A model generated the notes under the pieces. That model made no database searches. It was not told where the DNA came from and was given only the letters and a program-made list of their open reading frames with translations. DNA of 64,000 nucleotides from contig JALGPX010000003.1 of NCBI GenBank assembly GCA_023515795.1, positions 111,686 to 175,685 on the forward strand, read 5' to 3'. The position numbers and the translations under genes are program-made. Each line of letters opens with the position of its first letter. Positions within the stretch are counted from its first letter, which is position 1. Origin of the DNA: Amoeboaphelidium occidentale. Taxonomy: Eukaryota; Aphelidiomycota; Aphelidea. Of the stretch, positions 1 through 64,000 are shown in pieces.

Positions 1-420
1 AGCTCTCTGGGTAAGTAAAAGATCAAAAGGATAAAGTTGCACCTCTGACTCTGACTTTCTTGCTGGAACTTTACCAGCCTCCAAAGAGTATGAGACACAT
101 TTTAAACCATCGAATAAGAACACCACAGCATCTTCCGTGTCCTTCTTTCCTTCACAGTCCTTGTAAAACAAATCATAGTGCAGCGTTAATTTAGATTGGT
201 ATTCATTAAGAGCATAGGACAACTTGAGTAAATCTTCCAGCTGGTCACTGCTCGCAGCTTTAACCGAGTTAACCTGAGTATACAACAAGTTGGTAAACGA
301 CTTAATCTGAGACAAAATAGGAGCATTAGAAGTCTTCGTTAATGACACGGAGAATTCTGAAGCTTTCCCGTAACCAAGGAATAAAGTAGCAGCTGTTGCA
401 AAGTATGGCAACCACAACAT
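1..420 (-). CDS. Partial secreted/ER protein, N-terminal 140 codons, unrecognised
   Basis: The frame runs from an ATG at 420 down to base 1 with no stop, so the 3' end lies outside the window. The first ~20 residues (MLWLPYFATAATLFLGYGKA) look like a signal peptide with a small-residue cleavage site. The following ~120 residues are soluble, with polar helical stretches and only two cysteines. I do not recognise a family. It is divergent from the TFIIB-like gene with ~300 bp between them. The absence of stops over 140 codons, the clean signal peptide and the sensible amino-acid mix support a real gene. An extracellular or lumenal location is inferred from the signal peptide only. Confidence 0.65.
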   Translation of the reverse strand, partial: MLWLPYFATAATLFLGYGKASEFSVSLTKTSNAPILSQIKSFTNLLYTQVNSVKAASSDQLEDLLKLSYALNEYQSKLTLHYDLFYKDCEGKKDTEDAVVFLFDGLKCVSYSLEAGKVPARKSESEVQLYPFDLLLTQRA

Positions 421-737
421 GTTTGAGCCTGGACGTCAAGTTTCTCTTTCCGGAAAAGTTGTTACGCGAGGCCGTCTCTATTAAGATGCATTTTCTCACA
501 TAAGAGCTACATCCTGCGCTGTAAAATGGGCAAGTTTAACAGCACCTGAGTGATCTATTGTGATTCTCTGGTCACCAACTTAATTCGCATGATATGAAAC
601 AACCTTTGCAATGTTACGCCGCAACAGGAAATCCAATTCAAAGAAGATCACTGGAACTTCCAGCGTTATAGATTGTCTAATAAGTCGTATGCTCGCGTTA
701 GTTAATGGTTGCGCTCTTTGTGCTTTTTGTTCAGAGA
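421..737. other. Divergent intergenic region, no gene seen
   Basis: This stretch separates the divergent secreted-protein gene and the TFIIB-like gene. I saw only short ORFs (under 50 codons) with no convincing product. It should hold both promoters. No clear TATA box stands out. Confidence 0.4.
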
Positions 738-1697
738 ATGATCGCGGCGATTAGTGAGAGCTGCGAGGATGCACAGGACGAGTGCTCTCACTTGGAACGA
801 GAGGATGGAGTTTGTACTAATTGTGGTCTCGTGTTAGAAGATGAATATGGTCTTGTGGATGATTTGCCTTTCGAAAGAATATCATATGATGTTGGTCCTA
901 ATTCCCTTACAAAGAATGTTCTACTACGAACAATTAACAAGAGATCAACAGCAGCACAGCAACAGTTGAACAGAAAAATGGAATTTTCTTGTGATGCTTT
1001 TGGTGTAGAAAAGAGTTTATGTCAGGGTTTCTATAAGCGATCAATGGAAGCGAAGCCTAATTGGAGATTTGGTGTATTACCAGCAGCAGTGATGAGCCTG
1101 TGTCTGTACTTTTGCATTCGTTTGGCTGCACGACCTATTCTGTTGACAAGTATTTGTGAAGTTATGGGAACAGATGTTTATCTTTGTTATCGACATTTGG
1201 ATGAGTTAAAGAAGATTCTGTGTATTCAGTACATGTCTCCAGATGCTTCAATTTATTTCGATCGCTTACTTGGGCTGCTTGAGCTGGAATCTGTCACAAA
1301 AAGAAGGATCGTGTCAAAAGCCGGAGAATTATATCGTTTCTTTTATACGGACTCTGACTTTGCTAATAGCGATACTGCATGTAAGAGATCGACTATGATA
1401 TCCGTTGCTCTAATTGAGACTGCTCTATTACTATGTTTAAACAGAGAAGATGTTTTAAAAAGTGTATCAGGTGAATCCATCGCGTTGGTAGAGAAGAAGG
1501 CTGTTACTCATAGAGTATCAAGCAAATTAGACAAATTGTTTTGCAATAGTTTGAACGTATCACAAAAAGGACTTCGAAAATTACTGCGTCAATGGAGTGT
1601 ATATGTAAAAGAGAAATGCAGGGCGTTTCCTTGGAGTGATTTAGTCAAAGAGTCAAACGTTTTTGATTTTGTTCCAGATTTAACCAAGGCTTATTGA
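738..1697 (+). CDS. Divergent TFIIB-family transcription factor (TFIIB/BRF-like)
   Basis: The protein is about 319 aa. Near its N-terminus it has a zinc-ribbon-like motif (C-x-H, then C-T-N-C) followed by a G-L-V-L-E turn, as in TFIIB-family ribbons. An all-helical region of two cyclin-like folds follows, including a helix-turn of the type seen in TFIIB core repeats (residues ~85-170 and ~190-290). TFIIB-family proteins bridge TBP and an RNA polymerase at the promoter. The first ligand pair is atypical (Cys-x-His instead of Cys-x2-Cys). An in-frame ATG at 705 would add 11 hydrophobic residues; 738 is preferred because the ribbon then starts ~15 residues in. It could be a BRF2-like Pol III factor or an orphan paralogue rather than canonical TFIIB. 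Confidence 0.6.
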   Translation: MIAAISESCEDAQDECSHLEREDGVCTNCGLVLEDEYGLVDDLPFERISYDVGPNSLTKNVLLRTINKRSTAAQQQLNRKMEFSCDAFGVEKSLCQGFYKRSMEAKPNWRFGVLPAAVMSLCLYFCIRLAARPILLTSICEVMGTDVYLCYRHLDELKKILCIQYMSPDASIYFDRLLGLLELESVTKRRIVSKAGELYRFFYTDSDFANSDTACKRSTMISVALIETALLLCLNREDVLKSVSGESIALVEKKAVTHRVSSKLDKLFCNSLNVSQKGLRKLLRQWSVYVKEKCRAFPWSDLVKESNVFDFVPDLTKAY

Positions 1698-1893
1698 TCT
1701 TTTGTTCAAAAAGGATCGCGTGCCTGTCTTTAATAGATCAATTTTTATTACTTTGAATAATCGTTTTCTGTAACGGCGAATTATCAGGCGTTGTAACGAC
1801 AGTTGCCTCTATCTCTATCTCAACCTCCAATCAAGAATCCAGCGTCGACAGTCACTCTCATTCAATTCTGCAGAAAAACATTCGCAACATAAA

Positions 1894-3360
1894 ATGGAAG
1901 GATTCCCTCTTCAACCAGCGCAAAAAAGAAAACCTTTATTCCAGTTCAAAACATCCCGTCAGCCTGAAAAGGAGAATACGTGTTCGAACACGCTTTTCCC
2001 GCGCGCAAGAAACAGTAGCATTCTTAGCTTGAAAGATGTATCAATATCATCACGTGTACATTATGATTCTGATAAAGAGGGAACAAGTAACAGTGGAAGT
2101 GTTAATGATAGCGCCAATGGGAATGCGAGTTCCAAGGATGATGGACCTGTTTTTGGTTCAAAAGAATGGTTACTACAGGAACTCATCAAAGTTGATGATG
2201 AAATTGAAAAGCTTTACGAGCGCAGGGAAAGTCTGATGAATGCTCTTGACATTATAAGCAAGAGGAGCTCAAGCGAAGAAGACGAAGAAGATCTTTTAGA
2301 AGCACATGAACCTCGCTTGTCTTACTTTCGATCGCTCAGTGACAAGGAGGAAGAAAACGTTTTTGATGTACCAGCTGAACCTCTTAATGACGATTACGAT
2401 GACGCTGACATGTCTTTGGTTAAATCTTTGACCGATTTGCCAACTGAAACAACGCTTTTAGAGTTGGTTGCGCCATCAGACTTGCTTATAACTGCTTCAC
2501 CAAGTTCGTTCTCTTTACTGGATACTGGCTCTTATCGGGTCTTGAAAACTATTCCGGCAAACGTTTCGTGCTTGAAGTATCACAATAGTATGTTATACGT
2601 TGGCACAGAAGACAAGAAGATCAAGATTTACAATGTTCCGCCAGTTTCTTACACGCATATATCATTCTATTCCAATGATCTCTATGTTTCAACATTGAGT
2701 GGCCACTATGGTGCAGTAACTGCTATTGATTGCTCTGGAGAAAAGATTGTGTCTCTTGGTGAAGACAATACAGTTCGCGTTTGGAATATGGACATCCAAG
2801 AAAATGTTTTTACACTGCCATCGTTGAAAACACCTGATAATTACTTAAAACAAAAGTATTCTTTATTCAAGTCAAGTATAATCAACTTACCTTCAACATA
2901 TGACATTGTTGGTTCAACACAAAAGAAAGGGCTAGCTGATATTCGGAGAGTAGACCGTTCCAAAGGATTGCAATTAACTTCAGATGGACAAGGTATCGCA
3001 GTAACACATTTAGATGCAGTCAGATTCTTTGATTTGCGTATGAATGTATGCAGAAGAACAATTGAAGTTGATTCAGTTTATGATGTTCACTTTGATGATT
3101 CCTTCAATTTAATGACCGTCTCCACAAACTCAGTGAAGCTCTTTGATATCAGAACAAGCAAAGTTGTTTCAGAATGGAATGGCAAAATCACGTGTGGCAC
3201 TCTCGCAAAGGATGGGAAAGTTATCTATGGCGATGGTTGCCAAGTGAAAATCAACGATGATGTATTAGAAACACATCCAAGTCAAATCACAGGAGTCGCG
3301 TGTGTTGGTAAAAGACTAGCAACATCATCGAGGGCTCTTGTCAACCTGTGGGACATTTAG
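1894..3360 (+). CDS. Mdv1/Caf4-like mitochondrial division adaptor, WD40 protein
   Basis: The protein has 488 aa and no intron. It has a low-complexity N-terminus, a short coiled coil at ~92-122 (motif IEKLYERR), an acidic linker, and a C-terminal beta-propeller from ~195. The best repeat reads LSGHYGAVTAID...DNTVRVWNM. This order matches fungal Mdv1/Caf4, which links the outer-membrane receptor Fis1 to the dynamin Dnm1 at fission sites. In those proteins the N-terminus binds Fis1, the coiled coil dimerises and the propeller binds Dnm1. It is shorter than yeast Mdv1 (~700 aa), mainly in the N-terminal part. Another WD40 protein with a coiled coil is possible, but the coil-to-propeller spacing favours Mdv1. 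Confidence 0.7.
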   Translation: MEGFPLQPAQKRKPLFQFKTSRQPEKENTCSNTLFPRARNSSILSLKDVSISSRVHYDSDKEGTSNSGSVNDSANGNASSKDDGPVFGSKEWLLQELIKVDDEIEKLYERRESLMNALDIISKRSSSEEDEEDLLEAHEPRLSYFRSLSDKEEENVFDVPAEPLNDDYDDADMSLVKSLTDLPTETTLLELVAPSDLLITASPSSFSLLDTGSYRVLKTIPANVSCLKYHNSMLYVGTEDKKIKIYNVPPVSYTHISFYSNDLYVSTLSGHYGAVTAIDCSGEKIVSLGEDNTVRVWNMDIQENVFTLPSLKTPDNYLKQKYSLFKSSIINLPSTYDIVGSTQKKGLADIRRVDRSKGLQLTSDGQGIAVTHLDAVRFFDLRMNVCRRTIEVDSVYDVHFDDSFNLMTVSTNSVKLFDIRTSKVVSEWNGKITCGTLAKDGKVIYGDGCQVKINDDVLETHPSQITGVACVGKRLATSSRALVNLWDI

Positions 3361-3423
3361 AAATTATAATAAAGTTAAAAATGTGTTTCTGAATCAAAAG
3401 CTTTGATCCTTTCCGAAACCAAA

Positions 3424-5211
3424 ATGGAACAACTAACGGAGAAATGGTTAAAACTGGACAAGAATCCAAAAACAAGAAATGAGATTTTGGAACTTAGAGA
3501 TCAGGGCAATACAGAAGAACTTCTCAGTAGACTATCGAATCCTTTAACTTTTGGAACTTCTGGCTTACGTGCTCAAATGGGAGCTGGTTTCGCTAGAATG
3601 AATGAGTTGACTGTGATACAAGCTACACAAGGAGTAGCAGCATACTTGCTAGAACAAAAGGATATTGACATGAGCAAAGGCATCGTAATTGGTCATGACC
3701 ACAGGCATAATTCTTGGGATTTTGCAAGAGTAACAGCTGCTGTATTCTTATCGAAAGGATTCAAAGTGTACTTTTATGATGAACTTGTTCATACGCCGAT
3801 GGTTCCATTCTCAGTTCTCAAATTCAAAGCTTTGTGTGGTATAATGATCACCGCATCGCATAACCCAAAGGATGATAATGGATACAAACTGTACTGGTCT
3901 AATGGTTGTCAGATCATTTCCCCTATTGATAAGAACATTCAGAAATTAATTGAACGCTACAGTGATGAGGTTTGGATCTGGGACAAGTCTCTAGTTGAGT
4001 CTGATACTAAGAATGTTGTTAAATTGGGACAAGAAACTATTTTCGAGTATATTGGCGCATTGAAGACCAAATTCCCATTAAAAGATTTCAGTGGAGATTC
4101 ATTAATGAAAATTGTTTATACTCCTGTGCATGGCGTTGGATTAAAGTTTGCAGAATTACTCTTCAAAGCGTATGGATTCAAAAAGTTTCTCAGTGTCCCA
4201 GAACAATCCCAGCCAGATCCTTATTTCCCAACTGTTAAATATCCGAATCCCGAAGAAGGCCCAGAAGTACTGGATCTATCCATAAAACTAGCAAATGCGA
4301 ACAATTGCACTCTAATCTTTGCAACAGATCCTGATGCTGATCGTCTAGCAATTTGCGAGCGTATTGGCAGTGAATGGAAAATGCTGAATGGTAATCAAAT
4401 TGGAAGCATTTTAGGAGCTCATCTTTACGAAATGTACAAATCTTTAGATTCCAAGAAGAAATCTAAAGCTGCAATGCTGATCACTACTGTAAGTTCAAAA
4501 TTCCTGCACAAATTGGCAAAAAAGAACAATTTCCTTGTAGAAGAAACTCTAACTGGATTCAAGTGGCTTGGCAATCGTGCTCTAGAACTAATGTCGCAAG
4601 ATCCTAAATATGATGTTTTGTTTGCATATGAAGAAGCAATTGGATTCATGGTTGCTGGAGATATTGTCCCTGATAAAGATGGAATATCTGCTTTACTGGT
4701 AGCATACTCTCTAGCCACAAAACTATATTCAGAAGGAAGAACACTACATGATTACTTGGAACAATTATATCGCGAGTATGGATACTGTTGTTCATTGAAT
4801 TCCTATTTCCGCATAACAAATCCAAAACTTACTCCAGGAATATTCGACAGAATTAGAACCTTCACTGGTGAAGAAAAAGGATACCCTTATTCAATCGAAA
4901 ACTATAGAATCGACAGAGTACGTGATTTATATACAGGATATGATTCTTCAACTACAGACAATTCTACTAAATTACCATCATCTAAATCATCACAAGTAAT
5001 AACATTCTGGTGTACATCTATTGAAGATTCTGACAAAGAATTCACAATAACATTCCGTACAAGTGGGACTGAACCTAAATTGAAGTATTATTCTGAAATT
5101 TGTGGCAATTACGATAAGCGCAATGATTTACAACAAGCCCTAAAACAATTTGTTGAAACGTTTACTTTTAAGCTACTTGAACCAGAATTGAATCTATTGA
5201 AACCAAAATAA
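3424..5211 (+). CDS. PGM2: Phosphoglucomutase/phosphopentomutase, PGM2 type
   Basis: This 595-aa, intronless protein belongs to the alpha-D-phosphohexomutase family. It has the catalytic phosphoserine loop TASHNPK (Ser ~145), the metal-binding loop DPDADR (~302-307), the sugar-binding segments TGFKWLG and EEAIGF, and the phosphate-binding loop FRTSGTEPK near the C-terminus. Length and spacing match the PGM2 branch, which interconverts glucose 1- and 6-phosphate and also acts on ribose/deoxyribose phosphates in the cytosol. All catalytic motifs are intact. The ATG at 3424 is used; an upstream TTG in the same frame is not a plausible start. The gene ends just before the Fanzor relic on the opposite strand. 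Confidence 0.95.
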   Translation: MEQLTEKWLKLDKNPKTRNEILELRDQGNTEELLSRLSNPLTFGTSGLRAQMGAGFARMNELTVIQATQGVAAYLLEQKDIDMSKGIVIGHDHRHNSWDFARVTAAVFLSKGFKVYFYDELVHTPMVPFSVLKFKALCGIMITASHNPKDDNGYKLYWSNGCQIISPIDKNIQKLIERYSDEVWIWDKSLVESDTKNVVKLGQETIFEYIGALKTKFPLKDFSGDSLMKIVYTPVHGVGLKFAELLFKAYGFKKFLSVPEQSQPDPYFPTVKYPNPEEGPEVLDLSIKLANANNCTLIFATDPDADRLAICERIGSEWKMLNGNQIGSILGAHLYEMYKSLDSKKKSKAAMLITTVSSKFLHKLAKKNNFLVEETLTGFKWLGNRALELMSQDPKYDVLFAYEEAIGFMVAGDIVPDKDGISALLVAYSLATKLYSEGRTLHDYLEQLYREYGYCCSLNSYFRITNPKLTPGIFDRIRTFTGEEKGYPYSIENYRIDRVRDLYTGYDSSTTDNSTKLPSSKSSQVITFWCTSIEDSDKEFTITFRTSGTEPKLKYYSEICGNYDKRNDLQQALKQFVETFTFKLLEPELNLLKPK

Positions 5212-5385
5212 TAACTGGCCCTTCGCTACAGGATTAGTTCAAATAAAACCAAATCTTACTTAGAAGAGCGTTACACGAATCTCGCGATTTCTCGGCTACG
5301 CTGGCGGAGACTGTACAAGTAAATATGCGAACATACTGACCTGTCTTTAACCACCAATTAAATTTTGCAGTTAGCTGACGAAACA

Positions 5386-5590
5386 TCATGCACGATTCTT
5401 CCTGGAGAACGCAAGCGGTCTTTTACCTTCATTTGAATTCAAATCCAAGAAAACGTGTCTGATATTTCGTGCAGCGTTGATGTCCCTGTTCCAAACAGTT
5501 AAGCAATCTCAATTACAGACTTTAACCGCCCAAAACTTTGTCTTTTTCAACTCATGTAAACAGAAGGAACATAAATTGCAGGGTTCTGAT
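5386..5590 (-). pseudogene. Relic of a Fanzor (eukaryotic TnpB-like) nuclease, C-terminal piece
   Basis: The minus-strand reading shows the end of a TnpB/Fanzor protein. A first zinc-ribbon half (NLCSFC) is followed by a second half (VCN..DC) and then the RuvC-III signature WNRDINAARNI, with its catalytic Asp codon at 5482-5484. A 24-residue basic tail (motif EGKRPLAF) leads to a TGA at 5386-5388. Damage is visible. A TGA sits inside the second zinc knuckle (5509-5511), and a one-base frameshift near 5581 separates an upstream R-T pair from the first knuckle. No intact upstream domains were found before the TMEM42-like gene starts at 5683. Fanzors are RNA-guided DNA nucleases carried by transposons. 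This copy cannot encode a full enzyme. Confidence 0.82.
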
Positions 5591-5682
5591 GGAGCTAGAT
5601 ATACCTCCTTTAAGAAAGCGCATTCGCACTCCAGCTCGCAGCATGTAGACGCTTGAGTTGGAGCTCTGCGCGATAAAACTTT

Positions 5683-6018
5683 TTAAAAATAATTTATGAC
5701 TAAAACTCCTAGTAACAACATTGTAGCACCTTGAAACCACTTTACACTCAATTCCTCACCAAACAAGAGAGATCCAAATAGACCAGAACAAAGAATATTA
5801 CCAAGAAAATTTAAAGACATGACATTTATAGAGGGTGATTGAGAAAGAGATTTAGTGTATGTGAACCACATTAGTAAATTACACAAAAGAATAGAAAGAA
5901 ATGCATAAAATGAAGGCCAATTGAGAGTGTATTTAGTAAGAGCAGAACCCAAAGCAGCAAAAAGACCAGACAACAGCGGCAAAAGTAGACCTGATAATAC
6001 GTAAGGAGTATTGTTCAT
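5683..6018 (-). CDS. TMEM42-like small EamA/DMT-type membrane protein
   Basis: The protein has 111 aa and is almost entirely hydrophobic. Four transmembrane segments lie at about residues 8-28, 36-54, 66-86 and 92-110, with a GEELSVKW loop between the last two. This loop-helix pattern is typical of half-size EamA (drug/metabolite transporter) proteins of the TMEM42 group. The transported substrate is unknown. The protein lacks any charged C-terminal tail, ending in INYF. The Fanzor relic begins directly downstream on the same strand and happens to continue in the same frame past the stop. It is the first gene of the repeat-rich island. Confidence 0.65.
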   Translation of the reverse strand: MNNTPYVLSGLLLPLLSGLFAALGSALTKYTLNWPSFYAFLSILLCNLLMWFTYTKSLSQSPSINVMSLNFLGNILCSGLFGSLLFGEELSVKWFQGATMLLLGVLVINYF

Positions 6019-6043
6019 TCAGCGAGGTAGAGCGAGACAAAAA

Positions 6044-6220
6044 TCGAAATCAAAATCAAAATTCGAAATCTGAAACAACCAAGCTAGCTAGCCAGACAAA
6101 TAATCAAAAATCAAAATCGGAAATCTGACCAACCAACCAACCAACCAACCAAGCTAGCTATACAAATAATCAAAAATCGAATATGAACCAAGCTAAATCA
6201 AAATCAAAATCGAATTCCCT
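6044..6220. repeat. Low-complexity tandem repeat, two imperfect ~60-nt units with (CCAA)n
   Basis: Two imperfect copies of a unit made of AAATCAAAATCG, a CCAA run, CCAAGCTAGCTA and ACAAATAATCAAAAATC lie side by side. The second copy has an expanded (CCAA)6 tract at 6129-6152. No gene is seen here. It separates the TMEM42-like gene from the downstream end of the next gene. Confidence 0.75.
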
Positions 6221-6236
6221 TTATTTTTCTTTACAT

Positions 6237-7595
6237 TCAACCTAATATCTTCTTAATCTCCAAATACTCTTTTGAATATTCTCTATTACCACCACCACTC
6301 TTATCAGCCTCTACTGATTTAACATGAAACTTTAAACACTCATCCAATCCCAACACACCCTTGAAATCCTTCAACATCAAACTACTACTCTGACTCTGAC
6401 TCTGACTCTGACTCTGACTCTGACTCTGACTTAATCCTTTTCTCAACTCATTCTCTACTAATAAACAATAATCCTTCAATTCCATCTTCAAAACCAAATG
6501 AGGAAAACAATTCAATCCAACAAATAATCTGTAGACTCTGAATAATTCTTCCAATTTGTTATATTCTTCTGTAGTAGTAGTAGTACTTGTAATAATAAAA
6601 GGATAATCTCTTAATTCCATCTGATACTGTAAACACAATGATTCCAATGAACTCATACAACTATTACTATTAGATAATAAATCATATAAATAAAAGTAAT
6701 AAAGACTAAACTTTAATTCCTTCTTTAAAATCAATCTAATAAAATGGATTTTGATGGAAGGAGGATATGACGTCATAATATTCTGATGACTACTAAATAG
6801 TTTGAATTTGAGTATTTCTTCCTGAACACTCTTGAGCAACATAAAAACACAATACTCAATAACTCTTTTGAATCTAATTGAATATTTATCTTTAATAATC
6901 AATTGTTCTAATAAAGTAATCATTTGGTGGGGATTCTTTTTAATAAACAAAATAATTCCATCTTCATAATCTTCATAATCTTCATAATCTTCATAATCTG
7001 TAGTAATAGTAGTAGTAGTAGTAGTAGTAGTAGTAGAATTAAGAGAAGATATTAATAAATCTACACTCTTTGATTCTGATATGCGATAAACTTCTTTCCT
7101 TCTTAATTCAATAGGAAGAGGTGATTCAAGTAAATTCTTGTAAATTCTCTTAACAGAACTCTTAACAAAACTCTGTGAAGAAGAAGAAGAAGAAGATTGA
7201 TTCAAAAGAATGGAATTTAATTTCTTCATTAGAAAAGAATCATTTTTAATAATCAATAAAATATTCTTATCCTTTAATAAATCTTCAACTTGATTCACTC
7301 CTTTGATTTCAGATAATTTCTCTTCAATTACAATTAATAAATCCTTTTTAATTGTTCTAATCTGTTTTAACTCCCTTCTTACTTCTTCTATTCTTTCAAT
7401 CAGTTGTAAATTACTTGAAATTTCTTCTTGTAATTTTTGAATTGTTAAAAAACACTTTTCATTAAACTCATTCTGAATTGAAGAATTGAAATCTGTTTTT
7501 AATTCAGAAGAATATGAAGAATATGATGATGAAGATGATGATGATGAGAGTAGAAGTAGAAGTTGTCTGTGTTTTTGTTGAATTAGTTGATTCAT
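6237..7595 (-). CDS. Unknown helical protein with many simple-repeat insertions
   Basis: The open frame encodes 452 aa with no intron. It is predicted helical: a coiled-coil-like segment at ~35-100 (IEEVRRELKQIR, VIEEKLSEIK) and further hydrophobic helices at ~215-300 and ~340-390. Simple repeats interrupt it: poly-Ser at ~17-30, another Ser run near 135, poly-Thr near 190, four DYE repeats after that, Thr-rich residues near 335 and seven Ser-Gln pairs near 393-408. I cannot assign a family. The architecture resembles a tethering-complex subunit, but no motif proves that. It starts divergently from DCAF12 with 70 bp between start codons. Codon use is strongly AT-biased, unlike genes outside the island. 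Confidence 0.6.
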   Translation of the reverse strand: MNQLIQQKHRQLLLLLSSSSSSSSYSSYSSELKTDFNSSIQNEFNEKCFLTIQKLQEEISSNLQLIERIEEVRRELKQIRTIKKDLLIVIEEKLSEIKGVNQVEDLLKDKNILLIIKNDSFLMKKLNSILLNQSSSSSSSQSFVKSSVKRIYKNLLESPLPIELRRKEVYRISESKSVDLLISSLNSTTTTTTTTTITTDYEDYEDYEDYEDGIILFIKKNPHQMITLLEQLIIKDKYSIRFKRVIEYCVFMLLKSVQEEILKFKLFSSHQNIMTSYPPSIKIHFIRLILKKELKFSLYYFYLYDLLSNSNSCMSSLESLCLQYQMELRDYPFIITSTTTTTEEYNKLEELFRVYRLFVGLNCFPHLVLKMELKDYCLLVENELRKGLSQSQSQSQSQSQSQSSSLMLKDFKGVLGLDECLKFHVKSVEADKSGGGNREYSKEYLEIKKILG

Positions 7596-7665
7596 GATTG
7601 GAAAGAGAAATGGAAGAGGTTGAAGAGATTTATATATAAATAGATTTTATCTACTTTTATTCATC
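7596..7665. promoter_or_regulatory. 70-bp bidirectional promoter with TATATAAATA
   Basis: The divergent start codons at 7595 (minus) and 7666 (plus) leave only 70 bp for both promoters. A TATA-like run (TTTATATATAAATA) lies at about 7629-7642. Confidence 0.45.
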
Positions 7666-8174
7666 ATGATTGATCAGAGTATTGCATTGGTTGTTCAGAG
7701 TTTAGTCGTTAAGTTGCCATCCTTCTTTCGTGGAAATAGTCAGATTGGTAGTCAGAGTCAGGATGTCTTGAAAAGGTTGTTGTTACATCTATTTGGAATA
7801 TTGAGTTTATGATTTGTATATAGGTTAAAGTATAATGATCATGATGAAACTGTAACCATTAACAGCAGAAGTAGAAGTAGAAGAGGTGGTGATTCTGTGT
7901 TGGATTATCTCTCACAAAGGGAAACACAGATTGATCAAAGTGGTGGTTATGGTTATGGAAGGTAATAATACTACTACTACTACTACTACTACAACTACAA
8001 CAACTATAACTTATCTTTTAGTAGATCACTTCATTCTGCTCATCAAAGGGAATTCACGTTTCAGGGTACAGACAAGATATTCGCATCTAGTTTTATCTCT
8101 GATCATGAAGTATTACTCAGTACAAAAGATAATCAACTCATATTGTTGGATACTACTGGTACTGGTACTGGTAT

Positions 8175-8232
<58 letters not shown>

Positions 8233-8480
8233 GGTACTACTACTACTGGTACTACAGAAACTGGAAAGAAGATTAAACTGCCTGTATTATACGATAATGT
8301 TGTTTTGGATGCTACTAAACCTTCTGGTTTGTATGGTGTAGAGTGTAATTATGACAAGAGTGTATTTGCGACAGGGACAGGGGATAATTCTGTTATGGCA
8401 TTGTATTCTGTACCGGAAATGGCGCCGTTTAGTGTGTTGAAGGGACACAAGGATTTGGTGTTTTGTATGGATTGGTTCAA

Positions 8481-8522
<42 letters not shown>

Positions 8523-9307
8523 TAGTAGTGATGTGTTGGTTAGTGGGAGTAGAGATACAAAAGTAGGAGTATGGAAAACACCACATAAAAGAAAAGATTT
8601 GGAGTTGGAGTTGGAGTTGGTTGAACCAGAGTTATTACTGGATGGTCATCAGTGTAAGGTTAGGGCTGTTAAATGCAATAGTACAGCAGGGAATGATGTT
8701 GTTTCATTAGGATCAAATGGATTATTGAATGTATGGGACATAACAAAAGGTTGTAAGAAGAGGGAATCATATCAGTTGGTTAATGGTGTTGATTCTCTGT
8801 GTATGGATGTTAATAATAATAATAATAATAATAATAACAATAACATCTCTGCGAATGGGTTGTATGCAGTTGGATCACAGAGTTCAGTGTCATTATTGGA
8901 TTTTCGTATGCATAAAGCTTGTTTGCATGTATTCGAGTCGCTTGATGAGACATTTGGAGTAAGATCATTGAAATTCAATAATGGAAAGAGTTTATTAACT
9001 GTGGGTGGTGGATTGGGAAGGATTGGATTTTATGATTTACGCCAATGCAAGTATATAGAACAGAGTAGTAATAATGGGAGGAGTAGGTTGTATCTGAGGA
9101 GTGGAAGTGGATGGGTTGTAAGTCTTTTCTGTTCGACTAAAGGTTTATGTTTAGGATAATACTTCTACTACAACTACAACAACGCCGCCAGTTACTTCAC
9201 ATGCAATTTATACAATGGCCTATAATGAATCAAATACAAGTTTATTCACAGCAGGTGGGCCACTACCGTTTGGAGCAAAAGGAAGTTATGCAGCCGTATG
9301 GGATTAA
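7666..9307 (+). CDS. DCAF12: DCAF12-like WD40 substrate receptor of CUL4-DDB1 ligase
   Basis: Four exons join in frame: 7666-7775, 7824-7961, 8022-9117 and 9155-9307 (498 aa; introns of 48, 60 and 37 nt). The protein follows DCAF12 throughout. It has the segment TDKIFASSFISDHEVLLSTK, the GTGDNSVMALYSVPEM blade, GHKDLVFCMDW, SGSRDTKVGVW, KVRAVKCN, YAVGSQSSVSLLD, RIGFYDLR, and the terminal motif TAGGPLPFGAKGSYAAVWD. DCAF12 presents proteins with acidic or C-terminal Glu degrons to the CUL4-DDB1 ubiquitin ligase. Loops between blades carry poly-Thr, poly-Ser and poly-Asn runs coded by ACT, AGT and AAT microsatellites, and intron 2 is itself mostly (TAC)n. Exon 1 is the least certain part. Confidence 0.88.
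8176..8232. repeat. (ACT)19 microsatellite in DCAF12 coding sequence
   Basis: Nineteen perfect ACT triplets code for a polythreonine run, flanked by interrupted Thr/Gly triplets from about 8149 to 8262. The run is in frame, so length change would not break the protein. Confidence 0.95.
8482..8517. repeat. (AGT)12 microsatellite in DCAF12 coding sequence
   Basis: Twelve perfect AGT triplets code for polyserine inside a loop between two WD40 strands, just after the GHKD...W motif. Confidence 0.95.
8812..8835. repeat. (AAT)8 microsatellite in DCAF12 coding sequence
   Basis: Eight AAT triplets followed by AAC-AAT-AAC code for a polyasparagine run between two propeller blades. Confidence 0.95.
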
Positions 9308-9423
9308 AAGGGAAGAAAGAAAGAAAGAGCATTATCAAGAAACTTAGAGCATACATTGATAGAAAGACAATAGACAATAGACAATTGCAGATTTAGAAAT
9401 CGCGGTTTCATTTGGACGCAGTG

Positions 9424-10095
9424 ATGAAGACTAGACATATCGCAGTGGGAATGAAGGCAAAGTATTATTCCAAAGATCCCGAACAGCGAGATATAATAAA
9501 GGATGGAGTTGTTACTGGTGTTTTTAATGACGGTACAGAAGAGTGTGTCGTGGTTGAGGACGATTATTACAACAAGCTTGAAACGGAACCACATCCAGTA
9601 GAGATTGTTCCGGTAAAGAGGATTATGGCAGCTACTAAGGGATACACTAATTTTGATGTTGAAGGGCCAGGAGGTAGATTTTTTTGGTGTAATTAGAACT
9701 AATTTGTAGTGCCTTTGGCGAGAGGAGATAGAGTTACGTTTCGCGCTTTTGGTTCACAGGATAGAATTGAAACTGGGACAATTACAAATATTGTGGATAC
9801 TATAGCGTACAAGGTAGAATTTGCTCCTAGTCGCTATCAAATAGTGCCAAGAGAGTATGTTAAGACTTACTTGAGTAGAAAAGGATGGCGAAGAGTGCAC
9901 AGGACTCGTGATTTGAAAACTGAAAATCAAGTCCTAATACCAGGAACTTGGATCGAGTATGAAGGATTGTATGGTACACCTGAAACTTATAGTGGACAAA
10001 TTGTTGGTATTGAAGGTGATCAAATGTATATTGTTAACAGTATTGAGTATTTGTACCACATATCAGACATTTTGGAAGTTCTGTCACATCAATAG
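9424..10095 (+). CDS. Unknown protein with two SH3/Tudor-like beta-barrel segments
   Basis: Two exons, 9424-9673 and 9710-10095, join across a 36-nt GT-AG intron to give 211 aa. Without the splice the first part ends at an in-frame stop, and the second has only a GTG start. The protein is beta-rich. Segments such as VGMKAKYYSKD...DGVVTGVF, LARGDRVTFRAF...TGTITNIV and GTWIEYEGLYGTPETYSGQIVGI look like SH3-like barrels (Tudor, Agenet or KOW style). No catalytic motif is visible. I do not recognise a named family. The ATG at 9424 is used; the frame is open upstream only to a TTG. Confidence 0.6.
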
Positions 10096-10100
10096 TAGAA

Positions 10101-11126
10101 TTAAATAGAATGATGTGCCACAATGTATGCATTCCATGCAAATTTACCCTCCAAAGGTTTGTTCATGTCAATCTTTTCGTAAAAATACACGCCTTCATTC
10201 TCGGCAGAGACTTCATTTCCATCTTGCTCTTTACTCCCATTCTCTTGATCAAATGTTTCAGTCCACCAAAAATGTATATCTGTAAATCCAGCTTCCTCCA
10301 TACATTCTCTGACTTCAAGAGGTGAGTACACTCTGAAGTCGTACGAATAGGCGTTTTTTATCCAGCTGTTGTCCTTGAATTGAAAGTGCAAGTAGCACTT
10401 AGCAGTATTAGTCAGAATGTCAAAAGATCTTTGCTCAAAATAGTATGTGAAATCAGGAAAGTGTCGAATAGACATTTTCTTGGCTTCGTAACATTGAGCT
10501 CCGCCAAACATGTCGCAAACCAAAATACCGTTTGAAGCCAAGCCTTTTTTACAATTAATAAAGTATTGGACTAACTGGCGCCTTTGTTTAAAGTAGAAAA
10601 TACCGTAATTCAATGCAGCGATTATATCTGCCTTCTCGACAGAATTCTTTGAGTGATCAAACGTCAAGACATTGCCAGTGAATAAATCAATTCTTTCACA
10701 TGCAACAGATGATGGTATGATATGTTTCCGGGAGTATTCAATAACGCTTGCATCAATATCAATACCATATGCCACTCTCAAAGCACCACGTGAAACCCAT
10801 TCCTTGCAAAGAATCGCCGTGCCACAGAAATCTTCTCGCAGCACAGTTGGCTCTTTTAGTACGTCATTATAATCTGTATTATCATCTTTTATCTTGTTTT
10901 CTTTTGTCTTCTTAACACCTCTGGAGCTGTTAATATTCCTGTAAAAGTTCAAAAGTGACGTGATCTCAGCTTTTGGTTCCTGAACGGATTTATGATAACA
11001 CTCGTGCTTGTCCATTAAATCTGCCATCTTCGTAGCTCCAGGCTGCGATTTCTTCTTTGCCTTTCCATTCTTTGCCGGTTTCGCGCCTTCTTGTTCCGTG
11101 CCTTTCGTCCACTTTTCCCTTCCCAT
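10101..11126 (-). CDS. Class I SAM-dependent methyltransferase
   Basis: The protein has 341 aa and no intron. After a lysine-rich N-terminal ~35 residues come the family segment DKHECYHKSVQEPKAEI, a SAM-binding motif I of the form LREDFCGTA, the acidic post-motif YGIDIDASVIEYS, ADIIAALNYG, and a C-terminal KFAWNAYIVA. The DKYxxYxxSVQ...LREDFCGTA pattern marks a poorly characterised methyltransferase family found in bacteria, algae and some early fungi. The substrate is unknown. The Lys-rich start could direct it to the nucleus or to RNA, which is inference. Its start codon faces the OHCU decarboxylase gene across 51 bp. Confidence 0.85.
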   Translation of the reverse strand: MGREKWTKGTEQEGAKPAKNGKAKKKSQPGATKMADLMDKHECYHKSVQEPKAEITSLLNFYRNINSSRGVKKTKENKIKDDNTDYNDVLKEPTVLREDFCGTAILCKEWVSRGALRVAYGIDIDASVIEYSRKHIIPSSVACERIDLFTGNVLTFDHSKNSVEKADIIAALNYGIFYFKQRRQLVQYFINCKKGLASNGILVCDMFGGAQCYEAKKMSIRHFPDFTYYFEQRSFDILTNTAKCYLHFQFKDNSWIKNAYSYDFRVYSPLEVRECMEEAGFTDIHFWWTETFDQENGSKEQDGNEVSAENEGVYFYEKIDMNKPLEGKFAWNAYIVAHHSI

Positions 11127-11177
11127 TCTGCAACTGTTTCGAAGAATACTTTATAAATTCTTTCTCAGACAGCAAAG
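11127..11177. promoter_or_regulatory. 51-bp divergent promoter with TATAAA
   Basis: The two start codons are 51 bp apart. A TATAAA element lies at 11152-11157, about 21 bp from the OHCU decarboxylase start. Confidence 0.45.
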
Positions 11178-11746
11178 ATGTCAGCAAAGTTAATTTCAAT
11201 TGCAGAACTGAACAGCTGCGGAAGTATCGATTCATTTATGTCTGTTGTTTCATGTCTTTTCGAAGCAGCTCCATGCTTAGCACACAAAGTAAACATAATC
11301 AAAAGTCACGCTGATGTCTTAAGATTTACGCAAAGAGGCCATATGCATCTTATACAGAATTAATTGATGAGGCTGAGAGTGTAGTAAACTCAAAAGATCT
11401 TAGCCAGAAGGAATTATTGGAAGTGATTAATGCACATCCACGCTTAGGTGCAGCACGAAACACACTTTCAGCTCACTCTTTAAAAGAGCAGGGATATAAT
11501 ACAACACAAACTGCAACAGAAGACGAGGAAGTCAACGAAATGCTCACAAAGCTGAATGATCAATACGAGACAAAGTTTGGTTTCAAATTTGTGATATTCG
11601 TCAATGGCAGGAAGCGTAAAGATATTCTGCCAATTATAGAAGAAAAGATCAACGGGGAGAACACAAAAGAACAAGAACTCCAGCGTGGTTTAAAAGATAT
11701 GATTTTAATTGCACGGGACAGACTTAGAAAAATGGGCCAAAACTAG
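11178..11746 (+). CDS. OHCU decarboxylase (uric acid catabolism)
   Basis: Exons 11178-11288 and 11324-11746 join across a 35-nt intron to give 177 aa. After splicing the conserved AKRPYAS segment, with the family Arg-Pro-(Phe/Tyr), lies in frame with the catalytic INAHPRLG motif and the C-terminal FGFKFVIFVNGR segment. The enzyme converts 2-oxo-4-hydroxy-4-carboxy-5-ureidoimidazoline to S-allantoin, the last step after uricase and HIU hydrolase, usually in peroxisomes. I see no clear C-terminal peroxisomal signal (it ends MGQN). The length matches the family (~165-180 aa). The gene ends 5 bp before the centrin stop on the opposite strand. Confidence 0.92.
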
Positions 11747-11751
11747 AAGAC

Positions 11752-12204
11752 TCAGCCAACGGATGTTTTGCGCATTATCCGCTTAAAATCTTCGAATGTA
11801 ATAAAACCATCGTTGTCTTTGTCTCCCAATTCGATCATTTCCTTCACTTCTTCGTCCGTCAAAGGTTCGTTCAGTTCCTCGCATATTCGTTTCACGTCTT
11901 TCCAATTGACTTTGCCCTTCTTTCCGGAATCGAATAGCTCGAATGCTTTCCGTAATTCTTTATCAAAATTGCTTGCAAATTTAACCTCATCGACTAGTTT
12001 TACGAACTCTTCACAGTCCAGATGATCGTGCTTAATCGCTGTTAGAATATTATTTGATATTTCTAAGCCAAGTGCTTCTAATGCCGCCGGAATATCATCA
12101 CGTGATATTTTGCTTGTGTCTTCGTCCTCAAATTGTGAAAAGGCATTCAGTATTTCCTTTTGGAGTTGCTGTGAGGTGGATTTCTTTTTGTTGGATCTTG
12201 TCAT
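11752..12204 (-). CDS. Centrin-like EF-hand protein
   Basis: This 150-aa protein has four EF-hand positions. Only the last is a canonical calcium loop (DKDNDGFITFEDF); the third (DSGKKGKVNWKD) is partly degenerate, and the first two lack several ligands. A basic N-terminal tail and the ending EDFKRIMRKT match centrins, which act at basal bodies and centrosomes and in contractile fibres. Next to it lies a CEP295-like centriole protein. A calmodulin-like protein is the alternative, but the basic tail and lost N-lobe calcium sites favour centrin. Confidence 0.82.
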   Translation of the reverse strand: MTRSNKKKSTSQQLQKEILNAFSQFEDEDTSKISRDDIPAALEALGLEISNNILTAIKHDHLDCEEFVKLVDEVKFASNFDKELRKAFELFDSGKKGKVNWKDVKRICEELNEPLTDEEVKEMIELGDKDNDGFITFEDFKRIMRKTSVG

Positions 12205-12244
12205 TTCGAGCTCATAATGGTTTTATGATGTGTGTAACGGATAT

Positions 12245-12931
12245 CTATTCGAATGATCTAATTGTATTTTTCTTGTTCAGGCACTTGTTCGTTGAAGTCT
12301 GTGTGCTTTTGTCAGTCAAATGTATGGTGCGAGAATAATCACCTTGCCTTGAAACCTTTAAAGAATAGTCATTAATGTCAGGCTTAATGTATGAATTGCT
12401 ATTTGTTCTTACATCCCCTCGTCGTCGTGACTCTACCAACATTTCAATTCTCCTGTTTCTTTCAGCAATTTCTTGTGATCTCTGCTCCATCAGTTTAGCA
12501 TAAGCTTCGTTTGATCTTTGCTTATCAACAGTATAATACATATGCTCCAGTTTATGGACTTGTTTTAGATTGCTCTGATCAAATGTCTTGCTGCATTCTT
12601 GTGCATCATAGTAAGCTCTACCAACAAGATCCTCCTGAACTTCACTTAGCTTTTGTCTCAACCTGTAAATTTCCATTTGCGTATTGGTTTTCTGGATAGA
12701 TTCCAGAGACTGGGCCAGTGCATCTTTAGCAAGTTGAAGCTCATCTTCATACCGTCTGCAGTTCTGCTTCTCAACTCTTGAAGCTCTTAGTCTAGACTCT
12801 TTAAGAACTCTAAGCCTTTCCTCGGCCTCCCTCTTTTGTTTAAGCTGTTGAATTTCATTGGGTGACAATCTAAAGTGCTTGGTACCAGACTGATGAGAAT
12901 ATCGTTGTTGAGACCATCCGATAGAGGACAT
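12245..12931 (-). CDS. CEP295-like centriolar coiled-coil protein (short)
   Basis: The protein has 228 aa and is mostly charged helix. Its N-terminal segment FRLSPNEIQQLKQKREAEE followed by an R-L-R-V-L-K-E run resembles the conserved start of CEP295/Ana1 (LRLSPNE...RRKLRL...VRE), a protein that stabilises new centrioles. A coiled coil covers about residues 25-160. A Ser/Thr-rich C-terminal tail holds a STQT motif similar to dynein light chain binding sites. It is far shorter than animal CEP295, so it may be only a distant relative sharing the N-terminal module. The upstream region has a TATA-like run (TATTTAAATATATTTA) near 12956-12971. Confidence 0.55.
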   Translation of the reverse strand: MSSIGWSQQRYSHQSGTKHFRLSPNEIQQLKQKREAEERLRVLKESRLRASRVEKQNCRRYEDELQLAKDALAQSLESIQKTNTQMEIYRLRQKLSEVQEDLVGRAYYDAQECSKTFDQSNLKQVHKLEHMYYTVDKQRSNEAYAKLMEQRSQEIAERNRRIEMLVESRRRGDVRTNSNSYIKPDINDYSLKVSRQGDYSRTIHLTDKSTQTSTNKCLNKKNTIRSFE

Positions 12932-12997
12932 TTCAGCGTAAAGAAGAGAAGCACGATATTTAAATATATTTATCGCTTTATTCTTTCCTTTGACTGG

Positions 12998-13846
12998 CTA
13001 TTTTTCTACATATACATTAAATGATCCTTTGCAGAAGCTACTGGCGAGCTTAGCACCAGAGTCTGTTGGTTGCGTGAATGCTAGATCAGATGGCGACAAT
13101 ATCATTCCATAAATGAAATTGTTACAGCATGACTCTAACAACATTGAACCAATACGCTTATTCCTGTGGTGAGAATGTACCCATATCCTGCTGATACCAC
13201 AGAGACATTTTACAGGATTCTGATGATCCATTTCAACATTCTCTTTTAAACCAACGGAATCATTCTCAGTCTTACTTCTGTGTATTGCCTTGTAGCCAGA
13301 TGTTATAGGCTCAGCTATTAGAACACCCAATACTTTTGAATCTTCAGACAAGTAAACGAAAAACACACAGGATTCCTGAGCGCTTTTGCTTAGCTCTGAA
13401 GCAGATCCCAATTCCTTGTTTACAATGAAAAGCACCTCATTAATTTTCATCTTTTGAGACGCACTTAGATCGCTCCATTTGAATTTGTAAATGTTTCCAT
13501 CCTTTGAGCTTTTCTGGTTCAACTTCAACTGAATCCCGTTTACAATGAAGTCATGAAACTTTAAATGAACTTTCTCATCCTCCTCCAGGCCTTTAATGTA
13601 TTCCATTTTGCATGTTTGACATGTTGAAGGTGTGCTCTGATGGAAAGTTGATGATGGTTTCAAGTACATTTGTTCATATTTTTTTGCACTGGTTGGTGTC
13701 TTGCTGGATTTGCTCTTGGATTTAGATTTTAACTTATCAGCCTCATAGAATTTCAAGTTCTTTGTCAATTTGAGTTGATGCTGGACTGACTTTGGCATTT
13801 CTTGACCGGCGCAAAGGTGAAACAGTTTTCTGTCACAAAGTGTCAA
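12998..13846 (-). CDS. ECO1: Eco1/ESCO cohesin acetyltransferase
   Basis: This 282-aa protein matches Eco1/Ctf7/ESCO in length and order. A C2H2 zinc finger (CQTCKMEY ... H-x3-H) lies at ~76-105. A GNAT-type acetyltransferase domain follows, with GISRIWVHSHHRNKRIG (acetyl-CoA loop) and the diagnostic LAFTQPTDSGAKLA near the end. Eco1 acetylates the cohesin subunit Smc3 during S phase to establish sister-chromatid cohesion. The N-terminus is basic (Lys/Ser-rich), fitting a nuclear protein. It diverges from AP-3 mu with only 22 bp between start codons. Confidence 0.93.
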   Translation of the reverse strand: MTLCDRKLFHLCAGQEMPKSVQHQLKLTKNLKFYEADKLKSKSKSKSSKTPTSAKKYEQMYLKPSSTFHQSTPSTCQTCKMEYIKGLEEDEKVHLKFHDFIVNGIQLKLNQKSSKDGNIYKFKWSDLSASQKMKINEVLFIVNKELGSASELSKSAQESCVFFVYLSEDSKVLGVLIAEPITSGYKAIHRSKTENDSVGLKENVEMDHQNPVKCLCGISRIWVHSHHRNKRIGSMLLESCCNNFIYGMILSPSDLAFTQPTDSGAKLASSFCKGSFNVYVEK

Positions 13847-13868
13847 AGCTTGAAAATTAGCGAGCCAA

Positions 13869-15170
13869 ATGGACTCAATTCTGATCGTTAACGGGAATGG
13901 GCGGATAATTGTAGAAAAGAACTTTACGTTTACTAGAGATAGACTTCCTGCACAACTGAAAACATTCTTGGGCGACTTAATTCTAAAGAGCTCAGCTGTC
14001 GAGCCAATCCTTCAATTCAGAACAGATTTGATTCTGATAACAGTCAAACGACTCAAGTTGCATTTTATTGCGACGATATCATCGGAAGTCCAGCCGCTGT
14101 TCGTAATTGAGTTCTTGAATCGTATAGCTGATACTTTTATTGATTACTTTGAGGAGAATGTTACGGAAGCAAAGATTAAGGAGAATATCATTCTGGTCCA
14201 TCAGGTACTGCAGGAAATGTATGATCATTCGTTCCCTTTGACTACAGAGTCGAGTGTATTAAAGGAATTATTACTGCCGCCAACATTGGTCAATAAGGTT
14301 GTCACAAATCTGCTTGGCTCATCTTCAGTTGCATCTACTCTACCGCGGAACTCTCTTTCGAATGTTCCATGGAGACGCAACGGAATACAATACGGAAAGA
14401 ATGAAATATTTTTTGATTGTCTTGAAGAGGTTGATCTGCTTGTGGATTCCAAAGGCAAATGCGTCGTTAGTGAAGTCCACGGAGAATTGTGGTGCAACTC
14501 TAAATTATCTGGTACGCCTGATCTTCTATTCTCTTTTACCAATGCACACATGATCACTGATTTTTCTTTACATCCCTGCGTCAGAGTGAAACGTTTCATG
14601 AAGGATCGTGTTTTATCCTTTGTTCCTCCAGACGGATTATCTATGCTAATGTCTTACAAAATACCTTTGATCAATTCTTTGAATAGTATCAACTTACCAT
14701 TGAAGATACGAAAGCAAACTAACTTTACTCAAACGATGGGCAAGATCGATTTATCCGTCGTAAAAACTTCGCCAAGAGTTACTATTGATTCTGTCTCGCT
14801 GAAATTGATGTTACCTGAGAATGTTGAAAGTATCAATGTTCTAACTTGCTCAGCTGGAAAGTATTTGTTTGATATACACACAAAAACATTGACTTGGGAT
14901 ATTGGTGCATTGAAAGCAGTCGCGGCAACAGAAGGAACATCGTCTTCTGCAACTTCCTCAGATCCTCTACCAATGTTCTCGGCTAATGTACAGTTGAAAG
15001 GCAAATTGACTCGGCCTGTTTCTCCAGTGTTGAATGTGGACTTTAATATTGGTTCATTCGCTGCGTCTGGACTGCATTACGACAAACTGCAACTATTGAA
15101 CGAGAATTACACATTTTACAAAGGCATACGCTTTATTACACGATCTGGTAATTATCAAATAAGAGATTAG
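13869..15170 (+). CDS. AP-3 adaptor complex mu subunit
   Basis: The 433-aa intronless protein has an N-terminal longin-like domain (1-~140) and a mu-homology domain from ~168. It carries the AP-3 mu hallmarks VPWRRNGIQYGKNEIFFD, VHGELWCNSKLSGTPDL, FHPCVRVKRF-like LHPCVRVKRF and LSFVPPDGLSMLMSY. AP-3 mu recognises tyrosine-based sorting signals for Golgi-to-vacuole/lysosome transport. The Ser/Thr-rich loop near 350-365 is the only low-complexity insertion. The family assignment over AP-1/AP-2/AP-4 mu rests on the PWRR and CxKLSGxPDL segments. Confidence 0.94.
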   Translation: MDSILIVNGNGRIIVEKNFTFTRDRLPAQLKTFLGDLILKSSAVEPILQFRTDLILITVKRLKLHFIATISSEVQPLFVIEFLNRIADTFIDYFEENVTEAKIKENIILVHQVLQEMYDHSFPLTTESSVLKELLLPPTLVNKVVTNLLGSSSVASTLPRNSLSNVPWRRNGIQYGKNEIFFDCLEEVDLLVDSKGKCVVSEVHGELWCNSKLSGTPDLLFSFTNAHMITDFSLHPCVRVKRFMKDRVLSFVPPDGLSMLMSYKIPLINSLNSINLPLKIRKQTNFTQTMGKIDLSVVKTSPRVTIDSVSLKLMLPENVESINVLTCSAGKYLFDIHTKTLTWDIGALKAVAATEGTSSSATSSDPLPMFSANVQLKGKLTRPVSPVLNVDFNIGSFAASGLHYDKLQLLNENYTFYKGIRFITRSGNYQIRD

Positions 15171-15207
15171 ATTACAGATTACAATATCCTGTGCTTCTGC
15201 AACATGA

Positions 15208-15684
15208 TCATGACAACTTGACAATATCGCGAAGCTGTTTCCTCTTGAGCCTCTTCAACTTTCTTGAATTCGAAATCTAAACGAAACGCGAAGAGTTACA
15301 AATAATCATAAAGAGAAAGCTTACGACTTGATAAACGACGCTCTTCTTTTCGTTTGCTATTCTACGCTCCTCTCGTTCTTTTCGCTCCTGCTTCTTTCTC
15401 TACACGGAATAATAAGCACACGAAACTTTTCCTTGTAGAAAACGTACTTCCTTTTCGTCCAGCTTTTCCTGACGCATTTCCTTTTCCAAATCCTTCACGC
15501 TCTTGTGTTGCTTGGTCTTTTGCATGCGGCTCTGGAATGATGATTTCAGCGTAGATACCGCGATCCTATTGGATGCTCTCTCCCTAGCAGATTTCCACGT
15601 TCTGCCAGAAACAGGCTTCCCTCTAATTTGATCGTTTTCAGTTTGCGCTTCGACTGTGTGTGTTGCTTGATCAGATTCTGACAT
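15208..15684 (-). CDS. CGR1: Cgr1-type rRNA-processing protein
   Basis: Three exons, 15448-15684, 15325-15399 and 15208-15276, join across two 48-nt introns to give 126 aa. The first exon holds the Cgr1 signature GKPVSGRTWKSARE. The rest is a very basic helix (RKKQERKEREERRIANEKK) ending KLKRLKRKQLRD, as in the family's lysine/arginine-rich C-terminus. Cgr1 is a nucleolar protein needed for 60S ribosome assembly. An unspliced reading stops after 94 aa and loses the conserved basic tail, which supports the splicing model. Confidence 0.88.
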
Positions 15685-15731
15685 TTATCACGAAGAAGAA
15701 AAGGCTTTATTACAAAGACCAGCGGCGCAAT

Positions 15732-16354
15732 TTAACCAGACAAAATCAAACGAACAAACTGTTCATAATTGACGAGACCATTCTTGTCAACTTCAGCAAC
15801 TTTGAGCAATTCATCAACTTCTTCATCAGACAACTTTTCGCCAAGGGAAGTTAAAACGTAACGCAATTCACCAACTGGAATGAAACCATTTCCGTCCTTG
15901 TCGAAAACTTGGAAGCCCTGGACAAACTCTTCAACTGATGTCTGTGGCTTGAAACCCTACAAAAATGAAATGTGATTAAACCCTAACCCTTTTGAAGCCA
16001 AAGCGTACCTGTCCACCATTTCTGTTGAGAATATCGTTGACAAAAAGATCAAAAGTTACGGGACCTTTCAAAGATGAGACGACTTCAGCGACTTGTGCGT
16101 TTGTTGGGTTCTTTCAGAGTTACTTCGATCCTTCGTTTTCAAAAGAAACTTACTTGGCCAACAGCACGGAGTAAATCACCAACGACGGCAGGTTCAACAG
16201 ATCCAGATCCCTTCTTATCGTAAAGGGAGAAGGCTTCTTTAAATTCTTTACAAAGTCAGGCAAGATCCAGTCAGAGTTTACCGCTTAATTGTTCTTCAGT
16301 AGGCTACAAGGTAGTTAGTCAGTCATTCACAAAGGAAGGCAGATGATTTACCAT
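15732..16354 (-). CDS. Myosin essential light chain, Cdc4/Mlc1 type
   Basis: Five exons join in frame: 16352-16354, 16282-16303, 16154-16245, 16009-16110 and 15732-15956 (147 aa; introns of 48, 36, 43 and 52 nt). The protein reads like fission-yeast Cdc4: [38 protein letters not shown], then [33 protein letters not shown] and [11 protein letters not shown]. Cdc4/Mlc1 binds IQ motifs of myosins and is needed for the cytokinetic ring. Only the third EF-hand keeps a full calcium-ligand set. The first exon is just the ATG, so an intron starts right after the start codon; an extra upstream exon cannot be excluded. Confidence 0.9.
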
Positions 16355-16361
16355 TTCCGAA

Positions 16362-18236
16362 ATGTATTCCTCTTTGGAGTGGTTTCAGTTGAAGGAAATG
16401 ATTTTGGCAGTTTTGCGTTTGCCGATCATCGCACCGCTCCAAGCCAGCTTTCTTGTTTCAGCTCAGCAACAACTGCTACCCCTTGCATCCCGCTTGATAT
16501 CAACTTCATATTCTACTTTTATCAGTTTGATCATGTTGGATCCATTCTATGGTGCACTATTTTATCCACTTCCAGTTATTGGAGTGTCTGATTATGTTGG
16601 CATGCTATTTCTGTTCTATACCATCTATTTGATCGTACGAACAACGCTCTTAAACAAAGATAATAACTCGCTATTGGAGTATGTCACTTTCAAGAAGGTG
16701 ATCAGCTTGGATCCGTCGTTTCCGGAACTGTCAATTCCATTTGAAATCTACAAGAACTTCAGTGCAAAACAATTGAATGCTATTCTGGTTGCCAGTGCAC
16801 CTGTACCTCCTGTTGAACTCCAGTACTATCATGCACCGTTTCATTATCATAAGCAGTCTATACATTTTAAGCCGATTGATAAGGATGGATTCACAGAGAA
16901 TGGCATCATATTCAATGATCTAGAATTAGAAGTTGACGTTACCATGCCATGTAGGTTGGAGATATATGCTGGTGTTTACGTTGATCGTTTGGAGTCTCAT
17001 GGTTTTGGTTCTGATCTGCCTGCATTAGTTGAAGCACGTAGACGAGAAGCTAAAGTTAAGGGAAAGCAGAAAGCCATTGATGTGACATCGCCAAAAGATG
17101 AGGCATATGAACTAGATATTCGATCTCCTGGAAATACTGCTGCATGGGGATATGATAGTGGAAAGGACAGTGTATGTTTCTTCAAAGAAACAGATGTAAT
17201 GTTCAAGAAAGAGATGCCGTTATTTCCATCGAAAAAGAAGCAAACTGTGACAATTGAATGTGTGCCTTACTTAAGTGCGAAGTACTACAGTTCTCAAAGC
17301 CCAGATTCTCCATTCTACTTAAACTTGAAAAATTCTGATGAAGTTGGTAATGAAGAAAATGAAAAGTCTAAACCAAGAGGCGAAGCTTCAATAAGCATAT
17401 CAAGCGAGCAAGATTTAATGACGAAGCATTTAAGAAGTTTAATGAAAACGAATCCGAGTCGGCCTACTATTCCGTATCTTTTGATAATGAGACCATTAGG
17501 CTCAACTGTTTTTACCTATGGTGCTGCACAAACTAAGGGAACTTTAGATTATTCGAAAGTCATGAGTTGGTTATTTGTCTTTGGCAACATTCGTAAGACT
17601 GATGCAGGGAAAGAAACAGAACCATCCGCTAATAATTCTACTCAGCCAGATCTGCCGCAACAAACTACAAGAAGAGAAAAGCATTATGTTGCTTTTGAGT
17701 ATGCTAGAGAGCTATTGTATGCACCGCGAATTCCAATAATACCTTCTATGCTAGGTTTATCAAAGACTCAAGAAGAAAGCTTTGACTTGAATGAATGGTG
17801 GGAAATTGAAGAAGTATTTGGTGCTTTATCTTCTACAGCATCATTAAAACTGAATGAAAACGCAGAACAAGATCCTTCCCAGTTGCCACAGTGTTGTGTT
17901 TGTCTTTCCGATCCTGCGAAAGTTGCAATCTTACCATGTCGGCACTTGTGCATGTGTTTTCATTGTTACAGGGCAGGAGATGGTTCTTCAAAGAAAGTTA
18001 GTGGGCCGCCAACGTTAGTCATGCAGCAAGATAGCATCAAGCCTGGCGCAATGCAAACAACTGTTAAATGGTCAGGATGTCCCGTCTGTCGAAGTCCAGT
18101 AAGAAGCTGGATCGAAATGCACGATGAACTTCCTCTTTCATTTCAATTATCATCTTTAAAATCTCCAATGTCAGCTGCTTACACTCCAGCTTCTCCTCGT
18201 CTATTCGTTGCACAAAAGAGTAGTGCCAGAATTTAA
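16362..18236 (+). CDS. MGRN1/RNF157-like RING E3 ligase with hydrophobic N-terminus
   Basis: The open frame gives 624 aa. The C-terminal RING reads CCVCLSDPAKVAILPCRHLCMC..C, then after an insertion of ~30 residues GCPVCRSPVRSWIEM, which is the MGRN1/LOG2 style. A beta-rich region before it (~130-350) corresponds in position to the domain preceding the RING in MGRN1. Unlike MGRN1, the first ~100 residues are hydrophobic, with probable membrane segments at ~35-60 and ~75-100, so it may be membrane-anchored. The substrate is unknown. Starts at 16362 or 16398 are both possible. Its ATG is only 7 bp from that of the divergent myosin light chain. Confidence 0.75.
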   Translation: MYSSLEWFQLKEMILAVLRLPIIAPLQASFLVSAQQQLLPLASRLISTSYSTFISLIMLDPFYGALFYPLPVIGVSDYVGMLFLFYTIYLIVRTTLLNKDNNSLLEYVTFKKVISLDPSFPELSIPFEIYKNFSAKQLNAILVASAPVPPVELQYYHAPFHYHKQSIHFKPIDKDGFTENGIIFNDLELEVDVTMPCRLEIYAGVYVDRLESHGFGSDLPALVEARRREAKVKGKQKAIDVTSPKDEAYELDIRSPGNTAAWGYDSGKDSVCFFKETDVMFKKEMPLFPSKKKQTVTIECVPYLSAKYYSSQSPDSPFYLNLKNSDEVGNEENEKSKPRGEASISISSEQDLMTKHLRSLMKTNPSRPTIPYLLIMRPLGSTVFTYGAAQTKGTLDYSKVMSWLFVFGNIRKTDAGKETEPSANNSTQPDLPQQTTRREKHYVAFEYARELLYAPRIPIIPSMLGLSKTQEESFDLNEWWEIEEVFGALSSTASLKLNENAEQDPSQLPQCCVCLSDPAKVAILPCRHLCMCFHCYRAGDGSSKKVSGPPTLVMQQDSIKPGAMQTTVKWSGCPVCRSPVRSWIEMHDELPLSFQLSSLKSPMSAAYTPASPRLFVAQKSSARI

Positions 18237-18249
18237 TTTATAAAGTATT

Positions 18250-19440
18250 TTACTTTCTTATATATTTTGACAACTTGGTTGCGTTTTCAGAGCTTCCTGT
18301 AACCTCTGAAATGCTTCTTTTGGTTGGAGCGCTGCTTTCAGGTGCTGCTTTCGGTTTTGGGATAGCTCTAGATCCGTCTGCGACATTCAAATCGTTTCTT
18401 AAGTCAGGCAACGTCCGAAGTAATCTCTTGTCAGCTTTCTTTGGAGGCTCGGTGAAGTACGTATGCTTTAAAGCTTGTGCAACTGTAATTCTTGACGCAG
18501 GTCTATATGCCAACATACTTTCCAACAAATTCAAGCAATTAGGAGTTTGTGAAGCAAATTTTACATCCGTCTTGCATTCAGGCTGTATTCGTAGCTGAAA
18601 CTCAGAGTACAAAGGCAAATTTCGCATCTCAGGCCAAACTTCTAGCGTAGGCTCGCCCATTAAATCAACTATTAAGTTAAACTGTTGTAGCTCCGTTGAA
18701 CCAGGAAACAAAGGAGAATTGCACAGAAACTCGCCAAATATACAGCCAACAGACCATACATCGATAGCTGTCGTGTAATTAACTTCTCCATAAAGCAATT
18801 CCGGAGACCTATACCACAATGTTACAACTTTTGGAGTCATTGATTGTGGAGGATTTCCAAACTTTCTCGCAAGACCGAAATCAGCTATTTTCAGAGTGCC
18901 ATCTGAGCTTAGGAGCAAATTAGAAAGTTTTAAATCTCTGTGTATCACATAATGATCATGTAGGAATTCTAAACCACGTAGTAGTTGGTGCATGAGGCAT
19001 TTAATCTCAGCTGGGCCGAAAGGCTGGGTCATAGAATCCAATAGGGCTGCCATATCATGAACACAATATTCCATAACAGTAAATATTGAGCCCAAGTGCG
19101 AGCCAACGACTATATCAAGGACACTAACGACGTTCGGATGATTTAAAGACATCAGCAGTTGAATTTCCCTGAAATGGGCCAACGGAAGGCCGTCAGGTGG
19201 AATGTGCTCCGCTTTCTGTTCCTTTGCGTCGCCTTTTGCTGGGCTGCTGGGCTCTGGTTCCATTCTAATTTTCTTCAATGCAACAATCTGTCCAGTTGCT
19301 TTGTCTTTGGCCTTATAAACAACACCATACGTTCCTTCTCCTATGCGACTGATCTTTTCATAATTCTCAACTGAATTGCATCGTCCAAGGAATCCAGGCT
19401 CAACCAGAAGCCGTTTGTTATTAAAGGAGTTCAGGATCAT
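18250..19440 (-). CDS. Cyclin-dependent kinase, CDK10 (CDK11-related) type
   Basis: This 396-aa kinase has all core motifs: glycine loop [34 protein letters not shown], a [15 protein letters not shown] activation segment and [11 protein letters not shown]. The lead-in [18 protein letters not shown] is typical of CDK10, which shares ancestry with the PITSLRE kinase CDK11. Here the PITSLRE-type helix reads GLPLAHFRE. About 20 extra residues precede that helix, and a basic C-terminal tail of ~60 residues follows the kinase core. CDK10 partners with cyclin M in animals and controls transcription and cell-cycle events. No inactivating change is visible. Confidence 0.85.
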
Positions 19441-19458
19441 TTCCGTTTCAATTTGAAG

Positions 19459-20594
19459 ATGAAGCGATTCTTCACAACTTGGAACCCTGCGCCTTCAAAG
19501 ATTACGAATGGGTTCGAAGGCGCTGTTGGAAGGACGCCGTTGATAAGAATTAAAACGCTCTCGGAAAAGTTTAAGTGCGAAATACTTGGAAAGGCAGAGT
19601 TCTTGAATCCTGGCGGAAGTGTGAAAGATCGAGCTGCGTACTTCATGATTAGAGAAGCTGAAAAGTCAGGAAAATTACGACCAGGCGGGACTGTAGTTGA
19701 AGGCACTGCCGGAAATACGGGAATTGGAATCGGTAGACTTTTTAATGCTTCCGTAATGATTTTTTAGCGCATATTTGCAGGGCAAGAGGTTACAAATGTG
19801 TGATATTCATGCCTAATACGCAATCTAAAGAAAAGATTGATTTATTGAAGATGTTGGGTGCCGAGGTTCATGCTGTACCTGCGGTTCCGTACGAAGATCC
19901 AAAGAATTATAATCATCAAGCGAAACACTTTGCTGAAAGTCTTGGTAATGCTGTCTGGACAAATCAATTCGATAACATTGACAATCGCAATGGTCATTTT
20001 AAATCAACCGGTCCGGAACTATGGTACCAAACTGAGGGCAAAGTTGATGCATTTACTTGTGCAACAGGTATGATTTGCGTTGTTTGAACCACATTTGCTG
20101 ATGTTTTAGGGACTGGGGGAACTTTAGCTGGTGTCACTGCATACCTTAAAAGTAAGAAATCTGATGTGAAGTGTTATTTGGCAGATCCTCCAGGATCGTG
20201 CCTATACAAATACATAACCTCTGGCGGAAAATCATTAGAAAGGATTGGTTCTTCTATTACTGAAGGAATTGGACAGGGAAGAGTAACTAACAATTTGGCG
20301 GGTGATATTGCTCTCTTGGATGGCGCGTTGTATATACCCGATGAAGAAACTACTGAAATGGTTTACAGATTGTTGGACGAAGAGGGTTTGTTTATCGGAG
20401 CATCAAGTGCTTTGAATGTTGTCGCAGCGTGCAAAGTTGCTCAATTATTAGGTCCAGGAAAAGTCATAACTACCGTAATTTGTGATGGTGCATACAGATA
20501 TCAAAGTCGATTGTTCAGCAAGTCATGGCTTGAATCCAAAAAGCTGTTCAATGCGATTCCTGAACATTTACGTAAATATGCGTCGTTGCAATAG
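19459..20594 (+). CDS. Cysteine synthase-like PLP enzyme, Ygr012w/Mcy1 type
   Basis: Exons 19459-19732, 19768-20067 and 20110-20594 join across introns of 35 and 42 nt to give 352 aa. The protein is a complete fold-type II PLP enzyme: PLP lysine in [11 protein letters not shown] (Lys ~56), the cofactor loop GTAGNTGIG, the phosphate loop [11 protein letters not shown], and GASSALNV near the C-terminus. The motif [15 protein letters not shown] and the overall order match fungal Ygr012w/Mcy1, a mitochondrial O-acetylserine sulfhydrylase homologue. The short N-terminus could be a mitochondrial targeting peptide. It starts 18 bp from the divergent CDK10-like gene. The window holds a second, degenerate PLP paralogue at 35.5 kb. 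Confidence 0.92.
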
Positions 20595-20596
20595 TT

Positions 20597-20613
20597 AATA
20601 TATATATATATAT
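20597..20613. repeat. Short (TA)n run between convergent genes
   Basis: An alternating TA tract lies between the stop codon of the cysteine synthase-like gene and the end of the Zip3-like gene. It may be part of both 3' ends. Confidence 0.7.
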
Positions 20614-20639
20614 TTCCCGGATAACTTTTATTTTCTTTG

Positions 20640-21452
20640 CTAGAATCGATTTGTGTATGCAGATGGTGGTCTGTGCGTTTGAGATGTACCAGGGCGTTGG
20701 AATGGCTTTCGAGATGTAATGGGAGTTTGAAATCTTCCTGCATTGGATGGAGGTCTTGAACTGAATCTCTGATGTGACATCACGGCTGTTCCAGGCCTTG
20801 AAACCGGCGGTAGTTCTCGAAATGGTTTTCGCGTTGTTTCAACATTTGCATTGTGTCCACTAATCGGAGTGTTCAGCCTAAAGAACGGATTATGAACGTT
20901 GACTTTAGGCACATCAACTTCAATATTTGCATAATTACTTCTGTTGTTGCCTGTTTTTGTTGGGGTAATTGAGTCTCTGCGTTCTAACTGACGAATCCTT
21001 TCATGTGCCCTTTCTAGTTCGCCTTGCATTTGAGCCATGAGACTGCATTTATCTTTTAAACCAGCAATAATCCCTTTCTGCTCTAACACCTTTTCACGAA
21101 GTCTTGATGCCAAATGTTCGTATCCTTGCACTTGTATCTTCAGGTGTGTTACGACACTATCAAGCGTTTCAACTGCAGGCTTAAGTAGCTCTTTAACAAC
21201 AACCGGAGCATTATCGTATCCACTGAACGGCTGATACTGTTGGTTTTCACCGCATTCAGTGCATTTGATCGTTCCTTGTTTCAACGCACCACCAGTTTCA
21301 GCGCATTTATCGCAGAATATGTGACCACATGCCAACACTAAGAAGACGGTATCGCCGACTTTTGCAGAGTCAAAATCAACCAAGCAGCTAAAATATCAAT
21401 TGGCTTAAACGGAAGCGTACTTTCTGCAGTGAAACCACAACGTGTCGTCCAT
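20640..21452 (-). CDS. Zip3/RNF212/HEI10-family RING protein (meiotic crossover factor)
   Basis: Exons 21421-21452 and 20640-21387 join across a 33-nt intron to give 259 aa. The first exon supplies the first zinc ligand pair (WFHCRNC), and the second gives LACGHIFCDKC and CTECG, completing a C3HC4 RING at residues 1-~60. A coiled coil follows (~85-140), then a Ser/Arg-rich tail. This RING-coil-tail order, starting right at the N-terminus, is that of Zip3/RNF212/HEI10 SUMO or ubiquitin ligases that select meiotic crossover sites. Without the upstream exon the RING would lack two ligands. A tail motif RPGTS/RPPS recurs and may be phosphorylated, which is inference. Confidence 0.8.
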
Positions 21453-21645
21453 GTTTGGGGGAAAAGGAAGTTGAAACAATACACAACACGAAATCTCTAC
21501 GTTTGCTGAATAAATCTTTGTAGCTTTCCGTTTAATCCACAGCCAATTGACGCTTAAATCTATGGCTTTGGTAGGAGTTAACAGGCCGTCATTGAATATT
21601 TGATTCTGAAGCGCGATCGCTTGACTATTCAACTTCTCTTAAGAA

Positions 21646-24600
21646 ATGTCACTGTGGGACAACATTTCAAAGTTACAGAACGTCGGAATATCTCTAATTG
21701 AGCAAACTGGTAATTGCCCCTTTAGATATTCTTTACTTAAACTCAAGAGCAATACGCTAAGGAGATTACGAATGGACAGAATCCTGGTGCGAACGGCAAC
21801 CAGAATGCCCGAAGCACTCCTGATCAGACTCCGGGGAGTATCAGAAGCCCTGTCAATGTTGGGCAAAGCCAGAACCAGCTGAATGGAATCGATGCGGAGG
21901 AAGTACAAAGTCTGAGATCTAATCTGCAGCAGAAGGAAAAAGAGTTACTGCAATTAAAGAATGAATACTCAAAGTTAAAATTGGATTATAAAAGGCAGCA
22001 AAGAGAGCTTTCTTCTGTTTCAGCACAGGCTGCGCCTTCTCCCGTAGCATCAGTAGATTCAGCAGCAGTTGAGAAGTTGCGCACTGAGAACGCAGAACTT
22101 TCAAATACCCTGGAGAATCTAAAGCAAAAGGCTAAGATCAAAATATCAGAGCTGCAGACATCTCTATCTGCACTGAGTACAGAAAATACTTCTTTGAAAG
22201 GGCGTGTTACGGAGTTGGAACAAACAGTCTCTTCAAAGCCGCAACCGGTGGAGAACGATGATGCTGAAATGGTACAACTTTTGCAGGAAGAAAAACGGGG
22301 CCTTGTCAGTAGACTACGTGAACTGGAACAGTCGGATTCTGCTAATAAGAAGAAAATGGAAAAACTTGTGGAAGAAAAGAAAGACTTGTTGGAAAAGCTA
22401 CAGTCGACAATGAATGATCAAGATATTCTTGAAAAAGTTCAGGCTGAGAACGAGAGATTAAGATCTGATTTGGCTGCTGCGAATAGTTCATCGGAAGAGA
22501 ATAACGAAATGGCTCAAATGTTAAAACGGGAGAACATTGCATTAAAGGACCACCTGAAGAACTCAGAGAAGAATGACTTAATTGAGACGCTGAAGCAAGA
22601 GAATTCTTCATTGAAGGAGAAATTCAAAGCTTTGGAATCTAGTAATAATAGCGCAAATGAGAGTATTTCACAAGACATGCAAAATTTAGAAGCGAGGTGC
22701 GTAAAGCTCTCAGAAGAAAACTCTACATTGAAAGCTCAAATTGAGTCTTTTAATAACGAAATGCAGTCTTTTGGCCCTGTTCAAGAAGAGAATGCCAAGT
22801 TAAAAAAAGAATTGGCTGATTTAAAGAATCAATTTGAGTCCTCAAGAACAGGAAATGACGAGTCTGCGTCGCTTTTGTCCAGCCTTCAAGAAGAAAATCG
22901 TCAATTAAACCAGGAGATCTTGAGATTAACGAATAATGAAAAGAATCTTGTTCAGCAGATTCAAAGTATGAAAGAAGAAGTAGCAAGATTGGAATCTAGA
23001 ATTACGACTAGCGAGAATAACGAGGAAATTAATCTAAAATCTCAGAAATTAGAGTCAGAGCTTGAATCTACTAGAATGGAACTTTCTCAGTTACAAAACG
23101 AACTAAGAGACGAAAGGGAAGTGTTGAAGTCCTTAAGAGAAAAGGAAGATGAGTTGCGTGAAGAAAATCAACGCTTAAGAGAGTCGAATGAAACCCAACT
23201 TGCCTCTTTAAAAACTGAGTGGAAGACATCTGAAGAAAAGAACAAAGAACTAGACATTTTATTGAAACAAAAGATTGAGCAATGCGAGATGCTTTCTCAA
23301 GAAACGATTTCTCTTCAAGAAGAGTTGCAATCTGCTTATTCTCAGTTGCAGGAAAAGGCATCATTACAAGTTGATAACAATGTGATACGGGAAAAGGACC
23401 AAAGGATTGAGGCATTGGAAAAACAGATTGGAGACTTGTTCAAACAGACGTCCTTGCTTCGCAGTAGAGAACAGGAACTTCAAAAGGTTTCATCCTTGTT
23501 AGCTCAAGAAAAAGAATCATCTTCTTCATTGTCGACTAAGTATAAAGTTTTGGAGGGCAAATTCATGGAGAAAGAGCAGGAACTGCAGAAAGAGAAGACT
23601 TCTTTAGCGTCACTTAAGAAATTGCAAGAAGACTCCGAGAAGAAAAATGAAGAAACCAAGAAGCTCATCCAAGCCCTTCAAAATGATTCCGAGTATTTGA
23701 AACAAAGCATGGTATCTATCGCTGAAAAGGACGCCGAAATCTCAAGAATATCGGAGGAACTTTTGTCACTTAAGAATATCTTATCAAAGAAAGAAAACGA
23801 AGAGAACAAATTTAAGAACGCAGAAGAGCAAAATGAGCGCCTCCAGACTCAATTGAAATCATTACTTGAAAAAGAAGAGTCTCTGTTGCAGAAGATTGAC
23901 TCGTTGAAGGAGGAAATCGAAAAGAAGGATGCTATTGAAGGTCAAATGAAGTTGGAACTTGATGCTTTAAGAGACGAGCAATCTCAGAATTCCGTCATTG
24001 TCCTGAAGGAAAACGAGAGCTTGAAAGAAGAGTTGAATCAGCTGAAAGGACAATTGCGCAACATTCAGAATCAAGTCAACATAACACAGGAGGAAAAAGA
24101 AGCTGCCATTAAGTCTAAGATTGATTTAGAACAAGACTTGCTCACAGTAAAAGAAAAACTTGAAGCGCTTCATCAAGATAAAAAGAAAGAAGCAGAAGAA
24201 AAGGTTTTCAAGTTGCAGGAATTGCTTAATCAGAAAGTTTCCGAGATTTCAGCCTTGCAGGCTCGTCTAGAAGAGACTGGGAAGAGCTCTCAAGGAAGCG
24301 CAAGCACCGACAACAGAATTTCTCAACAGGAAATAGAAAAATGGCAGACTGAGTGGAAAGAGAAGCTTCGGAACTTGGAGTCCGAAAACTCAAGATTAAG
24401 AGACAGAGTTAGAAGAGAACAAGAAGCTAAGGAATTGGACTCTCAGGGCATGCAATCTCGGGTCGGAAGCAAAAGCGGATGGATGGATCAAGTTGTAATG
24501 CTGCCTTGGCTTGAAACGAAAGATGAAGATGATATTGAAGCAGGCGGGGCATCTGAGAACTCTGTGTCCTTATTTAACAGGGGCGCTGGAACCACAGCAG

Positions 24601-24850
24601 GTAAAGCTTTCATAACTTTAGATCTTAATTGTCAAGGCCGTTTAAACTCTTCAGTAGCCACATATCAAGTGAGACAAATCGTTCGAAACACATTGCGGAA
24701 AATCGATAGACAAACGTAAGATTATCATCAACAAGTTTAACTTTTAGTGTAATCATCGGAAACTATTTGCGAGAGAAACCAGTCTCGAGGTTTGTGATGG
24801 TTTCCTACCTAGTAGGAATGCATGCTATTATTCTACTGCTCATATTTTAA
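21646..24850 (+). CDS. Golgin-84-like coiled-coil Golgi tether with C-terminal anchor
   Basis: Three exons, 21646-21709, 21748-24715 and 24748-24850, join across introns of 38 and 32 nt to give 1044 aa. The N-terminus (MSLWDNISKLQNVG) is short and amphipathic. Almost all of ~75-830 is heptad-rich coiled coil. The last exon adds the sequence KPVSRFVMVSYLVGMHAIILLLIF-like anchor, i.e. a single C-terminal membrane helix preceded by basic residues, as in golgin-84 (GOLGA5), where ARVFVxxYxxLLHLW occupies this place. Golgin-84 tethers COPI vesicles within the Golgi. If the 32-nt intron is kept, a stop follows at once (24717-24719), giving a soluble form without the anchor. It is longer than human golgin-84 (~730 aa). 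Confidence 0.8.
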
Positions 24851-25050
24851 GCCTGCAGACATTGTGATAATTTTGAAATGCATAAATACGATTTCTATGG
24901 ATTGTTGAGTGTCGTTTGCGCCAATTCTTTTCTCGTTTGCAACAGAATCAGCTTGGAATCCACGAGATCTGTGACACTCGTCAACAGAAGCTTTAAGTCA
25001 CTCAAAAGACCACTTTCTTGTATAATATATACTATCAGCTTAATTTAATA

Positions 25051-27742
25051 ATGTCTAATGCGGATATGCTGAATGGGGCCGAGCCTAAAGTTGAATCTGG
25101 CAACGCTGAAGATTGTTCCAATAACACCATGAACATTGAACCTTCACCAGGCTCAGAAACCACTTACATTAGTCAGTCGGAGAACAAGATTTCCAGTAAC
25201 ATTATTGCGGGAGTGGATTCGATAGAGATCGTGGACAGGAATGGGAAGGAAGATCATGTTCCGGAGAGTGCGAGAGTAACGTCACCAAAAGCTGATAAAA
25301 GCTCTGGAACGAATGGGGATTCAAAGCAGGCAGTTGAGCTGGACTCTTCGATGGTGTTACTACAAGCAATGAACTCCTTTGAACTCATATACGATAACAT
25401 CTTGACAAAAGGACCAGAAGGATTCTCACCGTACGATCACATGCCTTGCGAATGCGAGTATAACCATGGTAAGGCATGAAAGCGTAGCTGTCTGACTTTA
25501 TAGGCGATGACGATCCGGATGATGCTTGTGGCAGCTCCTGCATAAACCGACAAATTTACTATGAATGCTTGGATTCCCAATGTCGAGTTGGGGAAGAGCA
25601 TTGCAAGAACAGAAGATTTCAAAAGAAGGAATATGCTCCGATAGAAATGTTCATTACAAAAGGCAAAGGCTACGGTGTAAGGGCTGCCGATACAATTCAA
25701 GCGTAAGTAACTTTTTCATTTCAACTGATTTTGCTAGAGGACGTTTCATATTAGAATATCTTGGAGAAGTCATGAGCACTACGACTTTTTCAAAGAGAGT
25801 AAAGCAGTATGAGAAGGAAAACTATGAACATTATTACTGTATGGCTTTGGATGCACGGTCAATGATAGATGCGACAAAGAAGGGCGGGATAGCCAGATTT
25901 TTGAATCATTCCTGCAATCCCAACTGTGAAATGGAGAAATGGACTGTCGGTAAGAGGTATCGAATGGGTATTTTCGCCAAAAGAACAATCCAGAAAGGAG
26001 AAGAACTGACTTTTGATTATAAATTTGTACGTTACAACGCAGAGCCACAGAAATGTCTTTGTCTTGAACCAAATTGCAAAGGAACCATTGGCATCACAAA
26101 GAATATAGCCGCTGCTCCTGGCGAAGAAGACGATTTTGATGATCTTGATGAAGACTTGGAGGATGTCTCTTCTGATGCAACAAAAAAGAAGAGAGGCCCT
26201 AAAGCACTTGAGAACCCAGAAGATGTTAAAGCATTGGTGAAGAAGATGCTTCGAACTGAAGAGAAAAAAGGGCAGATTAATCGCATTATTGATATTTTGT
26301 TAATTACGGAATCTGTTCCATGTTTGCGAAGGTTTGTTCAGCTTCATGGTATTTCCATCCTGAAAGCCTGGCTTAGTACTTTCCCTTCTGACTACAATAT
26401 AATACGGAGAGTAGTCCAGATTTTACTTAAGCTGCCTATTAACACGAAGAATACAGTTGACGATAACAAGATTGAGCCGATTGTTCGCAGTTTTGAGGGC
26501 AATCAAGACCTTTTGATATCGACATTATCGAAGAAACTCTTAGAAAACTGGAACAAGCTCAATCTTGTATATCGTATTCCTAAAGCTCCTAAGAAACCTC
26601 AAACATCTAAAAATGTTGGATCCACTGAAGGCTCTTCTTCAGCTGCAAATGGTGACAATGTATTGCGATCCAATTCTGATAAGAGAAACACTCTTAACAA
26701 TATTCCTTACAAAAAACCGTTCAAAGATTATGGGGATAGATCTTATGCTGGCTCAAGAAGAGAATCTGTTACTTCTGGAAATTCCATCTCAGACTTAAAC
26801 AAGGATAAGAAGTCTGAATTCTATAAAAGTCGCGAAGCAAAAGAAGCGTTATTGACCGACCTTCCAAACGATTGGGATTATGCTTTTAATGGACAAGGTG
26901 AAGCATATTTCTTTAACAGGCATTCTAAAGGCTCTCAGTGGGACTTTCCTTTCTCCGATCTTCCTCAAGAAAAGCGAGACCTATTATTCAAAAAGCTTGA
27001 CGCACTTTATGAGAAGTCATCGCTTAACGGGGTTCTCAAGAGAAAATCTAATGAGGATGACAGAGATATAAAGAGAAACAAGATTGAAGTAGTCGGTTCA
27101 AAAGATTCTTCCGCTGCTTCACTTGTCGTCGAAGATCAAGAACCAAAGAAACCATCAGCGTTGGTTGAAAAATATACTGAAGATGATATCCAAAAGGTCA
27201 TCGAAAAAGCCAAAAGGCAAAAAGAGCTTGAGGAAGAAAGGCTTCGAATTCAACAAAAGGTTCTTGAGGAAGAAAAGGAGCAGCGTAGACTGAAGAAACT
27301 GAAAAGGTTGGAAGAAGAAAAGGCTAAAAAGGCAGCTAAACGAGCGGAACGTGAATTGAAAAAGAAGGAGGCCCTAGAAAGTAGCTCGTCTTCAAGCTTA
27401 AGTGCTGCCAAAGAAGCTGATCCTGTCGCTTCAGCTCCTGAGAAAAGTACGTCGATAGAAACATCGCCAGGAAAACAACGAAGCACTGATCAAAAATCAG
27501 AATTTAGAGAACAAGTTTCCAATCTGGTCATCAAATACTTTTCGCGTTTCAAGAACAAGTTATCTCCTGATGATTTCAAGAAGCATGCCAGAAAAATAAC
27601 ACATTTGATTATGGAAAAAGAGTCTAAAGAGAGCGCAGGAAACAGTGCCGTGGATGAAGAAGTAATCAAACGGAAGATAAAGAAATTTGTCGTGAGCTAT
27701 GGTGACAAGTTGATAAGTAGACCAGCCGATAAGATTGATTAG
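25051..27742 (+). CDS. SET2: Set2 histone H3 lysine-36 methyltransferase
   Basis: Exons 25051-25468, 25504-25702 and 25738-27742 join across two 35-nt introns to give 873 aa. Domains in order: an acidic N-terminus, AWS (CECEYNH ... CHC-rich to ~185), SET (GKGYGVRA ... ILEYLGEV ... RFLNHSCNPNCE ... GEELTFDYKF), post-SET (CLCLEPNCKG, ~313), a WW domain (WDYAF...YFFN...SQWDFP, ~580), a Lys/Glu coiled coil and a C-terminal SRI domain (~793-860) that binds phosphorylated Pol II tail. Set2 methylates H3K36 during elongation. The domain set is complete, and all SET catalytic motifs, including NHSCxPN, are present. Confidence 0.96.
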
Positions 27743-27789
27743 ATTCTTGATTTTGAAACGTAAATGGTATAAAAGTATCTTCATTTTTT

Positions 27790-29100
27790 TTATTGACACC
27801 TCTTTTCAATACAAGATGCACCCTCTTCCTCGTACTCTTGTTTACTAATCCACAGCTGCTGGAAAGTACCCAATGATGCAAGAATTGAACCACCAATCCA
27901 TCCAGCATACTTTCTTTCAGTTGATATTGCTGATGCATGAGTTTTTACTTTCATCTAAAATATCAGATAGAACAAGTGAAACTATATATACCGGCACATT
28001 CCTGGTGAATTCAGGGTGAAATCTTTCCAGAAAGTTAGAAAATAAACTTGTTCCACCAGTAATCACAACATTGTTCAACAAATGAGGTCTTACTTCCGCG
28101 TCACATTCATTGTATGCTTTCTGGATAAGTGGAATCAACCCCATGATGTTTTCATTATTATTCTCCTAAAATTAGTCGATAAGCTACTTCTATAATTTAC
28201 CTGTAATAAGTCTGGCTTGAAGATTATTTCTGGAATCTTGTATCGATGCAATCCAAAATTTCCATTGTACCCACTTGGGAATTCAAAAGACTTCTGAGGC
28301 CTCAGGGACAGAAGCTCTTCATTGAATTTCGTATCAGAAAATTCACAGACAACTTCCTTAAATTCTTCGGCTAATCGAAGCTTTTGGCAGTACTCAAAAG
28401 ACTTTGTTATATCCTGCATCTTCTTTAGAGTAAACTCGGCTGGTTTCTCAGCTTCAACCCGTTTCTTTTTGGCAATAGCATAAGTTGGCACTGCAGGAAT
28501 CTTTAATTCTTTCTCGAGTATATTAAGTGTATGTTCTGTAATAGCGTTCCCTGCAAAAGGTTGATGAACAACGCCCTTCATCAGAGCGTTGCCGTCATAA
28601 ACGGGAGTTACGGATGTTATTCCAGCCCCAATATCAATCACCAAAGCCGTCGATTTCCCTGAAGTAAAAGCAGACAGAACTCCCTGCCGACCAAAGTACA
28701 TTCCCGGAACTTTGAATTTTTCAAAATATAATTCTGCAAGCTTTTCTCTTTGTTCCGGAGTATTGAAAGATGGTTCTGCGAGCATCAGCGGAAACTCTTC
28801 AATGTTAATCCTCATGCCGTTTTTAAAAGTATTCTCCACTAAACATTCGTACAAGTCAAAGTCAGAGATGAGACCGTTCTCCAGAGGATGCTTCATTTCA
28901 ACGTTCGGTCTCGGTAGCCATGCATTCTCGCCAAAGTGTTTTCCTTGTAATTTATCTTCTGTTTCCATACCGTTCAAGGCTACAGCGATATTCGTAGGTA
29001 TTACACAGCGGGGAGTGTCTTGGCCGGAGTAGCCGCATTTTACGGAGGACGTCCCGACTTCCAAAACGATTGCGCTGATTTCTTCGTCGCCAACTGCCAT
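27790..29100 (-). CDS. ARP4: Actin-related protein Arp4 (BAF53/ACTL6 type)
   Basis: Exons 28201-29100, 27992-28165 and 27790-27954 join across introns of 35 and 37 nt to give 412 aa. The actin fold is clear: [34 protein letters not shown]-type phosphate 2, [36 protein letters not shown], and the ending [17 protein letters not shown], which is diagnostic of Arp4/BAF53. The insertion after [13 protein letters not shown] also matches. Arp4 is a nuclear subunit of INO80, SWR1, NuA4 and SWI/SNF-type complexes. It neighbours Set2, and an Ssr4-like SWI/SNF subunit lies elsewhere in the window. The start codon is 20 bp from that of the divergent STK19 gene. Confidence 0.94.
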
Positions 29101-29120
29101 TGATCACTCGCTTTGAAGAA

Positions 29121-29891
29121 ATGATTCCGGCGACTCTTCCGGACCCTTTGCGTAACTCCAGATGCAAGTACAATGTGAATAGGATTTACCCAGAAATGCT
29201 GTTTGATGATCCCATTGAGTGTGTTCAGTTTCTTACGGATAATCTGCTGGACCCAACGGAACGAAGCTTTGGAACGCTTTCATGGGATTTGAACGAAATG
29301 CCAAGGGCTTGCTTTCTACACCAGATAATCCTACTCAGTAAGAATGGAACAGAAATGAGTAGAAAAGTGGTTGAGTGCGTTGAGCAGTCGAGACTTAAAT
29401 GGGTTGTATCACCAACAGGACCTCTAAAAGGGTGCAAAGTTTTACTGCTGTATGAAGAATGGGAGCGATTTGTGAATTTCGCTGAGGCAAAGGACTCGTC
29501 TGGTTGGGTTTCTCGATTTGGAAAGTTCTTAAGCGTTCGTGCTCCATCTGAAACCGCGATATCAAAAGGAGACCTTCTGAAACATGATATCACAGAAGAG
29601 GGAATTACGTGTTTGGTAAATACAGGCCTACTACTTCTAGATCATGAGGATTCTTTTCAGTTATCGTTTCCTTTTTGTGGAAGGTTTATCAATGAGGCGT
29701 CAAAAGGACGCAGTGATGTTCTAAGTTTCATCAAGCGAAGGCCACGTAAAGAATGTCCTAGTCATATGCTTCTAGAGAGAGTACTTCGAAATAGCATTTT
29801 AACTTCGCGTTTCATACTGTGGGATCTTCTTGGAAAAGGGTTACTAAGAAGTTCGTCTGTGCTAGGCAATTCGATAATCAAAATGCCGTAG
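29121..29891 (+). CDS. STK19: STK19-like winged-helix DNA-binding protein
   Basis: This 256-aa intronless protein matches STK19 over its length. It has an N-terminal helix with LHQIILLSKNG, a mid-region with KVLLLYEEWERFV, then DITEEGITCLVNTGLLL, FPFCGRFINEASKGRSDVL and the terminal HDLIG-like region ILWDLLGKGLLRSSSVLG. STK19 was first named a kinase, but it has winged-helix folds rather than a kinase domain, and later work ties it to DNA binding and transcription-coupled repair. No kinase motifs occur here. The first ATG is at 29121; the upstream TTG is ignored. Its stop is 9 bp from the IFT122 stop on the other strand. Confidence 0.87.
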   Translation: MIPATLPDPLRNSRCKYNVNRIYPEMLFDDPIECVQFLTDNLLDPTERSFGTLSWDLNEMPRACFLHQIILLSKNGTEMSRKVVECVEQSRLKWVVSPTGPLKGCKVLLLYEEWERFVNFAEAKDSSGWVSRFGKFLSVRAPSETAISKGDLLKHDITEEGITCLVNTGLLLLDHEDSFQLSFPFCGRFINEASKGRSDVLSFIKRRPRKECPSHMLLERVLRNSILTSRFILWDLLGKGLLRSSSVLGNSIIKMP

Positions 29892-29900
29892 TTTATTGAG

Positions 29901-32900
29901 TTAGATATCTACTGGTGCTACTCTGCAAAACGGACACCCTCCTTTCGATATCAAACAGTATTCAAAGTCCTCTGAATGAAAGAAATGTTCGCATGACTTG
30001 CACATTGTGATTTGAACACCAGGCAAAGCTTCTTTGTAGAATCTGGCCTTCATCGATTTCTTGCCGGGATTCTGTATGAAAACTTGATTTGGCTTGAACC
30101 CTCTCAATTGATCTGAATTTAGAATCTTTAAATTTCCTTGCCCCGAACGATTAGCAGTGTCTTTTTTGGTCGAATAATTAACAAGTTGTCCTCTCAGTAT
30201 ATTGATTGCATCAGATTCAGACACAGAAGGATCGATTTCGAATTCCACCAAGGCAAGGCTTTCAAAGGAATAGAATGCGGGTTGAAACTTCTCTTCACAG
30301 TTAACACACTTGATCCTGAATGTGGAATATTTTTCATCTTTTGAGCCACCGGTAGGTTTATGAAGGAGCGGATTCGCACTCCCACAATTCCAACAAAGTG
30401 GGATTATATCTTCTGAATCTTCTTGAGGATTATTCCGGCTATTTAAATATCCTATTTCAACTTCTTTTCTTAACCTCTTGCTTGTGACTGTACTTAACAA
30501 AAGCTTCTCGTATGCAATTTTTTCAAGACTAAAAGCTCCAACAACAGACGCGGTCTTTGCGAGAACGAAGAGAATAACATCAAGTTTGACATTTGGCGGT
30601 AAAGAAGACGGAAACCTTTCTCCTAACCAGATCTGCGCTGGAATCCACAAGCTTGCATGAAGTAGAAATCTACTCATTTGATAAAGCGATTCCGGCAAAA
30701 TATCAATGAATGGCTCAGTCGTATACCTGTAAACTGCATCGTAACAGTAATAAAGTTCCGCCATCGTGAGATATCTTTTGTAGTATCCAATATTCTCTGA
30801 TTCCAGAGCATTTAGTTCTTGCTTATCGTTCGGAACCATTGATAAAAACTCCTGGCAAAGCATCCAACAGCTGTGGGATACATCCAGGAATCGATTCTCA
30901 GCAGTAGCGATTTCTATCATATTTTTAAGTACTTTAATCGCTAGTTCGGGTCTTTTTGCTTTTTTGTAATTATCCAAAGCCTGTTCTACCTTATCATGAT
31001 GTATCAGCCAGTCTGCATAAGGCAAACAAACATTCTCGATTAGTTCAGGGTGAAGCTCGATTATTTTGAATGCGTCTTGCCATTCTTCTTTTTGAACGTA
31101 GAAATTAACAAGCTCGTCAATATTACCCATTTTAACAAGAATCTCAACGATTAAATCACTGTATTCACCAGATTCCCGCAAGTATTCGACACACTTGAAA
31201 AGAGCTCTGGTTTCTAATTTGCTTATCTTTCTAGCGAGGTTACGAAGATCTTCATAATGCTTATTTTGGCCGTAAACCACTGCTGCCTGATAAAAGTCAC
31301 CAAGTTCAACATAAGTTTGCGCTGCAGCCATAAAATCTTGCTTCGTCTCTCCCTCCTCTACTTTCTTTTTTAGCACTTCAGTTTCATTGACTCGAGAGGC
31401 TTCCGTTGCTTGCGCCGCCATATCCCACATCTTCAACTCAGTGTAAATATCTGCGGCCTTCTGAGCTTCTCCGCCCTTCTTGAATAACTTGGCAGCATCT
31501 TCATGATTCCCTTCGTGTTGAAGAACTTCAGCAAGTCGAACCTCGGGATTAGCAGGGCTTTGGTTTAACTGAAATTCTTTTATAAGTTGTAAATGTTTCA
31601 GGTCTCTAATTCTTATGAAAGATTTCTTGGCTACTTGCAATTTTGAGTCTTCTAAAGCTTGTACTGCAAGTTTGTACCAGTCATAGTCGGTCACCCCGAG
31701 ACAACCGATTTGATAAGCTCTTTGAAAGTCTTTTTGTTGAATGTACAGATCCATAGACGCCGATTGAGGCACATCCACAGAAACCATCGCTCCAGCGTTT
31801 AAACAAAAGATCTTGGAACCTTTGAAACCAACAACAAAACCATTTAGTTTTTGAGAATGTGTTGGAAGTTTTCCTGCTTTAATATAGAGATTACCGTTTC
31901 CAGAAAAACATAGCATTTCATCGTGTTCTGTGTTCCATGCCAAACTCGTCGCTCCAGTCTCTTTAAAAAGCTGTTCTCTAGTCGTCAAATTATACGCCAT
32001 GCAGTTTCCATGCTCGTCTACCACTGCCAACTTTGTGCGGTCTTGATTTAAATCCAAACACCTTATAGATCCGTTTAAACTTAGTAGGGGAACAGGTAAT
32101 GGATTATTAAGATAAATTAAAAGTATTTGGCCATTCTTCAAGCCAATTAATAGACCTTCTTTTCCCTCGGGCCCTCCAATAACCTTGATGTATCTTATAA
32201 GAGCATCTAAAACCCATTCTCTTTCCATCTCGCCATCAACTGATAACATCTGCAGCCGCTTTTCTAGACAGAGAACTATGTTTTTTGTCGTCACCACAAG
32301 AAGGTTACAGTCTACTTTCTTGATCACTTTGTCTTTCAAAACATATTGAATTTCTTCACTGTTCTCTGTAGAGCTGCGCTCATAAATCAAAATTCTATCG
32401 GATAGCTGAATAGCAAGACGATGCCGAAATATAGCCACTTTTTTAACATGATCTCTGCATTTGATCCGATATCGATGGTCTTTGGAAAGGTCCTGAACAA
32501 CAACATCTGTCATGTTCTCTCGAAAAGCATAAATATCTTGATACAGTCCATGTACCGTGCTAAAATTTATCTGATACAAAGATAAAGTCCCTTCGTTTGT
32601 TCCAACGGCAACAACATTGCTTTTGGGCTTAACTTTACAGGACCATATCCATGATCCACGATCGCAAACGTTCCCTATCTTAACATTCTCGTTTGTCCAT
32701 AGGGTGACTTTTCCATCTGACCCTCCAATTACGAACAAATCACCTGACGGCAGCATGTCAACACAGTTTGGATCTGATGTTAAAACCTTGTCTTTAAGAA
32801 TCTGTTCCCCATTTGCTTGATACTGTGCTAGGTTCTGATCCCAGTCAACTACGGTTAGCTTTTCAGAATCTACGGCTGGAGACCATGCGAGCGACCAAAT

Positions 32901-33428
32901 AGGCTCTTTGCGTTCAATTTTCACCAATTCGTCTGCATGCCTGTTTCGGATGGAGATCGTACCATTAAACATCCCAATTGCAAAATACTGGCCTCCAGAA
33001 GCCCAGCCACAACTGACTATTCTTGATGATACTTTATACTTGCTCACTGATTTCTGTTCCGGAGACCACAACCCGAAGTCTGATGAAGCACATGATAAAA
33101 CCTGTCCATTAACAGGATTATGAGATAAACATTGCACTGCATCAGAGTGACTGTATCTTACTAAGCCCTCAAAATTGGCTGCCCAAATGATCACAGTCTT
33201 ATCTGCTCCCCCGCTCGCAAAACGTTTACCATCACTATTGTAATCAATGGAGTACACTTGATCCTTGTGTGTTTTGAGTGTCTCAAGAAGCTCACCATTC
33301 GAAGTATTATATACAAGGATTACTGAACCGCAACATGCAAGAAGTTGGGTTCCATCTGGTCTGAATGTTATCGAATATATTGGCTGCTTGTTATTCTCCT
33401 TATCAATAATCTTCTCTGTCCATAACAA
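29901..33428 (-). CDS. IFT122: IFT122, intraflagellar transport A subunit
   Basis: A single uninterrupted frame encodes 1175 aa. Two WD40 propellers fill ~1-560 (e.g. HKDQVYSIDYNSDGKRFASGGADKTVIIW). Helical TPR-like repeats follow (~580-950) with AAKLFKKGGEAQKAADIYTE. The end has zinc-binding cysteine pairs (CWNCGS, CVNCEEKF, and CKSCEHFFHSEDFEYC...CPFC), all as in IFT122/WDR10. IFT122 is a core IFT-A protein for retrograde transport and for entry of membrane proteins into cilia. It is strong evidence that the organism builds a flagellum. Lack of introns is notable given that most neighbours have them. Confidence 0.97.
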   Translation of the reverse strand: MLWTEKIIDKENNKQPIYSITFRPDGTQLLACCGSVILVYNTSNGELLETLKTHKDQVYSIDYNSDGKRFASGGADKTVIIWAANFEGLVRYSHSDAVQCLSHNPVNGQVLSCASSDFGLWSPEQKSVSKYKVSSRIVSCGWASGGQYFAIGMFNGTISIRNRHADELVKIERKEPIWSLAWSPAVDSEKLTVVDWDQNLAQYQANGEQILKDKVLTSDPNCVDMLPSGDLFVIGGSDGKVTLWTNENVKIGNVCDRGSWIWSCKVKPKSNVVAVGTNEGTLSLYQINFSTVHGLYQDIYAFRENMTDVVVQDLSKDHRYRIKCRDHVKKVAIFRHRLAIQLSDRILIYERSSTENSEEIQYVLKDKVIKKVDCNLLVVTTKNIVLCLEKRLQMLSVDGEMEREWVLDALIRYIKVIGGPEGKEGLLIGLKNGQILLIYLNNPLPVPLLSLNGSIRCLDLNQDRTKLAVVDEHGNCMAYNLTTREQLFKETGATSLAWNTEHDEMLCFSGNGNLYIKAGKLPTHSQKLNGFVVGFKGSKIFCLNAGAMVSVDVPQSASMDLYIQQKDFQRAYQIGCLGVTDYDWYKLAVQALEDSKLQVAKKSFIRIRDLKHLQLIKEFQLNQSPANPEVRLAEVLQHEGNHEDAAKLFKKGGEAQKAADIYTELKMWDMAAQATEASRVNETEVLKKKVEEGETKQDFMAAAQTYVELGDFYQAAVVYGQNKHYEDLRNLARKISKLETRALFKCVEYLRESGEYSDLIVEILVKMGNIDELVNFYVQKEEWQDAFKIIELHPELIENVCLPYADWLIHHDKVEQALDNYKKAKRPELAIKVLKNMIEIATAENRFLDVSHSCWMLCQEFLSMVPNDKQELNALESENIGYYKRYLTMAELYYCYDAVYRYTTEPFIDILPESLYQMSRFLLHASLWIPAQIWLGERFPSSLPPNVKLDVILFVLAKTASVVGAFSLEKIAYEKLLLSTVTSKRLRKEVEIGYLNSRNNPQEDSEDIIPLCWNCGSANPLLHKPTGGSKDEKYSTFRIKCVNCEEKFQPAFYSFESLALVEFEIDPSVSESDAINILRGQLVNYSTKKDTANRSGQGNLKILNSDQLRGFKPNQVFIQNPGKKSMKARFYKEALPGVQITMCKSCEHFFHSEDFEYCLISKGGCPFCRVAPVDI

Positions 33429-35411
<1,983 letters not shown>

Positions 35412-35453
35412 ATAATTAAGAAATCATGTGCTTGTAATTAAACGAAAAAATAT

Positions 35454-36902
35454 TTATGAAAATCTTGCATTTACTTTCTCCGCGAATTTCATGAGATCGA
35501 ACTTTGTGCAAACTCCAATTACCCATTTGCAGGAATCATCCGTAACAAAAGCGACACTGTTCTTCTCAAAAAACCTTGCAAGATCATCCAACTTAGTCTC
35601 CAAAGTGACTGGAACATAGCGTTTCTTTTCATTCTTGTTTCTTGATTGCCATTGATACATCCATTTGTAAACTGGATCGTCCAGTGCAGCTTTAGATCTC
35701 AAAGACTGCAACTGTGCCAATGAAACGAAACCAATTAATTTTTTATGCTCATTAACAACAGGAAGCTGATCGAAGTCCCTTTCCATCATGCAGTTAAGTG
35801 CCTCAATGATTTTTGTATCTTTCTCAACAGATATCACAGGAGGAAGGTCGAGATCCGCAACCATGTACGGAAATACGTTATCAAGTTTCTTATTTATAAA
35901 TTCGTTTTCAATTAACCAGTGATAATTTAAAAGAGTTGATGGGTAAAGTAAACTAGAATCTTCGCTAATGCATAATGCTTTGAGGCTATCTCCTTTTGGG
36001 TTTGAGTATTTGATTGCAGCATGAACAACCGCACCAGTACTTGAACCGCATTGTAATCCTGCATCATCCAACAACATTCTAGTTGCTTTAAATGCATCGA
36101 AATCTGAAACAAATACAATATCGTCGATAACGGAAGGAATTGGCTCCGGAGGGTTTCTGTGATGACAAAACATTCCCTCGATTCTTGATGGGTGAGGTGA
36201 ATTGATTTTAGAAGCGTTATTTCTAAATGAATTCTCGGCACATACTCCGATAATTCTCAAGTCTTTCAACTTTTTCAAAGCCAAAGACAATCCTGCAGCG
36301 ACTTTCATAGATTCAACCGGTATGAACGCGTAGCTAAGATCATTAATTCCTTGTTTCAACAGTTCCGAAGCAAATATATCATAAGCAGAGCTGAAATCGT
36401 AGTTCTCTTCGTCCAATAATACCGCGCCTGTAATCTCTTCGCATAACCGGTTTGCTACACCAAAGCAAGATTCTGGCGATGATACAGGGGCATTCCATGG
36501 AGTTCGAAGAACCTCAACGCCATACGATTTCAATAGTTGCAGCTTGTCTTCACCCACTTGTTCAGGAACCACCAGAATTATTCGAACTTGATATTTTTTA
36601 ACCATCGGAACCAAGCTAAGAGCTAATGCACCAGTTGTTGGAAGCACAAGCGTCGTGTTGCTTCTCAATAAACCTCTTTCTTGTAAATCTTTTAATATCA
36701 CTTTAGCCAAACGATCTTTAAATGAGCCATACGGATTAAATCCTTCGCATTTAACCAACAGCTTGCCGGAAACTCCGGGCGCATGATTCGATATGTCGAG
36801 CACTGGTGTATTGCCAATTAGATCTACAGAAATTGAATTTAGATAAGTCAGGTATGCCTTTTGTAGAAATGTTTAAATACCTGTTACGTTACTGACAGTC
36901 AT
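35454..36902 (-). CDS. Cystathionine beta-synthase-like protein with degenerate PLP site
   Basis: Exons 36881-36902 and 35454-36823 join across a 57-nt intron to give 463 aa, starting MTVSNVTDLIGNTPVLDIS. The order matches CBS: a fold-type II PLP domain (1-~330) followed by two CBS domains (~345-460; DFDQLPVVNEHKKLIGFVS). The cofactor lysine is kept in GSFKDRL (Lys 43). However, the SGNTG cofactor loop has become PTTGALALS (~69-77), and the GTGGT phosphate loop is replaced by PVESMKVAAG. CBS normally condenses serine and homocysteine. Loss of both loops suggests weak or no PLP catalysis. The frame is intact, so the protein is probably expressed, perhaps as a regulator. Confidence 0.85.
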
Positions 36903-36982
36903 CAAGAGTCTCTTCAACAAAAAGCTTAGAAGGTTGTTGTATTTTTGAATTCAATCGTTGCCGCAAAGCCAATTACTAAATA

Positions 36983-37669
36983 ATGTCCTCAGAATTGTGC
37001 CCAGTTTACGGTAATACACAGGCAAATATGCTTCTTACTTCTGTAGCCCCATTTTTTGGAGCATTAGGAACAGCTTGTGCTGTCGTATTCACAAGTAATT
37101 ATAACGACTTTAGAGTGGATTAACATCAAAACGTCAATAGGTTTCGGAACCGCTTACGGAACTGCAAAGGCCGGTGTTGGCATTGTCTCTATGGGTGTTA
37201 TGAGACCTGATTTGGTTATGAAGTGTTCTGTTCCTGTCGTCATGGCTGGTATTATCGGTATTTATGGTTTGGTCGTATCTGCCTTAATCGCTGATCAACG
37301 TAACTGAAATTCGCTTGCATTGGGAATTATTTACATCCTTTACTTTAGTTTCGATTAATTTGACTCTCTACGCTGGTTTTATTCAGTTGGCTTCAGGTTT
37401 GAGTGTCGGTTTGGGAGGTTTAGCTGCTGGAATCGCTGTCGGAATAGTCGGCGACGCTGGTGTCAGAGCTGTAGCCCAACAACCTCGTGTCTTTGTAAGT
37501 TTCAATAATGAAGTATCTTATATATTAGGTTGGTATGATTCTTATCTTGATTTTTGCCGAAGTCTTGGGTTTGTATGGGCTGATTGGTAATATCTCGCTT
37601 CAGGCAATTTAATCTTTAGTGTCCCTTATTTTAAATACAAAGTCTGGTGATAACAAGAGTTGCGCATAA
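36983..37669 (+). CDS. VMA3: V-type ATPase proteolipid subunit c
   Basis: Six exons join in frame: 36983-37010, 37047-37094, 37141-37299, 37349-37494, 37529-37586 and 37620-37669 (162 aa; introns of 36, 46, 49, 34 and 33 nt). The result is the classic four-helix proteolipid: [70 protein letters not shown], and the proton-carrying glutamate in [15 protein letters not shown]. Subunit c forms the rotor ring that pumps protons into vacuoles. Every splice restores a conserved residue, so the model is firm. The gene has the densest introns in the window: five in 687 bp. Confidence 0.96.
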
Positions 37670-37774
37670 TAAAGTTATGACATGTTATCTTGTTTGGCTA
37701 TTTTTAAGGCTACGAGAAGTGTTAATCGTCTTGTTTTGTGAAGTTTCGGTCAACTCGTAACTTCAGACTCCAAT

Positions 37775-39801
37775 ATGATCAGATCGGCCTTTCGTCATTA
37801 CCAGAAACATCTACAGGTTGGTCCTAGAAGACTAATTCAGAAAAGATTCGGCTCAGGAGGGGGCACAGAGCACGGGAAGAATGGCAAATTCATGCTACCG
37901 GAGGAGATACCATCAAATTATCCTTACGGTGTCGTAAGCTCAATTACTTTGCTAACGATATTTGCGCTCACTTTACCTCCTGCAGACTTTTACCCTTTTG
38001 CTAAGAAAGCTGGTAAATTTAAATGATGATATTGCTTAATTTTAGGTCCTGCTGGGGAGAAGTATCACAGCAAACATACTAAATTAGTCACTGGAACTTC
38101 TGAATTAGCAAAAAGTAACGATTTAAAACATGCGGAACGTGAAATCGAAGTATCCTCATATGTTGCAACTGAACAGGAGCCTATTGAGAATATTGAACCT
38201 GTTGTACCTTCAGAGGACGAAGCTGTTCCTGAGCAAGCGCACAGTGTTAAAGAGTCTGTTCCTACTGAAAAGCCTAGTCATGATCTTATCAAGGCAAAAT
38301 ATGTTCTTGTCGGAGGTGGAGCAGCTAGCTACTCAGCAGCAAAGGCAATATATGATAGAGAGCCTAATGCAGATGTTCTTATAGTATCAAAGGAAGATCA
38401 CCCGCCTTACATGCGTCCTCCGTTGTCGAAAGAACTTTGGTTCTCCGAGAATCCTTCTGAGCTTAAGTTTAAAGATTGGGCAGGTACTGAAAGAGAAGTC
38501 GTACTGCTTCCTGTCGATGAATACAATTCTGATTTTGATACCGTCGTGCCAAAGAAGTCAAAATTATTGTTGGGACATGCAGTTAAGGAAATTGATGTTG
38601 ATGCCCATGTCTTGGTTCTAGATAATGGAAGAAAGATTAAATACGAGAAGGTTCTTCTTGCGACAGGAGGGACTCCTAAAGTTTTAAAATGGGTGAAGCA
38701 ATTGCCTGAAGATTTGAGAAAGCATTTTTCCACATTCCGCGACATTGATGACCTTAAAAAATTAGAACAAATTGCACGGCAAGGCAAGAATATTGTCATT
38801 TACGGCGGAGGGTTTTTAGGTAGCGAGTTAAGTTGCGGTTTGGCTAGATTCGGAAAGAAGTTCGGCTCTAAAGTAACTCAGGTATTCACAGAGGATGGAA
38901 ACATGGGACTTGTTTTCCCTAAGTACTTATCAGCCTGGACTACAAGAAAAGTTTCTGAAGAAGGAGTTGTAGTGAAGCCATCAAAACAGATATCCCAAGT
39001 CTCTCTGAGCGACAGTAATTCATTGAATGTCCATCTTAGTGATGGCTCGATTATTTCAGCAGATCATGTTGTCCTTACAGTCGGTATTGAACCTGCAGTC
39101 GATTTTGTTAAGAACTCTTCATTAGAATTAGATTCTACAAGAGGCGGGATACTTGCAAATGCTGAATTAGAAGCAAGAAAGGATGTGTTTGTGGCTGGAG
39201 ACGTTTTATCATATCATGATGTTACTTTGGGTAGAAGAAGAGTTGAACACCACGACAATGCTGTATTGTCTGGTAGAATCGCTGGAGGCAACATGACTGG
39301 CATGTCAAAGGCTTACAAACACCAGTCTATGTTTTGGTCTGATTTAGGCCCCCAAATTGGATACGAGGCTGTTGGCATATTAGATTCATCTCTTAAAACT
39401 GTTGGTATTTGGGCAAAAGCTACTCCAGCTGATACACCTCAAGCTGCTGTTGCGGAAAATCCCTCAGACATAAGGATTGCCGAAGTTCAAACGTTGAAAG
39501 ATTCTTCCGATAAATTGGGATCTGAACCTCACCAAACGCAAAGCAATGAGAAAGCTGAAGTCGCTCAATCTGCAGAAGCAAATGCGGCAGAAAACTATGG
39601 AAAAGGAGTCGTGCTTTACTTGAAAGATGATGTTGTCGTCGGGGCGGTAAGTTGAATGATCTTTTCTCTAACAATGTCTAGCTCCTTTGGAATATGTTCA
39701 ACAGAACAAATGTCGCGCGAAAGCTCATTCAAGAAAAGTCAAAATTGACAGATGTGGCGTCCATGGCTGCTCTATTCAAAATTCACGAGAATGACCACTG
39801 A
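37775..39801 (+). CDS. AIFM1: Apoptosis-inducing factor (AIFM1-like) mitochondrial flavoprotein
   Basis: Exons 37775-38012, 38046-39646 and 39682-39801 join across introns of 33 and 35 nt to give 652 aa. The N-terminus is basic, like a mitochondrial targeting peptide, then has a membrane segment (GVVSSITLLTIFALTLPPADF). A Glu-rich linker follows. The FAD motif VLVGGGAASYSAAKAI lies at ~165, then the AIF signature PYMRPPLSKELWF, a second nucleotide-binding motif VIYGGGFLGSELSCGLA at ~330, and a C-terminal domain ending LWNMFNRTNVARKLI. AIF is an NADH oxidoreductase of the intermembrane space that supports respiratory-complex assembly. A 55-residue Ala/Glu-rich insertion lies near 555-610. Confidence 0.94.
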
Positions 39802-39814
39802 ATAGATCAAACTA

Positions 39815-40992
39815 TCAAGCATCACTATTTGTAGTTTTAGTTTTTGGAGGTGATGATCTGGGCGTCGTAAATGAAATTTTTTGAAACTTGTCTTTGCCGT
39901 ACTTTCTTGCGACCGCTAGATTGCTCCCATTCCCGAAGCTCGAAAGCCATAAATCATGAATTTGACGAATGCATGGAGTTAGTTCAGAGAAAGAATATCC
40001 GAAATGAGACTTAAATGAGCTTGGCCAATACTCCTTTCTGAATGTGTGCAGAGCTAAAACAACGCATGATGCAGCAATGCAAGAGTAATTATGACAGAGA
40101 AGGTCGTATTCACACATGCTGAGCTCCGCAAAGAACATTGCCAGTACTGGAACTTTTGAGTTTCCTTCTTGAAATGGTTTTGAGATATGTAAGAACCACT
40201 TAATGAATACCCCAGTAGTGGCAACATTCAGGTCAAATTTCTAAATGTTAATTCCAATTCGAAATTAAAGATACCAAGCAATCTAATACACAAGCCTCCA
40301 TTGCCAGTATGTCTTCTATGTTACAATAATCTTTGCAGGTTTCTCTTAATTCTTCTAAAGTACATGGTGAAATTTCTTCGTATTTAGCTGCGATAAATAG
40401 ACATGCTGCTCCGACTAATTGCAATCGCTTCTTCGGAACATTCTTCTTACTGAGAAACCTGTCCAAGTAATTAATCGAAAGGAAGAAGGTTTCCGTATCG
40501 AAAGCGAAATCTTGGCAGAGTTCCTGAATCCAGTCGACCACGATGGTTCGCATCATAGGCGTCGTTTCCCTCTGCTTGTTCACATAATTGGACGATGGTT
40601 TAAACTTGATCTCCAGTTGTTTCAAGTGCGAAAATATATCTTCATCGTATTCTTCACTCTGATAATCTGGTTCAGCAGTGTCTGAGTTTCCTTGGTGTGA
40701 GTTTGGAAGCGATGAAGGCTAAAGCTCAAGCAGCAACCATATGATCATTTACCCTTCCCGTTAAAGCCAACTTTTGAAATATCGTCTTCAGACCATTATT
40801 AGATGTGCTTTTCTTTAAAGCATTTTCATCTGCTGAAGGCGTATTCTGTTGGATATTGGTAATATTCCTTAAGGGTTCCTTTTTGGATCTTTTGATATTA
40901 TGGCCTTGATCTGCCGTTGTAACCATCTGGCTTTCCTCCAACTTATTCGCAGTTGACTCAGTAGCCCTGCTAAACCTAGAGAACTGAAACAT
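39815..40992 (-). CDS. Mitotic-type cyclin (A/B)
   Basis: Exons 40753-40992, 40275-40718 and 39815-40240 join across two 34-nt introns to give 369 aa. The first cyclin fold has MRTIVVDWIQELCQDFAF, ETFFLSINYLDRFLSK and KRLQLVGAACLFIAAKYEEI; the second starts KFDLNVATTGVFIKWFLH. These are A/B-cyclin hallmarks (MRxIxVDW, KYEEI). The N-terminus is polar with possible degradation signals (e.g. PLRNITNIQQ, a D-box-like R/L pattern within KKEPLRNIT is weak). Cyclins activate CDKs in S/M phases. A- versus B-type cannot be settled. Its stop is 13 bp past that of AIF, so the two genes are convergent and nearly touching. Confidence 0.9.
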
Positions 40993-41134
40993 TACTCAAT
41001 TGTGACAAATATTTTGTAAAGTAAGCCTGCGGTAAAAGATGCGAACAAAACGATCAAACAGGTGTAAAACTTTTATGAGGCTTCATGTCACTTTGAACGA
41101 GCATAGCTTTATGACTTTGAATGGTGTAACAAGG

Positions 41135-42567
41135 TTACTGAGAGTGAGTGTAGAATACACAAGTCTTGCTGAAGCCGTTGAATGTAGATGAAGCGCAACA
41201 TGTGTAAGCCCCCATCTCTTTATACAACAGCCAGTCACCGACATCAAGTTGCGGCAGATAAGTCTCCTTGTTAATCAAGTCAATACTGTCACATGTAGGG
41301 CCCCAAACACTTGATCTGCAGCGAGAAAGAGTCGATTCGTCTTTGACGGGTTCGCCATAACAAGTGAGTACAGCGGGAGTGACAACAGCGTGATCAAATA
41401 GAATGCAGTTAAAAGATCCATAAACGCCGTCATTAACGTAGTACATGTAAGAGGTTTGACCATCTTCCAAGGGCACGGTTCTTCTGGCGGTGACGTTGAC
41501 AACCAAATGGAAAGCAGCTGCGACAAAATAGCGCCCTAATGAATATAAGCATGGTCGACAGATTGAAAATTCTTACCTGGTTCAGCAATTACACGAACAT
41601 TCTTCGGAAATAGCTCGTCAACAACATCTCCAAGGACAGTAGCAACATCTTCAAAAGTAACGGCGGCTCCGGAATTACCAGGAAAGCCCCCACCAACGTC
41701 GAGGAGAGTCATTTCATATCCAACTGATGCTGCTTGATCAAAAACCGCCCTCGCAGAAATGACTGCATCTTTGAATGCTTTTGCACTCATACATCCACTT
41801 CCTACATGAAAACTGACACCAATAACATCCAAGTTTAGCTCCTTCGCCAGCTTCAAAAGATCGTGTGTAACATCTAATGAAGCGCCGAATTTGGCCGATA
41901 AACGACAAACAGCCCCAGAATCATCAGTAATAATACGGAGAACTAATTTAGCATTTGGAAAGAAACGAGAAATCTTGTACAACTCTTCTTTGTTATCAAA
42001 AGTCATCATCTTGACATCAACTTTAGCAGCGTGCTTAATGTAAGATGCTTGTTTGCAAGGATTAGCGTAAATGATCTTGGCGGGATCAGCACCTAGCGAA
42101 AGCATAGTGTCAATTTCAGTTCTTGACGCACAGTCGAATCCTATACCCAAAGATACCATCTTTTTTAAGACCATTGGATCTGGGTTGCATTTAATTGCAT
42201 AAAACGGTTCGATTCGAGGGAGCAACCTTCTCCATTTCTCTAACTGACGATCGACAACAGCCAAGTCAGCGACGAGGAAGGCATCTCCTTCATGCTCAGT
42301 GTGGCCAACTTTCCAGTTAATGAAATCTTCTGGAGTGCAGCTTAAAACATATTTTGATAACTCTGCCGTCTGATCTGAACCATCTAGCATTGCCATGTCT
42401 GTCTCATCGATAGGACTAGTGACCCCTTGAAAACGACCAACATTGTTGAAAGCCTTAAGAGGTTCAACAGGAGGAGAAGGGAAATCTTCTTGTGCTTTGA
42501 ACTGCTTCAATATGTCTTGCTCAAGTTGAACGACTTCGATGTTGTGGCTGGTGCGAGTAATTTTCAT
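41135..42567 (-). CDS. ODC1: Ornithine decarboxylase
   Basis: Exons 41577-42567 and 41135-41535 join across a 41-nt intron to give 463 aa. The PLP lysine lies in PFYAIKCNPDP (Lys 126), with GFDCASRTEI, VSFHVGSGCM, LDVGGGFPG, the spliced AEPGRYFVA, and the catalytic cysteine in WGPTCDSID. This is the full set for eukaryotic ODC, which makes putrescine from ornithine and commits to polyamine synthesis. The N-terminus is ~55 residues longer than in human ODC. No antizyme-type frameshift is seen. It diverges from TYW3 across 337 bp. Confidence 0.97.
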
Positions 42568-42904
42568 AATACAGCAGGACCTACTCTGTAAACCAATTCA
42601 TATTAGGTTTTACACATTTATACAGGCTTACCAAGCTTGGTTTGATGTTGATAACAAAATTAATAAGATTAGGTTGAGTTTGATGCCTTTAAATATACTG
42701 GAGCTTGAGGTCGAAAAAGTGACGCAACTTTCAACCAATGATAAGACACACGATTCAAAAATGGTTTAAATCGCCACAAATTTCTTAATTTCGAGATATT
42801 TTTGAAGCTCCGACGGTTGCAAAATCTTTTTCAGCCTTTGCAGATCTTTTGTGGCAAAGGTTTAGCGGAGTTTCGTTTCTGTGTGAGATTTGACGTGATT
42901 GAAA
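42568..42904. promoter_or_regulatory. Divergent promoter region between ODC and TYW3
   Basis: This 337-bp region holds a CCAAT box (42735-42739) and a TATA-like TTTAAATATA (42688-42697) on the plus strand. It also has a 28-codon ORF (ATG at 42683) that could be an upstream ORF of either transcript. I see no larger gene. Confidence 0.35.
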
Positions 42905-43829
42905 ATGTCCACTTTTGATACCAGAAAGAAAGAAATACTGGAAAAGATCTCTTGCGGAGTTGATAAGTCATTCAAGCAATGTATTGATGAGAAGGCAATC
43001 CGATTTGTTCAGCTGTTGAATGATAGTCGCGATTGTTACACTACAAGCAGTTGCTCAGGTCGAATCTCTGTACTGCGCCTAGGAAAGCAGATCGTATCTG
43101 ATGAAACGGCTGGTGAGAGAGGCTGTTGGATATTCTCAACTCATGATATTGTCAGTAAAGAAGAAAGCGTGTATTTGGCTGCGTTATTTTCTGATGATTC
43201 TACATGCTGTGATGATGCCACTGGAGAATGCTTCCAAGAAGCTTTTAGCGCATCAAAAGACGAACTTATTTATTTCAAATTTGAACCATTTATTCTACAC
43301 GTTGAATGCAGGGACCAGGCTTCCGCTCAAAAGCTTCNNNNNNNNNNNNNNNNNNNNNTGCTTCCAAGAAGCTTTTAGCGCATCAAAAGATGAACTTATT
43401 TATTTCAAATTTGAACCATTTATTCTACACGTTGAATGCAGGGACCAGGCTTCCGCTCAAAAGCTTCTGCGTTATGCGTTGCAAGCTGGTTACCGGAATT
43501 CTGGGGCAACTATTAGTTCAAGAATAATCGTGGCAATACGGCATACTGCACAGTTAAACGTTCCTATTGCTTTTACTTGTGCGCAGCATCAAAAGTATAA
43601 ATTGCTTGTGCCTGCTCCATACTTATCATTATTACTTGCCAAGGCAAACGAGTTCATGTTAACAAATTTCGAGCGGATGGATGTTTTGTATGAACAATTA
43701 AGTATCATGCTAAGCTCTGGCATAAGCGAGAATGAACCACCGAAAGAGTCAAAGGAGGAGCGCAAAGCTCGTAAAAAGGCTGAGGGACTGCTTAAGCAAA
43801 AACTACTGAAGACTGAATTAGAAGGATAG
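42905..43829 (+). CDS. TYW3: TYW3 wybutosine-synthesis methyltransferase, split by assembly gap
   Basis: The N-terminal part reads DKSFKQCIDEKAIRFVQLLN and TTSSCSGRI, the TYW3 signature. The C-terminal part has AGYRNSGATISS and IVAIRHT followed by a Lys/Glu-rich tail. TYW3 methylates a wybutosine precursor at G37 of tRNA-Phe. Twenty-one Ns (43338-43358) interrupt the gene. The 109 bases before the Ns (43229-43337) are repeated after them (43359-43467) with one mismatch, C versus T. Counting that block once and dropping the Ns leaves 795 bases, a continuous 264-aa frame, so the gene is probably intact and the break is an assembly artefact. Confidence 0.9.
43229..43467. repeat. 109-bp duplication flanking an N gap (assembly artefact)
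   Basis: Copies at 43229-43337 and 43359-43467 are identical except C43261 versus T43391. The 21-base N run lies exactly between them. Unmerged contig ends or two alleles explain this better than a real tandem repeat. Confidence 0.92.
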
Positions 43830-43851
43830 ACTTTATTAAATTTCTGAATAA

Positions 43852-45007
43852 TTACGATATTTCCATATGAGTTTTAGTGCCCACTTTTGTCTTCATGACC
43901 TTGTAGTTCGGTATTACAACCAGATTGTTCTTTTGAGCAAAGCGGTTCAAGGCATTGCTTAGCTCGCTCTCTGTCTTAACGGAACTCAATTCAGCCATGT
44001 CTTTGTAATCCGACTCAGATCTGTTCTTGAACGCTTGAACGGCAAGTTTATGTTTCTCTTCCATTACTTTCAAGTCATTCTCCAACCTTTCAACATCCTC
44101 TTTACATTTGGATATAAGCTCTGGAGTATGTACTGGCTTAGCCTGTTTCTTTAAGTCTCCAACAGAAACGGAAGAGAATATTTCGTTCATGCAGACATGA
44201 TTCCTTTTAAACCGAGCATGTGCGATATCTCTAACCGTCAAATAATCACTCTCATCATTGCTGTTCAACTTTTCGAATGGAGGCTCATACGGGGCAGAGC
44301 TCATGCTGTGGTGGGATCCTGCCGCGATTCCTTGTTGTGCTATGGACGGGTGACTTAGTTGCTGATGTGACGGATTTTGTCCGAACATTGAAGTCTGTTT
44401 TACTTGCATTTGAGCTTGTTGTTGTTGTCTCTGCGCATGTGCCAGGGCCATAGCTTTACGTTGTTCTCCCAGAGCCTGAGCTTTGGCCAAATTAACAGGA
44501 ATCTTTGCGACTAAACATTAAACATGTGCGAAAGAATCAGTAACCTTCTGGTGCAGGCGGTAAATAATGAATGAAATACAATCTTGACATAACATTGTCT
44601 CTTCCAATTCTATACAGCCTCTTACTAATCGAGCAGTGTTGATCTCCAATGTAGAATCCGAGGCTTCGTTGTGTTATCTCGATTGTCTAGGAATTTAAAT
44701 CTTCATTACATCAAATTGGTTCACCTTTCCGCCTTCCAACTGAACTATTCTGGTATCATCATTGTCCATCCACAAAACTCCATCCTCATGAAATGGCGGT
44801 ATTATTGCAATACAGCAGAACCCGGCTTAATGATTACAATCTCGACAAGAACAAGTAAATACCTTGCGGTTTAGAAAATTGCAAAGGCCGAAAGGATAAC
44901 TGTGAAGCCTCAGCTTTTGCAAGCAGTTCGTAAATTTGAGCATCAGGAATTGGATTTGGTTTTGCGCCTAAATTGACGTTTACGACAACTTGAAAGACGT
45001 TGTTCAT
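43852..45007 (-). CDS. Ssr4-like SWI/SNF-RSC subunit
   Basis: Four exons, 44863-45007, 44725-44825, 44545-44686 and 43852-44510, join across introns of 37, 38 and 34 nt to give 348 aa. The N-terminal domain is beta-rich (WMDNDDTRIVQLEGG, TQRSLGFYIGDQ, SRLYFIHYLPPAP). A Gln/His-rich linker follows, then a DYLTVRDIAHARFKRNH segment with E-I-F-S-S soon after, and a coiled coil. The order and the R-E/D-I-A-x-A-R-F/Y-K-R-N/H-H motif resemble fungal Ssr4, a fungal-specific subunit of SWI/SNF and RSC. The match is from memory of the family pattern and is moderate. The start at MNNVFQVVVNVNL is the first ATG consistent with the reading frame. Confidence 0.6.
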
Positions 45008-45175
45008 GATTGTTTCGCAGAAAACGATTGATGGAGTGAGCACCACAAGTTTCACGTAAGAGAAAGTGACTGCAAGATTTATATGCATCATGTGCGTCAT
45101 TGTATTATTGATATATCTAACGGCTTGGTGAGATGAGATACATTTGAAATGATCAAGCTTAATGAGACTTCAAAA

Positions 45176-45371
45176 TTATGTCTTAGCCCAGTAACATGAT
45201 GAGTTGCACTGAGAATCTTTCGTAATGCTTTGTCTCTCTCGTAAAAACGCACTTTTACCAGAAGTATGGCATTTGTATAGCTGATCAACAATCGCAAGTG
45301 CAGATCACCGTTTCACGAGAACCGCTGAAGCTGTTTCTCAAAACTGGTTTTTCGTGAGCAAATGCAGACAT
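45176..45371 (-). CDS. Candidate small two-exon gene, 55 aa, unknown
   Basis: On the minus strand an ATG at 45371 opens a 21-codon exon (45309-45371). If the 28-nt GT-AG segment 45281-45308 is removed, the frame continues for 35 codons (45176-45280). The product is hydrophilic with four cysteines in its C-terminal half. A 28-nt intron would be just below the 31-nt minimum of the firm introns here. No family is recognised. This is a candidate only. Confidence 0.3.
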
Positions 45372-45446
45372 TTTTCGAGTATCAGAAAGCAGAGGTGCCT
45401 TTTTTGTCTTCTATTGCGATCTAACTTGTGATCTTAGGTTTTACAA

Positions 45447-46486
45447 ATGGATAGTATGCGCTATTTGCCGCCTGATCTCAGAGAAATTCTTGGTGATGAG
45501 TCTGATCTAGACAATGTATCTCCCAAGAAGGTCACGCAGAATTCGTATTTTAATGGTGCTTATTCAAAAGGAATTTTGTCTACGCCTACAAGAAATATTG
45601 TATCTCTTACTCCGCCTGAGCTTACTATTCCATCAAGTGTTGATTTTGGCTTCAGATCAACAATCAACAATGCAAACACTGTATCGCCACAGCCATCGAA
45701 ACTGTTTGCCACAAGACCGCCACGCTTTCCACCAGGACTTGTACCGAAGAATGCTTTTTTGTTCTCAAACGAAACTGATGATCAAACTGATGCTGATTTG
45801 TGCCATTTGACAAGTCTTGTTGAGAGGAAGCTTACATTCAGTGATCAAGGATCGGTTTCAAGCGATACATGTTCTATTTTCGCGCCATTCAAGAATGAAA
45901 AGGAAGCGGTATTGCGCCCTAGAGCACATTCCAGTCCTGTGTGCGATCATGCTGCGGTGAAACAGTCAGGAAAAGGCAAAAAGAAGAAGCGCACTAAGCC
46001 TAGTACCAATAAGCGCTCTTCCTCTTCTTCATCATCCTCATTGACCGCGTCGAAACAGCCTGAAGAAGATAAGAAGAAGACTTTGTACAAGACTGAAATA
46101 TGCAGAAGCTACGAAGAAACTGGAAAATGTAAATTCGATGATCGCTGCCTATTTGCACATGGAGAAGAGGAACTTCGTGAGGTTAAAAGGCATCCGCGCT
46201 ACAAGACTGAGATTTGTCGCGTAAGTTTCACTTTATGTCCTAATAATTTTAGTCTTTCTGGGAAGATGGTAATTGTAAATATGGAAGAAGATGTTGTTTC
46301 TTGCACATGGAAAAAGCTAATGAAGTACCTCAAGGGCATGTTTTAGTGAGCGCACAAGCAAGAGTTGATCAAGGTATTCCATTATTTATGTTGAAACACT
46401 GATCTTTAGGCGAAACGTCAGATCACGCACATTTAACAAAGTTGCGTAATAGGAAAGGCGAAGATAAGCGCGCCGAGAGAATGTGA
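45447..46486 (+). CDS. Tandem CCCH zinc-finger protein (TTP/ZFP36 type)
   Basis: Exons 45447-46220, 46253-46373 and 46410-46486 join across introns of 32 and 36 nt to give 323 aa. Two fingers with C-x8-C-x5-C-x3-H spacing each follow a lead of the form (R/L)YKTEICR: TLYKTEICRSYEETGKCKF and RYKTEICR-SFWEDGNCKYG. This spacing and lead-in are those of tristetraprolin, which binds AU-rich elements in mRNA 3' UTRs and promotes decay. The intron falls inside the second finger, so splicing is needed to complete it. The N-terminal ~190 residues are Ser/Pro-rich with a basic Lys tract and poly-Ser just before the fingers. Confidence 0.92.
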
Positions 46487-46688
46487 AATTGAGCCAAGCA
46501 TCCTTTTAATAATATCAAGAATTGTCGAATAAAGTTTAGTTTTCAAGTGCGTTGAAACAAGGTAGTAAATCACCAAGTTATGTAGCTTTGCTCACAATTG
46601 ATAGATAGACAGATTAGACAATATACTGATCAATAATTAATAAGTTTGCGTTCTCCGGGCCTTTGCAGTTGAGAATCTTTTTCTTCAG

Positions 46689-47111
46689 ATGACGAAGAGT
46701 GAAACAGAAAATCGCGAATTGATTGAAACCGCTTGCGAGACCTTATTAAGACGTAAGAATATAGAGAATGGTGACCCATTATTGGTAATTGACTGGAATG
46801 AGGATAGGCTAAAGCATTTGGCGGCTGATCATCCGAATGCGAAGGAATAAATCTTGTCTTTCATGGAGGAACATGGCGGAGAACGCTTACAGCCTGACAT
46901 GAACAAATTTGTGTTCTTCAGGGAAATGTCGCACTTGCTTAATTGCCATGCTGCCTTGAAAAAGGCGATGGGTTGGGCCTTTGCGCCTAATGAAGCAACT
47001 GCAGCGATTTTCGGTATCGTCGCAGGTGAACCGATCGCTAGGTGTTTCTTGGTTTGTAAGACGGAGACTGAACGACCAGACCTGGTCAATATGGAATTCT
47101 TCTGGTATTGA
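46689..47111 (+). pseudogene. Unknown small gene interrupted by one in-frame TAA
   Basis: From ATG 46689 the frame runs 53 codons to a TAA at 46848-46850, then continues open in the same frame to 47111. Without that stop it would encode 140 aa. The second half is well formed (FFREMSHLLNCHAALKKAMG, then a small-residue region around FGIVAGEP), so the frame looks like one gene. No GT-AG intron can remove the stop. It could be a nonsense allele, a recent pseudogene, a sequencing error, or a real 53-aa protein. The family is not recognised. Confidence 0.5.
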
Positions 47112-47197
47112 ACATTTTAGATAAATAAACTTTTACTTTTGGGATCTTCTTGAAAGTATCAGACAGGCGCATATAGTGAAACTACTCTTTTTCATCA

Positions 47198-48648
47198 ATG
47201 CAACAAGCTCCGTCGCTGTTCTATTTCAGTGTGTTCCATGATAAGCCCCAAAAAGAGGACGACGTTTCAGATAATGTTCTTCTGTTTTACCCTCCTACAT
47301 TTTCCCAAGCTGAACAGAAGAAGCATTTAGGAATGTGCTCCGGGCTAGCACAATTCGTGAAGTAGATTCTATGCGAGCTGAATTTAATCTTAGAACATTC
47401 GGCCCAGATAACAAATGCAAATCGGTCAAATCTCAGAAGCACAGACTTTGTATGATTTCAATCCCTGGGGACGAATACGAAATATTGTTCATAATCGTAA
47501 CTTTACATCAGTGAAGTTCTTAAACTCTGAAGAATGTTAATCTAGGCTTTAAAATTAAGACGATTTCGAAGGAAAAGAGCCTAATTGAATTTATGGATTC
47601 TTCCGTTAATGATGTTTATGTTCACAACTTCCTGGATGATTGTCGAAAGCTGTTTGAGCTGAAGTTTGGATCTTTCACAAGCGCAGTTGAAAAGCACGGC
47701 GTCAACGATCTTAGACATTTGCTTTACACGTTTTACGTTCCGTTTCTTGAGTATCGAATGGAAATGCTATTTGGTATTCTAGAAACACAACGCTCGGTTA
47801 TGAAGAAGAACAAAACATTAAACTCTCTAGGAGATTTGTTTCAAAAAGTTGATTATGCTCCTGCTGCAGGTGAAATTGACTTTAACTTTTTGTGTTGTCT
47901 GTTACAGCTACAGCGCGATATTGAGAATCTTTCGTATTTCATGGTCATAAATGAAGAGACGGGTCAGATCTTAGCAAATAATGTTCCCGCAAACGATATA
48001 TATTCTATTTACCTATACTATGTGGCTTATAGAAATATCTTCTTTAATGAAAAGCAAAAGAGCCAGACTTCCAATACTTTCGTCTCAAACGGGGATTTTA
48101 CGCAAATATTCTTGGAGAAGGAGTATCATGTCAAAGAGTTTTATAATTCCACATACAGAATATTGCTGATATTTTCTGATAAAGCTGATGATGATAATAC
48201 CTTGGAAAGTATTCCCTTAGTTTTATCACAGTATGAGTTTGCGCAGGTATCTGCAGATACATCATCGAGGTAAACTTTCTTCAAAATTTAATGTCCAGTT
48301 TTTCTAGAGGAATTTCCCATGTTTACTATAATGCATCAAATAAGGCTGTAAAGATCTTTGGCGATCAAGAAATTATTGGAGATAAGTTGCATTACATCAC
48401 GCATCTTCAAAGAGTTTTGGATTGCGCACGGTAATGTTTAGAATTCTAACTAACATTTTAGACCGCTTAAAGGAAAGGAAGTGTATTTTAGATTCAATGG
48501 TGAAAGCTGGATTGCATGCAACCAAGTATTGGAACGAACACTGTGCTCTGTAATCAGCAACCAGCGAAAGGATATGACGTTGGTTGATGTTGATGAAGAA
48601 ATCAAGAAAGTCAAAAGCACTCATCTAAAAAATGTATATTTCAACTAA
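47198..48648 (+). CDS. CCZ1: Ccz1, Mon1-Ccz1 Rab7 GEF subunit
   Basis: Five exons join in frame: 47198-47361, 47394-47496, 47533-48269, 48308-48430 and 48462-48648 (437 aa; introns of 32, 36, 38 and 31 nt). The N-terminal longin domain has LFYFSVFHDKPQ, VLLFYPPTFSQAEQKKHLGMC and GLAQFVKTFGP, as in Ccz1. A later segment FMDSSVNDVYVHNFLDDCRKLFELKFG and the ending KSTHLKNVYFN also match. With Mon1, Ccz1 activates Rab7/Ypt7 on late endosomes and vacuoles. The third exon needs a GAAG acceptor, less usual here than TAG, but only that choice keeps the frame. The last intron (31 nt) is the shortest firm intron in the window. Confidence 0.88.
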
Positions 48649-48649
48649 T

Positions 48650-49813
48650 TTACTTCTTCCTTCCCCTAGTAGCTTTCACGAAAACAACAGGCGCCTTAAG
48701 TCTGACAATCTTGTCGCCTTTACTTTGTTCAACGTTGCAGCCCAATTGTCTGTAGTAGTCCAACAATTTAGATTGTGTTAAAGAGAGCTCCTTTGACATA
48801 TCTTTAATGTTGACCACAAAATCCTCAATATGCAGAGTAATTGCACATATGTATGAAAGAAGCTTGTTTTTAAATCCGATGGAAATGTTCAACCTAGGAA
48901 AAGTTAGTCTAAAAGACGAAGCGTACTTTTTAGTGTCAGTTCTTTCTGTAAAAAGGTCAACAAGTCTGCTCTGAATTTCGCGTGGTGGTGAGGACAAAGT
49001 AGCTGAAACAATTTCTTCCTTGAAAGACCTCTTTGAAGAAAGCGACAACAGTTTGATCAGATAATCCAAGTAAAGCAAACAAGTAACCTTTTTCTTCTCG
49101 CCACGCCTGATAGCAGCCTCTAATCTTTCAATAACATACGGACAATAAGCGCTCTGTGCTCTCAGCTCTTTTAGCTTCTCAGAATCATAACTCATCACAT
49201 TAGCAACAGGCAAGCACTTCTGCTCCTGTTCGGTCACTAAATCCTGAATCTTGTAAATCTGATCGACCTCTGTAGTTTCACTATCATAAGGAGGAATAAG
49301 ACGGGAAACCTCTGCTTCCTTTTCGACCTCTTCTTGGGTCTTGAGATTCTTTGATAATTGATCAACCTCCGAAGAAATTTCACCAACAGCAGCCATATTA
49401 TCCGTATTGATCTTACCCTTATCATACGCTTTGAGAGCCTTTCTTGCTTTGTTTGTACCAAAAGTCTCGCCCAATACGCGTCGATCACTCTCCGAAACCC
49501 TCTTGAGCAACTGGCGGTCTTCGTTGAGATTCGCAAGTCTAGTGACGTGTGTTTCCATTGGAATTACGGGGCATTCTGCCAATTGCAAAGTACCACGAGT
49601 CTTATCAACTATGCCAATTGCAAACTTGTACGGCGTAGCTTTTTTATCCAAACTGTTGCCAACATATTTCACTTCATCGTTATCCACTTCAACCACGATA
49701 TCGTTTCCCGTACGCTTGTGCTTCTTGTTGATGTGAACAGGACAGTCCTGTTGCGGTGGCTGTCCAGCAAATGAGCACAGAAGAGGCTCTGCGTCGACTA
49801 CAGAAATTTTCAT
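48650..49813 (-). CDS. RPA49: RNA polymerase I subunit A49 (RPA49)
   Basis: This 387-aa intronless protein has the N-terminal dimerisation segment (PYKFAIGIVDKTRGTLQLAECPV), the conserved motif ETFGTNKARKALKAYDKGKI, and a C-terminal tandem winged-helix region ending KIVRLKAPVVFVKATRGRKK. RPA49 pairs with RPA34 and helps Pol I initiation and elongation on rDNA in the nucleolus. The ATG at 49813 is used; the TTG nine bases upstream is ignored. Its stop codon lies one base from the Ccz1 stop on the opposite strand, so the transcripts must overlap at their 3' ends. Confidence 0.93.
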   Translation of the reverse strand: MKISVVDAEPLLCSFAGQPPQQDCPVHINKKHKRTGNDIVVEVDNDEVKYVGNSLDKKATPYKFAIGIVDKTRGTLQLAECPVIPMETHVTRLANLNEDRQLLKRVSESDRRVLGETFGTNKARKALKAYDKGKINTDNMAAVGEISSEVDQLSKNLKTQEEVEKEAEVSRLIPPYDSETTEVDQIYKIQDLVTEQEQKCLPVANVMSYDSEKLKELRAQSAYCPYVIERLEAAIRRGEKKKVTCLLYLDYLIKLLSLSSKRSFKEEIVSATLSSPPREIQSRLVDLFTERTDTKKYASSFRLTFPRLNISIGFKNKLLSYICAITLHIEDFVVNIKDMSKELSLTQSKLLDYYRQLGCNVEQSKGDKIVRLKAPVVFVKATRGRKK

Positions 49814-49903
49814 CGAAAGCAAGAAATTTGCAAGTTTGATTCAAGGAGTTGGTGATCTTATTTCTTCAGAGTGTTTCAACTAATTTCTATCTAGGTTTTA
49901 AAG

Positions 49904-50521
49904 ATGAGTCAGTTGCTATCAGCTAATAGCTCTGTATTTGTATTCGGTTGCAGTGGAGTTGATGCAAAAAGACAAGATCAGAATAAGTTTAAGTTCAACT
50001 TCAGCGTCCAGCGTCAGAAACCAGCAGTGGATCAATCTTTTGTAGTTCCTACATACTCAAGTTATGGAAGCAATGAATATTTGCACAAGATTCCTCAATA
50101 TCAGAAAGTATCAGTTAGATCTCTTTATTCAGAGTCTAACAAGGAGAATATCAATCCATTGACTGGACTTGCTTCTGGAGCTTTCAAAAGTATCACAAAA
50201 TCATCCACTCAAGCTGAAACAAGAAGGCCACTGGGCGATATTACTCAAAGGCAAAATAATACTGACAACATGATGGACAGAGCGCAAATTTTTAATCTTG
50301 GACGCTTTGGCGAATCATTCAACCAGACAAATGAGAGAAAGCAACCAAAGAGATCTAGAACTACAGTATTGCCCTCCAACAGAGACGAAACGATCAAATT
50401 TGTATCGCACATGCCTAAATCGTTGTTTAATTTGAACCCCGCTCCTGAACCTGTTGCAACCAAACCTCCTGTTTTCCCAACACAAAAGAAGAACACCATT
50501 AATATTAGAAAGCTGCGTTAA
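49904..50521 (+). CDS. Unknown protein with KEN box and destruction box
   Basis: The 205-aa protein is polar and probably disordered. It has a KEN box followed by N-P (SNKENINPLTG, residues 80-82) and a classic destruction box R-R-P-L-G-D-I-T (107-114), 25 residues apart. Both are docking signals for the anaphase-promoting complex, so the protein is probably destroyed at mitotic exit. A short FxF-like repeat (FKFNFSV) and a basic patch (KQPKRSRTT) are the other features. No domain is recognised; a securin-, Sororin- or cell-cycle-inhibitor-type role is speculation. No intron is seen. It starts 90 bp from the divergent RPA49 gene. Confidence 0.65.
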   Translation: MSQLLSANSSVFVFGCSGVDAKRQDQNKFKFNFSVQRQKPAVDQSFVVPTYSSYGSNEYLHKIPQYQKVSVRSLYSESNKENINPLTGLASGAFKSITKSSTQAETRRPLGDITQRQNNTDNMMDRAQIFNLGRFGESFNQTNERKQPKRSRTTVLPSNRDETIKFVSHMPKSLFNLNPAPEPVATKPPVFPTQKKNTINIRKLR

Positions 50522-50675
50522 TAAAGTTATATACAGATGCAATTTTGTAGCATTTCTTAAGTGCTCCAGCCTTAGTGGTAGTCTGACAAACTTGTTCTGT
50601 TACTCTACTTTGATCAGAACAAAGCAAATCTTCACAATCTGTTTCAGCCACGATTTAAAGGAGCAAAACAGTTCC

Positions 50676-50936
50676 TTAACAGCATATTGGCCTATGAGTT
50701 TCATTTGAGATGAGAGATGTCTGGTGTGCTGTACAAACTTTGATGAAACTCTGGTTTGATTCTTGCTCGCCAAACAAAACTTCCAAAATTCTTTGTTCTG
50801 AAGTCTTGAAATCTACTGCTTCAGTGCCAATTCGCAAATCGAGCCACTCAAAAGTATCGAGAGATGTTAGGTTTTCGTAGTCGCTGGGATCTCTTTATTC
50901 GCTCTTTTCTATCGTAACACTACATTACGTTTCCAT
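50676..50936 (-). CDS. Candidate small two-exon gene, 71 aa, unknown
   Basis: On the minus strand an 8-base first exon (50929-50936, ATG-GAA-AC) joins across a 45-nt GT-AG intron to exon 50676-50883. This gives METDYENLTSLDTFEWLDLR at the start and an open frame of 71 aa. The acidic, helix-friendly sequence through about residue 50 looks like protein, while the Cys/His-rich last residues look less certain. An alternative splice at 50703-50749 would change the last ~20 residues. No family is recognised. It lies between the convergent KEN-box gene and the divergent UBE3A-like gene, where no other gene is seen. Confidence 0.4.
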
Positions 50937-51078
50937 TAAAGATCTTATTATCTCGATATCTCTGATCAAGAATTCTGTGCATGGCAACTAATTCTGGCAC
51001 ACTTACGCTTCAGTTGATCTTTGCATTTATCTGATTATCGATAGATCTGTTGGAGCCCAATTGTGTTTCGAAAACGAC

Positions 51079-53553
51079 ATGGATCAAAATGTACATGGAA
51101 CTTCTGGATCTCCTCCAGCGGATAACGATGAGCATGCAGTGGGTTCATCTGAAAGAGTTACACTTCCTCCAATACTTCCACATACCACAGGGAATGATTC
51201 TGTTGTTGATGACCGGACAGAGTTACAGTCGCCTGTTCTAAGCGCAAGTTTCAGGAGAAACTCAACAGCACAGGCTGCTTCACAGGATCTTCTACAAAGA
51301 TACATATCCCAGCTAGTGTATGGGTGCCATAGGATCAATTGCACTAATGCCTTTTGCGCATCGAATCCAGCTTTTAGCCTGAAGACAAATGAAGTCGCAA
51401 CTTATGCCGCGGTTCTTGCGAAAGCTGGTAACCAGCATCTATGCGCCCCTCTCCTCGAATTGGAAGAGAAAGAGATAGTCAAGCCGGATAATTATCTATC
51501 AACTGCTGATCGTGCAAATTTGAAGCAAGTAACAGCTGCTTTAATTCAGTCAGAGGCAGGAATGTGCCAGCAGAAGAATGACTGGACGTCTTTATTGCAA
51601 ATTATATATTACTGCTTTTCAGAGATTGGCATTCTTAATGGTGGTTTCAGGAATGAGGAGGGAAAGTTGGATCTTACTCAAGTTGATCTTCTTTATGAAG
51701 TGATCACGCATAAATGCCCATCATCCGTGGCGAGCTGCTTAATGACTGCAATAGCTTGTTTACTGGACCGTTTGAAGTTGACTTTCTCGACGGACCAAAA
51801 AATAACCTCGCAGTCTCTTCAAACTATTGCGTTGATCTTACTCTGTCCCGTACTGTTGGATGCCAGCTTCCATAGTATGGTCATGACTCGATTATGCGAT
51901 TTTATAGCGAACAGTCTTACAAAAGACGATCAAATGGAATTAATTAAGGTGATTCTTGATTTGAAGTTTGATGCTGCTGGAAGAATTCATTCTGGAAACA
52001 ATTCTTCCACAATTTCGCCATTACTTTTCTCGTTGGAGCCAACTGACGACTGGACAAACTCATATATTGCTGCGCCAAGAAGCATAAGAGATCAACTGAA
52101 GTCAGACTTTAAAAATGTAATAGGGTTGTTCAATCAGTTTATAACCTTGAGAATATTGGCTAATTTGGAAAAGGTGGGCAGTGGATATACTCCGAACTCA
52201 GACGATGCTGTCTGCAATGCCACAAAGTGCTTGTCTGTTTGTTATGATTTGAACGAGAAAATTAAACTATTGCACTTTTCTGAGTTTTATAATGATGCTG
52301 TTAATGACACACTGGAAATCAAGGACGATTTTCCTCAGTGGAAAGCCAAAAAGGGATTTTCTTTCTGCAATTACTCATTTATACTTAACGCTGCGATCAA
52401 ATGCGATGTTTTAAAGGTGGAAAGTATGGTACAGATGCGACACGAACTCCAGGATGCCTTTTTTAGAGCCATGTTCATTGGCGTTAATTCTCCTTATCTA
52501 GTGCTGGAAATACGAAGAGATAATATAATTAGGGATGCTTTGTATCAACTCGAAAACAAAAAGGCGCAGGATTTGAAGAAGCAGTTGAAAATTCAGTTTG
52601 TTGGCGAGGAAGCGGTTGATGAAGGCGGGGTCCAAAAGGAATTCTTTCAACTTGCAGTCCGCGAGATATTCGACGAGAAGTATGCTATTTTCAGGAAATC
52701 CGAGGATTCGCAACTCTACTGGTTTACTCATCAACCCGATACTGACGAACAATTTATGGAGGAACTAAGACTCGTTGGTCTTCTCCTAGGTCTTGCGATT
52801 TATAACGGAGTTATCCTGGATTTGCATTTTCCCGGGGCATTATATAAAAAGCTTATGGGAAAACCTCTTGACCTGAATGATCTCATGAGCTTAGAACCAA
52901 CCCTTGGAAAAAGCTTAGTAACTCTTTTGGAATATAATGGAGACGTAGAAGCAGACTTTAGCAGAACATTTCAAGTTGATGTTCAGGTTTATGGGGAATT
53001 GAAGACATATGAACTTATACCAGGTGGATCATCTGTTAGCCTCAACAGTAGCAACCGAGTCGAGTTTATTCGACGCTATGTTGATTTTATTTTAAACAAA
53101 TCTGTTGAAAAAGCTTTTGATAAGTTCAAAGAAGGATTCTATTCTATTTGTGGCGATACGGCAATAACCACATTCAGGCCAGAAGAGCTGGAGCTATTGG
53201 TTTGTGGCGGATCCGATTTGGATTTTGAAGCTCTGAAGAAGGCAACGACTTATGACGGTGGTTACTCACTAGATAGTCCAGTTATTCGATTCTTTTGGAA
53301 TTTCGTCTTACAATTTAATGAGGATCAGAAGAAGAGGCTTCTGTTCTTTGCGACAGGAAGCGATCGCGTGCCTATTGGTGGTTTAGCAAAGTTGAATTTT
53401 GTAATTGCAAAGAATGGCCCTGATTCGAATCGTTTACCTAGCTCTCATACATGTTTCAACGTGTTGCTGCTGCCAGAATATTCCTCAGCTGAGAAGCTGC
53501 AGGAGAGGCTTCTTACTGCTATTCAGAATTCCGAAGGTTTCGGTATGATTTAG
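51079..53553 (+). CDS. UBE3A: UBE3A/E6AP-like HECT ubiquitin ligase
   Basis: The intronless frame gives 824 aa from ATG 51079. Near residue 70 is the AZUL zinc module found only in UBE3A-type ligases: LLQRYISQLVYGC...INCTNAFCASNPAF. The C-terminal ~350 residues are a HECT domain (VGEEAVDEGGVQKEFFQL, LYWFTH, LLGLAIYNGVILDLHFP, RVPIGGLAKLNF) with the catalytic cysteine in SSHTCFN (Cys ~792) and the ending GFGMI. E6AP/UBE3A in animals binds proteasome subunit Rpn10 through AZUL. Having both modules in one protein makes the assignment firm. UBE3A-type ligases are missing from many familiar fungi. Confidence 0.93.
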   Translation: MDQNVHGTSGSPPADNDEHAVGSSERVTLPPILPHTTGNDSVVDDRTELQSPVLSASFRRNSTAQAASQDLLQRYISQLVYGCHRINCTNAFCASNPAFSLKTNEVATYAAVLAKAGNQHLCAPLLELEEKEIVKPDNYLSTADRANLKQVTAALIQSEAGMCQQKNDWTSLLQIIYYCFSEIGILNGGFRNEEGKLDLTQVDLLYEVITHKCPSSVASCLMTAIACLLDRLKLTFSTDQKITSQSLQTIALILLCPVLLDASFHSMVMTRLCDFIANSLTKDDQMELIKVILDLKFDAAGRIHSGNNSSTISPLLFSLEPTDDWTNSYIAAPRSIRDQLKSDFKNVIGLFNQFITLRILANLEKVGSGYTPNSDDAVCNATKCLSVCYDLNEKIKLLHFSEFYNDAVNDTLEIKDDFPQWKAKKGFSFCNYSFILNAAIKCDVLKVESMVQMRHELQDAFFRAMFIGVNSPYLVLEIRRDNIIRDALYQLENKKAQDLKKQLKIQFVGEEAVDEGGVQKEFFQLAVREIFDEKYAIFRKSEDSQLYWFTHQPDTDEQFMEELRLVGLLLGLAIYNGVILDLHFPGALYKKLMGKPLDLNDLMSLEPTLGKSLVTLLEYNGDVEADFSRTFQVDVQVYGELKTYELIPGGSSVSLNSSNRVEFIRRYVDFILNKSVEKAFDKFKEGFYSICGDTAITTFRPEELELLVCGGSDLDFEALKKATTYDGGYSLDSPVIRFFWNFVLQFNEDQKKRLLFFATGSDRVPIGGLAKLNFVIAKNGPDSNRLPSSHTCFNVLLLPEYSSAEKLQERLLTAIQNSEGFGMI

Positions 53554-53587
53554 ATGACAGCAAAATAGAAGAATGATTTTTTCTGTC

Positions 53588-55307
53588 ATGTCTGAACGGT
53601 TGTGCCGTAACGTTATTATTCACGGGTGGTGCAAATACGAGAAGACTGGCTGCAAGTTCCACCACCCTTCGGCAGACAACCAGAATGTCACAGAAGCTAA
53701 AGGACTAAGCATTAATGGTACTTAATCAATAGAAATCTGCTAACTGTTCATTAAAGCCCCAGAATTTAAGCCAACTAGTTCCACGATACCCTCGGAAACA
53801 GCCGAGAACCTTCCCGTATTAGATTTGATTTCACCGGAGTATCCCAAAGTCTTCTCTCCAACTCGTATTGACCAGATGCCACAGTTTAATTACGGTTTCC
53901 AAGATGGACTTTTGATGCCTGTAATTACTTCCGGAGATTTAGCACTTACATTAATAGCTGCAACATCATTTATATACACCATTTGCGGATAATAAGGAAT
54001 CAGGGAACACTAGCGGGTCACAGAATAATTCACAGTTGTTTATAACGGAAAGCTTGCGACAGCGGCTTGTGGAACGTAACGAGGAATTATGTCGAACTTC
54101 CGTTAGCGAGGAGCAGCGCCACCACGTGGTACAGGTCCATTCTTACCATAGCTTAGTACTATTGAATGATCAAACTTTTAGAGACTCGAAGTTTACTAAA
54201 TGCAACATCAAAACGTATCGTGCTACTTCTGTCGATGGAAAAGCATGCATGCTTCGGAGGATAGAAAATTATTCGCTGGTCAATGAAAGCTCAATTGCTG
54301 CGTTTGAAGTTCATTCGAGAATATCTAATCCTTATATCGTTCAATTGAAGGAAGTGTTTACTACGAAACACTTTCATGATGATTCGGTTGTCTTAGTGTA
54401 CGAGTATGAAGCGAATTTTGTTCCCCTTAGCCAACTACCCCGGAAGCAATTATTCTTTAGAGAAGACGATATTTGGTTTCTTGTGTGTCAACTTGTTTCA
54501 GCGCTCAAAAGCGTACATGAAAAGGGCTTATCGTTCCGGGGATTGAATTTTGACAATATTTTATACAGCGGAGATAGAGTAAAGCTGGATTATTTTGGAA
54601 TGTTTGATTTGATTAATCCTTTACAAAGTCCTACTCTTGTAGCCTTTCAAGATGATCTTATGAGTTTTGGTAAGCTAATGTTAGACATGATTTTAGCAAA
54701 TAATCCTAAATTTAAAATTACTGATCAGTCCACTACGAATTATTCTTCCGACTTTTTAAATCTCGTGAGGTATTTATTATCTCCGCCATCTCCGTCAAAA
54801 ACGATTGACGATTTAATATTCAAACTTGGTCATCGGCTGTTGGTTGCCATGAATCGATGTGCAAGGTAAGATAATTTTATGCTGTGATATAACTCTAGAA
54901 CGATCGAATCTCATGAAAATGAAATGTCAAAGGAGTTAGAGAACGGGCGGTTGTTTCGACTTGCATGTCAACTTGGATTTATAAACGAACGACCAGAGTA
55001 AGATTTAAGATCACAATGTAAACATTGTAGGTTTGATATGGACCCTAATTGGGCTGAAACTGGCGATAGATATGTTTTGAAACTTTTCCGAGATTATGTT
55101 TTTCATCAAGTAGACTCGGAAGGCAATCCAGTATTGGATATAGGGCATGTCGTTAAGGCCTTGAACAAGGTTGATGTTGGTGTCCAAGAGAGAGTGCTTT
55201 TAACAAGCAGGGACGAGAAATCTTGCTTGATAGTCACTTACGAAGACCTCAAACGTTGCATTATACTATCGCTACAGGACCTCCGCAATAGAAAACAAAA
55301 AACTTGA
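53588..55307 (+). CDS. PAN3: Pan3 pseudokinase, PAN2-PAN3 deadenylase subunit
   Basis: Five exons, 53588-53717, 53757-53920, 53958-54865, 54899-54997 and 55031-55307, join across introns of 39, 37, 33 and 33 nt to give 525 aa. The N-terminus has one CCCH finger ([20 protein letters not shown]). The Q-H-H-L-Y-T-P-F motif and [12 protein letters not shown] precede a degenerate kinase domain without HRD or DFG catalytic residues, as expected for Pan3. The C-terminal knob has [18 protein letters not shown]. Pan3 binds poly(A)-binding protein and recruits the nuclease Pan2 to start mRNA poly(A) shortening. All splice sites are GT-AG and each restores a conserved segment. Confidence 0.93.
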
Positions 55308-55324
55308 AACTGTTACTGTTTTGT

Positions 55325-56872
55325 TTATTCGCCGGTCATTATTACCATATCTGAATCTGTCATAGCAGCGTCACCAGCGGAAGAGTGTCCATTGATACCA
55401 GGGTTAACAGAATTTGACCACTGCAACTCCAAAGTAAAATTCTCATTGTTGGGTTGATTGCCTCTTAAAAGTGCTTGTTCGGCAGAATATCTGTGCTCAA
55501 ACTGAACTTCAGCGATTTCACCCTCGTTGCCATTAAAAGAGACATTTTGTACAGTGCCGAATTGTGCAAAGTGGCCTTGTAGAAAAGGTTTGAAAGAAGG
55601 AGTATAACCAGAAACTTTGATAGTTTTGGGCCTCAAATCAAGTTTTTGCGAACGCCCCGGTTTAACTCTCGGATATGATCCTCTATAAGAACCTCTGCCT
55701 CTACCTCGACCATAACTTGTAGCTGGGGGATTTTGAGATGTCGAAGACATATCCATCTTTCCTTCGTCTTCCATTACGGCAGATTTCGCAACTTTTGTAA
55801 ATTGGCCCTCGGCAACGGATGCAGCGGCAACAGCTTGGGAAACTACATTAAGTGAACCCAAAATCTTCTGCTTATCTTCTTCATTCAAATGACTCATTTG
55901 TTCAAGTAAATTCTTTCGCTCTTCTTCTTGTTGTTGAGCCAAAAGCCTCTTCTTTTCCTGCAGCTCCTTCTGAAGGGCTTGAGCTTCTTGTAATTTAGCC
56001 ATGCGTTCATCTTCTGTTAAAGACGGACGACGTGATGGATCGAAAAAATCCATCTCAGCTTCATTGACACCATCCAAGTCGCTATTCCTAAACCAGAAAA
56101 TCTTTACAAACCGATTTCCAAATGCAGCCTCAGGAGATTTGACTGCAGCTTCTGCTTCAGAATCTTGCGAAAATTCGACCAATGCGCATTTACTTGATGG
56201 ATAAACTCTTACACTCTGCACATGGCCAAACCTTTGAAAATAATCATAAACTTGTTTGGCAGTACATGAATGACGCGGAACATCCTTAACAAACGCCCTG
56301 TTTGATCGCTGCCTTTCTTCCGGCTGATTTCGATGTTGCTGTTGCTGATAGCCAAGTCTCTGATGAACATTGCGTGGGCCTTCTTCGTGCCTACGGTTAT
56401 ACTTGTTCCCTCTGCGGTAATCATCCACCTGCATTCTTCTGTCATCATCTTCATACCTTCGCTTGCCGCCATGATAATCATCGTTTCTATAACGAGGCGG
56501 TGAATGCTCCCTGTGGTTTCTATCTCCTCTGCCATTTCTCTGCGGAGCATGTTCTCGTGGCATACGTTCTGCTGGCTCGAGGCTTTTAGAATTGAATCCA
56601 GCAATTGTCTTGAATAGTCTATCGACAAATGCCGTAGTATTGTCCCCCAAGAATTCCTTGAGCATGTCAACACAAATCTCTCTTAGCTCGCTTGTGCTCT
56701 TTGTTGTTTTGAATAATTCACCCAAAACATACTCCGCTAGCAATGAAGGATCAGCGTTGGTTCTAAATTAAGTTTAGTAACAGTAAAAATCTTACAATGA
56801 CGCTATTTCACGTTCAATGAAATCTTTTACTCTGGATTCGTTCTCCGAAGTGACTCTGTAATCTTCAGCCAT
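55325..56872 (-). CDS. RBM26/RBM27-like RNA-binding protein
   Basis: Exons 56796-56872 and 55325-56762 join across a 33-nt intron to give 504 aa. The N-terminal ~75 residues form a PWI-like helical domain (LTNADPSLLAEYVLGEL, CVDMLKEFLGDNTTAFV). An Arg/His/Asp-rich region follows, then an RRM at ~185-255 (VYDYFQRFGHVQSVRVYPSSK, ALVEFSQDSEA, VKIFWF), a coiled coil, and a second, weaker RRM-like fold near the end. This is the layout of RBM26/27, although the central CCCH finger of animal forms is not seen. These proteins connect to poly(A)-tail exosome targeting. The start codon overlaps a plus-strand ATG at a CCATGG site. Confidence 0.85.
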
Positions 56873-57148
56873 GGCAAATTTGATCTCAATCCAGAAAAGC
56901 TTGGTGAAGAGCGAAAATCTTTCAAGAAACGTCTAGCGATCATTAAACGAAAGGTATAGAGTCGTAAAGTTCTCAAACGCAGTGTGCAATCATGACTGAG
57001 GGTTCGTAAGATGGAGTAGACGCAGGATATGGGCAAAAATGGTTCAAATTCAAGCCCTTTACACCGGAACTTATCTAAAACTATCAAAGACGGAAATATT
57101 AGATTATTCAACGACTCTACTGATAAAAAGATTATTCAATTGATGTAA
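56871..57148 (+). CDS. Candidate small three-exon gene, 68 aa, unknown
   Basis: Exons 56871-56903, 56937-56981 and 57020-57148 join across GT-AG introns of 33 and 38 nt into a 68-aa frame that ends with TAA at 57146-57148. The C-terminal exon (DGNIRLFNDSTDKKIIQ) is charged and protein-like. Both intron lengths sit in the range of the firm introns. Against it, the start ATG overlaps the start of the RBM26/27-like gene on the other strand, and no family is recognised. Other splice choices also give open frames, so this is a candidate only. Confidence 0.3.
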
Positions 57149-57424
57149 CATTTGAGCAAATCATCGCGAGATTACACATGCATGTTTCTCCATGCTCTTG
57201 ATCAGATCAAATTGTCTAATATCATGGTACTAGAACTTACTACGTTTAAAGCCGGTTTCTATCATTGCTTATGCAACTCTGCGACTGCAAATGTTGTGAT
57301 CAACTTTAATCGCAAGTAATTTGTATGGCGATGTGACGTTCCCCACACTGATAGTGATCGATACGTAACGCCATAAAACGCAGGCAGTTTGAACACATTT
57401 TCATATCATTAAAGCGTTACAGAA
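57149..57424. other. Upstream region of NDH-2, no gene seen
   Basis: About 276 bp without a protein-like frame. It holds a TGACGT (CRE-like) motif and several TTTAA/TAAAA runs, consistent with a promoter. Confidence 0.3.
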
Positions 57425-58794
57425 ATGTCCCTTAAACTGATTTACCAACAGAGGCTGTTCTCAAATACCTTTGCGAAACTTCTTGGTCAAATGCGTGGCA
57501 GATCTGATCGTGTCAAGCAAGAACGTCTGGTGATAATTGGTACTGGCTGGGCTGGTTTCAAATTGATGCAAAAAGTGAACAAGGAACAGTATGAAGTGAG
57601 TGTAGTATCACCAAGGTATCATTCAATAATGCTACTGGCTAAGCGTGTTTTAGAAATCACTTTACGTTCACGCCTTTACTTGCTTCTGCCAGCGTCGGGA
57701 CTCTGGAGTTGCGATCTACAGTAGAACCTGTAAGAAATGAAGGAGTGCAGCTCTTTGAGTCGTTGTGCACTGGGATTGACTTTAGCAACAAAGTTGTTAC
57801 ATGCAAGAATTCTAATACAAATGAAACATTCACGCTGCCATATGATCAATTGGTTATCGCATGTGGTTCCGTACCAAACACGTTCAATATTCCAGGCGTC
57901 AAGGAATATGCAAACTTTCTGAAGGAGGTTAGTGACTCCAGGAAGATCAGAAACAAGTTGGTTCAATGTTTGGAAATGGCTTCACAGCCGACAGTCTCAT
58001 CCGATGAAAGGAAAAGATTGCTTCACTGGAGTATTGTTGGTGGTGGGCCTACTGGTGTAGAATTCTGTGCTGAGTTATACGATTTTATCAACGAAGATGT
58101 TTCACGCTATTATCCTCATCTGATGCAAGATATCAAAGTGTCTCTTTACGACGTAGCTCCGAGAATACTTTCATCATTCGATGAAACCCTTAGCAAGTAC
58201 GCAACAGACTTGTTCACAAAACGTGGCATCAGTGTCAACACCGAAAAAGGTGTAAAAGAAGTTACAAAGGATACGCTTTTACTTAATGACAATTTGTCTG
58301 TTCCATATGGATTACTGGTGTGGTCTGCTGGACTGGCTCCTAATGATCTGATCAAGTCATTGCAATTGTCAAAGGATAGAACGAAACGCCTCTACACGAA
58401 CGAGTATCTACAAGTTTTAGATGAAACAAGTCAGCCCATTAACCATGTTTATGCGGTTGGCGACTGTTCAACCATTAAAGGATATGATTTGCCTCCAACT
58501 GCGCAGGTAGCTAAACAAAAGGCAGAGTATCTCGCGTCATGTTTCAGCAAGACAGCAATGGAAGAACAAGTTTTTGAACCATTCAAGTATAATCACAGGG
58601 GGAGTATGGCCTACATTGGTGGCTGGAAAGCAGTTGTTGATATGCAAAAATCCAACCACAAAGGCATGCTTGGGTGGTTCATTTGGCGCTCAGCATACAT
58701 GTCCATGGCCAGCAGCTGGAGAAACAAGATCAAAATTCCAACTTATTGGGCTCTCACGTGGCTCTTGGGAAGAGAAATAAGCAAAATTCAATGA
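57425..58794 (+). CDS. Type II (alternative) NADH:ubiquinone oxidoreductase
   Basis: Exons 57425-57615 and 57654-58794 join across a 38-nt intron to give 443 aa. The N-terminus is basic and Ser/Phe-rich, fitting mitochondrial import. The first dinucleotide motif is VIIGTGWAGF (~37). Splicing restores SPRNHFTFTPLLASASVGTLE, the family's hallmark, and the second motif WSIVGGGPTGVEFCAELYDF follows. The end has YIGGWKAV and the C-terminal membrane-binding helix region. NDH-2 passes electrons from NADH to quinone without pumping protons. No EF-hand insertion is present, so it is not the calcium-regulated NDE form. The unspliced frame would end 36 codons later without the conserved motif. Confidence 0.95.
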
Positions 58795-58853
58795 TGAGAT
58801 AATGTAAATAGAAATGCAATGTTCAATTTGTCATTTTTGAAATTTGATCGAGA

Positions 58854-61317
58854 ATGTCGACCGCAAGAGCTTGGGGCACGCAAGGCGTAGTATCGCCGAG
58901 CACGAGCACACAGTCTCTGGAAACAATTGGATATGAAGAAATTGACCCGATGTCTTTGGCAACGAATGGTCGATTAAGAGGACCCAAAGTTCATATTCAC
59001 CGATACGATGTTGGAATTTGGCTTTTACAATTGGCGCTCTGCTTATGGCTTGCTGGTGGCATTGCGTTCCTGGCATGCGTTGCTGTATGCGTTTTCGTGA
59101 ATATCGGATATGTAACCTTCTCTTCCACTGGTGAAATTATTATTGTGGTCATGGCGTTCACGTTTTACAGTTCATGTCTGTTCACAGCATTCAGAAGTCT
59201 CGTTAGGACTTGGATAAGGCTCTGCCTTTGTGTTGTTAGAGAGAGATTTGGCGAAGGAGAGCGCGATTTCATATTGGTAAGATGGGTAGATAGTTTAGCC
59301 CATTGTGTGGCTGATGGAGCTCTTTGTTCGTGCTCTGAAGAAACACGCGATTTCTGGACCAGCGTAATCAAAACAATAATACTGCTTGTTCTTCTTAGTG
59401 CATTGTTTGGTGCGCCTTTCCTATATGTTGCATTCTACTACGGGTATTATGCTGTTATTAGTGTTGCATGTGCTCTTTTGACGATTGGAAGTTCTTGTGT
59501 CGTTCTAGCCACCAACATTCTCAGTAGGACGTTTCGTTCGATAAAGTTCTTGTGGAGCATAATATTTGACGGAGAAGATGAAGGTAGATTAAAAGCTGCT
59601 TATGTTGCTTCTACTGGAAATGATCATGGTCGTAGTGTGATGAATGTCTTATTAGATCGAGGAATAATCACCCTGATATGTGTCATGCTTTGTACTGGTG
59701 TTTTTAGCCAAGGCAGGGCAAGTCCAGAAATTTGGATATTTTTGGCCTCAACTACATCTGTGCTTATTTTACTGCGTTTGAGGTTTGCATCGAAATGTGA
59801 CTCGGGAGATGAAGATGATATTGAAAGCCCTTTGCTTAATCATGGCTACTATTCTGGTAGGACATGGAAACATGTAATTCTCATATTTGTTACGCGGAAT
59901 ATTTTGATTGCTGTCGGTTTATCTTCCCTTTACTATCTTGATTACACCCGTATTGTTGGTTTCTCTGGAAATAGTGCGGTAAATGGTGATGAGATACAGG
60001 AGCAAAATACGTCCAGAGATGTAGCATGGATTCTGGGACTGTTTTATGTCACAAACGTTTTGAAAGACATTCTATTTTTCATTAAGCTTCCTTTTCCATT
60101 ATTCCGATCTATTTCTCTCTTTGTTTCTCAAGTCGCACTTATTGGTTTGGGGACATATGGAAATTTCTATTATTACTCCTTTGCTTTGAGGATATGCTTT
60201 CTGTTGTCGCTCATCGAATTAGATTACAGAGAAGGGAAGCTATATTGGAAATCACCAAGTGCGGTGAGAAAGTATACAACAAAACAACGAAGAGCAATGA
60301 AGAATACATATTTGATACTTGGCATGATCGTTTTGTTCTACACAGCTTCAGTTGTTATTGGTTTGGTGCAAGGATCTTCTCAATCGCCTAGAGATGAATC
60401 TTTGGAAGAAATATTTAGTAATGCAACAATTCACTCCCCAAATGCAGAGCGACCTGTTTTCTGTGACGTAAGCTATAGTGGACTGAGTTTGGCCGATCTT
60501 GGCACAATGAGTTCTGCGGTTTATCAGAAAGATCCCAAACTTGTATTGAACAAACTTTACACAAATCCCCGCTTACGAGAATGGCAGCTTGGCAGTTATT
60601 CTTTGGAGGATCGATCGGTCAGACCTTCTAATTATTGGTCTAATTCTTCCTCGAATGGCTGGCAAACCTTTTCTGGTGTAAGGTATGTAGAGTTTACAAA
60701 CTTTGTGCAAGGCTCCAATATGTCTGTTGTGGCTGTGAGAGGTACAAACAAACTGGAAGATGTGTTTCAGGATATATACTTGTGGTCTACAATTGGTCTT
60801 CTTCAGCAATCTTCTTATTTTGGGACTCTTTTCAATGCGTGGCCTCTTGAAGTTGCTGCATGGACTGTTGAAATGATCAATCGTATAGCTTCTGAGCCGA
60901 ATGCTCTTTATGTGGCTGATATGCAGAGTATTGTTTCCGAAATCAGGGACCACAAGAGTGAAAGAGACAAAAATTCTATTATTTTGACAGGACATTCGGT
61001 AAGATTTTCCAGTGGTGTAGCTTGCTTACTTTTTACAGCTCGGTGGTGGTGTTGCAATGGCAGCCGCAGCTCGTCTTTCAATAGGAGGTATAGGGTTTTC
61101 GGCACCTGGTCTTGGATATTCTACAAAAACGTTTGGCTTTACACCGAAAGACTTGATCGAACACACACTCAATGTTATTCCACTAAGTGACCCCGTACCT
61201 ACCTTTGACAAACAAATAGGCGCTTCCGTTAACGTGGATTGCAATGCAGGGCAACCTATAGATTGTCACAGTTTATCAAGAACTCTAAAGCAACTTATCT
61301 CCAAGTGCGGCGCATGA
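58854..61317 (+). CDS. Multi-pass membrane class 3 lipase
   Basis: Exons 58854-60998 and 61039-61317 join across a 40-nt intron to give 807 aa. The N-terminal ~500 residues hold about ten hydrophobic segments. The C-terminal third is a class 3 lipase: VAVRGTNKLEDVFQD (oxyanion region), the nucleophile GHS-LGGGVAMAAAA (Ser 715, the last codon of exon 1), the Asp in PLSDPVPTFD, and the His in IDCHSLSRTL. Membrane segments plus a class 3 lipase domain recall diacylglycerol lipases, but this has more helices than the usual four. Fungi have similar uncharacterised proteins. The intron splits the catalytic loop right after the serine codon, so unspliced RNA could not encode the active site. Confidence 0.87.
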
Positions 61318-61348
61318 AATTAATGTTTATTAGATAATTCATAAAGAT

Positions 61349-61680
61349 TTACAATTTTCGTAATTCCAGGTACTGTTTGGCCGTGTCTAAAGGATTCTGA
61401 AGACTGAAACCGATCTTGTTGTAGTACCGTTCGTTCTCTTCCTTTACAAATACTTCAATTTTGTCAAGCAGCCGTTCGTAATGCGTAGAATGGCCCAAAT
61501 AATACCAAAGATGGCAAGTAACACAACCAGCGAACACATCCCAACCGTTTCCATGTTCTGCCTCATAGAACAATCGATTTAATCCATTAATTGATCGAAG
61601 GACTTCATTGCTGTCAAGCTATTCCAATATTAATCTGATGGTCTCATGAGACTTACTTGACTGTCCATTTCCTGTGGCAT
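61349..61680 (-). CDS. GOLGA7/Erf4-family palmitoyltransferase cofactor
   Basis: Exons 61657-61680 and 61349-61618 join across a 38-nt intron to give 97 aa. The first exon adds only MPQEMDSQ. The rest matches the Golgin-A7/Erf4 domain: LNRLFYEAEHGNGWDVFAGC with C-V-T-C, THYERLLDKIEVFVKEENERYY and the ending LDTAKQYLELRKL. Human GOLGA7 partners with DHHC9, and yeast Erf4 with Erf2, to palmitoylate Ras-type proteins on Golgi/ER membranes. It is a little shorter than GOLGA7 (137 aa), missing the N-terminal part. It diverges from PTRHD1 with 86 bp between starts. Confidence 0.85.
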
Positions 61681-61766
61681 CGTCGTTAAGAACTGGCAGA
61701 CCTCTCCGTTCTGATAATCGCGCTCAAATCTTATACGCGAAGTCATTTACTCGAAAAGATATTCAG

Positions 61767-62165
61767 ATGGAATCTTTAACCATGTTTGTGGTAGTCCGGA
61801 AAGATTTGGTCAAACTGGGCTGGCCTATGGGGGCTTTAATGGCTCAGGCTTGCCATGCTTGTACTAGTTCCATGTGGCAATTTAAAGAGACCGACAGAAT
61901 GAAGGAATACGCCTCTGATCTGGCAAACATGCATAAAGTAACACTAGAGGTCTTTTAATTTCAAACTCAGCACCTGACCATAAATTCTATTTAGATAAAG
62001 AATCAATCGCAACTTGAAACGCTATCGAAAGCTCTGTCTGAATCCAAAATAGAACACGTTCTTTGGGTTGAACAGCCTGAGAATATTCCAACTGCAATAG
62101 CAACAAATGCTTACCGTAAAACAGAGGTAGGAGATCTCTTCAAGAAGTGCCAATTGTTTAAATAG
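61767..62165 (+). CDS. PTRHD1: PTRHD1-like peptidyl-tRNA hydrolase domain protein
   Basis: Exons 61767-61949 and 61995-62165 join across a 45-nt intron to give 117 aa. It has the PTH2-type fold signature VVVRKDLVKLGWPMGALMAQACHA, then HVLWVEQPENIPTAIATN and the ending LFKKCQLFK, which is the PTRHD1 pattern. The family is related to archaeal/eukaryotic PTH2, though PTRHD1's own reaction is not firmly known. The frame is open upstream to a GTG at 61674, but the first ATG at 61767 gives the expected length. The stop is 5 bp from the Jjj1 stop, so the two are convergent. Confidence 0.9.
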
Positions 62166-62170
62166 ATTCT

Positions 62171-63626
62171 CTACTTTCGAAGAGCGTGCCCGGTTTCTTT
62201 AATATGCTGGAACAATTTGTTTCGTGTGGGGAAGGAGGCATGACACACATTGCAAGACTCTCCAGAATTACCAGATTCCTTTTTCTCTTTATCTTTCCTT
62301 CTTCTTTTCTTCTTTTCGGCCTGTGCCTTCTTATTATCCGTCTTCTTGGAGGCGGCCGTTGATTTGGCTTTCTGTAATCTCTCATTCAAACTTGAGCTGT
62401 CAGAATCTGAATTGTCTTCATCTTCTTTGTCTACAGCGCGAGCTTCTTCTTTTACCACGTCATCGTCTGAGTGTTTCTCGCCCTTTTCTTCTTTCTGGTG
62501 ATTCTCCGTAGGTTCAGGTTTATAATCATCATTTGCTTCATCGGTTGCCACCACAGACTCATGATCATCCTCATATTCAAAGTTTAATTCATCAAGTTCT
62601 TGGGCTAATTCATCGTCCTGTCTCATAATTTCCTTCAGCTCCTCGAGTGCTTTCAAATGTTTCTTTGACTTTTCATGGTTTCGTAACTGTTTGTTGGAGC
62701 GAAAGTATTTCTCGCAGACAACACAATAATGCTCATCAGCCTCTTCGTCTTCGTTTTCCTCATCACTCTCAATAAATTCTTTGTATGGCGTCTTTTCTTC
62801 TACCTTCATCCATTCCTGTTCCTCGAAAGTAAAATTCGCCAAGTCCTCCATCTTTTTCTCATAACGCTTTCGGGCTTCGATAGCTGCTTTAGCCTCGTCT
62901 GCCATTCGCTTTTCCTCTTGTAGTTTCTTGTAACGTAAATCTTTCCGCTGGACAAAGTTGGCCAATGCCCGCACGTCGTCATTAAATTCCTTCTTTGCAG
63001 AGTCCCTAGCTTTCTTGTTTTCCTTCTCAGCTTGCCTTCTTATCCTCCTGTTAATGCCAAGATTAAGGTCGTATATGTCACACCATGAGAATGATAATTT
63101 TGTACTGAAGGTTGACCAGAAGGTGTAGAATTGCTTCAGTTCTGCAAACCCAGGAGATGTCGATGTTCCGAAACTTAGCTTAAAATCCAAAACTTTTCCA
63201 TCTTCCAGGGCCTCTTGCTGGAGCAAAGTATCAAATAGATTACGATATACTGTGTAAAAGCCTTTAGGAGAATCATCATAACCATTAAATGCGCTCGTAG
63301 CAAAGTACGGCATAAAGTCTGTCAAAATATCCTGTTCTTTAACCATACTATCCTCTAAATCAATGTTAAATACGCCATAAGGTGTTCGTATTACCTTTTA
63401 ACAGAGAGTTCCTGTGCCTGTCATACCAAGCTCGCTCTTGCGGATTGCTTAGAACCTCGTAAGCTTCTTGAATCGTTCTGAACTTTTCGGTAGCTTCTTC
63501 TACGGAAGCACTGTCTCTAACCTTATCCGGGTGAAACTGCAAAGCGAGTTTCCTATAGCTCTTCTTTATCTCGTCATCAGTGGCTGTTTGTTCAACCGCG
63601 AGGACCTCATAATAGCACGTCTTCAT
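62171..63626 (-). CDS. JJJ1: Jjj1/DNAJC21 J-protein, 60S biogenesis factor
   Basis: Exons 63395-63626 and 62171-63354 join across a 40-nt intron to give 471 aa. The J domain starts [22 protein letters not shown] and has the HPDK motif (QFHPDKVR). A coiled, charged region follows, then a C2H2 finger (CVVCEKYF...H...KKH) at ~285 and a second one near the C-terminus (CNVCHASF...H...TGH), as in Jjj1 and DNAJC21. Jjj1 works with Hsp70 and Rei1 to recycle the Arx1 export factor from pre-60S ribosomes. The ATG at 63626 fits the family better than the upstream one at 63650. It lies ~100 bp downstream of the Fanzor on the same strand. Confidence 0.94.
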
Positions 63627-63751
63627 GTGACGAAAATAAATGGATCGCATTTATTTCATCATATCAATCACACGGGTCCGAAACCAAATAGCCCCTTCAA
63701 CGTGAAATTTAATGATTTTTCGATATAATGCTTTACTTCAGCTAGCCAAGG

Positions 63752-64000
63752 TTATCCACCGACAATGAAGTCGTTTCCCTTGCTTTTTTGTTGTTTCTTC
63801 GTTAGAAAATTAAATGATCTTTTTCCCTTGTTCTCCTCCATGTGAATCAGAATCTTCCTTATGTTGTTAGCAGCGTTGAAGTCGCGATTCCAGCGTATCT
63901 TGCAAGTCTTACAAATTCTCACCTGCCATCTTTTGCCTGCAGGTAACTCGCCTTCACACTGACAGCAAAGTTTGCTTGTACGATGTTCCCAAACCAGACG
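63752..64000 (-). CDS. Fanzor (eukaryotic TnpB-like) RNA-guided nuclease, C-terminal 82 aa
   Basis: The frame enters from the right edge and ends with a TAA at 63752-63754. It begins WEHRTSKLCCQC, the first zinc-ribbon half after the E-x-R-T-S motif, then has a second pair ICKTC, the RuvC-III motif WNRDFNAANNI with its catalytic Asp, and a basic tail with KGKRSFNF. These are the OrfB zinc ribbon and final RuvC motif of TnpB/Fanzor proteins; WNRD-x-NAA is typical of the eukaryotic branch. No stop or frameshift breaks the visible part. Fanzors use a guide RNA, often encoded near the 3' end, to cut DNA. The first two RuvC motifs lie outside the window. Confidence 0.85.
   Translation of the reverse strand, partial: RLVWEHRTSKLCCQCEGELPAGKRWQVRICKTCKIRWNRDFNAANNIRKILIHMEENKGKRSFNFLTKKQQKSKGNDFIVGG

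Follow-up and report, generated by a model that had tools for sequence, protein, structure and literature searches.

Fanzor proteins can be recognized by a fingerprint described by Yoon et al. (PMC10711439; this and the other papers are cited here from excerpts of their text). It consists of DPG in RuvC-I and a glutamate placed six residues ahead of the zinc finger; Fanzor1 is marked in addition by TDG in the WED domain. The wRNA of the S. punctatus system is stated in the excerpts of PMC10432273 to be composed of a 75-nt scaffold at the right end of the element followed by 14-15 nt of the flank. The TAMs given for Fanzor1 in the excerpts of PMC11423790 are AT-rich, i.e. CATA, TTAA and ATN. 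Among the literature matches listed, going by titles and the starts of abstracts, we found no report of gene-end targeting by Fanzors, and nothing relevant to AATAAA-targeted transposition or to a connection of Fanzor with retrotransposons or polyadenylation. No paper mentioning both Fanzor and aphelids was found in the literature searched.

The window, by which we mean the whole stretch of 64,000 nucleotides analyzed, is the end of contig C200 (175,685 bases). The contig stops at base 64000 and the Fanzor gene runs off the assembly. A run of 21 N's at 43338-43358 is an assembly gap within the window. The features of importance for the following are all on the minus strand:

63752..64000, minus strand: Fanzor1 C-terminal coding end, 82 codons and TAA (stop 63752-63754), from the open frame and PF07282; it runs off the contig end.
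63986..63988, minus strand: alternative catalytic Glu codon (E-H-R-T-S), six residues ahead of the first zinc Cys, a motif according to the excerpts of PMC10711439.
63902..63967, minus strand: zinc ribbon, from PF07282, with Cys codons at 63965-63967, 63956-63958, 63911-63913 and 63902-63904.
63881..63883, minus strand: RuvC-III Asp codon of WNRD-x-NAA, from the alignment of copies.
63650..63751, minus strand: 102-nt 3' region including AATAAA, conserved among copies in the alignment; candidate wRNA scaffold.
63650..63655, minus strand: AATAAA at the right end of the element, where the similarity to seven other right ends stops; candidate target motif, start of the target site duplication (TSD), TAM and poly(A) signal.
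63630..63649, minus strand: flank just past the element; putative guide stretch by analogy with SpuFz1 (excerpts of PMC10432273).
63372..63626, minus strand: start of a host gene with a DnaJ domain (PF00226, E=8.1e-27), named Jjj1 in the preliminary description; the ATG is at 63624-63626, 23 bp beyond the element.

The preliminary description had read the right edge of the window as a minus-strand C-terminus of a Fanzor/TnpB protein with 82 unbroken codons and with E-x-R-T-S, zinc-ribbon and WNRD-x-NAA motifs. This reading holds: the frame is open, and the Glu, the four Cys and the RuvC-III Asp can be placed at codon level. The search with a TnpB/Fanzor HMM which it proposed gave a match to PF07282 (Cas12f1-like TNB) of 33.5 bits at a curated cut-off of 26.3 (E=4.6e-8). 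Among the NCBIfam TnpB models the best one reached E=1.3e-6 and 27.9 bits, while the whole-protein cut-off is 100; a score below that cut-off is expected because the window piece is a fragment of the protein. The 82 open codons alone would have a chance of about 2%, an estimate for equal codons, which is unlikely and not decisive. The copy on contig C188 is 94% identical to the window copy across the 82 residues, and this together with the profile match settles the Fanzor C-terminus of the window as real.

In the window copy the Glu stands six residues before the first zinc Cys (E-HRTSKL-C), as the Fanzor fingerprint requires. The RuvC-I motif is GVDPG in the copies on C188, C12 and C29, and TDGVSV is present in C188, C173 and C12 (C29 has TDEVSV). 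The copy on C173 reads VEPG in RuvC-I, i.e. the first catalytic Asp is changed to Glu (L011, minus-strand ORF 3866-4978). The Fanzor identity can thus be narrowed to Fanzor1 by DPG and TDG in the sister copies and by the displaced Glu in the window copy. The best match of the C188 copy (550 aa) to a solved structure is SpuFz1 (8gkh, E=5.8e-6), and the next matches are at E=0.033 or weaker. Other zinc-ribbon families were rejected, as the next PDB match is eIF2-beta at only E=0.033, and a host-domesticated single gene is ruled out by the many copies with element borders. The 82-residue fragment gave no match which could point to a phage origin (tblastn, 50,697 phage records, E<=1e-5). The ratio dN/dS is 0.04-0.36 in 15 of 15 pairs (six copies, C-terminal 59-230 codons, few substitutions), which would be consistent with selection on the Fanzor protein while the family spread. 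The window holds the 3' end of a single copy from a mobile family that encodes Fanzor1. The protein adds a new member to a known family, and the Fanzor reading is ordinary in kind; the unexpected part is not the Fanzor itself but the association of the family borders with AATAAA and host stop codons.

The genome searched consists of 11.31 Mb in 204 contigs and is probably incomplete. PF07282 gave 115 matches at E<=0.01, from which false duplicates at single-N joints were not removed; 84 of them are over the curated cut-off, two only with their neighbours. The matches form several groups, and in the loci compared no DNA match of 250 bases or more connects one group to another. The single N's flanked by duplicated sequence in L010 (C188), L011 (C173) and L071 (C159) are assembly joints. 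Such joints lead to false duplications and to frame breaks inside Fanzor copies, and the counts are therefore somewhat inflated; for the AATAAA-bordered family the false duplicates were not counted as separate copies. Copy counts are at the same time lower bounds, only the best candidates having been scored. Contigs C187, C81, C135 and C34 also end within or beside copies of the Fanzor family of the window, and the repeat therefore probably breaks the assembly. A homologue, P0007, is found on a contig of 111,837 bases which is absent from the copies counted. Its public gene model fuses a long non-Fanzor N-terminal part, with no Pfam domain up to E=0.1, to the Fanzor start, and this is perhaps another insertion behind a host gene.

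A full copy extends from the left end (in C173, about 640 bp upstream of the ATG) through the ORF, which has no visible introns in the open pieces, to the right end about 100-113 nt past the stop. The right borders of all eight Fanzor copies, the window copy included, diverge directly after AATAAA (seven copies) or AATAAG (one copy). Four right ends of the family are at contig ends (C200, C187, C81 and C135), and their left junctions were entered only as inferred pairs. Ten full-length left ends were found, nine by similarity and the tenth by a pattern search after the hypothesis had been formed. AATAAA precedes nine of them, in seven at the same spacing, by eye, from a GTCCTCG core; the tenth (C16:41196) has AATAGA instead. 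No terminal inverted repeats were clear by eye. The left end does not appear to be derived from a tRNA (none in four loci) or from an Rfam family (no match up to E=0.5 in three loci). Short relatives share the left end of the family and carry two other types of 3' end, with AATAAA in six of ten copies of one type and one of two of the other; the remaining five are one base off.

Poly(A)-signal ends were also considered as a general trait of Fanzors in this genome, and this was rejected: three other families (5, 2 and 2 copies) end otherwise, judged by eye. The remaining six aligned Fanzor sets have no clear border. As other Fanzor families end differently, AATAAA has so far been seen only in the family of the window and in its short relatives. 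Another kind of Fanzor, which is short and has DPG and EEYTS, is found in L047 (1038-1794) and also in L048, L051, L053 and L054; presumably it is Fanzor2-like. Its 3' end has a conserved hairpin-like stretch ending GGCAACCTTAG in five of five aligned copies. An ORF which by eye is Argonaute-like (L027, 1-1119) adjoins a copy of yet another Fanzor family.

All ten full left ends are located at, or no more than about 35 nt after, the stop codon of a host ORF on the same strand. In nine of them AATAAA starts between -4 and +32 nt relative to the end of the host stop codon; in the tenth, C16:41196, which as stated was found after the hypothesis was formed, the host stop precedes the GTCC core by 22 nt. 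As far as they are visible, the host frames have 99 to 286 codons; some are cut by the edge of the locus, and the host ORF at C188 is a frame of only 99 codons. One host gene, that at C34, is importin-beta-like (PF25574, E=2.2e-32). Five copies are truncated at the 5' end, and four of these are also at same-strand host stops; the exception is C29 with no host stop nearby, and in C67 the host stop falls inside the first bases similar to the element. AATAAA is missing at the truncated copies on C56 (AATAGA), C67 and C29. With the truncated copies added, a host stop is found at the left junction or directly before it in 14 of 15 cases. It should be noted that the junction sample is partly set by which loci could be retrieved. 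The counts leave out C59, C63, C57, C33, C145, C116, C96:14752 and C150, where the matches are weaker or partial, and C131, where the similarity to the family begins within the host ORF. There a 5'-truncated short relative (L084, L085) seems to provide the stop codon of the upstream ORF, a 131-codon frame.

As a control we used the 25 AATAAA sites of the window which are outside ORFs of at least 100 codons, or near a stop. Nine of these fall in the interval of -5 to +35 nt around the stop of an ORF with at least 99 codons, and the same placement test with TTTATT in the window gave 5 of 25. Compared with this control, which comes from one window only, Fisher's test gives P=5e-4 for the ten full left ends and P=4e-4 for the 14 of 15 left junctions. 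When all 65 AATAAA of the window are considered, nine are near the stop of an ORF of at least 93 codons and 14 near the stop of an ORF of at least 60 codons. In the 60 nt that follow stops, AATAAA shows the strongest enrichment among the hexamers present in at least six ORFs (7 of 33 ORFs, 0.9 expected). ATTTTT comes close to it (6 of 33, 0.9 expected), and the reverse TTTATT occurs there in 4 of 33. The enrichment fits a function of AATAAA as poly(A) signal and does not prove it. That the borders of the family are tied to AATAAA and host stop codons appears as a pattern supported in this genome, with targeting as a candidate mechanism.

The distance from the Fanzor stop to the Jjj1 start had been put at about 100 bp; it is 125 bp when measured from the stop (63752-63754) to the ATG (63624-63626). 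It had further been suggested that a guide RNA would be encoded in or near the Jjj1 promoter. The location is plausible in so far as the guide RNA would be directly 3' of the Fanzor stop, because the 102 nt are conserved (mean column identity of 86% across seven copies) and stand where SpuFz1 has its wRNA. The promoter part of the suggestion has to be modified, as most of the DNA there is inserted element and not original promoter; host DNA seems to be limited to roughly the 23-29 bp that directly precede the Jjj1 ATG. By the same analogy, the candidate scaffold would be within 63650-63751, and the guide would start at 63649 and run into the Jjj1 leader. Folding of the 3' region of three single copies gave no signal against shuffled sequences (z of 0.07, -0.28 and 0.74), and its consensus has no compensatory pair. 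AATAAA is a possible TAM for the family.

The truncated copies begin at about 137, 223, 240, 407 and 747 of the left-end sequence of C34, with no assembly gap at the junctions. Four of the five retain a usual 3' end of the family, and the fifth (C16:7173-7622) ends at an internal AATGAA. Truncation at five different 5' points points to a process which starts at the 3' end, like that of the Chlamydomonas Fanzor1 elements (excerpts of PMC3627910) or like target-primed reverse transcription. Duplications beyond the hexamer are found in C12 (AATAAACGC) and in C173, where the duplication has 20 bp. Two inferred pairs of contigs show them as well: C34/C200 (AATAAATGC...) and C81/C135 (AATAAATAT...). 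With 12 ways to pair the contig-end halves, two or more such matches would arise by chance with a probability of about 0.015. All four cases have in common at least nine duplicated bases, AATAAANNN. The duplication is partial in C72 (12/13) and absent in C188 (which has assembly joints), C159, C162, C194 and C16:41196. On this account the element is not placed here in any transposon class. No mobilizing enzyme with the ends of the family was found in the genome searched.

The reading we prefer, with a probability of about 0.62, is that this Fanzor1 family inserts one-endedly at poly(A) hexamers, with the scaffold in its 3' region and the guide in the flank, and that its nuclease cuts the unoccupied site. 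The element would insert at the poly(A)-signal hexamers of host genes, beginning from its own 3' end, and some copies would consequently be 5'-truncated. At sites with a duplicated hexamer the host gene would retain its AATAAA, and a further one would become available to the Fanzor gene. The 3' region of about 100 nt would be the wRNA scaffold and the host DNA just past AATAAA the guide. The nuclease would cut the unoccupied site, recognized as AATAAA (the TAM) and the flank, and the element would be maintained or spread when the break is repaired from the chromosome that carries it. In the case of the window copy, the unoccupied site would correspond to the intergenic DNA ahead of Jjj1, with the importin-beta gene at the end of C34 probably on its other side. 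A more specific version, which we hold to be doubtful, makes the poly(A) hexamer itself the TAM: by sense insertion into AATAAA behind host stops the host signal would be both duplicated and borrowed, the guide would be directed against the same unoccupied gene end, and one hexamer would be target, poly(A) signal of host and element, and TAM.

The element might instead be a non-autonomous rolling-circle (Helitron2-like) passenger, as was proposed for CRe-1/2/3 of Chlamydomonas, and one-ended transposition would then give the 5' truncations. We regard this as a tentative possibility. The excerpts of PMC3627910 describe for CRe-1/2/3 5' truncation, intact 3' ends, variable duplications of 7-19 bp and a T-rich target preference; 5' truncation and variable duplications are present in the family of the window too, and 5' truncation with a fixed 3' end, a trait of the Helitron2 type, is found in four of the five truncated copies. 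However, a search of the genome, run without a positive control, gave no PF14214 Helitron match, and no shared Helitron ends have been demonstrated.

A second model hypothesizes target-primed reverse transcription of the LINE/SINE kind, in which an RNA with AAUAAA at its end anneals to a nicked TTTATT where a host gene ends and the Fanzor is a passenger. It predicts a fixed 3' end, 5' truncations and variable duplications, which agrees with the five distinct truncations, with the usual 3' end kept in four of those copies, and with the variable duplications observed. Against it, no A-tails are seen at the aligned right borders, and only two RVT_1 matches (C11 and C102) are found in the genome, which is probably incomplete. 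The translation of the one read, on C11, has the look of a Gypsy-type polyprotein, and a non-LTR reverse transcriptase was not recognized there. Furthermore, the 5'-truncated Fanzor1 elements known from the excerpts of PMC3627910 were assigned to Helitrons. We find the model unlikely. The Gypsy-type retrotransposon polyprotein was read from the translation of L083 (C11:1900-4400).

It could also be that the window copy is a dead relic and that the position at gene ends reflects the lethality of insertions elsewhere in a compact genome, i.e. selection and not targeting. About 83% of the window is within ORFs of at least 100 codons on either strand. Several sister copies have stops within the match, some next to assembly joints, and in C173 the RuvC-I Asp is replaced by Glu. 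Selection alone, however, leaves unexplained that AATAAA is found at nine of ten left ends, seven of them at one spacing, and that all ten are in sense orientation; of the 25 AATAAA sites used as control in the window, only 9 follow a same-strand stop. This explanation also seems to us improbable. The least probable is a cut-and-paste passenger of a Mutator-like transposase: it would account for the 9-bp duplication AATAAANNN in C12, C173 and the pairs C34/C200 and C81/C135, the genome has three PF10551 MULE matches, and TSDs of 9 bp are described for MULE-like Fanzor1 elements of three Mucoromycota genomes (excerpts of PMC3627910), but no terminal inverted repeats are clear by eye, the model would not lead one to expect 5'-truncated copies at new sites, and 2.2 kb around one of the three MULEs, whose ends were not identified, has no significant similarity to 14 element stretches. 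A Mutator-like transposase in a 434-codon frame with an internal duplicated stretch is found in L090 (C194:166100-168300).

The preferred reading, one-ended insertion at poly(A) hexamers, bears on how Fanzor elements pick targets without wrecking compact genomes, and on why eukaryotic transposons retain an RNA-guided nuclease. If it is true, the family would follow a safe-harbour strategy in its choice of gene-end signals, and predictions follow for the TAM, which would be all or part of AATAAA, and for the guide of each copy. If confirmed, it would also point to Fanzors that are suited to cutting at the 3' ends of genes.

Compared with the elements known from the excerpts of PMC3627910 and PMC10432273, the family resembles SPu-1/SpuFz1 of Spizellomyces punctatus in being a single-ORF Fanzor1 element with many copies, and, going by the former, in having shorter relatives, the ORF-less "ghosts" of SPu-1. 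The conserved region from the stop to the right end is about 75-80 nt in SPu-1 and about 100 here. Unlike the family described here, with its AATAAA borders and no clear inverted repeats, SPu-1 has inverted repeats of 30-33 bp, putative TA duplications and the TAM CATA. The remaining comparisons are with elements in the excerpts of PMC3627910. CRe-1/2/3 of Chlamydomonas share with the family the 5'-truncated copies, the intact 3' ends and the variable duplications; they differ in that they insert after TTTT and share Helitron ends, and these excerpts describe no link to gene ends. MCi-5 and MCi-2 of Mucor circinelloides are similarly without recognized inverted repeats and of a class given there as unknown. 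Their duplications are AT-rich and of 6 bp (ATTTAT) or 11-12 bp (ATAATTNNNN). They differ from the family of the window in the target sequence, and in that three of five MCi-5 copies carry a Harbinger transposase and MCi-2A a part of a Crypton one. Finally, in CMe-1A/TE-N2 of Cyanidioschyzon merolae, for which those excerpts give no target duplication, the first 635 bp of the Fanzor element match a separate shorter element, and the parallel here is the left end common to the Fanzor copies and the short relatives.
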